Shown here piece after piece: positions 1 through 54,612 of a stretch of 54,612 bases of DNA. This DNA comes from Bacteroides sp. (lineage in GTDB: Bacteria; Bacteroidota; Bacteroidia; Bacteroidales; Muribaculaceae): contig JAAVCX010000038.1 of the NCBI GenBank assembly GCA_014802105.1, positions 1 to 54,612 of the forward strand, given 5' to 3'. The notes under the pieces are model-generated. The model was given only the letters and a program-made list of their open reading frames with translations. It had not been told where the DNA came from and did no database searches. Position numbers and translations under genes: made by a program. How positions within the stretch are numbered: position 1 is the first letter of the stretch; each line of letters starts with the position of its first letter.

Positions 1-330
1 AATAGGGCCTATAACAATATCATAGGGATGAGCCGGAACATCGGAGTTATTTTCCCGATTCATAACGACAAATTCTGCCCATTCTACGGAGTAGTCGGTA
101 AAGACCTTTATATTCAGTCCGCTCTTCATAGCCTCGGTTTCATCAAACTCAAAGCATGATAACGTCGGGATTCCATCATTGAGAAAACGAGTTGTTCGAG
201 CTGCCATCTCCATAGCTTGGTCGGGATTGGCATTAAGATAAAATCCTTGTCCGAAATCCTTGCCACGTTTACTGCGTGAAAGATCTATCTCCTCAATAGC
301 TACGTTTGAGCCGTGATATAATCGTATCAT
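1..330 (-). CDS. DUF3990-family protein, ART-like (C-terminus cut by window edge)
   Basis: The visible 110 residues begin MIRLYHGSN, followed by KDFGQGFYLN near residues 24-33 and, at the end, a YDIVIGP stretch; I recognise this as the DUF3990 pattern. The early HG pair and the G-x-Y of the second block resemble the H and Y positions of the PARP/diphtheria-type ADP-ribosyltransferase fold, so a NAD-using effector is plausible; the third catalytic residue cannot be placed because the gene runs off the left edge. The start is fixed by an ATGA overlap with the upstream DUF3791 gene (ATG 330-328, its TGA 329-327), so the two are translationally coupled. With the HTH gene further upstream, this looks like a toxin-antitoxin module. 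Family assignment is from memory; toxicity is inference. Confidence 0.75.
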   Translation of the reverse strand, partial: MIRLYHGSNVAIEEIDLSRSKRGKDFGQGFYLNANPDQAMEMAARTTRFLNDGIPTLSCFEFDETEAMKSGLNIKVFTDYSVEWAEFVVMNRENNSDVPAHPYDIVIGPI

Positions 331-551
331 ATTCTACCTCCTTCCCGTTGGCAAATGACTTGTAGATCTGAGATAGCATCGTCAATGGAGAGAGTATGCT
401 CGGCAGCATAGCAATCGAGAAGGAAATCTATGCCCGTGAAACGACGCAGATATGCGTAGGCCTGCATGTTGGAGAGGTTATGTCGCTGTGCGAAAGCTCC
501 GACACATGCCACTACATATTCTATTCGGTTAAATATCTCTTTTTTGTCCAT
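327..551 (-). CDS. DUF3791 small protein
   Basis: A 74-residue protein with the DUF3791 hallmarks: an EYVVACVGAFAQRHNLS-type N-terminal helix, then AYAYLRRFTGIDFLLDCY, then the C-terminal LSIDDAISDL and an ICQREGG end. No signal peptide or membrane segment. It begins 2 nt after the HTH gene stop and overlaps the DUF3990 start by 4 nt, so three genes form one tight transcription unit. DUF3791 is often found next to DUF3990 in Bacteroidota and Firmicutes (known from memory). Its job is unknown; a co-antitoxin or chaperone-like partner of the ART-like protein is inference. Confidence 0.75.
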   Translation of the reverse strand: MDKKEIFNRIEYVVACVGAFAQRHNLSNMQAYAYLRRFTGIDFLLDCYAAEHTLSIDDAISDLQVICQREGGRI

Positions 552-553
552 TA

Positions 554-763
554 CTATGCTTTATTGCTTACGATTAAGTCTTTAACATCAATATCAAGTA
601 ACTCAGAAATCCTCACAAGTGTATCTAGGGAAGGCTGCATTTTGTTTGAACACCATCGGGAGACCGTAGCTTCATTTTTACCGATCTGCTCGGCAAGCCA
701 TTTACCGGTTTTGCCGTTCTCAACTAATGCAATCTTTATCCTATTTATCTTCTGTGATTCCAT
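554..763 (-). CDS. XRE-type helix-turn-helix regulator
   Basis: A 69-residue single-domain DNA-binding protein. The helix-turn-helix is seen as KWLAEQIGKNEATVSRWCSN (about residues 22-41), followed by the typical LDTLVRISELLDIDVKDLI helix of Cro/C1 (XRE) proteins. No further domain. It is first in the three-gene HTH/DUF3791/DUF3990 unit, with 2 nt to the next gene, as expected for an autoregulating antitoxin or repressor. A -7 element TAGTTTTG lies at 808-815 on the minus strand, and two 11-bp direct repeats at 864-874 and 885-895 are candidate operator sites. Confidence 0.85.
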   Translation of the reverse strand: MESQKINRIKIALVENGKTGKWLAEQIGKNEATVSRWCSNKMQPSLDTLVRISELLDIDVKDLIVSNKA

Positions 764-863
764 TACACTTGCTTTGCTTACTTATTACAATACTTTGATG
801 TTAAACGCAAAACTACAAATAAATTCTGAGATTACCATATAAATCTGTAGAAAATTTGCAGCT

Positions 864-895
864 ACGGACAAATGTGCAGAGTCCACGGACAAATG
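864..895. repeat. Pair of 11-bp direct repeats, possible operator
   Basis: ACGGACAAATG occurs at 864-874 and again at 885-895, a 21-bp period that puts both on the same face of the helix. They lie about 50-85 bp upstream of the -7 element of the HTH/DUF3791/DUF3990 unit. A regulator binding role is inference. Confidence 0.4.
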
Positions 896-1075
896 CAATA
901 TTTGCGAAAGTGTTTGAAAAACTTTATGGCAGGAGTCGAAAAAAATTTTTTTACGTGGCCTACGATTTAGCTTGGATTGTATCTTTCTGAAAAATTGAGG
1001 CGTAACAGTAGTAAAATCAGTCCCTTTCGGGATGTGTTGGCGGATCAGGTTGTTTCTCTTTACGAGTTCCGCGGT

Positions 1076-1106
1076 TTTGATATTCCACGAAAAGGTGGTA
1101 CCTTTG
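1076..1106 (+). promoter_or_regulatory. Bacteroidota-type promoter for candidate small RNA
   Basis: TTTG at 1076-1079, a 19-bp spacer, then TACCTTTG at 1099-1106, a perfect match to the -33/-7 consensus of the Bacteroidota housekeeping sigma factor. Transcription would start near 1112. No protein gene follows on this strand before the terminator at 1158-1181. Confidence 0.7.
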
Positions 1107-1111
1107 TGCTG

Positions 1112-1181
1112 AGGTTAAATGTTTTGTCATGTAGTAATACAAAATTAGTAAATCTCAGGGAGACTTCGGTCCCCTTTTTTT
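1112..1181 (+). ncRNA. Candidate small RNA, about 70 nt
   Basis: Defined by the strong promoter at 1076-1106 and an intrinsic terminator at 1158-1181. The body (about 1112-1157) is AU-rich with no start codon followed by a useful reading frame. No match to a family I recognise. Flanking genes are both on the minus strand, so it cannot be a leader of a downstream plus-strand gene. Ends are approximate. Confidence 0.5.
1158..1181 (+). terminator. Intrinsic terminator with UUCG tetraloop
   Basis: GGG, bulged A, GAC, TTCG loop, GTC, CCC, followed by seven T: a stable tetraloop hairpin plus U-tract, reading on the plus strand. Confidence 0.75.
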
Positions 1182-1375
1182 GTTTTGTATTGCCTTGAAC
1201 TAAGGTTACCTTTCGGTCGGACTGAAACATCTATCGGTGGGTAGGGGCTGTGGGCTTGTGAAGCCCCATCCCCAATCCGCCATTAAGTCTCGAACCGCAA
1301 AAATATGGAGCTATTCAGAACGAATTTTTGCACTTCGTTATTGAATCTACCGCGCGAGAGGGGGGACGCTGGGCG

Positions 1376-1786
1376 TCATGAGTATATGGTGGCGACAATG
1401 GTGCGCGAGCCTCCATAGTCACGAAATTCACAGAGATAAATCCCCTGCCAGGTGCCCAGATTAAGACGCCGGTCGGTGATGGGGATAGTCACCGAGGGCC
1501 CGGTAAGGGTGGCTTTGGCATGGGCCGGCATGTCGTCGTCCCCCTCATATATGTGCCGATAATAAGGTTGCCGTTCAGGCACTATATGGTCAAGGATAGC
1601 CTCGAGGTCGGTTCTCACGTCAGGGTCGGCGTTTTCGTTGACCGTGAGTCCACATGAAGTGTGCTTGACAAACAGGTTGAGCAACCCGCGCTCGGGCAAT
1701 GAAGGCAACCGACGCAATATTTCACCGGTGACGAGATGGCAACCGCGGCGCCGGGCCTGAAGAGTGATTTCGATCTGGTCTATCAT
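1376..1786 (-). CDS. yjbQ: YjbQ / UPF0047 family protein
   Basis: 136 residues, normal length for the family. Signature stretches are seen: FVKHTSCGLTVNENADPDV (about 41-59), YRHIYEGDDDMPAHAKATLTG (about 76-96), and LGTWQGIYLCEFRD near the C-terminus. The conserved His, Cys, Asn and the second His-Ala-His region form the putative active or metal site. Family members have weak thiamine-phosphate synthase activity in vitro; the physiological role is uncertain. Its ATG overlaps the stop of the upstream membrane protein (ATGA), so it is the last gene of the nrdD-nrdG-unknown-yjbQ unit. Confidence 0.9.
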   Translation of the reverse strand: MIDQIEITLQARRRGCHLVTGEILRRLPSLPERGLLNLFVKHTSCGLTVNENADPDVRTDLEAILDHIVPERQPYYRHIYEGDDDMPAHAKATLTGPSVTIPITDRRLNLGTWQGIYLCEFRDYGGSRTIVATIYS

Positions 1787-2319
1787 GGATGCAGATTGAC
1801 TTTGGTCGGAGGTATCCCCGGGAGTTTGTAAAAGAAGATTATACTACACACGTCAAGAACAGGATCATTTATCAGATTTATGTCCCGGCCGCCAAGATAG
1901 GCTTCAAAAGGTTTGCCTTGTTCAAAAACTTCTGCAAGACCTGTCGTCTCTTTGCGATAATCAAACTTTGCCACACGGATATTATGGGTTTTCACAATGG
2001 CTATACCTCGTTTCGTGTCATAGCTCACTGTGACAGGATCGCCTACCTTGACTCTACGCCATGTCCATATATCATCATAAAATACTCTGATTTTGACAAT
2101 CTCGGCCGTATATTCGGTGTGGCTTTCACAGATTTTCTGTATGGCTTCCAGATTTTCCCGGCGCATCTGATCGACGATGCAATTTTCAGATGTTTTGTCA
2201 TCTGATATACTGTGTTTGACGTCACTATGTTTTTTCTTGCCGCGTATGGCGTCAAGATAGAACATGATTATTCCGAATATTACGAACAGAAATGGCGTGG
2301 AGCCGATGAGGCCTTTCAT
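1783..2319 (-). CDS. Membrane-anchored protein of unknown function
   Basis: 178 residues. A single N-terminal membrane segment (about residues 5-24, FLFVIFGIIMFYLDAIRG) is followed by a lysine-rich stop-transfer stretch, a short helix, and a soluble domain with beta-rich character that includes RVKVGDPVTVSYDTKRGIAIV. I do not recognise a family. It starts 2 nt after nrdG stops and overlaps yjbQ by 4 nt, so it is co-translated with them; nothing in it suggests a role in nucleotide reduction. A topology with the domain in the periplasm or cytoplasm cannot be decided from the sequence. Confidence 0.75.
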   Translation of the reverse strand: MKGLIGSTPFLFVIFGIIMFYLDAIRGKKKHSDVKHSISDDKTSENCIVDQMRRENLEAIQKICESHTEYTAEIVKIRVFYDDIWTWRRVKVGDPVTVSYDTKRGIAIVKTHNIRVAKFDYRKETTGLAEVFEQGKPFEAYLGGRDINLINDPVLDVCSIIFFYKLPGIPPTKVNLHP

Positions 2320-2321
2320 AT

Positions 2322-2807
2322 TCAGAAGTTTTCGGGTGACCAGAGTTTTATTTCCTCGGGGGTGGAGCGGCGCAGGTCGATGAGCCGTTGGTTGGACGAG
2401 CCGCGGAAAAGCAGCGAGATGTCGCGCAGACTCTCCTCAAACGGGCCGTCGACAAGCACTTCGGTCATGGCCAGCAACTCACGCGCGCCTGGCAACGAGA
2501 GCACGGCCGGATAGGTGAAACCGGTGTAACACCACACACTGTATCCTCGCTCTCTGATAGCCTTGACTATCGGTACGAGCTCTTCGGCATGATAGAGAGG
2601 ATCCCCGCCTGTGAGGGTGACATCAAAGCCATGGAGATCTACCTCGGCGAGTATTTCCCGGTCGGTCATTTCGCGGCCTCCCTCGAAATCCCACGACTGA
2701 GGATTGTGACAACCCCGGCACTCGTGTCGGCAGCCGGCAACGTAGATGGAAGTTCGTAGTCCGGGCCCGTCGACACTTGTGCCGGGGATGATGTCAAGTA
2801 TTCTCAT
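2322..2807 (-). CDS. nrdG: Anaerobic ribonucleotide reductase-activating protein
   Basis: Radical-SAM activase (161 aa) that installs the glycyl radical on NrdD. Near the N-terminus the [4Fe-4S] motif CRHECRGC (Cys26, Cys30, Cys33) is intact, preceded by DGPGLRTSIYVAGC, and followed by TGGDPLYH, the SAM-binding glycine motif. I chose the ATG at 2807, because the reading frame upstream of it runs inside nrdD and has no family similarity. It begins 14 nt after the nrdD stop; no Shine-Dalgarno is visible, as usual in Bacteroidota. Confidence 0.95.
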   Translation of the reverse strand: MRILDIIPGTSVDGPGLRTSIYVAGCRHECRGCHNPQSWDFEGGREMTDREILAEVDLHGFDVTLTGGDPLYHAEELVPIVKAIRERGYSVWCYTGFTYPAVLSLPGARELLAMTEVLVDGPFEESLRDISLLFRGSSNQRLIDLRRSTPEEIKLWSPENF

Positions 2808-2821
2808 TGACGTGATGACGT

Positions 2822-5029
2822 TTATTTGTGTACTACGCGATCTTTGAGTTCGGCGAGCTTGGCATTGTTCCAGCGGTCGGTGGTGCCGACGAGATAGCCG
2901 GTGATACGCTGGATGTTGTCGATATGATGGCCGTGACATACGGGACACTCTGTCAGGCCGGCCTGGGCATCCTCATATCCGCAGTCCATGCAGCGGTTAC
3001 GGTTATGGTTGACCGAGCAGTAACCGATGTTGTATTTGTCCATCAGATCTACGATGTCGCTGATAGCCTTGGGGTTATGGGTGGCGTCGCCATCTATCTC
3101 TACATAGAAGATGTGGCCGCCGCCGGTGAGCTCGTGATAGGGGGCCTCGATCTGGGCCTTATGACGGGGTGAACACTTGTAGTAGACCGGCACATGGTTG
3201 GAGTTGGTGTAGTAGATCTTGTCGGTCACACCGGGTATCACTCCAAACGACCGGCGGTCGCGGGTGGTGAACTTGCCCGAGAGCCCTTCGGCGGGAGTGG
3301 CGAGCACCGAGAAGTTGTGCTGATAGCGCTCCGAGAAGTCGTTGATGCGCGAACGCATGTGTGAGACGATGCGCAGGCCGAGCTTCTGGGATTCGCTGTC
3401 CTCGCCGTGATGCTTGCCGGTGAGGGCCACCAGACATTCGGCCAGGCCGATAAAACCTATACCGAGGGTGCCCTGATTGATCACGCTCTCGATGGTGTCG
3501 TCAGGGCCGAGATGCTCGGCGCCGTTCCAGAGGCGTGTCATCAGCAGGGGGAACTGCTTGGCCCGGGCTGTCTTCTGGAAGTCAAAGCGTTCGCAGAGCT
3601 GACGGGCAGTGATCTCGAGCACTTCGTCGAGTTTCTGGAAGAAACGGGCCACACGCTCCTCGGGATCGATGATGCTCATACACTCGATAGCGATACGCAC
3701 GATATTGATGGTCGAGAAGCTGATATTGCCGCGTCCTATCGAGGTCTTTTCACCGAAGCGGTTTTCAAACACTCGTGTGCGGCAACCCATAGTGGCTACC
3801 TCATATTTATAGCGTTCGGGATCGTCGGCGCGCCATTTCTCATGCTGGTTGAAGGTGGCGTCGAGGTTGACGAAGTTGGGGAAGAAACGGCGTGCGGTCA
3901 CCTTGCAGGCGAGCTTATAGAGATCATAGTTGGGGTCTTCAGGCAGATAGCTCACTCCGCGCTTTTTCTTCCAGATCTGTATCGGGAAGATCGCCGTGGC
4001 GCCGTTGCCTACTCCCTCGTAGGTAGTGTTGAGAAGTTCGCGTATGATGCAACGTCCCTCGGCCGAGGTGTCGGTGCCGTAGTTGATCGAGCTGAATACC
4101 ACCTGATTGCCTCCGCGCGAATGGATGGTGTTCATATTGTGGATAAAGGCCTCCATCGACTGGTGGACACGGGCCACGGTCTGGTTGACGGCGTGTTGCA
4201 GCAGTCGCTCTTCACCTTCGAGACCTTCGAGCTCCTTGCTGAGATAGTCCTTGAGCTCAGCCTTATAGAGATGGGTGAGGTCTTTGCCGGTGAGTGTCTC
4301 GAGGTATTTTATCTCCTCGATAAAAGATGAGCGCACAAACGGGGCCAGATAGAAGTCAAAGGCAGGGATGGCCTGGCCGCCGTGCATTTCATTCTGGGCG
4401 GTTTCGAGCGAGATACACCCTATGATGCTCGCAGTCTCTATGCGCTTGGCGGGGCGCGACTCGCCGTGGCCGGCTATGAAGCCATATTTAAGTATGCGGT
4501 CGAGAGGATGTTGCACACAAGTGAGACTCTTGGTCGGGTAATAGTCTTTGTCGTGTATGTGAAGATAGCCGTTGTTGACAGCCTCGCGCACCTGGGGAGA
4601 GAGCAGATAGTCGTCGACAAAGGGCTTGGTGGTCTCGCTGGCAAACTTCATCATCATGCCCGCGGGCGAGTCGGTGTTCATGTTGGCGTTCTCGCGGGTG
4701 ATGTCGTTGCTCTTGGCCTCGATGATCTCGAGAAACATGTCGCGGGTCTTGGCGCGGCGAGCTATCGACCGCTGATCGCGGTAGGCGATATAGCGTTTGG
4801 CCACCTCCTTACGGGGCGATTTCATGAGTTCGAGCTCGACACGGTCTTGTATCTGCTCTACGCTCATCTGTTCGTTGCCCGACATGGAGATGCGGTCGGC
4901 TATACGCGAGATGAGGGGCTCGTCCTCGCCCATCTCGGTGGTGAGCATTGCTTTGCGTATGGCTGCCTTGATTTTCTCTTCGTTGTAGCCTACTATGCGC
5001 CCGTCGCGCTTTACCACTGTGCGTATCAT
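2822..5029 (-). CDS. nrdD: Anaerobic (class III) ribonucleoside-triphosphate reductase
   Basis: 735 residues, full length. The N-terminal ATP-cone (about 1-90, beginning with IRTVVKRDGRIVGYNEEKI) gives allosteric control. The catalytic barrel includes the NTDSPAGMMMKFASE and GGNQVVFSSINYGTDTS stretches. The C-terminal zinc site is seen as CMDCG and CPVCHGHH, and the glycyl-radical loop as RITGY (Gly about 711). It reduces NTPs to dNTPs without oxygen using formate. First gene of a unit with nrdG; the promoter lies at 5119-5150, giving a leader of about 80 nt. Confidence 0.97.
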   Translation of the reverse strand: MIRTVVKRDGRIVGYNEEKIKAAIRKAMLTTEMGEDEPLISRIADRISMSGNEQMSVEQIQDRVELELMKSPRKEVAKRYIAYRDQRSIARRAKTRDMFLEIIEAKSNDITRENANMNTDSPAGMMMKFASETTKPFVDDYLLSPQVREAVNNGYLHIHDKDYYPTKSLTCVQHPLDRILKYGFIAGHGESRPAKRIETASIIGCISLETAQNEMHGGQAIPAFDFYLAPFVRSSFIEEIKYLETLTGKDLTHLYKAELKDYLSKELEGLEGEERLLQHAVNQTVARVHQSMEAFIHNMNTIHSRGGNQVVFSSINYGTDTSAEGRCIIRELLNTTYEGVGNGATAIFPIQIWKKKRGVSYLPEDPNYDLYKLACKVTARRFFPNFVNLDATFNQHEKWRADDPERYKYEVATMGCRTRVFENRFGEKTSIGRGNISFSTINIVRIAIECMSIIDPEERVARFFQKLDEVLEITARQLCERFDFQKTARAKQFPLLMTRLWNGAEHLGPDDTIESVINQGTLGIGFIGLAECLVALTGKHHGEDSESQKLGLRIVSHMRSRINDFSERYQHNFSVLATPAEGLSGKFTTRDRRSFGVIPGVTDKIYYTNSNHVPVYYKCSPRHKAQIEAPYHELTGGGHIFYVEIDGDATHNPKAISDIVDLMDKYNIGYCSVNHNRNRCMDCGYEDAQAGLTECPVCHGHHIDNIQRITGYLVGTTDRWNNAKLAELKDRVVHK

Positions 5030-5118
5030 GGTGTCTCTGTGTTGTTGAATTTTGGAGTGAGGGGAATGTGGGGTAGGGGGTATTTAAGGTTGTGCTCCCG
5101 GAGGAGTTTTTGTGCTGA

Positions 5119-5150
5119 CAAAATTAGTGAGTAGGAATGAAAATTACAAA
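5119..5150 (-). promoter_or_regulatory. nrdD promoter
   Basis: Minus strand: TTTG (5150-5147), 20-bp spacer, TAATTTTG (5126-5119). Matches the Bacteroidota consensus. Predicted start near 5112. Confidence 0.65.
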
Positions 5151-5192
5151 TTTTGGTTCACGAAAATTTTCGACGGGTTTACCTAAAATGAC

Positions 5193-5231
5193 AACTTAGC
5201 CACTCTGTCTAAAAGACTAAGTGGCTAAGTT
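5193..5231 (-). terminator. Long hairpin downstream of the alaS/Dabb unit
   Basis: Perfect 12-bp arms AACTTAGCCACT and AGTGGCTAAGTT (5193-5204 and 5220-5231), with a second inner stem GTCT/AGAC. It sits downstream of the minus-strand Dabb gene and is followed on that strand by a weak TCATTTT run, so a termination or 3'-end stabilising role fits. A protein-binding palindrome is the alternative. Confidence 0.45.
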
Positions 5232-5350
5232 ATAGTGAATTAATTGTTGAAAATGGAAAACTTTATAAATTTTTCAACATCATGAGTGTAGCGTTTCTGT
5301 TAATGATCGGCTCTGAATCGGTGTAGCGGTTTGCCTGAGATGGAGAGCTG

Positions 5351-5644
5351 TCAGCACTCGTAGTCCACACAAGCTCTCTCAGCCTTGTGAGAGGCTATGA
5401 TCGAGGCTGCGGCCACGTGGGCCGGATGGCGGGCGTAGGTTTCTACCGAGGCCATGTTGGGGAGAGTCGCTGTGAGCACCACGTCCCAGCTCTCGGCGGG
5501 ATTTTGGTTAATGCCGACCTCGATGCTTTCGAGACAGTCGATCACGGCGGGGAGCCCCATCAGCGCGTCGCGGAAACGTCGCGCGACCTCAAGTCTCTCT
5601 TCGGGAGAGCCGTTGAGTCGGAAGGTGACGATATGCTTTACCAT
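5351..5644 (-). CDS. Dabb (stress-responsive A/B barrel) domain protein
   Basis: 97 residues, one dimeric alpha-beta barrel domain. Typical opening MVKHIVTFRL, then ERLEVARRFRDAL, a central SWDVVLTATLPNMASVETYARHPAH block with the conserved Y-x-x-HP, and a short C-terminal strand. No signal peptide. Family members range from plant stress proteins to polyketide cyclases; in bacteria the substrate is usually unknown. It starts 2 nt after alaS ends, so it is co-transcribed with alaS. Confidence 0.9.
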   Translation of the reverse strand: MVKHIVTFRLNGSPEERLEVARRFRDALMGLPAVIDCLESIEVGINQNPAESWDVVLTATLPNMASVETYARHPAHVAAASIIASHKAERACVDYEC

Positions 5645-5646
5645 AG

Positions 5647-8265
5647 TCAGAGTGCTTTACGGAGTGATTCCATTGCCTGGGCGAGTCCTGCGCCATCCTT
5701 GCCGCCGGCCTGGGCAAACCCGGGCTGACCGCCGCCACCACCTTTGATAGCCTTGGCGGCCTCGCGCACCATGGTCGAGGCGTTGTGTCCGCCCTTGACC
5801 AGATCGTCGGTGAGAGCCACGGTGAGCAGCGGTTTGCCGGCGATGTCGGCCGTAGCGGCCAGAAACGCGGTGTTTTCGCTCGAGAGCTGGCGCACAATGA
5901 AGGCCAGGTTCTTGACCACTTCAGGTACATGCACTCCGGTGACCACCACAGTCTTGATGCCGGAGATCTCCTCGGCCTTCTCGAGCAGGGAAGCGGCCAG
6001 GGCGCGTGTGCGCTCGCGCATCATTTCTTCAGCCTGTTTGCGCAGTTCGGCATTCTCTTCGATAGCCTTGCGTATAGCCTGAGAAATATCGGGGGCGTTG
6101 TGGAACATCTCGCCGATCTGGCGCATGGTGTCGGTGAGCTGATCCACGGCGTTCTCCACAGCCTCTCCGGTGATAGCCTCGATACGGCGTATGCCGGCGG
6201 CGGTGCTCGACTCTGAGATAATACGTATCATTCCGATATTGCCGGTGTTAGGCACATGGGTGCCTCCACAGAGCTCCACTGAATCGCCGTAGCGTATCAC
6301 GCGCACCTCCTCGCCATATTTCTCGCCGAAGAGAGCCATGGCGCCCATTTCGCGAGCCTCGGCTATCGGCATCGAGCGATGCTCGTCAAGGGGAATAGCC
6401 TTGCGCACATTGGCGTTGGCTATATGCTCTACCTTGCGCAGTTCCTCGGGGGTCACCTTCTGGAAATGGCTGAAGTCAAAGCGCAACACGGTGGGCGACA
6501 CGTAAGAACCCTTCTGCTCCACATGGGTGCCGAGCACCTCTCTCAGAGCGGCATGGAGCAGGTGTGTGGCCGAGTGGTTACACTCGGTGGCGCGGCGGGC
6601 TTTCTCGTCGATGCGGGCCTCAAACTCGCCCTCCACGTTGGCCGGGAGCTCCTTGGCCAGATGCACGGCCTGGCCGTTCTCACGCTTGGTGTCATAGATC
6701 TCGGTCTCGGAGCCGTCGGCAGCTACAAGCACACCGCTGTCGCCTACCTGACCACCCATCTCGGCATAGAACGGAGTCACCGACAACACGATCTGATAAT
6801 ACTCCTTACCCTTCTGCTTCACCTTGCGGTAACGCAGTATGCGTGTGGGAGCCGAGGTCTGGTCATAGCCTACAAACTCAGTCTCACCCTCGTTTACTAT
6901 AACCCAATCGGTGGCCTCGACGCTGGCGGCGTTGCGCGCACGGGTCTTCTGCTTCTCCATCTCCGAGTCAAACTCCTTGCGGTCGAGAGTCATACCGTTC
7001 TCTTTGAGTATCAGCTCGGTGAGGTCGAGGGGGAAGCCGTATGTATCGTAGAGCACAAACGCATCCTTGCCCGAAATCTCGGTCTTGCCCTCCTTGCGTG
7101 CTGTGGCTATGGCGTCATCGAGTATCGAGATACCCTTGTCGAGAGTACGCAGGAAAGCGTCCTCCTCCTCCTTGATCACCTTCATGATCAGTTCGCGCTG
7201 AGCGGCTATTTCGGGATAAGCCTCGCCCATAGAGTCGATCAGAGTATTGACCAGCTGATACATGAATGCCTGCTTCTGGTCGAGGAAAGTATAGGCGTAA
7301 CGCACCGCGCGGCGCAGGATGCGGCGTATCACATAGCCGGCCTTGGCATTGCCGGGCAGCTGTGAGTCGGCGATCGAGAAGGCGATGGTGCGCACATGGT
7401 CGGCGATCACTCTCATAGCGATGTCTACCTGACGGTCTTTGCCATACTCCTTGCCCGAGAGGCGCGAGATGGTGGCGATCAGCGGGGTGAACACGTCGGT
7501 GTCATAGTTGGACTTCTTGCCCTGAAGAGCCATACACAGACGCTCGAAGCCCATGCCGGTGTCGATCACCTTGGCAGGCAGCGACTCCAGCGAGCCGTCA
7601 GCCTTGCGGTTATACTGCATGAACACAAGGTTCCAGATCTCGATCACCAGAGGATCGTCGTGGTTCACCAGGCTTGCACCGTCAACCTTGGCACGCTCCT
7701 CGTCCGAGCGCAGGTCGATATGTATCTCCGAGCAAGGGCCACAGGGGCCTGTGTCGCCCATCTCCCAGAAGTTGTCATGCTTATTGCCGTTGATGATATG
7801 CGAGGCAGGCAGATGCTTCTCCCAATAGGACGCGGCCTCATCGTCGCGCGACAGACCCTCCTCGGGCGAACCCTCGAACACGGTGGCATACAGTCGCTCC
7901 GGATCCAGTCCCAGAACATCCACCAGATACTCCCAGGCCCAGTCGATGGCCTCCTTCTTGAAGTAATCGCCAAAGCTCCAGTTGCCGAGCATCTCAAACA
8001 TGGTGTGATGATAGGTGTCCATACCCACCTCCTCGAGATCGTTATGCTTGCCCGACACGCGGAGACACTTCTGCGAGTCAGCCACTCGGTTATATTTAGC
8101 CGCCTTATTGCCCAGAATGATATCCTTGAACTGGTTCATACCGGCGTTGGTGAACATCAGGGTGGGATCATCCTTGATCACCATCGGAGCCGAGGGCACG
8201 ATATGATGGCCCTTCGATCGGAAAAACTCCTTGAATGACTCGCGTATCTCCTTTGCTGTCAACAT
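5647..8265 (-). CDS. alaS: Alanyl-tRNA synthetase
   Basis: 872 residues, full length. The class II catalytic domain shows [11 protein letters not shown] (about 34-44) and [20 protein letters not shown] (about 86-105). The editing domain has the zinc-type HSATHLLH and the distal [10 protein letters not shown]. The C-terminal domain ends in a glycine-rich [14 protein letters not shown] segment, normal for AlaS. It charges tRNA-Ala and clears mischarged Ser/Gly-tRNA. The promoter is at 8335-8365; the Dabb gene follows directly. Confidence 0.98.
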
Positions 8266-8334
8266 ATTTATGAGTGTTTAATATTTATCTTATATCTATT
8301 TGATATTTGTGTGCAAAATCTACAAAATCCGCCG

Positions 8335-8365
8335 CAAAGTTACACATTTTTTCCCTTACTTCAAA
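8335..8365 (-). promoter_or_regulatory. alaS promoter
   Basis: Minus strand: TTTG (8365-8362), 19-bp spacer, TAACTTTG (8342-8335). Perfect consensus; start near 8328, leader about 60 nt. Confidence 0.7.
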
Positions 8366-8467
8366 ACCATAATTGAATGTCGTCTTAGCTTGTTTAATCT
8401 ACGGTGCTTCGGGTCTCACTCCGAGCTTTTTTAATGATGGTATAAACCGTCTTTATAGTAAGAAATA

Positions 8468-8528
8468 AAAAAACAAGCTCCGCGCGAGTCGACTGATAAA
8501 AGTCGCGAAAGCGCGGAGCTTGTTTTTT
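8468..8528 (-). terminator. Strong terminator of the sdhCAB operon
   Basis: An 18-bp perfect stem (8468-8485 against 8511-8528) with GC-rich core CAAGCTCCGCGC and A/T ends, plus an inner CGACT/AGTCG stem in the loop. It lies downstream of sdhB on the minus strand and ends in a T run; symmetric, so it can act in both directions. Confidence 0.85.
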
Positions 8529-8564
8529 ATTGGTCTTCCCTTGCGGGAATTTTGGGCTTTTAGA

Positions 8565-8677
8565 CCGGTGAGACTTGTTGGACTGGTGGGAGCGGTGGGA
8601 CTTGTGGGAAAGGACCTAATAGTCCTACACGTCCTACATGTCTTCCTCGTCCTACACGTCCTCCCGGGAGAGGGTAG
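8565..8677. repeat. Asymmetric short-repeat block (GTCCTACAC type)
   Basis: The left half repeats GTGGGA/GGACT-like purine-rich units; the right half repeats GTCCTACAC and variants. GGAC-CTAATA-GTCC lies at the turn, and GTGGGA can pair with TCCTAC, so the block can fold on itself with G-U pairs. It sits between sdhB and its terminator. Confidence 0.5.
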
Positions 8678-8681
8678 CGGA

Positions 8682-9437
8682 TCAGTCGGCGAGCTTGGCC
8701 TTGATGAACTCGCGGTTGAGGCGTGCGATGTTGCTCAGCGAGATGTTCTTGGGACACTCGGCGGCACAGGCACCGGTATTGGTGCAGTTGCCGAAACCGA
8801 GCTCGTCCATCTTGCGCACCATGGCGCGGGCACGACGGGCGCGCTCCACCTGACCCTGGGGCAACAGGGCAAACTGGCTGACCTTGGCCGAGACAAAGAG
8901 CATGGCCGAGCCGTTTTTGCAGGCTGCCACACAGGCGCCGCAGCCGATACAGGTAGCCGAGTCCATGGCCTCGTCGGCGATCTCCTTGGAGATGGGGAGC
9001 GAGTTGGCATCCTGGGCACCGCCACAGTTGATGCTTACATAGCCGCCGGCCTGCTGGATCTGGTCGAAAGCGTTGCGGTTGACCATGAGGTCGCGTATCA
9101 CAGGGAACGCTGCCGAGCGCCAGGGCTCGATAGTGATGGTGTCCTCATTATTGAACTTACGCATGTGCAGCTGGCAGGTGGTGATGCTCTGCACGGGGCC
9201 GTGGGGATGACCGTTGATGTAGAGCGAGCACATGCCGCAGATGCCTTCGCGGCAGTCGCTGTCAAAGACAACGGGTTCCTCGCCCTTGTCGATGAGCTGC
9301 TGGTTGAGCATGTCGAGCATCTCGAGGAAAGAGCTGCCGGTAGAGACGTTCTCGACACGGTAGGTCTGGAACGAACCGGGCTCTTTGGGAGAGCGCTGAC
9401 GCCAGATCTTGAGGTTTACGTTTATAGTATGTTCCAT
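8682..9437 (-). CDS. sdhB: Succinate dehydrogenase / fumarate reductase iron-sulfur subunit
   Basis: 251 residues. The N-terminal plant-ferredoxin domain binds [2Fe-2S] through the CREGICGMC region and a later Cys (ITTCQLHM). The C-terminal bacterial-ferredoxin domain has [14 protein letters not shown] and [14 protein letters not shown] for the [4Fe-4S] and [3Fe-4S] clusters. It carries electrons between the FAD subunit and the haem/quinone subunit. Last gene of sdhC-A-B, 12 nt after sdhA. In gut Bacteroidales the complex mainly works as a fumarate reductase (known of the group); the direction cannot be read here. Confidence 0.96.
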
Positions 9438-9449
9438 TGTGATTCTTAA

Positions 9450-11477
9450 TTACGACTTGTAGTTACGGGTCTGAACCTTGATCTCGGTGTAGTTGAGGGG
9501 CTCCTTGAGCAGAATGGGCTTCTCATTGTCGCCGGTATACTTCCAGCACGACACATACATGTAGTCTTTGTCGTTACGGGCAGCCTCGCCGTCGGCAAGC
9601 TGATACTCCTCGCGGAAGTGTGCGCCACATGACTCGTTGCGGTTGAGGGCGTCGATGGCCATCATCTTGGCGATCACCAGGAAGTCTTCGAGTCGGAGTG
9701 CCTTCTCGAGCTCGGTGTTGAGGTCGTCGGCACGGCCTACTATCTTGAGGTCGGTATAGAACTCCTTGCGCACCTCCTCTACCTCGTCGATAGCCTTGAC
9801 AAGGCTCTGGAGGGTGCGGCCCATGCCGACGAGGTTCCACATGATGTGACCCAGACGCTTGTGGATCTGGTCGGGGCTCTTGGTTCCCTTGATGTTCATG
9901 AGGCGGTCGATACGCTCGCGCACGGCCTTCTCGGCTGCATCAAACTCGGGAGTGTCGGTGGTGAAGTGAGGCACCTTGATCTGATCGCTCAGATAGTTCT
10001 GCATGGTGTAGGGGATCACGAAATAACCGTCGGCCAGACCCTGCATCAGTGCCGAAGCTCCCAGACGGTTGGCTCCGTGGTCGGAGAAGTTACACTCGCC
10101 GAGGGCAAAGAGTCCCTTCACTGAGGTCTGAAGCTCATAGTCAACCCAGATACCGCCCATAGTGTAGTGGGAGGCGGGGAAGATCATCATGGGAGTCTTG
10201 TAGGGGTTGTCGTCAGAGATCATCTCATACATGTCGAAGAGGTTGCCGTAGCGGTCGCGCACTACGTCCTCGCCCAGACGCTCGATGGCATACTTGAAGT
10301 CGAGATATACGGCATTGCCGGTACCTACGCCATAGCCGGCGTCACAGCGCTCCTTGGCTGCACGGCTGGCGATGTCGCGGGGACAGAGGTTACCGAAGGC
10401 GGGATAGCGGCGCTCGAGATAGAAGTCGCGATCCTCGTCGGGTATATCGGTGGGCTTTTTCTTGCCGGCACGGATAGCCTCGGCGTCCTCTTTCTTCTTG
10501 GGCACCCAGATACGGCCGTCGTTACGGAGCGACTCGCTCATGAGGGTGAGCTTCGACTGATCCTCGCCGTGGACGGGGATACAGGTGGGGTGGATCTGAG
10601 TAAAGGCGAGGTTGGCCAGATAGGCTCCCTTCTTGAAGGCCTGGACGGCAGCCGAGCCGTTACAGCCCATAGCGTTGGTCGACAGGAAGAAAGCACGGCC
10701 ATAACCACCGGTGGCGAGCACTACGGCGTGGGCTGCATAGCGCTCGATCTCGCCTGTGATGAGGTTGCGCACGATGATACCGCGGGCACGGCCGTCGATG
10801 ATGACGATGTCGAGCATCTCGCGACGGTTGAACGAGCGCACTGTGCCCTTCTGGATCTGACGGTTGAGCGAAGCGTAGGCTCCGAGCAGAAGCTGCTGGC
10901 CGGTCTGACCCTTTGCATAGAAAGTACGCGACACCTGCGCACCGCCGAAGGAGCGGTTGGCGAGCAGGCCGCCATATTCGCGGGCAAAGGGTACTCCCTG
11001 AGCCACACACTGGTCGATGATATTGTTGGACACCTCGGCCAGACGGTAGACATTGGCCTCGCGGGAGCGGAAGTCACCGCCCTTGATAGTGTCGTAAAAG
11101 AGACGATACACGGAGTCGCCGTCGTTCTGATAGTCCTTGGCTGCGTTGATACCGCCCTGGGCTGCGATAGAGTGAGCGCGACGGGGAGAGTCCTGGATGC
11201 AGAAGTTGTATACATTGAAGCCGAGCTCGCCGAGAGTCGAGGCTGCCGAGGCTCCGGCCAGACCGGTACCTACGACGATCACGTCGAGGTTACGCTTGTT
11301 GGCGGGATTGACCAGCTTCTGGTGAGCCTTGTAGTTGGTCCACTTCTGGGCCAGAGGGCCCTCGGGGATCTTGGAGTCGATCTGAAACTCGGGGAGCTTC
11401 GACGACTCTATGTCGGCATAATCCTTCATGATGGGGGTGGAATCGGTCATCCCCTGGAGGTTCTTTAAATCTGCCAT
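9450..11477 (-). CDS. sdhA: Succinate dehydrogenase / fumarate reductase flavoprotein subunit
   Basis: 675 residues. The FAD dinucleotide-binding motif [12 protein letters not shown] is at about 69-79 (GTGLAG), the covalent-FAD histidine region [16 protein letters not shown] follows at about 100, and the catalytic area [20 protein letters not shown] is intact. Length and sequence are of the Bacteroidota/Wolinella type that pairs with a single five-helix cytochrome b. It interconverts succinate and fumarate at the inner membrane, on the cytoplasmic side. It lies between sdhC (40-nt gap) and sdhB. Confidence 0.97.
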
Positions 11478-11517
11478 ATCTTAATGGTATAAATATTTCT
11501 AAAGCTACGGTTAGTTC

Positions 11518-12450
11518 TTACTCCCCCTTTGCAGCGGGATCACATTTCTCACATGCAAAGCAGTTGTCGCCACAGCACTCGGCGCAGTCGCCTTTGCAGC
11601 AGGCGGCACATGACTCCTTGCGCGAGTCGTCGCAGGCCTCGCCGCAAGCCTTGTCACAGGCCTCGCCGCAGACAGCTTCGTTGACTACTACACATGTCTC
11701 CTCACACACAGCGGTAGCCTCGCCGGCCTTCCACTCCATATACTGAGCGGCCTGCAGAGCGAAGTCCTGATTGTTGGCACGCACGGTGAAGACGATAGCC
11801 TGGATGATGAACAGGCCTACCACGATCGAAGTCCACCAGCAGGCGATGGTCTTCAGGCGGGGAAGCCAGGTATTGTTGTCCCAGCCGATGGTCTGGAACA
11901 TCGACCAGAAACCGTGATTCATGTGGAACCAGAGTGCCACGAAGCCGATGATATAGACAATGGGTGTCCAGATCTGAGAGAAGGCGATCTGAATGAACAG
12001 GGTGCCGGCTGCGGGGGGCACGGGATTGCCCTGATGCACATATTCGCAGTGGAGGATCTCGGCGAGCTGCATCTTGGCCCAGAACTGGATCAGGTGTACC
12101 ACGAGGAACGCGAGCACCACGATGCCGAGCACAAGCATGTTTTTGGACGACCATTCCACGCCGGGGGCTGCACCCTCGACTGCATAGCGGGCGGTGCCGC
12201 GGGCACGACGGTTCTGGATAGTCAGCCAGAGAGCGTAGACGATGTGAATTACAAAAAGGGCTGCCAGGCCTACGGTCGCTACGAGGGCATACCAGTTGGC
12301 ACCCAGAAATTCACACACTGCGTTGTAGCCTGAGGGCCAGAAGATCGCGACTCCATTCATCAGGCAGTGAAACGTGACAAATAGGACGAGACAGATGCCG
12401 GTGATGGCCATCACGAGCTTACGTCCTATAGATGAACATGTTAACCACAT
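11518..12450 (-). CDS. sdhC: Succinate dehydrogenase cytochrome b subunit with Cys-rich tail
   Basis: 310 residues. Five membrane segments (about 12-36, 54-78, 104-124, 150-175, 203-224) with His residues at helix positions expected for the two haems (for example His28, His69, His119, His177/His180 regions). The family normally ends soon after helix five, near residue 230. Here a tail follows, residues about 249-303, holding 15 cysteines in 55 residues with repeated GEAC, CC and CxxC spacings and many acidic residues, ending DPAAKGE. It is in frame and has the same codon style as the gene. Metal or cluster binding by the tail is inference. First gene of sdhC-A-B; promoter at 12539-12570. Confidence 0.93.
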   Translation of the reverse strand: MWLTCSSIGRKLVMAITGICLVLFVTFHCLMNGVAIFWPSGYNAVCEFLGANWYALVATVGLAALFVIHIVYALWLTIQNRRARGTARYAVEGAAPGVEWSSKNMLVLGIVVLAFLVVHLIQFWAKMQLAEILHCEYVHQGNPVPPAAGTLFIQIAFSQIWTPIVYIIGFVALWFHMNHGFWSMFQTIGWDNNTWLPRLKTIACWWTSIVVGLFIIQAIVFTVRANNQDFALQAAQYMEWKAGEATAVCEETCVVVNEAVCGEACDKACGEACDDSRKESCAACCKGDCAECCGDNCFACEKCDPAAKGE

Positions 12451-12538
12451 AATTGTGAAGATAGATAAAAATTATGATTATTACTGTGTTTTGATTAAAT
12501 CACGTGAGTGAAAAGATCGGCGTCTCTCTTTTGAACTG

Positions 12539-12570
12539 CAAAGGTAATGCAAAAAGACTTTCTATACAAT
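12539..12570 (-). promoter_or_regulatory. sdhCAB promoter
   Basis: Minus strand: TACCTTTG (12546-12539), perfect -7; the -33 is the weaker ATTG (12570-12567) at 20-bp spacing. Start near 12532, leader about 80 nt. Confidence 0.6.
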
Positions 12571-12616
12571 ATTTAAGGAAATTTTTCTTTATTCAATAAA
12601 AGCTGTGGCGTGGGTC

Positions 12617-14011
12617 TCAGCAGGCCGACTCCGAGACACTCTCCATATCAGCACGGGTGCTGATGTGACGCAACTGGTAGACCACCATGGCAAGGGTCAC
12701 GGCGGTGGCAAGCATGTCGGAGAGGGGGAAGGCCATCCACACTCCGTCGAGTCCCATACTTCGAGGCAGCAGCAACAGCAATGGTATCAGGAAAATAACC
12801 TGGCGCGTCAGCGACAGGAATATCGAGGCTGTAGCTTTGCCGAGCGATTGAAACAGGGTGGTCGACACAATCTGAAATCCTACCACCGCAAAGGCGGTCA
12901 TGGCTATGCTCAGACAGTTGACGGTCACCGAAATAAGTGTCTCGTCAGAGGTGAAAGCCCGTGCTATATACCAGGGCATAAGCTGGCCGAATATTTGTCC
13001 GAGAGTCACCACGAGGGTAGCTATAGCGACGGCGAGATAGAATGTCGACTTGAGCCGGGAGTATAAGCCGGCTCCATAGTTATAGCCCACGATCGGCTGC
13101 ATGCCCTGACACAGGCCTACAACCACCATGGTCATCAGCGAGGTAAAGCTTGTGAATATTCCGGCGGCTCCTACGGCCACATCTCCGCCATAGAGATAGA
13201 GCGACTTATTGATGATAACATTGATGAAGCAGGCGGCCGCGTTGACAAGCGACGGAGCGGCTCCGATAGAGACTATCTGACCGACAACCTTGAGATCGGG
13301 CCAACCGAACCAACTGAAATTTCGCTCGAGACTCAACACATTGCCCTGACGGAAGAAGTGGCTCATTACCCAGAAGGCTGAGACACCCATGGAGATGTCG
13401 GTGGCGATTGCCGCACCCTTGATGCCCCAGTCGAGCACGAAGATAAACAGCGGAGCGAGCACCAGGTTAAGCCCTGCGCCGATAAACATCGTCACCATCG
13501 CCTTGACCGGATAGCCCGTGACTCGCATGAAGTTATTGAACGTGAAGGCAAAATTGGTGAGCATCATGCCGGGGAGTATGCACAGCATGAAGTCGCGGGC
13601 GTAGGGGAGGGTGACTTCACTGGCTCCGAAGGCCCTGAGTATATCGTCGATGAAGATGGCAAAGACAGTCAGGTAAAGGCTCACGACCAAAACCTGGAGC
13701 ACAAAGGCTGTCTCAAGCACCTTTTTTGCTCCCGAGAAATCTTTGGAACCAAGAAGTATGGATATACGAGCCGATCCGCCTGCGCCTATGAGCACTCCGA
13801 GGGCCGCCGAGAGATTCATCACCGGAAAAGTGATGGCAAGGCCGGCTATCGCTTCGGGCCCTACCCACTGACCGATGTAGATGCGGTCGATGATATTGTA
13901 GAGCGACATGACAAGCATACCTACCACGGCCGGGAGGCTGTAACGCCAGAGCAGTCGTGCCACGGGGGCGCTGGCGAGTTCCTGAAGTTTTTGTCGGTCA
14001 GATGTCTGCAC
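12617..14011 (-). CDS. MATE-family efflux transporter
   Basis: 464 residues, twelve predicted membrane helices, starting with the short cytoplasmic MQTSDRQKLQELASAPVARLLWRYSLPAVVGMLV opening typical of the MATE/NorM-MepA group. The GQWVGPEAIAGLAITFPV and the second-half repeat VGLCQGMQPIVGYNYGA stretches mark the two six-helix halves. It likely exports cationic drugs or metabolites using Na+ or H+; the substrate is not readable. It begins 40 nt downstream of prfC and may share its transcript. Confidence 0.9.
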   Translation of the reverse strand: MQTSDRQKLQELASAPVARLLWRYSLPAVVGMLVMSLYNIIDRIYIGQWVGPEAIAGLAITFPVMNLSAALGVLIGAGGSARISILLGSKDFSGAKKVLETAFVLQVLVVSLYLTVFAIFIDDILRAFGASEVTLPYARDFMLCILPGMMLTNFAFTFNNFMRVTGYPVKAMVTMFIGAGLNLVLAPLFIFVLDWGIKGAAIATDISMGVSAFWVMSHFFRQGNVLSLERNFSWFGWPDLKVVGQIVSIGAAPSLVNAAACFINVIINKSLYLYGGDVAVGAAGIFTSFTSLMTMVVVGLCQGMQPIVGYNYGAGLYSRLKSTFYLAVAIATLVVTLGQIFGQLMPWYIARAFTSDETLISVTVNCLSIAMTAFAVVGFQIVSTTLFQSLGKATASIFLSLTRQVIFLIPLLLLLPRSMGLDGVWMAFPLSDMLATAVTLAMVVYQLRHISTRADMESVSESAC

Positions 14012-14051
14012 TGAACTGGAGAAGAGAGTTTAAATAATCAAGATGGAGGTC

Positions 14052-15629
14052 TCAGAACTCCGAGGAGAAATGGAAGCGTATTTTCGGGAAATCGCTCTGG
14101 GCCATCTGAAGCACATAGTTGGAGTCGGCCAGAAACACGTCACGCCCCTCACGGTCGACGGCCATATACTGATATTTACGTTTCTTGAACGCTGCCAGAG
14201 CCTCGGCATCGTCGCTCTCGATCCAGCAGGCTTTATAGAGCGAGATGGGTTCCCAACGACACTGAGCGCCATACTCGTGTTCCAGACGATACTGTATGAC
14301 CTCAAACTGGAGTTGTCCGACGGTGCCGATGATGCGTCGGCCGTTAAACTGGTTGGTGAAAAGCTGGGCCACACCCTCGTCCATGAGCTGCTGGATGCCC
14401 TTGTCGAGCTGCTTTGACTTCATGGGATCGGCATTCTCGATATATTTGAACATCTCGGGCGAGAACGAGGGGAGCCCCTTGAAATGAAGCAGTTCGCCCG
14501 AAGTGAGAGTATCGCCGATCTTGAAGTTGCCTGTGTCGGGGATACCTACGATGTCGCCGGGATAGGCCTCGTCGACAATGCTCTTTTTCTGTGCCATGAA
14601 GGCGGTCGGGGCGGCAAACTTGAGGTTCTTGCCCGAACGCACATGGCGGTAGGGGAAGTTGCGCTCGAATTTGCCGGAACAGATCTTTACAAACGCTATG
14701 CAAGAGCGGTGGTTGGGATCCATATTGGCGTGGATCTTGAACACGAAGCCCGAGAATCCCTCCTCCTCGGGTCTCACCTCGCGCTCCTCGGCTTGAATGG
14801 GACGGGGGGAGGGTGCGATTTTCACGAAGCAGTCGAGCAACTCCTTCACTCCGAAAGTGTTGAGCGCCGAGCCGAAAAATACGGGGGCTACCGTGCCATC
14901 GAGATATTCCTGCTCGTTAAACTCGGGATAGACTCCCTCGATCAGCTCGAGATCCTCGCGCAGCTTGGCGGCATCAGTCTCGCCGACGGCCTCGTCGACA
15001 CGCTCATCATCTACCGAGTCGATCTCCACGCGCTCGCTCACCCTCTGCTTGTCGGGAGTGAAGAGGTCGAGGGAGTTTTCATATATATTATAGACTCCCT
15101 TGAATTTCTCACCTATATTAATAGGCCAGGACAGGGGGCGCACTTTGATCTTGAGCTCGCTCTCGAGTTCGTCGAGTATATCAAACGGATCGCGACCCTC
15201 GCGGTCGAGCTTGTTGACGAAAATGATCACGGGGGTGCGGCGCATACGACACACTTCCATGAGCTTGCGGGTCTGCCGCTCCACACCCTTGGCAACGTCG
15301 ACCACGATGATTACCGAGTCAACGGCTGTGAGGGTGCGGTAAGTGTCCTCGGCAAAATCCTGGTGGCCGGGAGTGTCGAGGATATTGATCTTATAGTCAC
15401 CGTAATTGAAACCCATCACCGAGGTGGCCACCGAGATGCCTCTCTGCTTCTCGATCTCCATCCAGTCTGATGTGGCGGTCTTCTTTATTTTGTTGCTCTT
15501 CACGGCTCCGGCCACATGTATCGCGCCGCCAAAAAGCAGTAGCTTCTCGGTGAGTGTGGTTTTGCCGGCATCGGGGTGGGAGATGATCGCAAATGTGCGT
15601 CTGCGTGCTATTTCGTCGTTTAAGGCCAT
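14052..15629 (-). CDS. prfC: Peptide chain release factor 3
   Basis: 525 residues, a translational GTPase. G1 [13 protein letters not shown] (about 17-29), G3 [16 protein letters not shown] (about 85), G4 [10 protein letters not shown] (about 141) are intact, and the RF3-specific domain III features [16 protein letters not shown] and [14 protein letters not shown] are present. It recycles RF1/RF2 from the ribosome after termination. A -7 element TAACTTTG is at 15688-15695 on the minus strand without a clear -33. Confidence 0.96.
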
Positions 15630-15806
15630 GATGATCGGTAGTGGTATCTTAGGGAAAAGATTGCTATAGGAATGAGATTTTTCTCTGCAAAGTTACATAT
15701 TATTCCGCTTATTTCCTAATAGAGATTTTCCCTGCTGTCCACCGCCGCCAATAGCTGTGACCCGGAGGTGTCACGAAATCTTGCCTCTGCCGGTCAGACG
15801 AGCCGG

Positions 15807-16583
15807 TCAGACTCCGAGAGTCCCGCGAAGATCGCTCACGGCATCGGCTATAGTGACGTTGCGCTCGAGACACTTGATGAATAATGAACCGATTATGGCT
15901 CCCGAAGAGTAGGCGCAGGCATCGGCCATGGTCGATGGATTGGATATGCCGAAGCCGATCAGTCGGGGGTGGGTGAGACCCATCGACGCTATGCGGCTGA
16001 AGTAGTCGGTCTGTGCGGGGGTGAAGCGATCTTTGGTGCCGGTGGTCGAGGCGGTGGATACCATGTAGATGAAGCCCGAGCAGTTCTCGTCTATGAGACG
16101 TATGCGGTTGTCTGATGTCTCGGGGGTGATAAGCATTATGAGGTCTATACCATATTTCTCACACAGAGGTTTATATACACTCATATATTCGGCAAACGGC
16201 AGGTCGGGAATAATGATGGCGTCGATGCCGACCTCGCTGCAACGGGCGAAGACTTTCTCTATGCCATATTTCAGTATCGGGTTGAGGTAACCCATGAGCA
16301 CAAACGGCATGTCGGGGACTCGCCTGCGGGCTTCGGCCACCTGATCAAAGAGCAGGGCCAGGGTCATGCCGTTGCGTAGGGCCACAGTCGAGCTTTGCTG
16401 TATCACGACTCCGTCGGCCATGGGGTCGGAAAAGGGGACACCTATCTCGACCATATCAATTCCCTGGCGGGCAAGTTCCTCTATGATCGGGGCTGTTGAG
16501 TCGGTCTCGGGAAATCCCGCGGTCAGGAATACTGAAAGTATATTGGAGCTCTTACGGGCAAATAGTGATTGTAAACGGTTCAT
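15807..16583 (-). CDS. trpA: Tryptophan synthase alpha chain
   Basis: 258 residues, TIM barrel. The catalytic Glu/Asp pair is seen in MVEIGVPFSDPMADGVVIQ (about 46-64), and the phosphate loops in FGISNPS and SGAIIGS near the C-terminus. It splits indole-3-glycerol phosphate to indole and passes it through a tunnel to TrpB. Last gene of the trp operon, 11 nt after trpF. An 11-bp direct repeat GCCGGTCAGAC overlaps its stop (15789-15799, 15802-15812), and a small GTGAC/GTCAC hairpin follows at 15757-15774. Confidence 0.97.
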   Translation of the reverse strand: MNRLQSLFARKSSNILSVFLTAGFPETDSTAPIIEELARQGIDMVEIGVPFSDPMADGVVIQQSSTVALRNGMTLALLFDQVAEARRRVPDMPFVLMGYLNPILKYGIEKVFARCSEVGIDAIIIPDLPFAEYMSVYKPLCEKYGIDLIMLITPETSDNRIRLIDENCSGFIYMVSTASTTGTKDRFTPAQTDYFSRIASMGLTHPRLIGFGISNPSTMADACAYSSGAIIGSLFIKCLERNVTIADAVSDLRGTLGV

Positions 16584-16594
16584 ATTCTTTAGTT

Positions 16595-17242
16595 TTAAAT
16601 TTTTTTGTCGGACGATGATGATTGAAGGCCGTCGACGAAACTTTTGACAAGTTCCCTCGACTTATAGCCGGGAGTTATCTCAAACCGGCTGTTGATGTCC
16701 ACTCCTGCCATTCCGGGCAACCCGGCTGCGGCTTTAAGTATGTCAGGGGCATCTTCGGGCCCTATGCCACCGCTGAGCAGAAAAGGTGTCGCAAGTGAGT
16801 AGTAGCGGAGTATAGTCCAGTCAAATTTTCTTCCGGTTCCACCGTGTTGAGGCCCGGCGGTGTCAAAGACAAACATATCGACTGATCCTTCGTATGCGCG
16901 AAGAGTCATGTTGTCAATGTTTCTGTCAATGCCGACGGCTTTCATCACCGTGAGCCCGCGCTCTTTCATCTCTCTGCATGTCTCAGGCGACTCCTTGCCG
17001 TGGAGCTGGACTGCCGAGAGTCCGTAGCGATTGACAACCTCGAGCATATATTCCACAGGTTTATCGACAAAGACCCCCACCCGGCAGATCTCCCCCGGCA
17101 CCGGGGCAACCGCCGTCGGAGAGAGGTCACAGGCATTGCGCGGCGATGGTTCATGGAATATAAATCCCATCATTGCCGGCTTCAGAGCAGCTATCTCGCT
17201 GATTGATTGACCATCGGCCATGCCGCATATCTTGATAATCAT
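16595..17242 (-). CDS. trpF: Phosphoribosylanthranilate isomerase
   Basis: 215 residues. The MIIKICGM opening holds the catalytic Cys; the second catalytic residue is the Asp in MFVFDTAGPQHGGTGRKFDW. LLSGGIGPEDAPDI and GVDINSRFE are the phosphate-binding strands. It performs the Amadori rearrangement in tryptophan synthesis. It follows trpC by 22 nt. Confidence 0.96.
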   Translation of the reverse strand: MIIKICGMADGQSISEIAALKPAMMGFIFHEPSPRNACDLSPTAVAPVPGEICRVGVFVDKPVEYMLEVVNRYGLSAVQLHGKESPETCREMKERGLTVMKAVGIDRNIDNMTLRAYEGSVDMFVFDTAGPQHGGTGRKFDWTILRYYSLATPFLLSGGIGPEDAPDILKAAAGLPGMAGVDINSRFEITPGYKSRELVKSFVDGLQSSSSDKKI

Positions 17243-17264
17243 GGCAGTCTTTCTTGTGAGTCTT

Positions 17265-18044
17265 TTACGTGTTCTTGGAGGGTGGCTCGGAGAGAAAACG
17301 GCTGAGAGCGAGGCCGGGGTCGCTCTCTTTCATGAAGGTCTCGCCGATGAGGAAACCTCGGTAGCCGGCATCGCGGAGCCGGGACACTTCGCTCATGGAT
17401 GACAGACCGCTTTCGGCTATCTTCACTACGTTGTCGGGAAGTTCCCGCGCCACTTTCAGCGACAGGGCCGGGTCGGTGTGGAAAGTCGAAAGATTACGGT
17501 TATTGACCCCCGTCATCTCCACTTCAGGGCAGAATTTGTCAAGCTCCTCCATCGAGTGAAGTTCGAGCAACACTTCCAGCCCCGCATCGTGGGCACACGA
17601 GGTAAATCTCTCGATCTCGTCGCGAGACAGTGCCGAGGCTATGAGCAGGACGGTATCGGCTCCGTACCAGGCTGCTTCGTGAATTTGAAATTCACTGACT
17701 ATGAAATCCTTGCGCAATAATGGAATGTCGGTCAATTGCCGCGAGAGAGCCAGGTCGGTGAGCGCGCCGCCAAAATATGGCGTGTCGGTGAGTATAGAGC
17801 ATGCGGTGGCCCCTGCCGAGACATAACCCGGAATCACTTCCGTCACCAGTGCCGAGGGGTGTATATCCCCTTTGGACGGAGAGCGGCGCTTGAACTCTGC
17901 TATGATGCCGGTGTCGCTCGAGGCCAGAGCATTACTCATCGAGCGCATTTTCTCTCGCCCTGAGCAATCATAGCTCCGGCGCGAAGCTATTGCCTCGACT
18001 TCCCGACGCTTATTATCTACAATCTGCTGAAGAATATTTGCCAT
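17265..18044 (-). CDS. trpC: Indole-3-glycerol phosphate synthase
   Basis: 259 residues. Catalytic lysines are seen in EFKRRSPSKGDI (about 50-61) and PLLRKDFIVSEFQIHEA (about 108-124); GVNNRNLSTF, AESGL and GFLIGETFM are the following barrel motifs. Monofunctional, not fused to TrpF. It closes the indole ring. It starts 3 nt after trpD ends. Confidence 0.97.
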   Translation of the reverse strand: MANILQQIVDNKRREVEAIASRRSYDCSGREKMRSMSNALASSDTGIIAEFKRRSPSKGDIHPSALVTEVIPGYVSAGATACSILTDTPYFGGALTDLALSRQLTDIPLLRKDFIVSEFQIHEAAWYGADTVLLIASALSRDEIERFTSCAHDAGLEVLLELHSMEELDKFCPEVEMTGVNNRNLSTFHTDPALSLKVARELPDNVVKIAESGLSSMSEVSRLRDAGYRGFLIGETFMKESDPGLALSRFLSEPPSKNT

Positions 18045-18047
18045 GGC

Positions 18048-19043
18048 TCACGAATTTATTTCAACAAATTTCCTGAAGGCACCCAGAGCGGCACCTGAGG
18101 CTATCGACTCGCGGGCCTCGGCGATGGCCACCGTTAACGACAAGTCAGGTTCAAGGGTGTGGATAGCAAAGGCCGAGTTGGCTATCACGCAGTCGGTCTG
18201 GTGTTTAGTGGCTCTACCGGCAAGCACGTTGTCAAATATTGCGGCGGCCTCCTCGACAGTCTCTCCACCCGAGAGCGACTCCTGTGGGGCTGTCTCAAAT
18301 CCCAGATCTTCGGGTAGATATAACTGCTCGCCGGCCGAGGAGCTGACCTTGAACGGTGAAGTGAGCGAGATCTCGTCATAGCCGTCGAGCGAATGGACCA
18401 CCGTGCAGTCTATTCCCTCCTGCTGGGCCAGATAGTTATAGAGACGGAGCATTTTCAGATTGTAGACTCCGAGCAACTGGTAGCGGGGCATGAAAGGATT
18501 GACGAGAGGCCCGAGCATATTGAAGAATGTACGCACTCCCAGGGCTTTTCTCACCGGCCCCACACTCTTGAGTGCCGGACTGAAAAATGGAGCGTGGAGA
18601 TAACACATCCCGCTCTCGCTCAGCGACCTGTCGAGCCGTGAGAGATCGGCGGTGAACTTTACGCCATGCTGTTCGAGTACATTCGACGCTCCCGACACCG
18701 AGCTCGCTCCATAATTACCGTGTTTGACCACTTTGCGCCCTGTACCGGCTACCACAAAGCATGATGCCGTCGAGATATTGAATGTGTTTTTGCCGTCGCC
18801 GCCAGTGCCGACAATATCGATGGCTTTGACATCGCCGAAGTCTACGGGATTGCGACGCTCCAGTATCGCGTCGCGAAAGCCGGTCAGCTCGTCAAGAGTG
18901 ATGGCACGCATGAGAAAGACTGTCATGAACGCCGAGAGTTGGGCGTCGTTGTAACGTCCGTCGGCTATGTTGAGCAGTACCTGATGAGACTCCTCGCGTG
19001 AGAGGCTCTTGTGCTCAAACATTTTATATAATAGATTTTTCAT
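18048..19043 (-). CDS. trpD: Anthranilate phosphoribosyltransferase
   Basis: 331 residues. The glycine-rich PRPP loop DIVGTGGDGKNTFNIST is at about 75-91, followed by KHGNYGASSVSGASNVLE and NMLGPLVNPF. It joins anthranilate to PRPP. Monofunctional, with no fused glutaminase, consistent with a separate trpG just upstream (39-nt gap). Confidence 0.97.
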   Translation of the reverse strand: MKNLLYKMFEHKSLSREESHQVLLNIADGRYNDAQLSAFMTVFLMRAITLDELTGFRDAILERRNPVDFGDVKAIDIVGTGGDGKNTFNISTASCFVVAGTGRKVVKHGNYGASSVSGASNVLEQHGVKFTADLSRLDRSLSESGMCYLHAPFFSPALKSVGPVRKALGVRTFFNMLGPLVNPFMPRYQLLGVYNLKMLRLYNYLAQQEGIDCTVVHSLDGYDEISLTSPFKVSSSAGEQLYLPEDLGFETAPQESLSGGETVEEAAAIFDNVLAGRATKHQTDCVIANSAFAIHTLEPDLSLTVAIAEARESIASGAALGAFRKFVEINS

Positions 19044-19082
19044 TGTCAGATTCTTAATAGGTTGAAGCTCCGGGAGCTGTCT

Positions 19083-19646
19083 TTAAGCCTTGAGCCAGTT
19101 GGAGAAAATGGTGAGACCCTCGGGCGTGAGCACCGACTCGGGGTGAAACTGCACTCCGCGCACATCAAGCGTCCTGTGGCGCATGGCCATGATCTCTCCG
19201 TCGGGGCTGAGGGCTGTCACCTCAAGACATTCGGGTAACCCTTCGCGATCAACAACCCATGAATGGTAGCGGCCAACATCGATATGCTCGGGCAGTCCGG
19301 CGAAAATATAGTCAGGCTTGACGATCGTAATTTCTGACTTGATGCCGTGGTAGACCTCTGGCAGATTGCGCAGGCGCGCTCCAAAGCGTTCACCGATCGC
19401 CTGATGGCCCAGACACACTCCGAGTATCGGTTTTGTGTCGGCATAGCGCTCGAGCAACTCCGGGAGTATTCCGGCCTCGGAGGGGATACCGGGCCCGGGA
19501 GAGACGATGATTTTGTCGTAGGCCGCCACTTCGTCGAGAGTGATGCGGTCGTTGCGATACACCTCAGGCACCTCTCCGAGCGAACGCAGTGCATGAACTA
19601 TATTGTAGGTGAACGAGTCGTAGTTGTCGAGAATGAGAAGTTTCAT
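19083..19646 (-). CDS. trpG: Anthranilate synthase glutamine amidotransferase subunit
   Basis: 187 residues, class I glutamine amidotransferase. Nucleophile Cys in LGVCLGHQAIGERFG (about 76-90), and the His-Glu pair in GVQFHPESVLTPEG near the C-terminus. It supplies ammonia to TrpE. It could also serve 4-amino-4-deoxychorismate synthase, but its place between trpE (21-nt gap) and trpD argues for tryptophan. Confidence 0.96.
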   Translation of the reverse strand: MKLLILDNYDSFTYNIVHALRSLGEVPEVYRNDRITLDEVAAYDKIIVSPGPGIPSEAGILPELLERYADTKPILGVCLGHQAIGERFGARLRNLPEVYHGIKSEITIVKPDYIFAGLPEHIDVGRYHSWVVDREGLPECLEVTALSPDGEIMAMRHRTLDVRGVQFHPESVLTPEGLTIFSNWLKA

Positions 19647-19667
19647 AATCAGATGCCTTAGAGTGAT

Positions 19668-21077
19668 TTACTTACCGAATGTCTCGGCGTAGGACAGGGC
19701 GTTGACCAGAGCCCCGAGTTTATTGTTGGTCTCCTGGAGCTCGTTTTCAGGCACCGATCTCGCCACTATGCCCGCGCCTGCCTGAAAGTAGAGGCTGTTG
19801 GCATGGCTGAGAAACGATCTGATCGTTATGGCCTGGTTGAGGTCTCCGTTAAAACCTATGAAACCGATACATCCGCCGTAGGTCATGCGCGAGTGAGGCT
19901 CGATCTCGTCGATCAGTTGCATGGCTCTGACTTTGGGCGCGCCGCTGAGAGTGCCTGCCGGAAATGTGTCGGCAAACAGGCGGTAGACATCAGTACCCTC
20001 GGGCAACTGACACTTCACGCGCGAAACCATGTGTATGACGTGAGAATAATATTGTATCTGTTTCAGAAATTCGATAGACACTTTGCCCCCGCTGCGGCTC
20101 AGGTCATTGCGTGCAAGATCGACGAGCATGATGTGTTCGGCGTTCTCCTTTTGGTCATCGAGCAGGGCGCTTGCCAGCTGACGGTCGAGAGTATCGTCGC
20201 CGGTGCGTCTGAAGGTGCCGGCAATGGGGTCGATATAGGCTGTATCGCCGTTGACTCTCAGATGGGTCTCGGGCGAGGAGCCGAATATGCGGAAGTCGCT
20301 GAAATCAAAGTAGAACAGATAAGGCGAAGGATTGACACATCTCAGGGCGCGATAGACGTTAAACTCGTCGCCCGTAAATCTCTGCTCAAACCGACGGGAG
20401 AGCACTATCTGGAACACATCTCCACGCAGGGCGTGACTGATGCCGCGTCTGACCATCTCCTTGTATTCTTCATCGGTGATGCTCGAGGTCGGGGCCGAGG
20501 TCAGGGCGAAAGAATATTGCGCGACATTATTGTTGTGGATTACACTGATGATCTCATTGATAGCTGACTCCTGTCCGGGCATGGTGTGCTCAAACACTGT
20601 CATCTGATTTCTGAAGTGATTGATCCTGATGATAAACCTGTAAAGGATATATTTCATGTCGGGCACCGAGGCGAAACATGCCTCTTTGGGCCGGATGTTC
20701 ACGCTCTCGAAGTAGCGCACCGCATCGTAAGCCGTGTAGCCAAACAGTCCGTCGGAGGTGCCATCGCTCTCACCGGTTATCTCAAACGATTCCACGTAGT
20801 CCTTGAGTTCCTTCACTACATCGGTGTCTTTAGTTATCGGTATCTCCCGGTCAGAGCCGTCGGGATACTCCAGCCTGACTATGCCGTTGTTGACTGTGAA
20901 ACTCCCGATCGGATCTACTCCGATGTAGCTCACCGAGTTTTGAGAGGTGTGATAGTCGGAGCTCTCGAGTAGAGCCGACTGGGGATAGAGGTCTCTGATC
21001 TTGAGGTAGATGCCCACCGGGGTCTCGAGATCGGCCGGGATTATGCGCGAATTGACGTTAAGTATATGTCGTGACAT
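19668..21077 (-). CDS. trpE: Anthranilate synthase component I
   Basis: 469 residues from the ATG at 21077. The chorismate-binding domain shows DVFQIVLSRRFE, YLFYFDFSDFRIFGSSPE, IDPIAGTFRRTGD, LVDLARNDLSR and FPAGTLSGAPKVRAM. The N-terminal LLESSDYHTSQNSVSYIGVDP matches the feedback (LLESS) region that binds tryptophan. An alternative start at 21116 would overlap trpB by 4 nt (ATGA) and add 13 residues of non-conserved sequence; I prefer the internal start because the family normally begins there, but translational coupling makes the other possible. Confidence 0.93.
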   Translation of the reverse strand: MSRHILNVNSRIIPADLETPVGIYLKIRDLYPQSALLESSDYHTSQNSVSYIGVDPIGSFTVNNGIVRLEYPDGSDREIPITKDTDVVKELKDYVESFEITGESDGTSDGLFGYTAYDAVRYFESVNIRPKEACFASVPDMKYILYRFIIRINHFRNQMTVFEHTMPGQESAINEIISVIHNNNVAQYSFALTSAPTSSITDEEYKEMVRRGISHALRGDVFQIVLSRRFEQRFTGDEFNVYRALRCVNPSPYLFYFDFSDFRIFGSSPETHLRVNGDTAYIDPIAGTFRRTGDDTLDRQLASALLDDQKENAEHIMLVDLARNDLSRSGGKVSIEFLKQIQYYSHVIHMVSRVKCQLPEGTDVYRLFADTFPAGTLSGAPKVRAMQLIDEIEPHSRMTYGGCIGFIGFNGDLNQAITIRSFLSHANSLYFQAGAGIVARSVPENELQETNNKLGALVNALSYAETFGK

Positions 21078-21112
21078 GTTGCAGTTGGTTTTAGAGGTTT
21101 TACAGGCGCGGC

Positions 21113-22312
21113 TCATGCTTTATCGACAAGTTCCCTGATATAGGTCTCCATATCCTTGTCTCCACGGCCCGAGAGGTTTAAGACCACGGTGTCGTCTGCA
21201 CGGAACTTCTTGACATCGAGCACACCCAGGGCGTGGGCCGACTCGAGAGCCGGGATGATACCTTCGGTGCGTGTCAGACGCATGGCGGCCTCGAGAGCCT
21301 GACTGTCGGTGATGGCCAGGACTTCACTCCGGCCGGTCGATGCCAGATAGGAGTGCAGGGGGCCTACACCCGGATAGTCGAGACCTGCCGAGATCGAGTA
21401 GGGCTCGATGATCTGTCCGTCGTCGGTCTGCATCACCATTGTGCGTGAGCCGTGGATGATCCCCTCCGTGCCGATTTTCATGGTGGCGGCGGTCTTGTCG
21501 GTGTCTATGCCGAGACCGGCGGCTTCGGCCGCTATCAGTCTGACCGACGGCTCGTTGATAAAGTGGTAGAACGCTCCCGCTGCATTGCTGCCGCCACCGA
21601 TACACGCTATGACGTAGTCGGGCAGTTCGGAGCCGGTCTGAGCCAGCAGTTGCGAGCGTATCTCGCGTGAGATCACCGACTGGAAATAGGCCACCATCTC
21701 GGGGTAGGGGTGAGGGCCTACCGTCGAGCCGATCACATAGAAGCTCTCGGGGTTGCAACACCAGTAACGTATAGCCTCGTTGGTGGCATCCTTAAGGGTC
21801 TTGTTGCCGCTCTCGACTGCCTCGACCGTGGCACCGAGCATGCGCATGCGGTCAACGTTGGGTTTCTGACGGGCCACATCGGTCGCTCCCATGAATACGA
21901 TACATTCCATCCCCATGAGCGCACAGGCGGTGGCTGTGGCCACTCCGTGTTGTCCGGCTCCGGTCTCGGCGATGATGCGGTTTTTGCCCATACGTTTGGC
22001 AAGCAACACCGAGGCCAGGGCATTATTGATTTTGTGTGCGCCTGTGTGGTTGAGGTCTTCACGCTTGAGGTAGATATTCGTGCCGTAGAGGTCGCTCAGG
22101 CGGTCGGCCCGGTAGAGTGGCGAGGGCCGGCCTACATAGTCGCGCAACAGTCGGTCGAGCTCGCGGTTAAACTCTTCGTCGCCGGCATAGCGGTAAAATG
22201 CTTCCTTGAGGTTCTCGATATTGGAGTGGAGTATCTCGGGGATATAAGCTCCGCCGAAGTGTCCGTAGTAGCCGTCGTTGTCTACCGGAAGTAGTGAATG
22301 GAATGTATTCAT
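21113..22312 (-). CDS. trpB: Tryptophan synthase beta chain
   Basis: 399 residues. The PLP lysine is in HTGAHKINNAL (about 88-98), followed by ETGAGQHGVATA, the GGGSNAAGAFY phosphate cup, and SAGLDYPGVGP. It makes tryptophan from indole and serine. First structural gene of the operon (B-E-G-D-C-F-A, an order usual in Bacteroidota), preceded by a leader-peptide attenuator. Confidence 0.98.
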   Translation of the reverse strand: MNTFHSLLPVDNDGYYGHFGGAYIPEILHSNIENLKEAFYRYAGDEEFNRELDRLLRDYVGRPSPLYRADRLSDLYGTNIYLKREDLNHTGAHKINNALASVLLAKRMGKNRIIAETGAGQHGVATATACALMGMECIVFMGATDVARQKPNVDRMRMLGATVEAVESGNKTLKDATNEAIRYWCCNPESFYVIGSTVGPHPYPEMVAYFQSVISREIRSQLLAQTGSELPDYVIACIGGGSNAAGAFYHFINEPSVRLIAAEAAGLGIDTDKTAATMKIGTEGIIHGSRTMVMQTDDGQIIEPYSISAGLDYPGVGPLHSYLASTGRSEVLAITDSQALEAAMRLTRTEGIIPALESAHALGVLDVKKFRADDTVVLNLSGRGDKDMETYIRELVDKA

Positions 22313-22341
22313 TTTTATGATGATGTTTTTTCAAATTCAAT

Positions 22342-22373
22342 AAAAAAAAGCCATCGAAACAGTTTCCGATGGC
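22342..22373 (-). terminator. trp attenuator terminator
   Basis: On the minus strand GCCATCG and CGATGGC form a 7-bp stem (22373-22367 with 22356-22350), followed by eight T (22349-22342). It lies about 30 nt before trpB. Its 5' arm can also pair with an identical CGATGGC at 22450-22444 inside the leader peptide gene, giving the antiterminator. Confidence 0.88.
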
Positions 22374-22438
22374 CTAAGCGATATTTTAACCGTGATGAGA
22401 TTGATCCGTGTCGTGAAGAATTAATTTCCATATACACC

Positions 22439-22504
22439 TCATTGCCATCGATAATTATCACCGATGCGCCACCAATATTTGTTATTAAAGGATGAGGTAT
22501 TCAT
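22439..22504 (-). CDS. trpL: trp leader peptide (attenuator)
   Basis: A 21-codon reading frame from ATG 22504-22502 to TGA 22441-22439. Tryptophan is at residues 11, 12 (adjacent) and 20, three of 21 in a residue that averages near 1%. It lies between the trp promoter (22525-22556) and the attenuator terminator. RNA segment 1 (CATCG, 22466-22462) follows the Trp pair, segment 2 (CGATGGC, 22450-22444) covers the third Trp codon, segment 3 is GCCATCG (22373-22367), and segment 4 is CGATGGC (22356-22350). Stalling at the Trp pair would mask segment 1 and let 2 pair with 3; otherwise 3 pairs with 4 and terminates. Confidence 0.88.
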   Translation of the reverse strand: MNTSSFNNKYWWRIGDNYRWQ

Positions 22505-22524
22505 TAAATTGCTTGATTTTGCGA

Positions 22525-22556
22525 CAAAATTATATCGTTTATCTGAAATAACCAAA
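22525..22556 (-). promoter_or_regulatory. trp operon promoter
   Basis: Minus strand: TTTG (22556-22553), 20-bp spacer, TAATTTTG (22532-22525). Start near 22517, about 13 nt before the leader peptide ATG. Confidence 0.75.
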
Positions 22557-22700
22557 TATTTTGTAAAATAGTTTTTGTTTTATGATGAAATTTCAATTTC
22601 AGTTGCTGACTGGAGATGCTGTGCTACATTATCTCACCTTTCAGCGGTGTAGGTGATACTAATTTTGCAACTGTAAAGATTAATTTTTTAAGGATTACCA

Positions 22701-23189
22701 ATGAATACACCGAAATCAACCAAGATGGCCATGCCTGTCTCCAAAAACTATTTCAAGTCGCTCCGTCTCCGTGTCACTGAAATTGTCGAGTCGATCTGCG
22801 ACTTCCGTAATGACGAATGGATAGAGTTTGTCATGAGTATGATAACCGATTATATCAACGGGGAGTCAGACGCTTTCTTTATCAGCGGGAGAGCGTGTGT
22901 GGAGTGTGAAGTGATATGCCTGGCTCTCAAGGCCGAGATAGATAAAGCAATGGAGCGATCGCGACGTGCGCGGGAGCGTGCCGCACGACGTCGACAAGAG
23001 AAGGCTCCCTGTCGTGAGGATCACTCTCGGTCGGTTGATGAGCCCGTCGTCGTAATAGGGTCAGAGTCTGATAAGACGCAGAGGGAGAGTGGCGACACAG
23101 AGGAGAAATCTGCTTACGGCCCGGGGAGTGGTTACGGGGCGGGAGGGGTGTCAGATGACGACCTTTCAGACAAATCCCCTGAAATCTGA
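22701..23189 (+). CDS. Lineage-specific small protein of unknown function
   Basis: 162 residues. The N-terminal ~95 residues look helical and folded (FKSLRLRVTEIVESICDF, then WIEFVMSMITDYINGESDAFF, then two Cys in GRACVECEVICLALKAEID). Next comes a strongly basic stretch RSRRARERAARRR, then a low-complexity acidic and glycine-rich tail. No signal peptide or membrane segment. The -7 element TAATTTTG (22660-22667) precedes it; the leader holds a CACCT/AGGTG inverted repeat at 22636-22655. I recognise no family. Nucleic-acid binding by the basic stretch is only a guess. Confidence 0.65.
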   Translation: MNTPKSTKMAMPVSKNYFKSLRLRVTEIVESICDFRNDEWIEFVMSMITDYINGESDAFFISGRACVECEVICLALKAEIDKAMERSRRARERAARRRQEKAPCREDHSRSVDEPVVVIGSESDKTQRESGDTEEKSAYGPGSGYGAGGVSDDDLSDKSPEI

Positions 23190-23301
23190 AAAATCATTAA
23201 AACGTCACGTAATCACTGCAAAAAATCTTACCTTTGTAAAACGGTAGCACACGTGTGGCTCAATGCCGATGCCCGCAGTGGATCTCGCTGCCTGACTGTT
23301 C

Positions 23302-25356
23302 ATGATAACAAAAGTAAGAATTTTAGTAACCAATATAATAGCCCTCTTCACGACCGTTGCCGCCTCGGCCCAGATCAATACCGATCAGGTGATGAGGATC
23401 GGACAAAACAATCTGGCGCTTGAGGACTATGTGCTCTCGATACAGTATTTCAACCAGGTGATCGATGTGAAGCCTCATCTGGCTCGCCCTTATTTTCTCA
23501 GGGCCGTGGCCAAGCTCAATCTCGATGACTTCCTGGGAGCCGAGGCCGACGCTACCCTTGCGCTCGACCGCAACCCTTTTCTGGTCGATGCCTGGGAGGT
23601 CAGAGGTGTGGCACGCCAGAACATGGGTCGCAACCGTTCTGCTATCGACGATTACAACCATGCTCTGGAGCTCCTGCCCGACAATCGCGGACTGCTCTAT
23701 AACAAGGCGATGGCCCAGCAGGAGATCAACGACCTTGAAGGAGCCGGCGAGACTTATGAGATCTTGCTCAGACGATTTCCCCGTTTTGACGGCGGTTATA
23801 TAGGACGTGCTCGGCTTCTGCTTGCCGAGAAAGACACTGTCGCGGCTCTCGCCGATATAGAGAAAGCACTGTCGATCAACAAAAACGCGATTAACGGCTA
23901 TATACTGCGCGCTGATGTGGCCATAGGTCAGTCAAAGGATTATGCGGCAGCTCTGCGCGACATGGATACGGCTATCAAACTCCTTCCGCGTCAGCCGGGA
24001 CTCTTTGTCAACCGTGCTTATCTGCGATATATGACCGACGATTTTAATGGTGCTTTCGCCGATTACGACTATGCTCTCCAGCTCGATCCTGACAATCAGG
24101 CGGCACTCTTCAACCGCGGTCTGCTACGCTCGGAAGTGCATGACACCAATAAGGCTATCGAGGACTTTACCGGTGTACTCGGGCTGAATCCCGACGATTA
24201 TAAAGCGCTCTACAACCGTGCGATGTTGCTGGCCGAGATAGGTGATTACACCACCGCTATCGCCGACATCAACCGTGTCATCGAGGCGTTTCCCGACTTT
24301 GCCGCCGCTTATTTCATGCGCTATGACATCCTCAGGCGCAAAGGTGATATGGCGGCCGCCAAGCGCGACTATGACCGCTCTATGGATCTTGCCAAGACCG
24401 ACCTTCCGCTCACCCCCATGCTCGATGCTCCCTCGGGTGAAACGGCCGACTCCACCGCTCAGGCCGAGGCTGCCGATGCTCCTGTCACGCTCAGTCAGGA
24501 GCAGGTCAAGCGTCGCTTCTCGTCGCTCACTACCGTCAGCGGTAATTCCTCGCCCGAACAGATATACAACAGCAAGAGCATCAGAGGTCGTGTGCAGGAG
24601 CACAACGTGAATATCGAGCCCGAACCGATTTTTGTGGTCACTTATTACACGTCACCTACCGAGCTCAAGATGAGCGGAGACTATCTGCGCGAGGTCGACG
24701 ACATCAATGCCACACGTACCCTGCGTTTCCTTCTCCAGGTGACCAATCATGAGCCCACACTTTCCGATGAAGACCGGGCTACCACTCATTTCAACTCGAT
24801 CAAGTACTATGACTCCTATATAGCCGGACACACTCCCCGCGCGATCGACTATTTCGGACGAGCTATGGATTATATGACACTCCGCGATTACGACAGGGCT
24901 ATCATAGATCTCGACAAGGCTATCTCACTCACCCCCGATTTCACCCTCGCCTATCTCGTGAGGGCCAACGCTCGCTTCCTGGCCTCGCAGGTGTCGGCGC
25001 GTATCGCTCAGGGGAGCGACCGCGATGGCGACGCTCCCGCGCTCGTCCCCGGTTACAATCCTGCCCGTGTTGCTATCGCCGATCTCGACTCGGTGATCAG
25101 ACTCTCTCCCTCGATGCCTGTGGCCTACTACAATAAAGGCGTGATACTGATTCAGATGGGCGACCTCACCTCGGCTCTGCAGTGTTTCAACAAGGCACTC
25201 GAGCTGCGCCCCGACTTTGGAGAAGCCTACTATAACCGTGGGTACATCTACCTCTCGCTGGGCAACCGCGACGCTGCCTTCAACGACCTCTCGCGGGCCG
25301 GAAGTCTCGGAGTAGTACCATCCTACAACCTCCTCAAACGCATGTCAACCCGATAG
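23302..25356 (+). CDS. Secreted TPR-repeat protein
   Basis: 684 residues with an N-terminal signal peptide (about 1-24, ending TTVAASAQ). At least eight TPR units run from about residue 30 to 360 (for example ALEDYVLSIQYFNQVIDVKP, AIDDYNHALELLPDN, AFADYDYALQLDPDN), then a ~170-residue linker region with no repeat, then three more TPRs (AIDYFGRAMDYMTLRDYDRA, ALQCFNKALELRPDF). It is probably a periplasmic or outer-membrane-associated scaffold. It precedes the Wza-like gene by 86 nt and may belong to the polysaccharide export unit. A TACCTTTG -7 element is at 23229-23236. Confidence 0.9.
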   Translation: MITKVRILVTNIIALFTTVAASAQINTDQVMRIGQNNLALEDYVLSIQYFNQVIDVKPHLARPYFLRAVAKLNLDDFLGAEADATLALDRNPFLVDAWEVRGVARQNMGRNRSAIDDYNHALELLPDNRGLLYNKAMAQQEINDLEGAGETYEILLRRFPRFDGGYIGRARLLLAEKDTVAALADIEKALSINKNAINGYILRADVAIGQSKDYAAALRDMDTAIKLLPRQPGLFVNRAYLRYMTDDFNGAFADYDYALQLDPDNQAALFNRGLLRSEVHDTNKAIEDFTGVLGLNPDDYKALYNRAMLLAEIGDYTTAIADINRVIEAFPDFAAAYFMRYDILRRKGDMAAAKRDYDRSMDLAKTDLPLTPMLDAPSGETADSTAQAEAADAPVTLSQEQVKRRFSSLTTVSGNSSPEQIYNSKSIRGRVQEHNVNIEPEPIFVVTYYTSPTELKMSGDYLREVDDINATRTLRFLLQVTNHEPTLSDEDRATTHFNSIKYYDSYIAGHTPRAIDYFGRAMDYMTLRDYDRAIIDLDKAISLTPDFTLAYLVRANARFLASQVSARIAQGSDRDGDAPALVPGYNPARVAIADLDSVIRLSPSMPVAYYNKGVILIQMGDLTSALQCFNKALELRPDFGEAYYNRGYIYLSLGNRDAAFNDLSRAGSLGVVPSYNLLKRMSTR

Positions 25357-25442
25357 GTTGAGACCGCTTTACACAATAAAGCGGTTGCATTACACGTTAT
25401 TCCTTCAATCATTTTCAATCTTTCGACCATCATCATTCATCC

Positions 25443-26231
25443 ATGAGACTCTCACATATTGCTTCACTGATGCTCCTTGGCGTCACTTTGTTTTCATGTA
25501 AGACCCATAGAAATTCACTCACTTATTTTGAGGATATAATACCTGTCGACAGTGTCGTAATGCCTGCCGGCAAATACAATCTCCGTATAGTGCCCGATGA
25601 TAAACTGCTCATTACAGTGCAATCGTCGACACCTGAGGTCGCCCTTCTCTATAATTCCGCCACTCCCAACTATTCGTCGGTATCGTCAGTGCCCTCGCTG
25701 CCGACCTATATAGTCAATTCCAACGGAGACATCAAGTTTCCCGAGCTCGGCGAGATACATGTGGCCGGCCTCACAACCATGGAGATAGCTGATAAGATCA
25801 GGGGATTGGTGAGCAAATTTATCAAGGATCCTCGTGTCGACGTGCAACTCATCAATTTCCGCGTCAGTGTGGTGGGAGAAGTGAATACTCCCCGCGAGAT
25901 TGCCGTGGACCGCGAGCGTTTCAGTGTAATCGACGCGCTTGCCGCCGCCGGCGACCTGACCCCCTACGGCGACCGCGAGCGATTGGTGCTCTTTCGCGAG
26001 ACCGACGGTAAGCTCGAGAAACATACTATCAATCTCAATAGTTCAGAGATACTCACTTCGCCCTATTTCTACCTCAAGCAGAACGATGTGCTCTACGTTG
26101 TGCCCAACAACATCATACAGGACAACTCGCGGGTGAACCAGAATAATTCCTATAAGCTCCAGGTGCTCTCGACGCTTGTAGGCACTGCCTCGGTAATCGC
26201 TTCGCTCATCATAGCACTTACGTTAAGATAA
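25443..26231 (+). CDS. Wza-like polysaccharide export lipoprotein
   Basis: 262 residues. Lipoprotein signal with lipobox LFSC (Cys about 19). The polysaccharide-export domain follows (YNLRIVPDDKLLITVQS through GDIKFPELGEIHVAGLTTMEIADKI), then one SLBB-type block (VSVVGEVNTPREIAVDRERFSVIDALAAAGDL), and a C-terminal hydrophobic helix (LVGTASVIASLIIALTL) that would be the outer-membrane-crossing helix. It forms the outer-membrane exit pore for exopolysaccharide or capsule. It is 50 nt upstream of the Wzc-like gene. Confidence 0.92.
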   Translation: MRLSHIASLMLLGVTLFSCKTHRNSLTYFEDIIPVDSVVMPAGKYNLRIVPDDKLLITVQSSTPEVALLYNSATPNYSSVSSVPSLPTYIVNSNGDIKFPELGEIHVAGLTTMEIADKIRGLVSKFIKDPRVDVQLINFRVSVVGEVNTPREIAVDRERFSVIDALAAAGDLTPYGDRERLVLFRETDGKLEKHTINLNSSEILTSPYFYLKQNDVLYVVPNNIIQDNSRVNQNNSYKLQVLSTLVGTASVIASLIIALTLR

Positions 26232-26281
26232 CATTTCGCTAAAATCCCGATCACACACTATATAATATATTCTTCTGTCCT

Positions 26282-28549
26282 ATGGCCGGCTCAGTTCCTG
26301 CTCAGCGCGTAGCGGTGAGAAATGATAATTTTGACTATAAGAAATTTTTGCGGCTCTGTCTCGACCGCTGGTGGTGGTTTGCCATCTCTTTTTGCGTGGT
26401 GGCTGTTATAGTGTTTGGTTTTATCAAACTTAATCCTCAGCCTGAGACCATCAAGGGAAGTGTGCTGATCGCCTCCAACTCATCTGACACTAAGTCGTCT
26501 CTGCTGAAGCAGTTTGATGTCTCGTCGGTGTTGGGTGGCACCGGCTCGGTTGAGAGCGAGGTAGCTATCATGTCGTCTCACGAGGTCATGATGATGACCG
26601 TCAGGCAGCTTCAGCTCAACTGCAAGTATACGGTGAAGAAGGGCCTCTTCAAGACTTATGAACCGTGGGGCGACGAGCCTGTGAGACTCGATTATGATCA
26701 GGCCATGGCCGATACGCTGTCGGCTGCGCTGATGTTTAAGTTGAAGCTCCATGCCGATAATACGGCCGATGTGACCATGAAGTGTGCCAAGGATAAGTTC
26801 CTGGATGAGAAGAACGTGAAACTTCCGGCGACTTTTGACACTCCCTACGGAAAGTTTGCTCTGGCTCCGACTGAATATTTTGACAGTTTTTTTGCCAAGC
26901 GTAAATCACTCGAGGAGAATATAGTGTTGAGTAATTACAGCGCTTCCGCCGAGTCTTTCCAGAAAGCCATAGTTGTCGCTCCTTACAGCAAGAAGGTCAA
27001 TCTGGTAAATATATCCTTCAAGACTTTCAATGTAAATTATGGTGTCGATGTGCTCACCGCTCTGGTGGAGAATTATAATAAGCTCGGTATCGAAAATCAG
27101 CGCGAGAAGGGTCTGCGCACTATCAAATTTATCGATGAGCGTATTGCCGAGCTCTCCGACGATCTCTCAGACAAGGAGGCTCAGATAGAGTCCTTTACCA
27201 GCGGTAAGCTCGTAGGCAACGTTGAGGCCGATGCCAAGCGCTCGTTTGAGCGTTCGTCCAAATTGCAGGATGCGCTGGTCAACGCCGAGACCGAGTATCA
27301 GGTCATGCAGATGATCAGCCGTTTTATAAGCGATCCCGCCAACAGATTTGAGATGCTGCCGTCGGTAGGCGAGACTCAGTCGAAGGCGCTCGCCGGAAGT
27401 ATCGAGAAATACAACACCGAGATACTCCAACGCGTCAATATGCTCAAGAATGCAAGCCCTGATAATATCTCGGTGAAAAATCTCGAGGATAATCTCGATG
27501 CTCTGCGTAACAATATAGAGCTCTCGCTCAGCAAGGCTCTGGAGGCTGCCGGAGTGAGACTGCAATCTCTGCGTTCACAGGCCTATCAGGCACGCAGCAA
27601 GGAGCTTGATCTTCCCGAGACCCAGAGAGAGTATCTCGTGCTCAAGCGTAATCAGGGCATACAGGAGAAACTCTATCTCTATCTGTTGCAGCAACGCGAG
27701 GAGAAGGCTATGAGTGTGGCCAATGTCACTCCTTCGGCTCAGGTGATCGATCAGATTTATGTGACGGCCTACGCCGCCAAGAGGAGTAAGAAGGTCTACG
27801 CACTGTTGGTGTTGATTATCGGTTTCGGAATACCGGCCGTCATTATCTTCTTCATTGACCGTATGCGTCGCACTGTCGACTCGGCTAAGGAGGTGAAACT
27901 TCTCACCTCGCTTCCGATGCTTGCAAGTGTTGGCGCCGAGAAGGTTGACGACCAGGCTTCGCTCTGGGCTCGACCGGTGCAGGCAAATCTCGGGTTTATA
28001 CTCGGCGCTTCGGGCGGTAACACTGTTATGGTTACCTCGATGGGGCACGACGAGGCTCGTGGAAAGATAGCGGCTGCCATTGCGCGCCAATTTGCATCGC
28101 AAGGCGACAAGACCCTTCTTCTTCAGGCTGATATGAATCACGAGGAGGCTCTCGGCTTAGGTGTCAGATCGCGTGGAGGCGTCGCCGAATATGTTGCCGG
28201 CAGGGTTTCGCTTGACGATATTGTCACTCAGGTGCCCTCGGTGGCCGGGCTGTCGGTGATCACCGGGACTGCCGATGGTGTTTCAGCCGTTCAGTCGTTG
28301 AATATCATTGCTTCTCCTAAGTTTAAGAAGCTCTTGGATAAAGTAAAGGTTGACTATGATGTAGTGGTGATCGACGCTCCGGCGATAGGAGAGATCGGAT
28401 ACGAGACAGCTGTCATTGCAGCCGACAGTTCGGTAGTGGTGCTTGTCGCAACTGAGGGTGTGACCCGGATCGACGATCTCGAACGACTGAGGGAACTCAA
28501 TTCCACAGGCATTTATCATAATCTGTCGGTTGTGTACACCGAGGCATGA
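26282..28549 (+). CDS. Wzc-like chain-length protein with degenerate kinase domain
   Basis: 755 residues. A cytoplasmic N-terminus, TM1 (about 30-48), a Wzz/GumC periplasmic domain with long coiled coils (about 270-470), TM2 (about 503-523), and a C-terminal BY-kinase-like P-loop domain. In that domain the Walker A equivalent reads GHDEARGKI (Gly588-Ile596): Lys595 is kept but the following Thr/Ser is replaced and the loop is longer than the usual GEGKS/T. The A' Asp (Asp617) and Walker B Asp (VVVIDAP, Asp698) are kept. The protein ends NLSVVYTEA with no Tyr cluster. It probably controls chain length and export with Wza; kinase activity is doubtful. Confidence 0.88.
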   Translation: MAGSVPAQRVAVRNDNFDYKKFLRLCLDRWWWFAISFCVVAVIVFGFIKLNPQPETIKGSVLIASNSSDTKSSLLKQFDVSSVLGGTGSVESEVAIMSSHEVMMMTVRQLQLNCKYTVKKGLFKTYEPWGDEPVRLDYDQAMADTLSAALMFKLKLHADNTADVTMKCAKDKFLDEKNVKLPATFDTPYGKFALAPTEYFDSFFAKRKSLEENIVLSNYSASAESFQKAIVVAPYSKKVNLVNISFKTFNVNYGVDVLTALVENYNKLGIENQREKGLRTIKFIDERIAELSDDLSDKEAQIESFTSGKLVGNVEADAKRSFERSSKLQDALVNAETEYQVMQMISRFISDPANRFEMLPSVGETQSKALAGSIEKYNTEILQRVNMLKNASPDNISVKNLEDNLDALRNNIELSLSKALEAAGVRLQSLRSQAYQARSKELDLPETQREYLVLKRNQGIQEKLYLYLLQQREEKAMSVANVTPSAQVIDQIYVTAYAAKRSKKVYALLVLIIGFGIPAVIIFFIDRMRRTVDSAKEVKLLTSLPMLASVGAEKVDDQASLWARPVQANLGFILGASGGNTVMVTSMGHDEARGKIAAAIARQFASQGDKTLLLQADMNHEEALGLGVRSRGGVAEYVAGRVSLDDIVTQVPSVAGLSVITGTADGVSAVQSLNIIASPKFKKLLDKVKVDYDVVVIDAPAIGEIGYETAVIAADSSVVVLVATEGVTRIDDLERLRELNSTGIYHNLSVVYTEA

Positions 28550-28591
28550 TAAAAATGTATCATCAGCTCAAATTATAAACGCTCTCCAGGC

Positions 28592-28610
28592 TCCGGGGCT
28601 TTGCCCCGGA
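28592..28610 (+). other. Perfect 8-bp hairpin between the wzc-like and wzy-like genes
   Basis: TCCGGGGC, TTT loop, GCCCCGGA. No T-run follows, so it is not a standard terminator. It may limit read-through or protect an RNA end inside the operon. Confidence 0.5.
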
Positions 28611-28633
28611 TCGTTAATGCTTCATAGCTGTCA

Positions 28634-29863
28634 ATGAATCAGATCTTAGTCGCTCTAACGCTTTTTTCCTCCATAGGTTTCTTCAATTATCATGACATGA
28701 TCTCTCAACCTGTGGCTAAAGCGGCTATGTATGTGTGTATTCTTGTGTCGATGGCTATGGGGATCACCGAGAGAAACTCGTCACTCAAGGATGTGTATTA
28801 TCCGCGAGGCCTTTATTTTGCCGTGCTGGCCTGTATAGTGTTCTCAATGTTGATGGCTGATTTGTTTAACGGTCAGTCTTTGGGTGTGACTGTAAAGATC
28901 ACCATGATGATATTGTTACCCTATACCTATTTTTACGCATTGATGAGGCAGAGGGTGGCCGCGAGCAAGATTATCAGACTTTTTATCTGTTATATACTTT
29001 GCTCCACGGTGGTGTTTTTCTGTAACTTATATACTTATCCAAACAATATTTTCGGAGAACCTCTCGGCGAGGACTTTACGCGCGGTATTATCAGAATACC
29101 GCTTGTCGGAGGCGAGATTTTTGTATTGCTCCTGTTTTACGGTATAGACCGGTGGAATGATTTCCGTCAGAAAAAATGGTGGCTGATAATCGCCCTGTGT
29201 TGTGTGATGATAGTTCTCTCGGTCACACGTCAGCTTATAGGTGTATCGTTTTTTATCGGGCTGATCATGTTGCTCAGACATTACTCCATTTTACACAAAA
29301 TAGTAATTGTCGCTGTCGTGACCGCAGCGGTGGCTGTTGTGGTACCACGTCTCCCGATGTATAAATCAATGATGGAGCTCACTGAGATGCAGGCTGAGAG
29401 ACATTCCGACAGCAAGGAGGATATTCGCTTGCAGGCCTGGCGTTTTTACACTTATGAGTCGTGGGATAATCCTGTGGAGATGATCTTTGGCCACGGAGTT
29501 TACTCAACGGCCGGAGACTCGGAATGGGGTAACCGCATGGAAGCCGAGACCGATGTCAACAAGTGTCTGCTCTATGACGTTGGCTGGGCAGGATTTATCT
29601 ACTATTTTGGTCTGTTAGGTGCCGGATTTCTGATGGCCCTGTTTATCGTCACGGTGAGACAATGTTTCCGTTATCGATCGAAGGAATATCTTGGCTATTG
29701 GTTTATATTCCTGATATTGACGTCGGTAGCCTCGGCTCCAATACTGTTTTTTTATCAGGTGATAGTTGTCTCGCTATGTCTATACCTGGCTTATTGTCCC
29801 GAGGATGACGTGCATTATGACAGCGAGTTCTACTATGACCCTTCGGGGGCTCTGAATGTTTAA
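28634..29863 (+). CDS. O-antigen ligase / polymerase-like membrane protein
   Basis: 409 residues, ten or more membrane helices. A larger soluble loop (about residues 245-310, including YKSMMELTEMQAERHSDSKEDIRLQAW and the following FGHGVYS) precedes the last helices; this is the layout of Wzy/WaaL-type proteins with the catalytic periplasmic loop. Context with Wza- and Wzc-like genes supports a Wzy-type repeat-unit polymerase. No glycosyltransferase or flippase gene is near, so the sugar repeat must be made elsewhere. Confidence 0.75.
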   Translation: MNQILVALTLFSSIGFFNYHDMISQPVAKAAMYVCILVSMAMGITERNSSLKDVYYPRGLYFAVLACIVFSMLMADLFNGQSLGVTVKITMMILLPYTYFYALMRQRVAASKIIRLFICYILCSTVVFFCNLYTYPNNIFGEPLGEDFTRGIIRIPLVGGEIFVLLLFYGIDRWNDFRQKKWWLIIALCCVMIVLSVTRQLIGVSFFIGLIMLLRHYSILHKIVIVAVVTAAVAVVVPRLPMYKSMMELTEMQAERHSDSKEDIRLQAWRFYTYESWDNPVEMIFGHGVYSTAGDSEWGNRMEAETDVNKCLLYDVGWAGFIYYFGLLGAGFLMALFIVTVRQCFRYRSKEYLGYWFIFLILTSVASAPILFFYQVIVVSLCLYLAYCPEDDVHYDSEFYYDPSGALNV

Positions 29864-29897
29864 AAAAATATAATCCTCCTTGAGCGAAGGGCGTGAG

Positions 29898-29928
29898 TTT
29901 GTTATGATGAATATCAGGTATATTTTTG
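29898..29928 (+). promoter_or_regulatory. Promoter for the golvesin-amidase gene
   Basis: TTTG at 29898-29901, 19-bp spacer, TATTTTTG at 29921-29928; start near 29935, about 45 nt before the ATG. Confidence 0.65.
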
Positions 29929-29979
29929 TGAACGCTCCTCGCTGAGGTTATTTTGTGTGATTATCAATTCTCGATTACT

Positions 29980-32889
29980 ATGTTACGCCTGCTCTCTATA
30001 TTGCTGGTACTGCTCTGTTCAGTGCCGCCGGCCGATAGTGCCACCCGCAAGAAACGCACGAAAAAGTCGACCAAGACAACCGCTAAGGTAGTGAAGACCC
30101 GGCCGACAGCCACGCCTCGCACCTCGGGCCCCTGGATAGTGAGGCCCGACGGCACTCCGGCACCCGACGGTCTCGACGGACGTAACATTGCCCTGTGGGC
30201 GAGCCACGGACGTTATTACGACAGCAATGAGCAGCGTTGGACGTGGCAGCGTTCGCGGTTGCTTGGTACTGTGGAGGATCTTTATACTCTTAGCTATGTC
30301 TATCCTCTGCTGGCACCGATGCTTGAAAATGCAGGCGCGACGGTGATAATGCCGCGCGAGAGAGATACCTCGGAGATAGAGGTGGTCATCGATGGTGACG
30401 GCTCGACTCCCGGTGGTAGCGGATATGCCGAGACCAATGGCCGCAATGCCTGGTCGACAGCCGAGGGTCACGGGGGATTTCGTCTGCCGGCCGCAGGTAT
30501 TGTCAATGAAACCAATCCGTTCAGAAACGGGTCATTGCGTCAGGTCTCGACTGTCAAGGATCCGGCCAAGGCATCGTCGGCCGTCTGGACTGTCGATATG
30601 CCCGAGAGGGGAGAGTATGCCGTCTATGTGAGTTATGCTTCGTTGCCCAAGAGCGCGACCGACGCGCTCTATCGTGTGACGTCGATGCGCGGCACTGAGG
30701 AGATCCATGTCAATCAGACTATGGCCGGAGGCACCTGGGTGTATCTCGGTACCTATCCGCTCGACAAGGGTAAGACCCCCGTGGTGGAGTTGCTCAATGT
30801 CACCGACGGCCCTGAGGGGACTGTCGTGACTGCCGATGCGGTAAAGATAGGTGGAGGCAACGGCACGGTAGCGCGAGGCGACAGCAGCGAGAAAACCGTC
30901 AGCGGTTATCCGCGGTTCACCGAGGGGGCCCGTTACTGGCTTCAATATGCCGGTTTCCCCAAGAGTGTCTGGTCGGTCTCGGATGGAAACAGCGACTACG
31001 AGGATGACCTTAAATCGCGCGGTGCATGGGTGAACTATATGGCCGGAGGGTCTAAAACGCTCCCGGGCTTTGATGGTCTGGGAGTGCCGGTCGATCTTAG
31101 TTTCGCTCTTCATTCCGACGCCGGAGTGACCTCCGATGCTACCTCGACTATCGGTACTTTGCCTATCGTGTCGACCTCAGGTGGAACTTTAGGCGACGGG
31201 CGCAGTCGCAAGACATCCCAACAGCTCGCCACGACTGTCACCGATCAGATAGTCGACGATATACGCTACACCTTTGATCCCGGATGGAACCGGCGCAAGC
31301 TTCGCGACAAGGCCTATCATGAGGCCCGTGAGCCGTTGGTGCCCGCCATGCTTCTGGAGTTGCTGAGCCACCAGAATTATGCCGATATGACCAAGGGACT
31401 TGATCCCGGTTTCCGTTTCCTCGTCAGCCGTTCGATATATAAAGGTATCCTGAAATATCTCCATCAGGTCTCGGGGACTCCATACGTGGTGACTCCGTTG
31501 CCGGTCAATTCATTTGTCATAGCGTCGACGTCAACTCCCGGAGAATACCGGCTCTCGTGGCTTCCGACGGCCGACAGGCTCGAGCCTTCGGCCAAGGCTG
31601 AATATTATATCGTGTATGAGCGTATTGACGACGGTGCTTTTACCGAGCTTGCCATTATCGACGACCCGACTATCACGGTCACTCCCGAGACAGGGCGTAT
31701 CTACAGCTATCGCATAGTAGCTGCCAACAAGGGGGGTATCAGCTTCCCGTCGGAGACGCTGGCTCTCTGTGACATGGGAGAGAAGTCGCGCGGAGAGATC
31801 GAGATAGTCAATGGTTTCACTCGTGTGTCGGGCCCGGCCGAAGTTTATTCTGACGATCATGCCGGCTTTGATTATGAGGAGGATATGGGTGTACCTTATA
31901 TCAGTGACATACATTTCACGGGGGCACAGACCGAGTTCCGCCGGTCGACCCCCTGGATCAACAACGATGCTCCCGGTCATGGAGCGAGCCGTGCCAATCA
32001 TGAGACGAGTGTCATCGCCGGCAATACCTTTGACTTTGTCTATGTGCATGGACAGGCTGTGAGGGATGCGGGCTACTCGTTTGTATCGTCGAGTCTCGCG
32101 GGGTTTGTGACATCTGATTCAGAGCCGCGCATAGTCGACCTGATACTCGGCAAGCAGCGTGAGATACTCTCATCGACATCCCCTGAATCCAATACGCGTT
32201 TCAAGGCTTTCACTCCGGAACTTCGCGAGCGGCTGACGTCGCTTGCCTCGTCGGGCACGGCCCTGCTGGTGAGCGGCAGTTATATAGGCAGCGATCTCTT
32301 TGACAATCCTTACAGTCAGGCCTCGATCGCCGAGGCTGACCGTCGTTTTGGCCACGAGGTGCTCGGCATAGACTGGCGACAGGCCAAGGCTACGATTACG
32401 GGTAAGGTTAAAGAGGTGGCATGCCGGTTTGCCCCGCTGAGCGGCAATCTCTCGTTTAAGTTCAATCAGGAACTTTCGTCAGACTGTTATGCCGTCGAGT
32501 CGCCTGAGACTTTCGGGCCGTCGAGCAGTCGCTCGGGAGCTGTCTTCCTGAGATATACCGAGAATGACTATGCGGCAGCGACAGCCTATGTCGGAGACAG
32601 CCACAGGGCTATCGCTATGGGATTTCCGTTTGAGACCATTCTGGATCCCTCGAAGCGCTCGCGACTGATGGGGCAGATGCTTGACTTTCTGAGTCAACGG
32701 GGCTCGCTTGCTTCGGCCGATTTCAAGGTGATAGTCGGCAATCTGATAGCCCAGCAGCCACCGAGTCTGCCACCGGTCACCGAAGGCTGGGATATATCCA
32801 TGTCTCCGACCCAGGCACAGGCCTATCTGCGCGAGGGAGAGTCATCGCTCAATTATGAGGAGCGACGCCAGCGCCGTCGCCGCAGCTGA
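29980..32889 (+). CDS. Secreted amidase-like protein with inserted golvesin domain and Fn3
   Basis: 969 residues from the ATG at 29980 (an upstream TTG at 29953 is less likely, as the signal peptide LLSILLVLLCSVPPADSA starts at the ATG). A basic linker leads to an Amidase_3-like core: NIALWASHGRYY (His76), TVEDLYTLSYVYPLLAPMLENAGA and PRERD; then a golvesin/Xly-type beta domain (about 145-290, NAWSTAEGHGGF through VVTADAVKIGGG) is inserted, and the core resumes with LSFALHSDAG (His378) and PLVPAMLLELLSHQN (Glu460). An Fn3-like domain (about 515-600) and a ~350-residue C-terminal region follow. Such genes are often labelled xanthan lyase; I think a peptidoglycan amidase is more likely. Confidence 0.8.
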   Translation: MLRLLSILLVLLCSVPPADSATRKKRTKKSTKTTAKVVKTRPTATPRTSGPWIVRPDGTPAPDGLDGRNIALWASHGRYYDSNEQRWTWQRSRLLGTVEDLYTLSYVYPLLAPMLENAGATVIMPRERDTSEIEVVIDGDGSTPGGSGYAETNGRNAWSTAEGHGGFRLPAAGIVNETNPFRNGSLRQVSTVKDPAKASSAVWTVDMPERGEYAVYVSYASLPKSATDALYRVTSMRGTEEIHVNQTMAGGTWVYLGTYPLDKGKTPVVELLNVTDGPEGTVVTADAVKIGGGNGTVARGDSSEKTVSGYPRFTEGARYWLQYAGFPKSVWSVSDGNSDYEDDLKSRGAWVNYMAGGSKTLPGFDGLGVPVDLSFALHSDAGVTSDATSTIGTLPIVSTSGGTLGDGRSRKTSQQLATTVTDQIVDDIRYTFDPGWNRRKLRDKAYHEAREPLVPAMLLELLSHQNYADMTKGLDPGFRFLVSRSIYKGILKYLHQVSGTPYVVTPLPVNSFVIASTSTPGEYRLSWLPTADRLEPSAKAEYYIVYERIDDGAFTELAIIDDPTITVTPETGRIYSYRIVAANKGGISFPSETLALCDMGEKSRGEIEIVNGFTRVSGPAEVYSDDHAGFDYEEDMGVPYISDIHFTGAQTEFRRSTPWINNDAPGHGASRANHETSVIAGNTFDFVYVHGQAVRDAGYSFVSSSLAGFVTSDSEPRIVDLILGKQREILSSTSPESNTRFKAFTPELRERLTSLASSGTALLVSGSYIGSDLFDNPYSQASIAEADRRFGHEVLGIDWRQAKATITGKVKEVACRFAPLSGNLSFKFNQELSSDCYAVESPETFGPSSSRSGAVFLRYTENDYAAATAYVGDSHRAIAMGFPFETILDPSKRSRLMGQMLDFLSQRGSLASADFKVIVGNLIAQQPPSLPPVTEGWDISMSPTQAQAYLREGESSLNYEERRQRRRRS

Positions 32890-32963
32890 GAGTTTTTGAA
32901 GCAGCAGTAGGGCTTTAAGAGCTTCTCCCGTTTAAGAGCTTGCCCTATTAATACTTGTTCAGT

Positions 32964-33548
32964 TTAAAGGAGCAGTTCGGAGAGTGGACGTTTGGGCACA
33001 TGGTGGATACCGTCGGCTGTGCGATAATATCTGAAGTCGGCATCCTCGGCACCCGACATCTCTTCGAGGACAACCTGTTCGGCAGGATAGCCGAGCGCGA
33101 GCACATAGCGCGGCTGATAGCGGCTGTCGAGGCCGAGAGTCCCGCTGACCTTGTCGCGGTTGAAAGCCTTGATTATACATGAGGCGATACCCAATGTGCG
33201 TGCTCCGAGGGTTATAGCCTGGAGCTGGAGGCCGTCATCACACAGACAGTCTGAGCCATAACGGGTGTCGAGACACTGCACCAGATAGGCCACAGGTCGC
33301 TCGGAGGGTTCCGGGCCGTCCCACCAGGTGAAGTAACCGGCCCATTTGAGAGCTCCGTAGAGAGTGGAACAGGTCTCGGGGTCGCTGACAATCTTATATC
33401 TGAGTGGCTGGGCATTGCGGCCTGAGGCACAGAAGCGTGTCAGATCAACCAACTGAGAGAGAGTCTCCCGGGTGACGGGGCGTGAGCTGTCAAAGCGTCT
33501 CACCGAGCGGTCGCTTCGAAGCAATGATGCAAAGTCGTTGAAATCCAT
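32964..33548 (-). CDS. Nitroreductase-family protein
   Basis: 194 residues. FMN-binding features are seen at RSVRRFDSSRPV (about 14-25), SGRNAQPLRYKIV (about 43-55) and the GARTLGIASCII segment; the C-terminal LALGYPAEQ is typical. It reduces nitro- or quinone-type compounds with NAD(P)H; the substrate is unknown. Its start codon lies 1 nt inside the edge of a ~200-bp palindromic element, so its promoter and 5' leader must come from, or read through, that element. Confidence 0.9.
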   Translation of the reverse strand: MDFNDFASLLRSDRSVRRFDSSRPVTRETLSQLVDLTRFCASGRNAQPLRYKIVSDPETCSTLYGALKWAGYFTWWDGPEPSERPVAYLVQCLDTRYGSDCLCDDGLQLQAITLGARTLGIASCIIKAFNRDKVSGTLGLDSRYQPRYVLALGYPAEQVVLEEMSGAEDADFRYYRTADGIHHVPKRPLSELLL

Positions 33549-33748
33549 TTAGAGTGTGTTTACTTTTAAACCAAATTAATAAGTGAAGAGAGTGTATTAT
33601 AATTTTTGATTTCATCACAAAGGATCTTTTGGGAGCTTTTTCAAAGTTTCATCAGTCGCAATGCCCGCATTGCTCCTTCTTCAATTTTGAAAAATCACTC
33701 CAAAATCTCTCTTTGTGCTAAAATCATTTAAAAGTAAATACACTCTTA
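33549..33748. repeat. 200-bp palindromic (MITE-like) element
   Basis: Terminal inverted repeats 33549-33570 and 33727-33748 match at 20 of 22 positions. Inside, further arms pair in register around 33665: TGATTT/AAATCA, CACAAAG/CTTTGTG, TTTTGG/CCAAAA, TTTTTCAAA/TTTGAAAAA and GCAATGC/GCATTGC. A 36-nt stretch after the left end (33571-33606) is unpaired. No reading frame. It lies between the nitroreductase start and the aldo/keto reductase stop. A non-autonomous mobile element or a folded RNA are both possible. Confidence 0.7.
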
Positions 33749-33792
33749 GAAATATTTAATTCACTACATTCTAAAAATCATCGGTCGTCGGA

Positions 33793-34800
33793 TCATTTAG
33801 AGATGGTGAGCGAGTCGATCAGCTCAAGCTGCCCGGGAGTAAAGACCGGTGCATCGACAGCCTTGACACTGTCTTCAAGCTGGGCCACACTGCTTGCTCC
33901 TACTATCACGCTTGTCACCTCTTTATGAGACAACACCCATGAGAGAGCCATCTGGGCAAGAGACTGACTGCGGGATCGAGCTATTTCATCAAGACGGCGC
34001 AGACGCTCTATCATGTCGCCCTGAAGAGCCGAAGCACTGAGATGCCACCCCGAGGCGATGCGCGAGTCGGCCGGTATGCCGTCGAGATAGCGCGAGGTGA
34101 GCAGCCCCTGGGCAAGGGGCGAGAAGGCTATAAATCCTGCACCGGAAGCCTCGGCCCTGGCCAGCAGACCGGCGGTCTCGACCTCGCGGTCGAGCATGTT
34201 GAAGCGGCCTTGATAGATCAGACAGGGCACATCTCGTTGCGACAGATAGGCGTAGGCTTTGTCGGCGGCCTCGGCCGGCCATCTCGAGATGCCGATATAG
34301 AGAGCTTTGCCTCGTTTCACTATGTCGACGAGAGCCTGAAGAGTCTCTTCTAGAGGGGTATCGGGATCGTATCGGTGGGAGTAAAAAAGATCGACATAGT
34401 CGAGATTCATGCGTCGCAGACTCTGATCGAGCGAAGCCATGAGATATTTACGGGAGCCATGGTCGCCGTATGGGCCGGGCCACATGTCATAGCCTGCTTT
34501 GGTGGCGATGAAAAGCTGGTCGCGATAGGGCGCGAAAGAGTGCTCCATCACCCGACCGAAAGTCTCCTCGGCGCTGCCGTAAGACGGGCCGTAGTTGTTG
34601 GCGAGGTCAAAGTGGACTATGCCGAGATCAAAAGCCTTGTGAAGTATCTCGCGAGAACGGGCAAAAGGCACAGTGTCGCCGAAATTCTGCCACAGACCCA
34701 GCGAAATCTCGGGCAGGAGCACTCCTGAGTGTCCTGACCGACGATATTTCATGGTTTCGTAGCGGTTGTCAGCAGCGGTGTATGGTTTGTCGTTAATCAT
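33793..34800 (-). CDS. Aldo/keto reductase (YghZ/GPR-like)
   Basis: 335 residues from ATG 34800; the longer frame upstream has no family similarity. Opening MKYRRSGHSGVLLPEISLGLW; catalytic Asp and Tyr in FDLANNYGPSYGSAEE, Lys in FIATKAGYDMWPGPYGDHGSRKYL, His in LFYSHRYDPDTPLEE, and the NADPH pocket in YIGISRWP and VIVGASS. This subgroup (YghZ type) reduces methylglyoxal or glyceraldehyde phosphate. A TATCTTTG -7 element is at 34848-34855 on the minus strand. Confidence 0.93.
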   Translation of the reverse strand: MINDKPYTAADNRYETMKYRRSGHSGVLLPEISLGLWQNFGDTVPFARSREILHKAFDLGIVHFDLANNYGPSYGSAEETFGRVMEHSFAPYRDQLFIATKAGYDMWPGPYGDHGSRKYLMASLDQSLRRMNLDYVDLFYSHRYDPDTPLEETLQALVDIVKRGKALYIGISRWPAEAADKAYAYLSQRDVPCLIYQGRFNMLDREVETAGLLARAEASGAGFIAFSPLAQGLLTSRYLDGIPADSRIASGWHLSASALQGDMIERLRRLDEIARSRSQSLAQMALSWVLSHKEVTSVIVGASSVAQLEDSVKAVDAPVFTPGQLELIDSLTISK

Positions 34801-34936
34801 AGTCAATGTGAATTTGATCGTTTTATGACATGCTGTCGAAGTAATTGCAAAGATACAGATTTGAATTGAATAATAAAACGGGTTGATTGTATTTGGATGT
34901 TTAGGAATGAACAATATAGGAAACTTAATATGAAAT

Positions 34937-35157
34937 TGTACTAATAAAGGTGTAAAATATGATATTGTACCTAATATAGTACAAAATATATAAATGTACT
35001 ATATATAGTCTAAAATGTGATAGTGTACTTTCAGTAGTACAAAGTAAAAATATGTACTATTAAAGGTAAAAATTGAGAAAATGTACTGTAGATAGTATAA
35101 AACGTAAAAATGTACTGAGTGTGGTTTAGTTTTAAAAAATGTTCCGAGTAAGGAACA
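34937..35157 (+). repeat. Eight dyad operator-like repeats at exactly 29-bp period
   Basis: Units start at 34937, 34966, 34995, 35024, 35053, 35082, 35111 and 35140, each exactly 29 bp apart. Each is an 18-bp dyad TGTAC-N8-GTACA: units 2 and 4 are perfect, the last is TGTTC-N8-GAACA (also perfect), others keep the left half with a weaker right half. Column 14 (G) and 18 (A) are invariant. The 11-bp spacers differ in sequence but are A-rich. The last unit covers the -33 position of the ATPase promoter. Confidence 0.9.
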
Positions 35158-35164
35158 ATTTTAT

Positions 35165-35172
35165 TATCTTTG
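35165..35172 (+). promoter_or_regulatory. -7 element of the AAA+ ATPase promoter
   Basis: TATCTTTG. The -33 position (about 35141-35144) is occupied by the last repeat unit rather than by TTTG, suggesting regulation by whatever binds the array. Start near 35179, giving a leader of only about 10 nt. Confidence 0.65.
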
Positions 35173-35188
35173 CAAATAAATCAGAATT

Positions 35189-36382
35189 ATGGACATTTTA
35201 AGAAGAAGATATAAGAAACTGTTGTCAGATGTAAAGACTGATACTCACAGGTTTCTGTTCTATGAAATAGATTGGAATCAACCGCTTATAGGAATAAGGG
35301 GACAACGCGGAGTTGGCAAGACGACCTTGATGTTCCAGCGGATAAAGGAGACAGATCCCACCGGGGAAACGTCATTTTATGCTTCTCTCGACAGCCTATG
35401 GATTGCCGAGAACAGTCTGATAGAATTTGCCGAGAAACTTGTAGAGCAGGGGGTAAAACATCTCTATCTTGACGAGGTGCACAGACTGCCTGAATGGGAG
35501 AGGCAGATTAAAAATCTATGTGACTTGTATCCCGAATTGCACATAGTCTTCACGAGTTCGTCGCTGCTTGTGGTCGATCACTCGATCGGCGACCTGTCGA
35601 GACGTGCCTCCATGTATGATCTTCCCGGATTATCATTCAGGGAGTTCCTGATGTTTGAAGGCGTTTCTCCCGGCGAAAGACTGACACTTGCCGACATACT
35701 CTATTCCCACGAGACCATAGCCGCGTCGATCGCCTCGTCGGTTGACGTACTCGCTTATTTCAAGAAGTACATGTCGAGAGGTTATTATCCTTTTTACAGG
35801 TCTATGGGGCTTGAAGACTACTATGGACGCCTGGATCAGACAGTCAATACCGTCATCAATTACGACATCCCGTCGGTGGAGGTGAGGATTGACTACGAGA
35901 CGCTGATCAAGGCCAAGAGGCTTGTCGGTATCATAGCCGGCTCGCAACCCTATCAGCCCAATATGAGCACCCTTGCCGGACTGATGGGCACAAACAGAAA
36001 CCAGCTCCTGAAAATCTTTGATCTGCTTGACAGGGCCGGTGTGATCAGACAGGTGTTTTCTGCAACTATCAGTCCCAAGAGTCTCGGTAAACCCCAGAAG
36101 ATACTGCTTGACAACTCGTCGCTCATGTGTGCTTTAGGTTCGCCAAAAGTAGGAGCGGAGAGAGAATGTACGTTCGCATCATTCCTGAGTGTGAACCATC
36201 GGGTAGGTTATGCTAAAGCCGGCGACTTTATTGTCGATAACCGGTATCTGTTTGAGATCGGAGGCAAGAGCAAAGGCTTTTCACAGATAAAGGATATACC
36301 CGACAGCTTTATAGTGGCCGACGATATCGAGTTTGGCTTAGGTAATAAAATTCCGTTGTGGATTTTCGGTTTTTTATATTGA
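35189..36382 (+). CDS. AAA+ ATPase (AAA_14/DUF4143 type)
   Basis: 397 residues. Walker A GQRGVGKTTL (38-47), Walker B HLYLDEVHRL (Asp95, Glu96), a FTSSS sensor-1-like strand (121-125), then LSFREFLMFEG typical of AAA_14, a winged-helix-like segment (LAGLMGTNRNQLLKIFDLLDRAGVI, about 266-290) and a DUF4143-like C-terminus with the nuclease-fold-like pattern GDFIVDNRYLFEIGGKSKGFSQI. The family is widespread, often multicopy, of unknown role. Codon and base use is more AT-rich at the 5' end than in neighbours. Immediately upstream is the 29-bp repeat array, suggesting autoregulation. Confidence 0.88.
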   Translation: MDILRRRYKKLLSDVKTDTHRFLFYEIDWNQPLIGIRGQRGVGKTTLMFQRIKETDPTGETSFYASLDSLWIAENSLIEFAEKLVEQGVKHLYLDEVHRLPEWERQIKNLCDLYPELHIVFTSSSLLVVDHSIGDLSRRASMYDLPGLSFREFLMFEGVSPGERLTLADILYSHETIAASIASSVDVLAYFKKYMSRGYYPFYRSMGLEDYYGRLDQTVNTVINYDIPSVEVRIDYETLIKAKRLVGIIAGSQPYQPNMSTLAGLMGTNRNQLLKIFDLLDRAGVIRQVFSATISPKSLGKPQKILLDNSSLMCALGSPKVGAERECTFASFLSVNHRVGYAKAGDFIVDNRYLFEIGGKSKGFSQIKDIPDSFIVADDIEFGLGNKIPLWIFGFLY

Positions 36383-36414
36383 AGTGACATTTATTATTAA
36401 ACAGCCTCTTAAAG

Positions 36415-37128
36415 ATGAGAAAGATATTTATAGCATTGATAGCGATACTTTTGACCGGAGGAGCATGTGTTGCACAAGGGAAGAAAGTACGCTCAGCCGG
36501 CAGAGCGCAGCAGACAGAGAAGACTCTCGATGAGCGTCTGAAAGAATTAGGCTATGTAGATATTGCCGAACTTAATCCCGAAGTGAAAGTCTCGCTGATG
36601 TATGCCCGAGATGACAATTTTACCGGCAAAGTGCTCTATGACGGTATGAGCCGGGCCTGGCTTCATGCCGACGCAGCCAAGAGTGTAGACAAGGCTCAGA
36701 AAGCATTGTCGAAGCTGAAGCCCGGATATGCGTTGCTGATTAAAGATGCCGCCCGACCTATGAGCGTGCAGAGGAAAATGTTTAATTCGGTGGTCGGCAC
36801 GACTGGCGCCAACTATGTGGCCAATCCCGCAAAGGGTGGGGGACTGCACAACTATGGACTCGCTGTCGATGTCACGATCGTGGATGCCGAAGGGAAAGAA
36901 CTCGATATGGGTACCCCTGTTGATCATCTCGGCCCTGAGGCGAATATCACCCGGGAGGATCAGCTCGTGTCGTCGGGCTATATGACGGCACAGGCCCGTG
37001 AGAACCGCCGTCTGCTCAGACGGGTGATGACCGAGGCCGGGTTTATGCCACTGCGCTCTGAGTGGTGGCATTTCAACCGTGTCAGTAAGGCCGAGGCGCG
37101 CCAGCGTTACAAGAGGCTTGATTTCTGA
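36415..37128 (+). CDS. VanX-like D-Ala-D-Ala dipeptidase (M15D)
   Basis: 237 residues with a signal peptide (about 1-20, ending CVAQG). Zinc and catalytic features: the VSLMYARDDNFTG start of the domain, LIKDAARPMSVQRKMF, GLHNYGLAVDVTI (His and Asp ligands), and SEWWHFNR (catalytic Glu, His ligand). It cleaves D-alanyl-D-alanine; here a secreted form, so a role in peptidoglycan-peptide recycling is more likely than vancomycin resistance, and no vanHA genes are near. It starts 32 nt after the ATPase gene. Confidence 0.92.
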   Translation: MRKIFIALIAILLTGGACVAQGKKVRSAGRAQQTEKTLDERLKELGYVDIAELNPEVKVSLMYARDDNFTGKVLYDGMSRAWLHADAAKSVDKAQKALSKLKPGYALLIKDAARPMSVQRKMFNSVVGTTGANYVANPAKGGGLHNYGLAVDVTIVDAEGKELDMGTPVDHLGPEANITREDQLVSSGYMTAQARENRRLLRRVMTEAGFMPLRSEWWHFNRVSKAEARQRYKRLDF

Positions 37129-37435
37129 CGGGCTAAGATCATAGAGCCGGAAATGTTTATTCAGAATAGTCCAAAGTCGGCTATCGAGAAAACACGCAAA
37201 CCCGGACTCGACACCCTCGTCGAAACAACCGAAGAACTCCACTGCTGCAACCTCCTCGTTAGTACCTACTCACAAGCAGAAATAATCGAGTATAAAAACT
37301 TCAAAATTAAAATAGCGAGCATATTTAACAGCTGTAATTAGTATAAAAAAGTGTCTCGCCCTGAAAAGTGGAGACACATATAAGAGTCAACTTTCTCAGG
37401 GCGAGACAGATAAGCTGAACAGATCTATTTTTTGT
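37129..37435. other. Gene-free region between convergent genes
   Basis: Contains the terminator at 37345-37408. A 62-codon frame at 37153-37341 has no recognisable features. Nothing else is seen. Confidence 0.55.
37345..37408 (-). terminator. Terminator of the DUF4595 lipoprotein gene
   Basis: Perfect 13-bp stem TGTCTCGCCCTGA / TCAGGGCGAGACA (37352-37364, 37396-37408), an inner AAGT/ACTT pairing, and six T on the minus strand (37350-37345). Confidence 0.8.
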
Positions 37436-38236
37436 TTACCAGACAAAGTTCATGTCCTCAGAATAGTCTGAATCGGGATCGTTTATTGTCAATTTGGTCG
37501 GGAGACCCTTGTCATTTAATACCCAAGTATATTCCTCGACAAAGGATTCTCCATCAAAATATGCTTCATTCTTAATTGGCAGAGAGGAAGTGGCTTTACC
37601 CAGCAGTCCCGCGTAATAAGAATACTGCATATCTTCGTCCTCAATTCCAAACATTACCAACATCATGACTCCACCGATATTGTTAATCGGATTGCTTCCA
37701 TAGGAGATCTTCATTGTTCCACCGTCGGCAGGAGTCATCTTTGAGCTAATGATATTCCCTTTTTCATAGGTGTATTCAACAGTTCCGGTGCCTTCGCTGT
37801 TTTTCACTCTGATTTTCTTCAACCGGCTGTCAGAGTTATATTCAAACCAATACTCCTCAACATCACCGTCATCATAGACGCGCTTCCAGTATTTTGAGAA
37901 ACCTGAATCATTGAGATTGATTGAAATCACACGTTCACCCTCATCATCGATTACTTTCATGATGACATCAGCCTCAGAAGCACGGCTCATACAAGGATAA
38001 TCAAACGTAACCTTAACATTTCCATCAGTCAGTGCCGAAACAAGACCGTCGCTATTCACGGTCAGGTTTATTCCGCCCACTTGCTGAGGGATGCCGTTGG
38101 TGAACACAGCGGCAGGATTAACAGTTGCCGATCCCACCCCGATAGAGGGTTCATCATCGTCATCGCTGCATGACGTAAAATTCATGCAACAGGTAATACC
38201 GATTGTCGACACTACCAAAAATTTTAAGAAATTCAT
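37436..38236 (-). CDS. DUF4595-type lipoprotein
   Basis: 266 residues from ATG 38236. Signal peptide with lipobox FTSC (Cys23) followed by an acidic SDDDDEP, the export pattern that sends Bacteroidota lipoproteins to the surface. The body has repeated strand pairs of the DUF4595 kind: EYWFEYNSDSRLKKIRV, VEYTYEKGNIISSK and EEYTWVLNDKGLPTKL. Function unknown; a surface binding protein is the usual guess. A -7 TACCTTTG at 38532-38539 implies a long leader of about 290 nt. Confidence 0.8.
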   Translation of the reverse strand: MNFLKFLVVSTIGITCCMNFTSCSDDDDEPSIGVGSATVNPAAVFTNGIPQQVGGINLTVNSDGLVSALTDGNVKVTFDYPCMSRASEADVIMKVIDDEGERVISINLNDSGFSKYWKRVYDDGDVEEYWFEYNSDSRLKKIRVKNSEGTGTVEYTYEKGNIISSKMTPADGGTMKISYGSNPINNIGGVMMLVMFGIEDEDMQYSYYAGLLGKATSSLPIKNEAYFDGESFVEEYTWVLNDKGLPTKLTINDPDSDYSEDMNFVW

Positions 38237-38813
38237 GTCTTTAACATGTTTTTTGCGTCCACCAGTCTTAAAAGGACATTTATAAACACAAAGAGGCGCA
38301 AGACTGTTATCAAATTCCGTCAATGGGTTCTGGACAACCTCTGCACTGAAAAATGAAAACAACTCACGCCTTGGCTGTATATTGACACATCAGTGCATAT
38401 ATGCAGACCAAAGGGAGCAGTCTATCATTATTCCTCAGTGCAGTCGAATTGTCCAGATTCATTGACAAGGAATAAGCTAAACGCTTCCTATTACTATGTT
38501 TAATATGTGCGTCCTATTCAAAAGGACACAGCAAAGGTAGTAATAAAATTCTGATAGACCACTATTCGTGAGCTGTTTTCTGAATATTCTCAGTTTGAAA
38601 TCAGTTATACACGGAAAGCCGAGTATCTTTCCGTTTGTTAAGGTTATTTAACAAAAACACGTCGTTGAGGATTAAATGAAGGAGTAGTGTACTGAAGTAT
38701 GAGATCGGGTAAATTAATTTCAGGAGTTACACAACTTTAGAAAGGTTTGATTGCAGTTTTGAGATAAACTTCTTAACTTTGCAAAAATTTGGTAAAACAC
38801 ATTTCGCAAAAGA
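38237..38813. other. Gene-free region between divergent genes
   Basis: Holds the DUF4595 -7 element (38532-38539, minus) with a GTCCT/AGGAC hairpin beside it (38511-38527), an ACGGAAAG/CTTTCCGT hairpin at 38611-38634, and the lysC promoter (38750-38781, plus). The rest is AT-rich without a reading frame I can support. Confidence 0.6.
38750..38781 (+). promoter_or_regulatory. lysC promoter
   Basis: TAACTTTG at 38774-38781 with a weak -33 ATTG at 38750-38753 (20-bp spacer). The leader of about 26 nt is too short for a lysine riboswitch. Confidence 0.55.
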
Positions 38814-40130
38814 ATGAAAGTATTAAAATTTGGAGGCACATCGGTAGGTTCGGCCGATCGTATCCGCCATGTGGCCGATCTTGTAGGTTCGCGCGGCCGC
38901 AACATCATTGTGCTCTCGGCAATGTCGGGAACCACCAACACTCTTGTAGAAATAGCCGGGTATCTTTATAAGCGCAATCTCAACGGAGCCAAGGAGACTA
39001 TCAATATGCTTGAGTCGAAGTATCTTAAGACTCTTGCATCGCTCTATGACAAGCATGAGAGCCGCGAGCGAGCTCTCAAGGAGGTCAAGGCCTGTTTCAA
39101 CTATATACGATCATTCACCCAGCGCGAGACATTCAGCGAGATAGAGGAGAAGATCATCCTCGCTCAGGGCGAGATCATGAGCGTGGCCATGATGACTATC
39201 CTGCTCAACGAGCGCGGTCTCTATGCCGAGGCGCTTCCGGCTCTCGACTTCATGAAGACCGATGCCAACTCAGAGCCCGATATGCAGCATATACAACTGC
39301 ATCTCCAGCCTCTGCTCGATAAGTATCAGGATGCCGATATATTTGTGACTCAGGGCTTCATCTGCCGTAATTCGACCGGCGAGATCGACAATCTCCAGCG
39401 CGGAGGGTCAGACTATACCGCCTCGCTCATCGGCGCGGCGATCGATGCCGAGGAGATCGAGATCTGGACCGACATAGATGGTATGCACAACAACGATCCC
39501 CGCTTTGTGGAGAAGACCAGCCCTGTGGGCGAGCTTCACTATGAGGAGGCAGCCGAGCTGGCTTATTTCGGAGCCAAGATCCTTCATCCTACCTGTGTGC
39601 TCCCCGCCAAGGTGAACAATATCCCTGTGCGCCTGCTCAACACCATGGAGCCTGAGGCCCACGGCACACTGATCTATAACAATATCACCGATCCGGCCAT
39701 CAAGGCAGTGGCCGCCAAGGATAATGTGATAGCCATCAAGATCAAGAGCTCGCGTATGCTCCTGGCCTACGGCTTCCTCACCCGAGTGTTTGAGACATTT
39801 GAGAAATACCGCACACCTATCGACATGATAGCCACGAGCGAGGTGGGTGTGTCGCTGACCATCGACTCGGAGCGTTTCCTGCCCGAGATTGTCGACGAGC
39901 TCCAGAAGTTTGGCACCGTGACTGTCGACAAGGATATGGTGATTGTGTGTGTGGTCGGAAATATGGACTGGACCAATACCGGCTATGAAGCCCGCGCTGT
40001 CGAGGCTCTCTCAGAGATACCCGTGCGCATGATCTCATACGGCGGATCCAACTTCAATATCTCGTTCCTGATACGCAAGGAGGATAAGGTCAAGGCCCTC
40101 AATCTCCTGAGCGAAAAACTCTTTAACTGA
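38814..40130 (+). CDS. lysC: Aspartate kinase
   Basis: 438 residues, monofunctional (no homoserine dehydrogenase domain). MKVLKFGGTSVGS opens the amino-acid kinase domain; FVTQGFICRNSTGEIDNLQRGGSDYTASL and EIWTDIDGMHNNDPR are the substrate loops. Two C-terminal ACT domains (about 300-438) give feedback control, likely by lysine given the next gene. It is 6 nt upstream of lysA, so the pair makes the first and last steps of lysine synthesis. Confidence 0.96.
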   Translation: MKVLKFGGTSVGSADRIRHVADLVGSRGRNIIVLSAMSGTTNTLVEIAGYLYKRNLNGAKETINMLESKYLKTLASLYDKHESRERALKEVKACFNYIRSFTQRETFSEIEEKIILAQGEIMSVAMMTILLNERGLYAEALPALDFMKTDANSEPDMQHIQLHLQPLLDKYQDADIFVTQGFICRNSTGEIDNLQRGGSDYTASLIGAAIDAEEIEIWTDIDGMHNNDPRFVEKTSPVGELHYEEAAELAYFGAKILHPTCVLPAKVNNIPVRLLNTMEPEAHGTLIYNNITDPAIKAVAAKDNVIAIKIKSSRMLLAYGFLTRVFETFEKYRTPIDMIATSEVGVSLTIDSERFLPEIVDELQKFGTVTVDKDMVIVCVVGNMDWTNTGYEARAVEALSEIPVRMISYGGSNFNISFLIRKEDKVKALNLLSEKLFN

Positions 40131-40136
40131 CCGACG

Positions 40137-41288
40137 ATGGCCCGATTTCCGATAGGTGAGTTCAAGGATCTCACCACTCCGTTTTACTTCTATGACCTGG
40201 CACTGCTTGACCGCACACTGGCAGAGCTGAACCGCGCATCGCGCGACGACCGCTATCATGTGCATTATGCTATGAAAGCCAATGCCAATCCCGCTATCCT
40301 GAGACGCATCCAGGGGGCCGGGCTGGGCATCGATGCCGTGAGCGGCTGGGAGATCAAGGCTGCTCTTGAGGCAGGTTTCAAGGGGAGCCAGATAGTGTTT
40401 GCCGGCGTAGGCAAGACCGACAGCGAGATAATCCTGGCCCTCGAGAACGGGGTAGGGTGCTTTAACGTAGAGTCGGTGCCCGAGCTTGAGGTGATCAATG
40501 ATCTCGCCGAAGGGCTCGGCCTCGTGGCCAAGGTGGCGATACGTGTCAATCCCAATATCGACGCCCACACTCATGCCTATATCACTACCGGCCTTGCCGA
40601 AAATAAGTTCGGTATCAATCTCGAGCAACTTCCCGACGTGATAGAGAAAGCCCAGTCGTTGTCAAACATCGCTCTGGAGGGATTGCATTTCCACATCGGG
40701 TCGCAGATCACCGAGACCGAGCCTTTCATAATGCTCTGTGAGAGAATCAACGGTTTGCTCGACGAGTGGGAGGCCAAGGAAGTGAAATTCAAGACAATCA
40801 ATGTGGGAGGCGGTCTCGGTATCGACTATAATGATCCCGACCGTCATCCGATACCTGATTTCGAGGGCTATTTCCGCGCGTTCCGCAATCATCTGAAGCT
40901 CCGCGACTATCAGCAGCTGCATTTTGAGCTTGGGCGTTCGGTTGTGGCACAGTGTGGCAGTCTGATCACCCGAGTGATCTATGTCAAGGAGGGAACTACC
41001 AAGCGTTTTGCAGTGGTCGACGCCGGATTTACCGATCTGATACGTCCGGCTCTCTATAATGCCCATCATCGTATCGAGAATATCTCCTCGCCCAACAGCG
41101 AGCGTCACCATTACGATGTGGTGGGGCCGATCTGCGAGTCGTCGGACTGCTTCGGCAAGGACGAGCTGCTCCCGGCATTGCGTCGCGGTGATTTCCTGGC
41201 ACTCCGTTCGGCGGGAGCCTACGGCGAGATCATGGCTTCGCAGTATAACTGCCGTCCGTTGCCGTCGTCGTATTTCTCGGAAAAGTAA
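40137..41288 (+). CDS. lysA: Diaminopimelate decarboxylase
   Basis: 383 residues, fold-type III PLP enzyme. PLP lysine in VHYAMKANAN (about 42-51); GVGKTDSEI, HFHIGSQI, NVGGGLGIDY and the C-terminal GPICESSDCFGKD and SAGAYGEIMAS mark the active site. It decarboxylates meso-diaminopimelate to lysine. It is directly after lysC and before the OPT transporter gene (20-nt gap). Confidence 0.96.
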   Translation: MARFPIGEFKDLTTPFYFYDLALLDRTLAELNRASRDDRYHVHYAMKANANPAILRRIQGAGLGIDAVSGWEIKAALEAGFKGSQIVFAGVGKTDSEIILALENGVGCFNVESVPELEVINDLAEGLGLVAKVAIRVNPNIDAHTHAYITTGLAENKFGINLEQLPDVIEKAQSLSNIALEGLHFHIGSQITETEPFIMLCERINGLLDEWEAKEVKFKTINVGGGLGIDYNDPDRHPIPDFEGYFRAFRNHLKLRDYQQLHFELGRSVVAQCGSLITRVIYVKEGTTKRFAVVDAGFTDLIRPALYNAHHRIENISSPNSERHHYDVVGPICESSDCFGKDELLPALRRGDFLALRSAGAYGEIMASQYNCRPLPSSYFSEK

Positions 41289-41308
41289 GAAATTCATAAT
41301 CTATCACC

Positions 41309-43297
41309 ATGATAAATAACGATCCCAACAAAGAGCCTCAGTACAGCGACATGGATCCTGTAGAGATGCCGGAAAACGCCTTCCGCGAGCTTGGTGAGGA
41401 CGAGCATTACCGTCCGATCATGCATCCGGCTCACGATTATCCCGAAGTGACCCCCTACTCGGTGGGTATGGGTCTGCTTCTGGCAGTAATATTCAGTGCC
41501 GCCGCGGCCTATCTCGGTCTGAAGGTCGGCCAGGTGTTTGAGGCCGCGATACCTATCGCCATCATAGCGGTAGGTCTCTCGGGTGCGCTCAAGAAGAGCA
41601 ATCCTCTGGGCCAGAATGTAATCATCCAGTCGATCGGAGCCTGTTCGGGAGTGATCGTCGCCGGCGCCATCTTCACGCTTCCGGCCCTTTATATCCTTCA
41701 GGCCAAGTATCCCGAGATCTCGGTCAACTTCCTTCAGATCTTCCTGAGTTCGCTGCTCGGAGGAGTGTTGGGCATACTGTTTTTCATACCTTTCCGCCGT
41801 TACTTCGTGAAGGATATGCACGGAAAGTATCCTTTCCCCGAGGCAACTGCGACTACTCAGGTGCTTGCCAGCGGTATAGGTAAGCAGAAGGCCGGCGACG
41901 GCCAGGCCAAGACTCTGGTGGTGGCTTCGCTGATCGGCGGTATCTATGACTATATGGTGGAGACATTCGGGTTCTGGACCGATACGCTCAACACTATGGT
42001 GACCTCGTGGGGCCAGACTCTTGCCGAGAAGACCAAGCTCGTTGTGAGCTGTAACACTACGGCCGCGGTGCTCGGTCTCGGTTATATCATCGGTATACGC
42101 TATGCGTTTATCATCTTTGCCGGCTCGGTGTTTGTATGGTGGGTGCTGATCCCGCTGATGGGCACATACGGCTCGGAGCAGATAGCATCTCTGGCTCCCG
42201 GTGAGATCTTCAGCGACTATGCACGCATGATCGGTATCGGCGGTATCGCTATGGCCGGTATCATCGGAATCGTCAAGTCGTGGGGTATCATCAGAGAGGC
42301 TGTCGGTCTGGCATCGCGTGAACTCAAGGGCAATGCCGGCGAGGTCAAGACTGTGCGCTGGCAGACTGATATATCCATGAAGCATGTGGTGTTCTTTATA
42401 GTGCTTGCGCTGATCGCCGTGCTTGTGTTCTTCTGGGTAGGTGTAATCAATACTTTCTGGCAGGCTCTCGTGGCATGGCTCGTGGTGACGGTGATCGCCT
42501 TCCTGTTTACCACCGTTGCGGCCAATGCTATCGCTATCGTGGGCTCCAATCCCGTGTCGGGCATGACCCTGATGACGCTGATCGTGGCTTCGGCTATCTT
42601 TGTAGGTATCGGTCTGAACGGTACTTCGGGTATCGTAGCCTCAATGGTGATCGGCGGCGTGGTATGTACCGCACTGTCGATGGCCGGCGGTTTTGTCACC
42701 GACCTCAAGGTAGGCTACTGGCTCGGCTCCACACCTCGCAAGCAGGAGCAGTGGAAGTTCCTGGGCACTTTTGTGTCGGCCGCTACTGTCGGCGGAGTGA
42801 TTCTGCTGCTCAATCAGGTATATGGCTTCACTGGCGAAAACGCTCTTGTGGCTCCTCAGGCCAACGCTATGGCCAAGGTGATCGAGCCTCTGATGATGGG
42901 CGGTGACACCCCCTGGATCCTTTATATGGTCGGCGCGATACTCGCTCTGCTGCTCAATTGGCTGGGAGTGCCTGCGCTGGCTTTCTGTCTCGGTATGTTC
43001 ATTCCTCTGCAACTGAATACTCCCCTGCTTGTGGGTGGCGCTGTGGCCTGGTGGGTCGGCAGCCGCTCCAAGGACAAGGAGGTGAACAGTGCCCGCACCG
43101 ATCGCGGCACACTGATCTCGTCGGGTCTGATAGCCGGCGGCGCACTGTTTGGAGTGTTTGCCGCGCTGACCCGTTTCCTCGGGTTTGAGTATACGAGCCC
43201 ACTGTCGGCCATCGCTACCCAGTGGACCGGCCTGGCTGTGTATGCACTGCTCATCATCTATCTGATCAGTGACTCAATGAGGGCACGCAAGCTCTAA
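41309..43297 (+). CDS. OPT-family oligopeptide transporter
   Basis: 662 residues, about fourteen to sixteen membrane helices. Recognised by AYLGLKVGQVFEAAIPIAI near the start, GKYPFPEATATTQVLASG, and the GNAGEVKTVRWQTDIS loop. The bacterial OPT branch takes up oligopeptides or metal-chelate conjugates with protons. It sits in a plus-strand run with lysC-lysA and the second MATE gene (16-nt gap), so co-transcription is likely. Confidence 0.93.
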   Translation: MINNDPNKEPQYSDMDPVEMPENAFRELGEDEHYRPIMHPAHDYPEVTPYSVGMGLLLAVIFSAAAAYLGLKVGQVFEAAIPIAIIAVGLSGALKKSNPLGQNVIIQSIGACSGVIVAGAIFTLPALYILQAKYPEISVNFLQIFLSSLLGGVLGILFFIPFRRYFVKDMHGKYPFPEATATTQVLASGIGKQKAGDGQAKTLVVASLIGGIYDYMVETFGFWTDTLNTMVTSWGQTLAEKTKLVVSCNTTAAVLGLGYIIGIRYAFIIFAGSVFVWWVLIPLMGTYGSEQIASLAPGEIFSDYARMIGIGGIAMAGIIGIVKSWGIIREAVGLASRELKGNAGEVKTVRWQTDISMKHVVFFIVLALIAVLVFFWVGVINTFWQALVAWLVVTVIAFLFTTVAANAIAIVGSNPVSGMTLMTLIVASAIFVGIGLNGTSGIVASMVIGGVVCTALSMAGGFVTDLKVGYWLGSTPRKQEQWKFLGTFVSAATVGGVILLLNQVYGFTGENALVAPQANAMAKVIEPLMMGGDTPWILYMVGAILALLLNWLGVPALAFCLGMFIPLQLNTPLLVGGAVAWWVGSRSKDKEVNSARTDRGTLISSGLIAGGALFGVFAALTRFLGFEYTSPLSAIATQWTGLAVYALLIIYLISDSMRARKL

Positions 43298-43313
43298 CCA
43301 AGTTGCCCGTCAA

Positions 43314-44624
43314 GTGAGAAAAATCGATCGAGAGATTCTCTCTCTGACTATTCCGTCCATCATCACCAACATCACTACCCCGTTGTTGGCGTTGATGGAC
43401 GTGGCTATTGTAGGGCATCTTGGCAATGCGACCTATCTCGCGGCCATAGCCGTGGGGGGAACAGTGTTCAATATGATCTACTGGCTGTTTGCCTTTCTTA
43501 GAATGGGTACGAGCGGACTCTCGGCTCAGGCTCATGGAGGGGGAGATAGCCGGGGGCTCGATCTGGTGTTGGAGCGTGGAGTGGCTGTGGCGCTTGGAGC
43601 CGGGGCTCTGTTGGTGATATTGTATTATCCGATAGAGGTGGTGGCTTTCACGATCATGGATGTCGATGGGGAGACGGCGGTGCTTGCGCGCCGGTATTTC
43701 GAAATACTCATCTGGGGAGCTCCCGCAGTGCTTCTGACCTATACGTTTACAGGCTGGACGCTTGGCCGTAAAAATTCGCGTGGGCCCATGTGGGTTGCTT
43801 TCGTGATCAATGTCAGCAATATAGTGGTGAGTCTGGTGCTTGTGGTAGGCCTGAGGTTTAAGATTGAGGGTGTGGCTATCGGCACTCTGTCGGCTCAGTG
43901 GCTCGGAGCGGCGGTGTTTGCGCTGATGATTGTCAGGCGCTACCGACCGCGTCTGTATGGAGTGAAGTATGTGGTGGACAGCAAGGCTCTCGGACAGTTT
44001 TTCAGGGTCAACAGCGATATATTTCTCAGGACTTTGTGTCTCGTCGCCGTGACGGTGTGGTTTACGCGCAGCGGGGCTTCGCAGGGGACTCTGATGCTTG
44101 CGGTGAATACTCTGCTGATGCAGTTCTTTATGTTTTTCTCTTATTTCATGGATGGATTTGCTTTTGCGGGGGAGTCGCTCTGCGGCAACAGTTATGGAGA
44201 GCATGACGGACAACAACTCCGGCTCACCGTGAAGGCTCTCCTGAAGTGGGGAGCCGGGGTGGCCGGAGTGTTTACGTTGGTGTATTTTCTGGGCGGAGAG
44301 TGGATAGTGGAACGACTCAGCGATGACAGGGAGGTGATTGCCGCGACGGGCGAGTACCTCGACTGGGTAGTGGTGATCCCGGCCGCCGGTTTCATGGCTT
44401 TTACCTGGGACGGAGTGTTTATAGGGATCACCAGGACGCGGAGTATGCTCGGGTCGATGGCAGTGTCGTCGGCACTCTATTTCGCGCTATATTTCATTTT
44501 GTTTCCGTGGGTCGGTAATCACGGATTGTGGATAGCTTTTCTGGGCTATCTGTTATCGCGCGGAGTCTACCTCCAGGTTGTGAGCCGCAGGTTGCTCAAC
44601 ACGTTCGACAAGACCGTTGATTAG
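43314..44624 (+). CDS. MATE-family transporter (DinF-like)
   Basis: 436 residues with twelve helices. It starts at GTG 43314. Hallmarks: ILSLTIPSIITNITTPLLALMDVAIVGHLG (about 8-37), FAFLRMGTSGLSAQAHGGGD, and FFSYFMDGFAFAGESLCGNSYG in the second half, closest to the DinF branch. It differs clearly from the other MATE gene in this window. Its last 72 nt overlap the end of the convergent lipoprotein gene. Confidence 0.92.
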   Translation: MRKIDREILSLTIPSIITNITTPLLALMDVAIVGHLGNATYLAAIAVGGTVFNMIYWLFAFLRMGTSGLSAQAHGGGDSRGLDLVLERGVAVALGAGALLVILYYPIEVVAFTIMDVDGETAVLARRYFEILIWGAPAVLLTYTFTGWTLGRKNSRGPMWVAFVINVSNIVVSLVLVVGLRFKIEGVAIGTLSAQWLGAAVFALMIVRRYRPRLYGVKYVVDSKALGQFFRVNSDIFLRTLCLVAVTVWFTRSGASQGTLMLAVNTLLMQFFMFFSYFMDGFAFAGESLCGNSYGEHDGQQLRLTVKALLKWGAGVAGVFTLVYFLGGEWIVERLSDDREVIAATGEYLDWVVVIPAAGFMAFTWDGVFIGITRTRSMLGSMAVSSALYFALYFILFPWVGNHGLWIAFLGYLLSRGVYLQVVSRRLLNTFDKTVD

Positions 44625-45479
44625 CCCTTCGGCGGGAGACTTGGAGGAGATGGAGCGTGCATTGGAGCTCGAGCGTTGGAACGGGCGTATGAGATCGAGC
44701 CAATAGCCTCGCTGAGCATTGTAGGATCGGGTCACGCCCTTGTTGGTGATTTCGAGCGCCGGAGCCGGGTCGTCGAGCAGGTCGGGGGTGAAATCGGCCG
44801 AGATATTGTTGGTGTCACCGAAGTGATAGATGCGGCAGCCCATGGATCCTTCGGGGTTGAGATGTCCGTACAGGAGTTCGTCGGGGATGGAGTCGAGGCG
44901 GGAGATGGGGTAGACAGCGAGACGGTAGATCGAGCTGTCGGCAGGAAGGGTGTCGGGAGAAGCGATCATGCGGTCGATGCGAAAGACGGTCTCGGCCGAA
45001 GAGTCGACCACGCAGGTGACCGGTTGCCAACCTTTGCGCATGGAGGGTACGAGCGAGGCAATCTCCTCGCTGCGCAGGGAGTCGAGCAGGAGCTGTTCGC
45101 CTTCGGAGATATAGTCCATCGAGTAGAGTTTTCCGGAGTCGATCCAGAAGTATTCGCCGTTGTCGAGAGTCCAGCCGCGCCATCCTTCAAGTCCCCAGAG
45201 AGAGTCGGGGGCCTCCATGACGATGTGGCGCAGGGAGTCGTCGACCATGGTGTTGTAGTATCTGACCATCTGGGCAGAGTCGCTGATAGATCGTAGAGGA
45301 TAGGGACGGTCGAGAGGGTAGCTGACGGCCGAGGCAAAGGCCGATGCGGAGTCGGCTATCAGGGCGTCGGCAACCGATTTTACTTCATCGGGAAAATCGT
45401 GAGAGGCGACCTGTGGACGTGAGCATCCTCCGACGATAGAGGCAAATATAACGGCACCGGCTAGGACGAGGCGTCTCAT
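44553..45479 (-). CDS. Lipoprotein of unknown function
   Basis: 308 residues from ATG 45479 (an upstream ATG at 45497 adds six residues). Signal peptide and lipobox VGGC. The body has an acidic, Trp-rich middle (SLWGLEGWRGWTLDNGEYFWIDSGKLYSMDYISEGE) and a basic C-terminus. I do not recognise a family. It follows the GH24 lysozyme gene by about 8-26 nt. Its last 72 nt overlap the MATE gene on the other strand; the shared part is read in both directions. Confidence 0.75.
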   Translation of the reverse strand: MRRLVLAGAVIFASIVGGCSRPQVASHDFPDEVKSVADALIADSASAFASAVSYPLDRPYPLRSISDSAQMVRYYNTMVDDSLRHIVMEAPDSLWGLEGWRGWTLDNGEYFWIDSGKLYSMDYISEGEQLLLDSLRSEEIASLVPSMRKGWQPVTCVVDSSAETVFRIDRMIASPDTLPADSSIYRLAVYPISRLDSIPDELLYGHLNPEGSMGCRIYHFGDTNNISADFTPDLLDDPAPALEITNKGVTRSYNAQRGYWLDLIRPFQRSSSNARSISSKSPAEGLINGLVERVEQPAAHNLEVDSAR

Positions 45480-45505
45480 AGGATAATGTGATGTCATGAT
45501 TGGGG

Positions 45506-46045
45506 TCAGTCAGGGATGTAAAGAGTGTCAAATTCTTCGATGCGACGGCGCTTGAGCTGCTGGAGCGTCTTGCCACGATATTTTGAGTAGGAGATGTAGT
45601 TGTCCTTAATGTCGCGGTCGCCTTCTTTGAGTTTCCTGAAGATAGTGGAACGGGCTACCGTGCCTTCGCCACAATTGTAGGCAAGGGCGCTGAGGATCAG
45701 GGAGTCTTTGCCAAAGGAACGGTATTTGGCGCAGAGCTTCTCGAGGTCGGCTCTCAGGAGAGCGTCGGCCTGACGCTCGGAGAGGTTGCTTCCACTCTCA
45801 TATTTCTCGCCGGCCACTACCTTATGGCCATAACCGATGAGATCGCCGTGGTTGCGATGGAGTCCCTCATATTTCTTGATAAGGGAAACAGCCTGTTCAA
45901 ATTCGGGGCTGTAGATCTTCTTTACGCCCGAGTCGGTAGCCGACAGTCCGATAGTCATAGCGGCGATAGAGAGGGTGGCCACTTTGAAGAGGTGGCAGAG
46001 CCGCGAGTAGGCCGGAGGGGCGCTGATTAAAGAGACTTTTTTCAT
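45506..46045 (-). CDS. GH24 phage-type lysozyme family protein
   Basis: 179 residues. A hydrophobic N-terminus (about 19-36) acts as signal or anchor. The lysozyme core follows: LIKKYEGLHRNHGDLIGYGHKV (catalytic Glu, then the GYGH turn), LSERQADALLRADLEKL, and ALAYNCGEGTVARSTIFRKLKEGD. It cuts the glycan of peptidoglycan. There is no phage or conjugation gene near, so a chromosomal wall-remodelling role fits. Confidence 0.88.
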   Translation of the reverse strand: MKKVSLISAPPAYSRLCHLFKVATLSIAAMTIGLSATDSGVKKIYSPEFEQAVSLIKKYEGLHRNHGDLIGYGHKVVAGEKYESGSNLSERQADALLRADLEKLCAKYRSFGKDSLILSALAYNCGEGTVARSTIFRKLKEGDRDIKDNYISYSKYRGKTLQQLKRRRIEEFDTLYIPD

Positions 46046-46187
46046 AGCAAATGCTCTAAAATCGAATAATAATGTGGATGTAGGTAAGAAGAATGTGTAG
46101 AAGATGGAATATAAAGGAGTGTAGAAAAGAAGTAGAAGTAGGAAAGAATGTCTGCAAGCGGGGATAGCGGGGGGTGGATAGGGAAGA

Positions 46188-47486
46188 TCAGAAAGAGTAG
46201 GAGACCATGGCGTCCACGCGGTTTTGTGCTCCGTGGGTGTGGTTGTAGTTCATGCGCTTACCGACGATGTATTCGAGGCCGGCGAGAAAGCGGGGTGAGA
46301 TCTTCCAGAATACATTGGCAGCGCCGTAGAGGCCGTATTTATATTGATCGTCGGTGAGGCGATGTTTGAGGAAATAGCGCTGTTGGCCGAAGCTGACGCT
46401 TGAGAATACTTTGGGTGAGAACTGGTATTTGAGACCTGTGGTGATGCCCATGCTCCAGGGGGCTATCATCTTGCCTGGGTGACGGGAGTCGCCTACGAGA
46501 TCATACTGTCCTTTTGAGAGATCGCCCTGATAGGAACCGATGCCGCGACCGCCTACTGCGGTGAAGTAGAAGGTGAGGGGACGGGCTATGTCGATCACCG
46601 TCGAGAGCTGAGCGCCCCAACCGATGACGTTGTGGTTGGTCTCTGTGAGCAGGTCGCGGTAAGTCATGGTGCGCATAATGCCTGAGGCTCTGACGTGGCT
46701 GTCTCCCCAACCATACTGGGCGAGAGCGACGATGTCGGGTATGAAGTCGGTGCAGGGGGCGGTCTGTCCCTCTACGGAAGCCTGGTAGCTATTGGGAACC
46801 TCGACGGCACCGGCCAGAGAGAAGCCGTTGGAGAAGGTGTGGAAGTATCTGCCGAGGATCTGGGTCTTGGAAGTTTTTCCGTTGGGGCCCTGGGCGTCGA
46901 CGGTGGGAGCTAAGGCATCATCGTCGGAAAAGGTAGTGCTTGCGAGACCTACGGTGAAATCGTTGAGGTTGATATAGGCTTTCTTGAGGATAAAGTTGCT
47001 GTTGCTCACCTCGGCCTGGAGATAGACCATGTACCTGATTTTTGCGGAACGTCCGAGGAGGCTCACAAAGAGAGATGTTTTGTCGAAGGAGGCGTCAAAA
47101 CTTCTCATGGCAGTGGGGTCTTTGGGGATGGCTATGCTGTAAGGGTAAAAGCTTGGGGAGGATTGAGAACCGTTCCAGTCGGCCCATCCTCTGACGATAG
47201 CTTTGCCGCCGACACCGAGAGCGATATTGGCATCCTTGCTCATGAGCATGAATGTAGGCGCGTCGGGGTCGTGGAACTGACGGAACTGATCGAGGTAGAA
47301 GTTCTCGATGAGAGATTTAATGCTGTCGGCAGAGGTATCGGCTTCACCACCGGGGTGATGTACTCTTACAGTTTCAATTACTTCCTGACGATGTTCAGAA
47401 CGGGTAGAGGCGTTCTGAGCCGAGATTGAGAGCGAGAAGAATGAGAATGAGGCAACGATAGCACCCGTGAGAACTTGATGTGTCAT
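46188..47486 (-). CDS. DcaP-like outer-membrane porin
   Basis: 432 residues with signal peptide (ending SLSISAQ). A helical, coiled-coil-prone N-terminus leads to a beta-barrel with alternating aromatic strands and a C-terminal Phe (MVSYSF). ANIALGVGGKAIVRGWADWNGS marks the first strands and matches the DcaP-type trimeric porins in layout. Substrate unknown. It is monocistronic as far as visible. Confidence 0.8.
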   Translation of the reverse strand: MTHQVLTGAIVASFSFFSLSISAQNASTRSEHRQEVIETVRVHHPGGEADTSADSIKSLIENFYLDQFRQFHDPDAPTFMLMSKDANIALGVGGKAIVRGWADWNGSQSSPSFYPYSIAIPKDPTAMRSFDASFDKTSLFVSLLGRSAKIRYMVYLQAEVSNSNFILKKAYINLNDFTVGLASTTFSDDDALAPTVDAQGPNGKTSKTQILGRYFHTFSNGFSLAGAVEVPNSYQASVEGQTAPCTDFIPDIVALAQYGWGDSHVRASGIMRTMTYRDLLTETNHNVIGWGAQLSTVIDIARPLTFYFTAVGGRGIGSYQGDLSKGQYDLVGDSRHPGKMIAPWSMGITTGLKYQFSPKVFSSVSFGQQRYFLKHRLTDDQYKYGLYGAANVFWKISPRFLAGLEYIVGKRMNYNHTHGAQNRVDAMVSYSF

Positions 47487-47656
47487 AATGCGGTGAATTT
47501 TGACATTATAACACTGAGGAGCGAGAAAAGTTTAGATTAACAATAGTTAAAATATGTGAATATTGTAATCTTCTGTGATTTAGTTGGTTGTGTAGGCTTT
47601 TTAACTTCGGTGGTTTGGAGGGGAGAAGGTGATCGTCCGGGCTTAACAGATGGGGG

Positions 47657-48970
47657 TCAGAGCTTCTCAACCGGGCGCCCGAGGTTGAAGTCAATGATGC
47701 GTGAGATGGCCCGGATGCAAACGGGGCAGAAGGATGGACACGTGTTGTTGCGCATGCGACACTCGTAGGCGGGACGGTAGACACCCTTGGAGCGGTAACC
47801 GCCACCTTGGTAGATACCTACGGGATATTTGTGAGCGTCGGCTTCGGGTGTCGGGACGGGAATTGAGTCGGAGATCATATCGGCCCATTTGGTGTCGAAG
47901 GCTGTGAGGGTTGTGAGGTTCTGTTCCCAGGGTTCGACACCGTCGGGATAGAGATTTTCCATAGGGTCATCGTCGTCATAGAAATATTCGTCGGCCAGGC
48001 CGCCGAAACTGTGGCCGAACTCATGGACTACGACGGGACGGAAGAGGGGATGTCCGGCGGTGGTGAGGGTGTAAAGGTTGTAAATGCCTCCGCCTCCATA
48101 TTCATCGGTGTTGGCCAGAATGATGATGTGTTCGTAGGGGAGATTTACGAGGCGGTCGTGAACATCAAATAGGTTAGAGGTAGTGAGATAGCGGTCGAAG
48201 TAGAAGGTGCCGAAATTTGAACCGCAGGCAGTCTCTTTCCATTCGTTGAGACGAGGAATGGAGACACCGCTGTCTTTGGAGGGAGCAGCGACGGCAATGA
48301 AGTTGAAATCATCGGCGTGGGATGAGAAGGGGGCGTGAGAGAGGATGGACTCCACTGCTGTCTGAGCTGCGGAGTAGAATATGTCGGCCTCGGCCTCGGT
48401 GTAGCCTTCGGCAAGGATTGCCACATCGATGGCTTTGTCGGGCGTGGAGCTCTGATGGATATAGCGATGGGGGGAGGGGGTGTGTTTGCTCAGGTCGGAG
48501 ATAAGATTGTCGGATGGGTCGAGAGGATGAAGAGTTTGTGAGACTGTGTTGTGGCGACAGTCAAAGAGTTTGACTTCGACATTAACAGGAGTGTGGGGCA
48601 GAGGCACGAGAAAAGTGTTTTCAAAAGCGCGTTTACGCTGACTGCTCTCGGGCGTGGCGAGCCATTCCTGGTAGAGAGTAGAGAAAGAGTTGGTGTAGAG
48701 GGTGTCGCCCGAGGTCTGAGAGATCAATGAGATCTGTCCGTTGCCTTGCAGGGGCACGGTAGAGAGGTTGTGCCGACGTCCGGCCCAGCCGTCGGTCTTG
48801 GAGATATTGGCGAGCATTATGGTTGTGGCAGCCGAGTCACCACCGAAAATATAGTCGAGACGCAGGGTAGAGTCGGCAAAGTGGCGGTTGAAGTCGGAGC
48901 CGGCGGCTGATGTTTTAAACAGTGGGAGGGATAAGGTGAAAGCTATTGTCAGGAAAATAGAGCGGAGCAT
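47657..48970 (-). CDS. M64-family metallopeptidase
   Basis: 437 residues with signal peptide (about 1-22). The zinc site HEFGHSFGGLADEYFYDDDD (His316, Glu317, His320) is intact and typical of M64 IgA-type peptidases; the preceding VDVAILAEGYTEAEADIFY and SRPxKD-like region (VAAPSKDSGVSIPRLN) and the C-terminal ECRMRNNTCPSFCPVC cluster also match. A secreted protease whose target in gut Bacteroidales is largely unknown. Confidence 0.92.
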   Translation of the reverse strand: MLRSIFLTIAFTLSLPLFKTSAAGSDFNRHFADSTLRLDYIFGGDSAATTIMLANISKTDGWAGRRHNLSTVPLQGNGQISLISQTSGDTLYTNSFSTLYQEWLATPESSQRKRAFENTFLVPLPHTPVNVEVKLFDCRHNTVSQTLHPLDPSDNLISDLSKHTPSPHRYIHQSSTPDKAIDVAILAEGYTEAEADIFYSAAQTAVESILSHAPFSSHADDFNFIAVAAPSKDSGVSIPRLNEWKETACGSNFGTFYFDRYLTTSNLFDVHDRLVNLPYEHIIILANTDEYGGGGIYNLYTLTTAGHPLFRPVVVHEFGHSFGGLADEYFYDDDDPMENLYPDGVEPWEQNLTTLTAFDTKWADMISDSIPVPTPEADAHKYPVGIYQGGGYRSKGVYRPAYECRMRNNTCPSFCPVCIRAISRIIDFNLGRPVEKL

Positions 48971-49029
48971 AATAGGTGACTGTTTACGGGATTATACCTA
49001 AGCTACAATTATAATATATCGAGTTGTGT

Positions 49030-49404
49030 TCAGCGCTTGTCGGAGGGTTGATTTTTACCATATTTATTGACAAAAATGTCAAAGTGGTCTTCCCCCCATT
49101 TGAGCATTGCGTCAATGATTGGGATCAGTGATTGTCCAAGAGGGGTGATAGTGTACTCGGATCGAGGTGGAAGCTCGGGATAGACAGTCTTGGCAACCAG
49201 ACCATCATCGACAAGCTCCTTGAGCTGTATGTCGAGGACCCGGGGAGTTGCTTCGGGGAGCAGACGGTGGATTTCGCTCGGCCTAAGGTGAAGGTTTGAA
49301 CGAAGCTCGTCGAGGATGCAAGACTTCCATTTGGAGTCGATGAGGCTCATGGTGAGTCTGAGAGGGCAGTCAAGGTCGACAGGAATTTTCTTTTCGTATG
49401 CCAT
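49030..49404 (-). CDS. HxlR-family transcriptional regulator
   Basis: 124 residues. CPLRLTMSLIDSKWKSCIL near the N-terminus (Cys13 at the redox-sensing position), the winged-helix LRPSEIHRLLPEATPRVLDIQLKELVDDGLV, and EYTITPLGQSLIPIIDAM. HxlR proteins such as HypR and YodB sense electrophiles or disulfide stress through that Cys. Divergent from the NTF2-like gene with the operator between. Confidence 0.93.
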   Translation of the reverse strand: MAYEKKIPVDLDCPLRLTMSLIDSKWKSCILDELRSNLHLRPSEIHRLLPEATPRVLDIQLKELVDDGLVAKTVYPELPPRSEYTITPLGQSLIPIIDAMLKWGEDHFDIFVNKYGKNQPSDKR

Positions 49405-49484
49405 CGGCTGATGATAATTGTTACTTACAAATTTAATGAAAAAAACGGAGATTTACATGCTGACAAAAATAAGATAAAGGATCA

Positions 49485-49524
49485 TACCGAAAAAATTTTC
49501 GGTACATGAATAATTTTTCGGTAC
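49485..49524. promoter_or_regulatory. Palindromic operator and half-site between hxlR and the NTF2-like gene
   Basis: TACCGAAAAAATTTTCGGTA (49485-49504) is a 9-bp-arm palindrome; TTTTCGGTAC recurs at 49515-49524, 19 bp after the first copy (49496-49505). The second copy abuts the weak -33 (CTTG 49524-49527) of the NTF2-like gene promoter, whose -7 TAATTTTG is at 49548-49555. Likely the HxlR binding site. Confidence 0.7.
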
Positions 49525-49590
49525 TTGATAGGGAGGCTATCGGTTTGTAATTTTGCAGTTGAAGAATATATATAACATAACAGTAAAATT

Positions 49591-49974
49591 ATGAGAGATA
49601 AAATTAAGGAATATGAGGCCGTTGCAAAGGCGGCTGAGTTGTTTGTGAAAAGTGTTGCCGAGGGTAACAGCGAGTATGCCAAGAGACTGTTTACAGAGGA
49701 TGCGGTGTTGTTTGGAATCCTTAACGGCGAGATGGAGCATGGATCGATCCAACAGTTCTATAATAATGTAGACAGCGTAGGTGGAGACTCCAATTTCAAA
49801 GCGAGGATAGATGTTGTGGCCGTAGAGGAAACTGTGGCCGTAGTGAGAGTGCTTGAAGAGGGGTGGGGCGGTAGTATAGATTTTACCGATTTTCTCCTGC
49901 TGTTGAAAATCGACGGCGAATGGAAGTGTGTTGCAAAGGCCTATAATCAGAACTCCGATACTATACAGAAATGA
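49591..49974 (+). CDS. NTF2-like (lumazine-binding/SnoaL type) protein
   Basis: 127 residues, one cone-shaped alpha+beta domain: KAAELFVKSVAEGNSEYAKRLF helix pair, then VDSVGGDSNFKARIDVV, then WGGSIDFTDFLLLLKIDGEWKCVAKAY, the typical final strands. No catalytic assignment. It is controlled by the HxlR-side operator and overlaps by 4 nt (ATGA) the start of the decayed FMN-reductase gene. Confidence 0.8.
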   Translation: MRDKIKEYEAVAKAAELFVKSVAEGNSEYAKRLFTEDAVLFGILNGEMEHGSIQQFYNNVDSVGGDSNFKARIDVVAVEETVAVVRVLEEGWGGSIDFTDFLLLLKIDGEWKCVAKAYNQNSDTIQK

Positions 49975-50103
49975 AAATCACGGTAGCCACGAGAAGTCCA
50001 CGTAAAGGGGGCAACACGTTTCGTGGCCGGAGTATTTGTCGAGGGTGATATAGAGAAAACCGACGGATGTGCTCAGGCCGCAGCTCTGGCAGAGAAATTC
50101 TGA
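49971..50103 (+). pseudogene. Remnant of an NADPH-dependent FMN reductase gene
   Basis: From ATG 49971 the frame reads MKITVATRSPRKGGNT, the flavin-phosphate loop of the family (SPRKxGNT), then breaks. In another frame from 50023, VAGVFVEGDIEKTDGCAQAA and a final LAEKF-stop (50101-50103) match the family C-terminus. About 133 nt remain of a gene usually ~550-600 nt, so there was a large internal deletion plus frameshift. Its start overlapped the NTF2-like stop, so the intact gene was in the same operon. Confidence 0.7.
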
Positions 50104-50351
50104 GTGATTTCAGATATTGTTTCATATTATCCCTGGCGAGGAGACTGTGTCAGACAGAAATTGCAGTGACGAGAGTTCGCGCCGTGAGTCAGTGTGTCAC
50201 CGGCGTGTGAGCGGGTCAAAAGTCCCTGCAATTTAATCAGGCTACAGTCTCACGTTGGGGCTGATGTATTTCAGGTTTTTCCATAAAAACTATTTTCCCG
50301 GATGGTGATTTAAGGAAATTCTGTGTATTTTTGTGAAAAAATTGCAGAGAG
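50104..50351. other. Gene-free region before the dicarboxylate symporter
   Basis: Contains the inverted repeat AAATTGCAG/CTGCAATTT (50158-50166, 50226-50234) and a -7-like TATTTTTG at 50326-50333 without a clear -33. Together with the remnant it makes a stretch without an intact gene from 49975 to 50351. Confidence 0.5.
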
Positions 50352-51569
50352 ATGAAGAAGTACCAGATATTTATATGGCTTGGAGCTCTTGCGCTCGGAG
50401 TCGTGCTTGGCTTGCTCAATGTCGAGGCAATCAACACAGTGATGAATTTCCTTGCGACGGTCTATACACGTCTGTTCCGTCTGCTGGCGGTGCCAACGAT
50501 AGTGCTTGCCGTCATAACGACTTTAGCATCGCTGGGCGGAAGCAAGGAACTGGGCAGAATGTTCAGGACTACGCTGACGTTTACATTGCTTACTACGGTG
50601 GCGGCCGCAGCTGTCGCGTTGGTCTATTATGTCGTCATAGCTCCGGGAAATCTGCCGGCTGATGTCGTTTCGGGCGAGGCCGTTGCCGACGGGCGGCAGG
50701 TCTCGACTTCGTATACCGACCAGCTGCTGTCGGTGATACCCGATAATGTGGTGAGGCCTCTGCTTGACGGTAATGTGCTTGCTCTGCTTTTGCTCTGTTT
50801 TGCTGTCGGCATAGCCTTGTCGCGAATGCCGGAGTCTCAGCCTAAGACCGTGATACTTAATGGTCTGACCGGGTTGCAGGAACTTCTGTACACACTGATA
50901 CGCTGGCTCATAGCCATCTTGCCTCTTGGCATAGTAGCCTTTGCGGGACAGTTGATAGCCGAGATGGGTGCAGGCATGATGCTTGATTCGCTCGGTAAAT
51001 ATGTGGCTGTGATACTCGCCGGCAATCTGACGCAGATGTTCATAGTGCTTCCTATATTCCTGTTGCTCTCGGGACTTAATCCGATAAAGACGTTTACGGG
51101 GATGTCGCAGGCGGTGCTGATGGCGTTCTTTACCAAGAGCTCGGCGGCTACGTTGCCTGTGACGATGGACAATGCCGAGAAGCGCCTTGGCGTGTCGCCC
51201 AAGGTGTCACGTTTTGTATTGCCCATCTGCACGACTGTGAATATGAACGGATGCGCGGCTTTCATATTGGCCACGTCGCTCTTTGTCATGCAGAATAACG
51301 GAATAGCAGTCACGTGGACAACGATGCTTGTGTGGCTGCTCATAGCTGTGGTGTCGGCTGTCGGTAATGCCGGCGTGCCGATGGGGTGTTACTTCCTGAC
51401 TTTATCGCTGATGTCGGGTATAGGTGCCGATGTCAGCATCATGGGTATCATATTGCCGATTTACACTATAATAGATATGGTGGAGACCTCGGAGAATGTG
51501 TGGTCAGATTCCTGTGTGTGTGCTATCGCCAACCGTCGCCTGAAGGCCGAGGAGGCAGAGCAGAAGTGA
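50352..51569 (+). CDS. Dicarboxylate/amino acid:cation symporter (DAACS)
   Basis: 405 residues. About eight helices plus two re-entrant loops; the serine-rich hairpin is seen as AFFTKSSAATLPVTMDNAEK (about 258-277), and the TM7 motif as TVNMNGCAAF, with the C-terminal VGNAGVPMG loop. It imports glutamate, aspartate or C4-dicarboxylates with Na+ or H+; exact substrate not readable. Confidence 0.93.
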   Translation: MKKYQIFIWLGALALGVVLGLLNVEAINTVMNFLATVYTRLFRLLAVPTIVLAVITTLASLGGSKELGRMFRTTLTFTLLTTVAAAAVALVYYVVIAPGNLPADVVSGEAVADGRQVSTSYTDQLLSVIPDNVVRPLLDGNVLALLLLCFAVGIALSRMPESQPKTVILNGLTGLQELLYTLIRWLIAILPLGIVAFAGQLIAEMGAGMMLDSLGKYVAVILAGNLTQMFIVLPIFLLLSGLNPIKTFTGMSQAVLMAFFTKSSAATLPVTMDNAEKRLGVSPKVSRFVLPICTTVNMNGCAAFILATSLFVMQNNGIAVTWTTMLVWLLIAVVSAVGNAGVPMGCYFLTLSLMSGIGADVSIMGIILPIYTIIDMVETSENVWSDSCVCAIANRRLKAEEAEQK

Positions 51570-51584
51570 AAAGACACCCTGAGA

Positions 51585-52358
51585 TCAGACGCAGAAAGCT
51601 ATATGGTCGGGGTAGTCGGGTGTACCCATAGGCAACAGCAGAGGTGTTGAGAGAGTCAGCAGATCGGCAGGGTCTTGGATGTGACGCTCGGAGATCTCGC
51701 GCAACAGGTGGCCGCGGAGAGTCTTCAGTCGTCCGGCATGAGGAGTGGCAAAAGAGCCACCTTCTTTCAGTTCCTTAAAGTCGACTTTCCAGACCGAGGC
51801 GAAACGTTTTACCAGTTTCCAGTCGACACATCGGGCCGCATCGGCCGGCAGAAGGTCGAGAATAGAGTTGAAATCGCCGGCCTGTAATTCGTGAACGAGG
51901 TTGACGGTGACCCTGGCGCGCCAATATGCCGACATTGTTTTTCCATCGGGTGATAGTGGCGAAGTGTAGTCAAGGCGGTAGGCTTTGATGATATCGTCGG
52001 GTCTTAACCAGCCGTAGAGGGAGGAGATAATTCTCACGTTGCGGCACAGGAAGTCGCGATCGGCCGCAGACAGGGAGGCGTAGTCAAGAGCTTTGAAGAC
52101 GACACCTGTAAAGGCTTCGACAGCTGTCTGACCTACAGCCAGGTAGGGAAATTCGCGGGCCAGCTTATGGAGTTTGGAGGCCATCGGGAAATTAAAGCGG
52201 GAGATCTCGGAGAGCTCAGCTGGAGAGAAGGAGGCGATATGAGCCATTATGGCCTCGGCATATTGCTGGTCGACAGGCCGGTGTAGCCCGAGGATTTCGG
52301 ACGACACCGGCCTGTCGCATGGGGTCATTGTCTTTGACTCGGCGATTAGTGAGAGCAT
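51585..52358 (-). CDS. yaaA: YaaA-family peroxide stress protein
   Basis: 257 residues. Opening MLSLIAESKTM corresponds to the family MLILISPAKT; then FTGVVFKALDYASL, ISSLYGWLRPDDIIKAYRLDYTSPL and the C-terminal YPDHIAF block. In E. coli YaaA lowers free iron during peroxide stress. It ends 16 nt from the convergent symporter gene. Confidence 0.92.
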   Translation of the reverse strand: MLSLIAESKTMTPCDRPVSSEILGLHRPVDQQYAEAIMAHIASFSPAELSEISRFNFPMASKLHKLAREFPYLAVGQTAVEAFTGVVFKALDYASLSAADRDFLCRNVRIISSLYGWLRPDDIIKAYRLDYTSPLSPDGKTMSAYWRARVTVNLVHELQAGDFNSILDLLPADAARCVDWKLVKRFASVWKVDFKELKEGGSFATPHAGRLKTLRGHLLREISERHIQDPADLLTLSTPLLLPMGTPDYPDHIAFCV

Positions 52359-52374
52359 GGGTTCAGGGGGTGAA

Positions 52375-53568
52375 CTATTCAGGAATGTTTTCTATGATCT
52401 TGTAGGCGGCGAGGCTACCGAGGTCGGCGGCCTTGCGATTGTATCGGGCAGCCTTGGCGGCATCATGCTTGACACCTTTGCCATTGCTGTAAATCTGAGC
52501 CATGCGTTCATAGACCAGAGCCATGAACGGGGAGGGAAGATTGTCTTTGGAGATAAGGGGGGTGTAACACTCGCTGATGAACTCGTCTTTGTGGTCGAGA
52601 AATTCATCGTTGTAGCTCATGCTGCCGAGATAGAACAGCGAGAGAGGATCGCCTTTCTCGGCAGCTACCGCTCTGACAGGCAGACCGATTTTGTAGCCTT
52701 CCTGATAGATCGGCTCGTCTTTGAGCTTGTTGCCGAAGTTTTCGTTCCATGTGTCACCCAGGGTCATGGCGTTGCGCATGAACGCAGTGTTCTTATCGTC
52801 GCCGAAGCGTTCACCACGGATGGGCAACAGAAGGTTGGAACGGGCGAAATCATTGCCAAGTTCGCCGGCCACATAAGTCCATAGAAAAGCATCGGGCATA
52901 TCTACTTTGCCATACCACTGACGGCTGAGAGCCGCGCCATATTTGAAAGCACCGTCGGCATCGCCGAGCGAAGCTGCCCGACGAAAGTATTCGCGAGCCG
53001 TGGGCCGATCTTTTTTCACCCCTTTGCCATCCTCATACATCTCACCCATGACGGTGAGGGCGAACGGGATATTGTCGGGGCCGGCTGCCTTGAAGTATTT
53101 CCAGGCCTTATTGTAGTCTTTTTTGCGATTATAGTATATGCCGAGATAGTCGGAGGCTTTTTTGTAGCCCGAATTGGCGGAGTCTTCCATCAGGCCGACC
53201 CCTTGGGCCTCTTTCCCCGGAAAGAGATAGGCAGTCTTGTAGAAGGTATAGAGGTAACCGAGCTCGGCTTTAGCCCGGGCGTTTTTGTCGGAGACCAACA
53301 GCAGGCAACGTTCGGCGAGCTCCGGGCTCCATGTCTTGTGGTAGAGGGCTTTGTCGACAACAGCGTCGGGCGAGAGTTTACCTTGGGAGTAGGCTTTACG
53401 GACAGACTCGTAGAGAGCGTTGGCTTTCTGACGCGCTGCCGGAGAGACGGTGACGTGGACTTCCTCAGGCGTGATGTATCTTTTCTTGGAGGGTTTGAGG
53501 TTGAGGCTGAGAGCCTGGAAAGATACCGAGAGGGTAAGGATCGAGAATATAAGGAAAATCTTTCTCAT
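52375..53568 (-). CDS. Secreted Sel1-repeat protein
   Basis: 397 residues from ATG 53568; the longer frame upstream has no signal peptide. Signal peptide about 1-20 (ending FQALS). Sel1-like repeats follow (ASDYLGIYYNRKKDYNKAWKYF, VMGEMYEDGKGVKKDRPTAREYF, QIYSNGKGVKHDAAKAARYN). A periplasmic scaffold or partner protein; target unknown. It starts 16 nt before yaaA on the same strand. Confidence 0.88.
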   Translation of the reverse strand: MRKIFLIFSILTLSVSFQALSLNLKPSKKRYITPEEVHVTVSPAARQKANALYESVRKAYSQGKLSPDAVVDKALYHKTWSPELAERCLLLVSDKNARAKAELGYLYTFYKTAYLFPGKEAQGVGLMEDSANSGYKKASDYLGIYYNRKKDYNKAWKYFKAAGPDNIPFALTVMGEMYEDGKGVKKDRPTAREYFRRAASLGDADGAFKYGAALSRQWYGKVDMPDAFLWTYVAGELGNDFARSNLLLPIRGERFGDDKNTAFMRNAMTLGDTWNENFGNKLKDEPIYQEGYKIGLPVRAVAAEKGDPLSLFYLGSMSYNDEFLDHKDEFISECYTPLISKDNLPSPFMALVYERMAQIYSNGKGVKHDAAKAARYNRKAADLGSLAAYKIIENIPE

Positions 53569-53674
53569 ACAGGGGATCGATAAGTTGAGTGACGTGATGG
53601 ACAAATAGTTGTCTATCTTATAGACACTTTCATAGTGTAAATTGTTCATCACAAAAAGATCGCCCGTGAGAAAA

Positions 53675-54262
53675 TCAGAGATCGATCCACCAGTCCAATA
53701 CGCGCTTGAAATCATTTCTCAGAAGCTGGAAGTCATAGGTGTACTTCTTCTTGCGCATGGAGATACGGTCAATGACGGTAAGGAAATATTGGCTCATCGT
53801 CGTTTTTTGTTCTTTGCAAGACATGAAACTGAAAGATTTTTCAAACACGATAGTGACGTAGATCAGACCGGTGAGTTTGTTTAACGGGCCGATCTGAAAA
53901 CGGGGTCTCAGAAATAATCCCTCGCGCTCGATCCGGTCTTCGGAGTACATTGTCAGCAGGGTGTCATAGTAGTCTGACTGCCTGAGCCTGAGACTTTCAT
54001 CAGGAATAATGTAGTTTGTCTTGCAATGAAAATCGTCGTAGAAGCTCATGGCCGTATTGATAATGATCTGACGAAGTGTGTCGTCGCCATATCGAGTAGG
54101 CTGTAAATCGGCTTGTAACCTGGGGTTCAACTGTTCGGTAATGCTATCGAGAGTCGCGCGACTGCCCGGATAGCAGTTGTCGAGAGTCCTGACGATCTGT
54201 ATAGGTGTAGGGCGCGGTGAGTCGTTAGTTTCTGTCATTTCGCAAATGGTTGTATCGGTCAA
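53675..54262 (-). CDS. Protein of unknown function
   Basis: 195 residues, no signal peptide or membrane segment. Mixed alpha/beta, with DTLRQIIINTAMSFYDDFHCKTNY, a strand LIYVTIVFEKSFSFMS and a basic MRKKKYTYDFQLLRNDFKRVLDWWIDL end. I recognise no family. It lies about 106 nt upstream of the Sel1 gene on the same strand. Confidence 0.65.
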   Translation of the reverse strand: MTDTTICEMTETNDSPRPTPIQIVRTLDNCYPGSRATLDSITEQLNPRLQADLQPTRYGDDTLRQIIINTAMSFYDDFHCKTNYIIPDESLRLRQSDYYDTLLTMYSEDRIEREGLFLRPRFQIGPLNKLTGLIYVTIVFEKSFSFMSCKEQKTTMSQYFLTVIDRISMRKKKYTYDFQLLRNDFKRVLDWWIDL

Positions 54263-54515
54263 GTCTGAAATAATGATGTCATTTGATGATTTTCAGTCTG
54301 AGACGGGGAGTGCGAGAAAAGAAATCAATCTACAGAATGATTGACTTTGTTTAATTGCACTTTAGAACTGATCTAAACTAATTACAGAAAGTTAAAAACC
54401 AGAACTGAAATATTCTTTGAATTAACCCTTCGATTACTTATATCTCGGCGCCATCATAGAAGCGGGCACGAGCCACGGAACGCAGTCTGTTGATTGGTCG
54501 TATCTTTAAGCTAAT

Positions 54516-54611
54516 TTACGAATTCTTGGTCATGAATTTCCATGTGACTTTGCCCACGGTATCAGGCTTACCCTTCTCGGGACGCGAAATGGAACCTTTC
54601 AGGGCTCCATT
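54516..54611 (-). CDS. C-terminal end of an unknown protein (cut by window edge)
   Basis: 31 codons remain before TAA 54518-54516; the end reads GKPDTVGKVTWKFMTKNS. After the stop, the same frame stays open for about 25 more codons (to about 54443), so an in-frame stop in a longer gene cannot be excluded. No family recognised. Confidence 0.5.
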   Translation of the reverse strand, partial: NGALKGSISRPEKGKPDTVGKVTWKFMTKNS

Positions 54612-54612
54612 C

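Follow-up and report, generated by a model that had tools for sequence, protein, structure and literature searches.

Eight phased dyads on the promoter of a predicted defence ATPase gene of Bacteroides sp., probably its private operator

The window, by which we mean the whole analysed stretch of 54,612 nucleotides of Bacteroides sp. DNA (contig JAAVCX010000038.1), contains two divergent genes separated by an intergenic region of 388 bp, in which an array of dyads is located. The gene on the forward strand (35189..36382, with its ATG at 35189) codes for P0001, an AAA_14 ATPase of 397 aa that matches the PADLOC system PDC-S01 and has a putative C-terminal PD-(D/E)XK-like motif. The reverse strand carries the gene of P0002 (33793..34800), which we take to be an aldo/keto-reductase-like protein and which lies outside the unit formed by the ATPase gene and the array. 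The likely -7 box of the ATPase promoter, TATCTTTG, is found at 35165..35172 on the forward strand. It was assigned from the sequence, on the assumption that TAnnTTTG is the Bacteroidota consensus, and boxes of this type were found at 76 repeat-bearing loci. The -7 regions of P0002 and of the ATPase gene (34842-34855 and 35165-35178) are nearly identical and mirrored, i.e. they form an inverted repeat.

The array consists of eight 18-bp units on the forward strand: TGTACT-N6-GGTGTA (34937..34954), TGTACC-N6-AGTACA (34966..34983), TGTACT-N6-AGTCTA (34995..35012), the perfect dyad TGTACT-N6-AGTACA (35024..35041), TGTACT-N6-GGTAAA (35053..35070), TGTACT-N6-AGTATA (35082..35099), TGTACT-N6-GGTTTA (35111..35128) and, next to the promoter, the perfect dyad TGTTCC-N6-GGAACA (35140..35157), which covers the place expected for the -33 box. 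The period is exactly 29 bp with zero indels, as the first-pass annotation had stated for the span from 34937 to 35140, and it is well beyond chance. The self-identity of the region 34901-35190 is 0.58 at a lag of 29 and 0.57 at a lag of 58, compared with a maximum of 0.48 in 1000 first-order Markov shuffles over lags 15-59, and the left arms of the eight units score 45/48 while the best of 1000 shuffles reaches 29. With 10.5 bp per turn, one period of 29 bp makes 2.8 turns, and in straight B-DNA consecutive dyads therefore do not share the same face of the helix.

Conservation within the units is uneven. Columns T1, G2, T3, C5, G14 and A18 are identical in 8/8 units and A4 and T15 in 7/8, whereas the spacer columns 7-13 reach 6/8 at most. 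Six of the eight left arms read TGTACT, while those of the second and the last unit are TGTACC and TGTTCC. The right arms are weaker and only RGTNNA-like. Hence, the earlier description of TGTAC-N8-GTACA dyads with conserved half-sites and differing spacers stands for the six invariant arm columns and for the variable spacers, but its full form is found in only two units (34966 and 35024). Elsewhere the right arms are mostly degenerate, and TGTACT-N6-RGTNNA is the better formula. The change of the last unit in both arms, at the place of the -33 box, is borne out by the sequence, and a symmetric promoter-adjacent unit is also present at a related locus, L020. A degenerate ninth unit that had been suspected at 34908 is not supported: it scores 6/12 versus 8-12 for the eight units. 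Of 117 offsets tried in the intergenic DNA next to the array, 13 score at least as high, and so do about 10% of shuffles. CRISPR arrays are built of near-identical repeats of about 23-47 bp and unique spacers. Here only short arms are kept within each 29-bp unit and the array terminates on the ATPase promoter, which agrees with the initial view that it is not a CRISPR array. What lies at the locus is thus a set of repeated dyads that covers the promoter of its own gene.

P0001 exceeds the gathering score of AAA_14 (PF13173) with 86.6 bits against a cut-off of 27. For DUF4143 (PF13635), no match of P0001 is listed at E values up to 1; 25 of its 31 homologues match this family at the same limit (best 4e-7), as do, over the cut-off, all ten of the other family members compared. 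In alignment A1 of P0001 and its relatives, D346, E356, G358 and G359 are present in at least 90% of the sequences and K362 is invariant, so that the C-terminal part appears to carry a nuclease-like PD-(D/E)XK motif. The PADLOC HMMs of PDC-S01 match P0001 at 5e-18 and all 31 members of the alignment. Ten of ten further family members also match, and their best models (6e-179 to 1e-28) are all stronger than that of P0001. P0001 is therefore a predicted defence ATPase of the PDC-S01 type. The AlphaFold2 model of P0001 has a mean pLDDT of 91.5 and shows a winged-helix-like part, assigned from the helices and strands of the model. The predicted winged helix spans residues 236-307 (35894..36109 on the forward strand), and the helix of residues 270-282 is its likely recognition helix. 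HTH_11 is found in 14 of the 31 homologues at E values up to 1. Some genomes have very many such genes: G052 has 18 AAA_14 matches at E values up to 1e-10 and G107 has 16 at up to 1e-25.

It is the ATPase that such arrays accompany, rather than the genes around it. Six loci, L008, L009 and L019-L022, code for relatives that are 70-80% identical to P0001. All have three or four dyads of similar form that are 29 bp apart and end at the promoter, with the consensus TTGTNC(C/T)-N6-(A/G)GNACAA and variants thereof. The gene neighbourhoods of these relatives are five others, unlike that of the window, and contain genes that we take to be pyruvate oxidoreductase-like, kinase-like, glycan-related, pta/ackA-like and formiminotransferase-like. 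P0002, in turn, is present in 22 of 27 genomes of the genus, and ATPase relatives of at least 48% identity are present in four, the own genome included. No ATPase match was seen in the examined flanks of the 21 other P0002 orthologues, and these loci have zero to two window-type dyads each, compared with 11 at the window locus. This type of array has thus followed the ATPase into differing neighbourhoods and is absent beside the P0002 orthologues in the flanks examined, which supports the original link between array and ATPase. A search of viral contigs for three TGTACT motifs at 29-bp intervals gave five stretches, of which at least two were, by eye, runs of near-identical copies and not dyads. 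The ATPase was found at three loci in these contigs, and none had a repeat above z 3. The ATPase search returned one record among phages and 29 among plasmids.

The upstream regions of many ATPase genes were scored by their best ungapped direct or inverted repeat relative to shuffles, with the line drawn at z>5. The genes were chosen by a Walker A pattern within an open frame of 330-560 aa, with the start codon set by rule, and 12 of 152 loci gave no gene under this selection. Loci L001-L037 include some that had been inspected before the test was fixed, and L079-L168 were retrieved before inspection as the 30 best matches and 60 picked further down that list. The first run scored 140 ATPase genes, 66 of which exceeded the line, as against seven of 93 ordinary genes from twelve 20-kb stretches and the window. 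In these seven the score comes from repeats with short units, from hairpins or from repeats of unclear type, and the Walker A pattern of the gene selection is absent from all of them. In the second run, from which one gene with an N run was excluded upstream, the line was exceeded upstream in 69/139 cases, downstream in 27/136 and in the gene body in 0/140 (for direct repeats alone: 48/139, 12/136 and 0/140). The downstream control is not clean, as its 27 cases comprise 18 by inverted repeats, which are perhaps terminators, and 12 by direct repeats.

By group, the upstream score exceeds the line in 12/14 genes of the own genome and genus, 45/89 of the family sample (L079-L168), 11/21 of other Bacteroidota and 1/15 of other phyla. 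A phylum-wide sample gave 8/26 upstream, 1/26 downstream and 0/26 inside. In three genomes outside Bacteroidota, 2/19 genes exceed the line upstream and none downstream (5 versus 3 at z>3); by eye, the sets of 15 and 19 share three genes. In the own genome, the AAA_14 genes L001, L002, L004 and L005 each have repeats of their own sequence, and none were seen by eye at L006, presumably ClpX. Upstream tandem dyads or repeats are hence a rule of this ATPase family in Bacteroidota that holds, strongly, for about half of the genes; the signal outside the phylum is weak. The first-pass annotation had named homologous ATPase genes without phased dyads as evidence that would speak against it, and on this point the outcome is divided: about half of the Bacteroidota genes have repeats above the line, but the other half and most genes outside the phylum fall below it. 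The array of the window is a long case of this wider pattern in one phylum, its close relatives having three or four units. The frequency of tandem sites at this family in Bacteroidota and their association with the ATPase support the idea that the dyads are bound by protein dimers. Several layouts differ from that of the window. At L001 (1337-1450; G000:C10 of the own genome) the third repeat copy overlaps the ATPase start codon, and L101, L123 and L130 have, by eye, an L001-like layout at 40 bp. Outside Bacteroidota, L278 and L284 have a single long near-perfect hairpin at the promoter instead of tandem dyads.

The spacing of the units falls into a few classes of about 22, 29, 32-33, 40, 43 and 75 bp. 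A direct repeat with z>3 was present at 59 of 139 loci, where spacing was taken as the best lag only and likely multiples (58, 64-68 and 80) were left unfolded. The best lags were 28-29 (5 loci), 32-33 (16), 39-41 (11), 43 (3) and 73-77 (6), and the remaining ones were 58 (2) and 64-68 (4), which are likely doubles, and 12 others. Nine more lags from the phylum sample were 22, 22, 23, 32, 32, 33, 34, 36 and 42. When each of 54 genes was compared with its nearest labelled protein partner, 25 shared the spacing within 1 bp, whereas 5000 shufflings gave a mean of 7.4 and a maximum of 18; for partners of less than 70% identity only, the spacing was shared by 18/54 and the maximum of 5000 shufflings was 17. 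Reciprocal pairs are counted twice in both figures. Most operators differ within these pairs; a clear resemblance between operators is seen only when the proteins are more than about 65% identical, and below this it is near background. Spacing therefore seems to outlast the sequence of the site, as is expected if the geometry of the bound protein sets the spacing. At the longest spacing, L116, L119, L126, L143 and L149 (proteins of 416-428 aa) have one dyad on each side of the promoter, 73-77 bp apart, a layout such as that of a repression loop; the direct score of L143 is below z 3.

The sequences of individual sites look private to each gene, at least for the three operators tested. In genome G019, the L013 dyad, TCCCTCANTGAGGGA, occurs three times without mismatch, each time in the L013 promoter; a single further site, which has one mismatch, lies elsewhere. 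The L145 dyad, TTTCGANTNNANTCGAAA, has four sites in G026, all in the L145 promoter at spacings of 40, 39 and 40. With one mismatch allowed, the L012 dyad has two sites in G016, both in the L012 promoter. For the type of dyad found in the window, the pattern TTGTNCY-N6-RGNNCAA has one site in the own genome (G000), in the array, and its backwards control also has one. It matches the ATPase promoters of G000, G082, G083 and G085, whereas in G020, G021 and G084 the arms are different and the promoters are missed. In the six genomes other than G000 there are also matches elsewhere, mostly no more frequent than those of the control; in G082, four of seven forward sites lie outside the ATPase promoter versus one for the control. 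The dyad TGTACTN6AGTACA, with up to two mismatches, has 33 sites in the own genome, five of them in the array, and the reversed pattern has 116. As the backwards pattern is the commoner one, no genome-wide regulon of the window dyad is seen in the own genome. One and the same perfect dyad, TTGTACCGAATTCGGTACAA, is present once in each of two genomes of the genus, at L182 (G020:C7:28301-28320) and L183 (G021:C40:6161-6180), away from the ATPase.

The position of the repeats relative to the promoter was determined for the 76 of 90 repeat-bearing loci that have a TAnnTTTG box. The repeats cover the -33 region at 54 of these loci, the part between box and start at 26 and the start codon at seven, and the coverage is highest between -60 and -10, ahead of the -7 box. 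Such a peak over the promoter indicates an operator, and the role in partition or DNA wrapping that had been considered at first is not indicated. The layout would suit a repressor, and repression appears to fit best because some loci have sites on or beyond the transcription start. Dyads located only upstream of the transcription start, e.g. over the -33 region, those of the window included, could also be bound by an activator.

The most likely explanation, which we consider probable but far from certain, is that the eight dyads serve the adjoining ATPase gene as a private operator and that the ATPase binds its own array and represses itself. Many genes of the family in Bacteroidota carry such a private row of sites at the promoter, which probably allows each protein to turn off its own gene. 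We infer that the ATPase is itself the binding protein and that it acts as a repressor and not as an activator, and likewise any release by a trigger and any role in defence.

It is unlikely that a separate transcription factor of the host occupies the array and controls the gene in place of the ATPase. That tandem operators can serve the dedicated repressor of a defence island is known from RptR (PMC12255303). We also compared the likeness of operators with the identity of local protein segments, and the partial correlation, corrected for overall identity, peaked at residues 141-210, 361-390 and 1-30, with no peak at the winged helix of P0001, which counts against the explanation above and would suit a separate factor. 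Such peaks could also arise if rapidly changing regions just reflect recent kinship more closely, and a matched comparison of protein regions with operators gave only small differences everywhere. The part of the ATPase that determines DNA specificity may also be elsewhere than in the winged helix. Within one of the peaks, residues 161-190 (35669-35758) are only 13-19% identical in pairs of proteins that are about 48% identical overall. A separate factor is difficult to reconcile with the own genome, in which L001, L002, L004, L005 and L007 differ in their repeats, so that this reading calls for as many as five dedicated factors. Furthermore, no common neighbour gene was seen in the 1.5-2.5 kb flanks of L007, L008/L009, L019, L020, L021 and L022, and for each of the three operators tested the genome contains no exact site outside the promoter concerned.

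Alternatively, the array could serve as a store or nucleation point, which keeps the ATPase-nuclease inactive, or assembles it into a filament, until a trigger arrives, with autoregulation being secondary. Eight sites exceed the need of simple repression, and a unit of 29 bp suggests a helical arrangement. The P0001 model resembles STAND-type and CED-4-like oligomerising ATPases, and all 31 alignment members match PDC-S01. However, the close relatives L008, L009 and L019-L022 manage with just three or four units, the sites are located on promoters, and both filaments and trigger are hypothetical here. We therefore regard this possibility as quite improbable.

That the array is a product of neutral tandem duplication, or a transcribed hairpin such as a terminator or leader RNA, is very improbable. 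Some old duplication is likely, since the lag of 58 is as strong as that of 29, and unit 8 is called terminator-like on both strands. On the other hand, the spacers vary while six arm columns are invariant without an indel, many relatives have a similar layout with unrelated sequences, there is no Rfam match at gathering scores, and the array units precede the -7 box and thus lie outside the ATPase transcript, which counts against a hairpin. Least probable of all is the control of P0002, or of both genes, by the array: it does lie within the intergenic region that they share, but the P0002 orthologues elsewhere have neither the ATPase in their examined flanks nor such an array, and the ATPase relatives keep theirs beside other genes.

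If the ATPase does bind its own array, the following mechanism can be envisaged. ATPase dimers would bind the dyads through the predicted winged helix and fill the sites one by one along the DNA, starting with the symmetric site at the promoter. Neighbouring dimers would touch each other at a set distance, and in this way the geometry of the protein would fix the spacing. A rising amount of product would occupy more sites and shut off its own transcription, and the number of sites would determine how sharp this response of the gene is. Repression would then be lifted in the ATP-bound state or by a trigger, for example infection by a phage. Because the site sequence is particular to each paralogue, cross-regulation among the many that share a genome would be avoided. 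A broader proposal is that the PDC-S01 proteins of Bacteroidota and their private operators make up a very large set of orthogonal pairs with cooperative helical rows and a spacing typical of the subfamily (29, 32-33, 40, 43 or about 75 bp), and that the self-bound state is both autorepression and a resting defence ATPase-nuclease, released on infection. As a whole, we consider this doubtful.

Several known systems resemble parts of this arrangement. Type II toxin-antitoxin systems are compact, autoregulated cassettes with a cognate operator at the promoter. The ATPase gene is also compact and has its own operator at the promoter, but it is a single gene with no antitoxin partner seen in the flanks and up to eight phased dyads. 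The best matches in a structure search with the P0001 model were the archaeal ATPases SSO1545 (2fna) and PABY2304 (2qen), which are 13-15% identical to P0001, and we know of no operator for either of them. The AAA+ domain of mycobacterial IniR has been compared with SSO1545, and IniR binds a promoter; it differs in having a MalT-like sensor and a separate DNA-binding domain and in inducing another operon (PMC5760070, as far as its available text goes). A further parallel is RptR, by which a defence island of E. coli is autorepressed via promoter repeats. According to the accessible portion of PMC12255303, several repeated palindromes over the promoter mediate the autorepression of defence genes there too, but there the repressor is a separate protein, whose single conserved site, TAGCTA, recurs in three 9-bp repeats. 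In the present case, the presumed repressor is the ATPase itself, the sites vary from gene to gene, and the spacing is mostly 29-43 bp. No published account of arrays at these ATPase genes was found in the literature searched, a scope that leaves out most subscription journals and bioRxiv preprints. In summary, autoregulation by tandem operators is known, whereas one private operator per ATPase, together with classes of spacing within a family that is both very common and unexplained, appears to be new.

PDC-S01 is a 'phage defence candidate' of PADLOC, derived by guilt-by-embedding and, in the available part of PMC12988326, the fourth most common defence across all prokaryotes; in the available part of PMC13356809, it ranks first in frequency among the individual loci of rumen genomes. 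The first of these accounts describes an architecture of an ATPase plus PD-(D/E)XK, as in P0001. In the parts of both that were available operators go unmentioned, and regulation is absent from that of PMC12988326, whereas operator arrays are described here. The family is thus very common, yet without a tested function or regulation in the sections of the literature examined. With a private operator at each gene, the family becomes directly accessible to experiment, as the operator names the DNA for a binding assay. Such operators also suggest that the amount of protein stays low as long as there is no need for it, and they would explain how many paralogues coexist in one genome. If confirmed, these genes and their operators would constitute a large natural library of orthogonal repressors.
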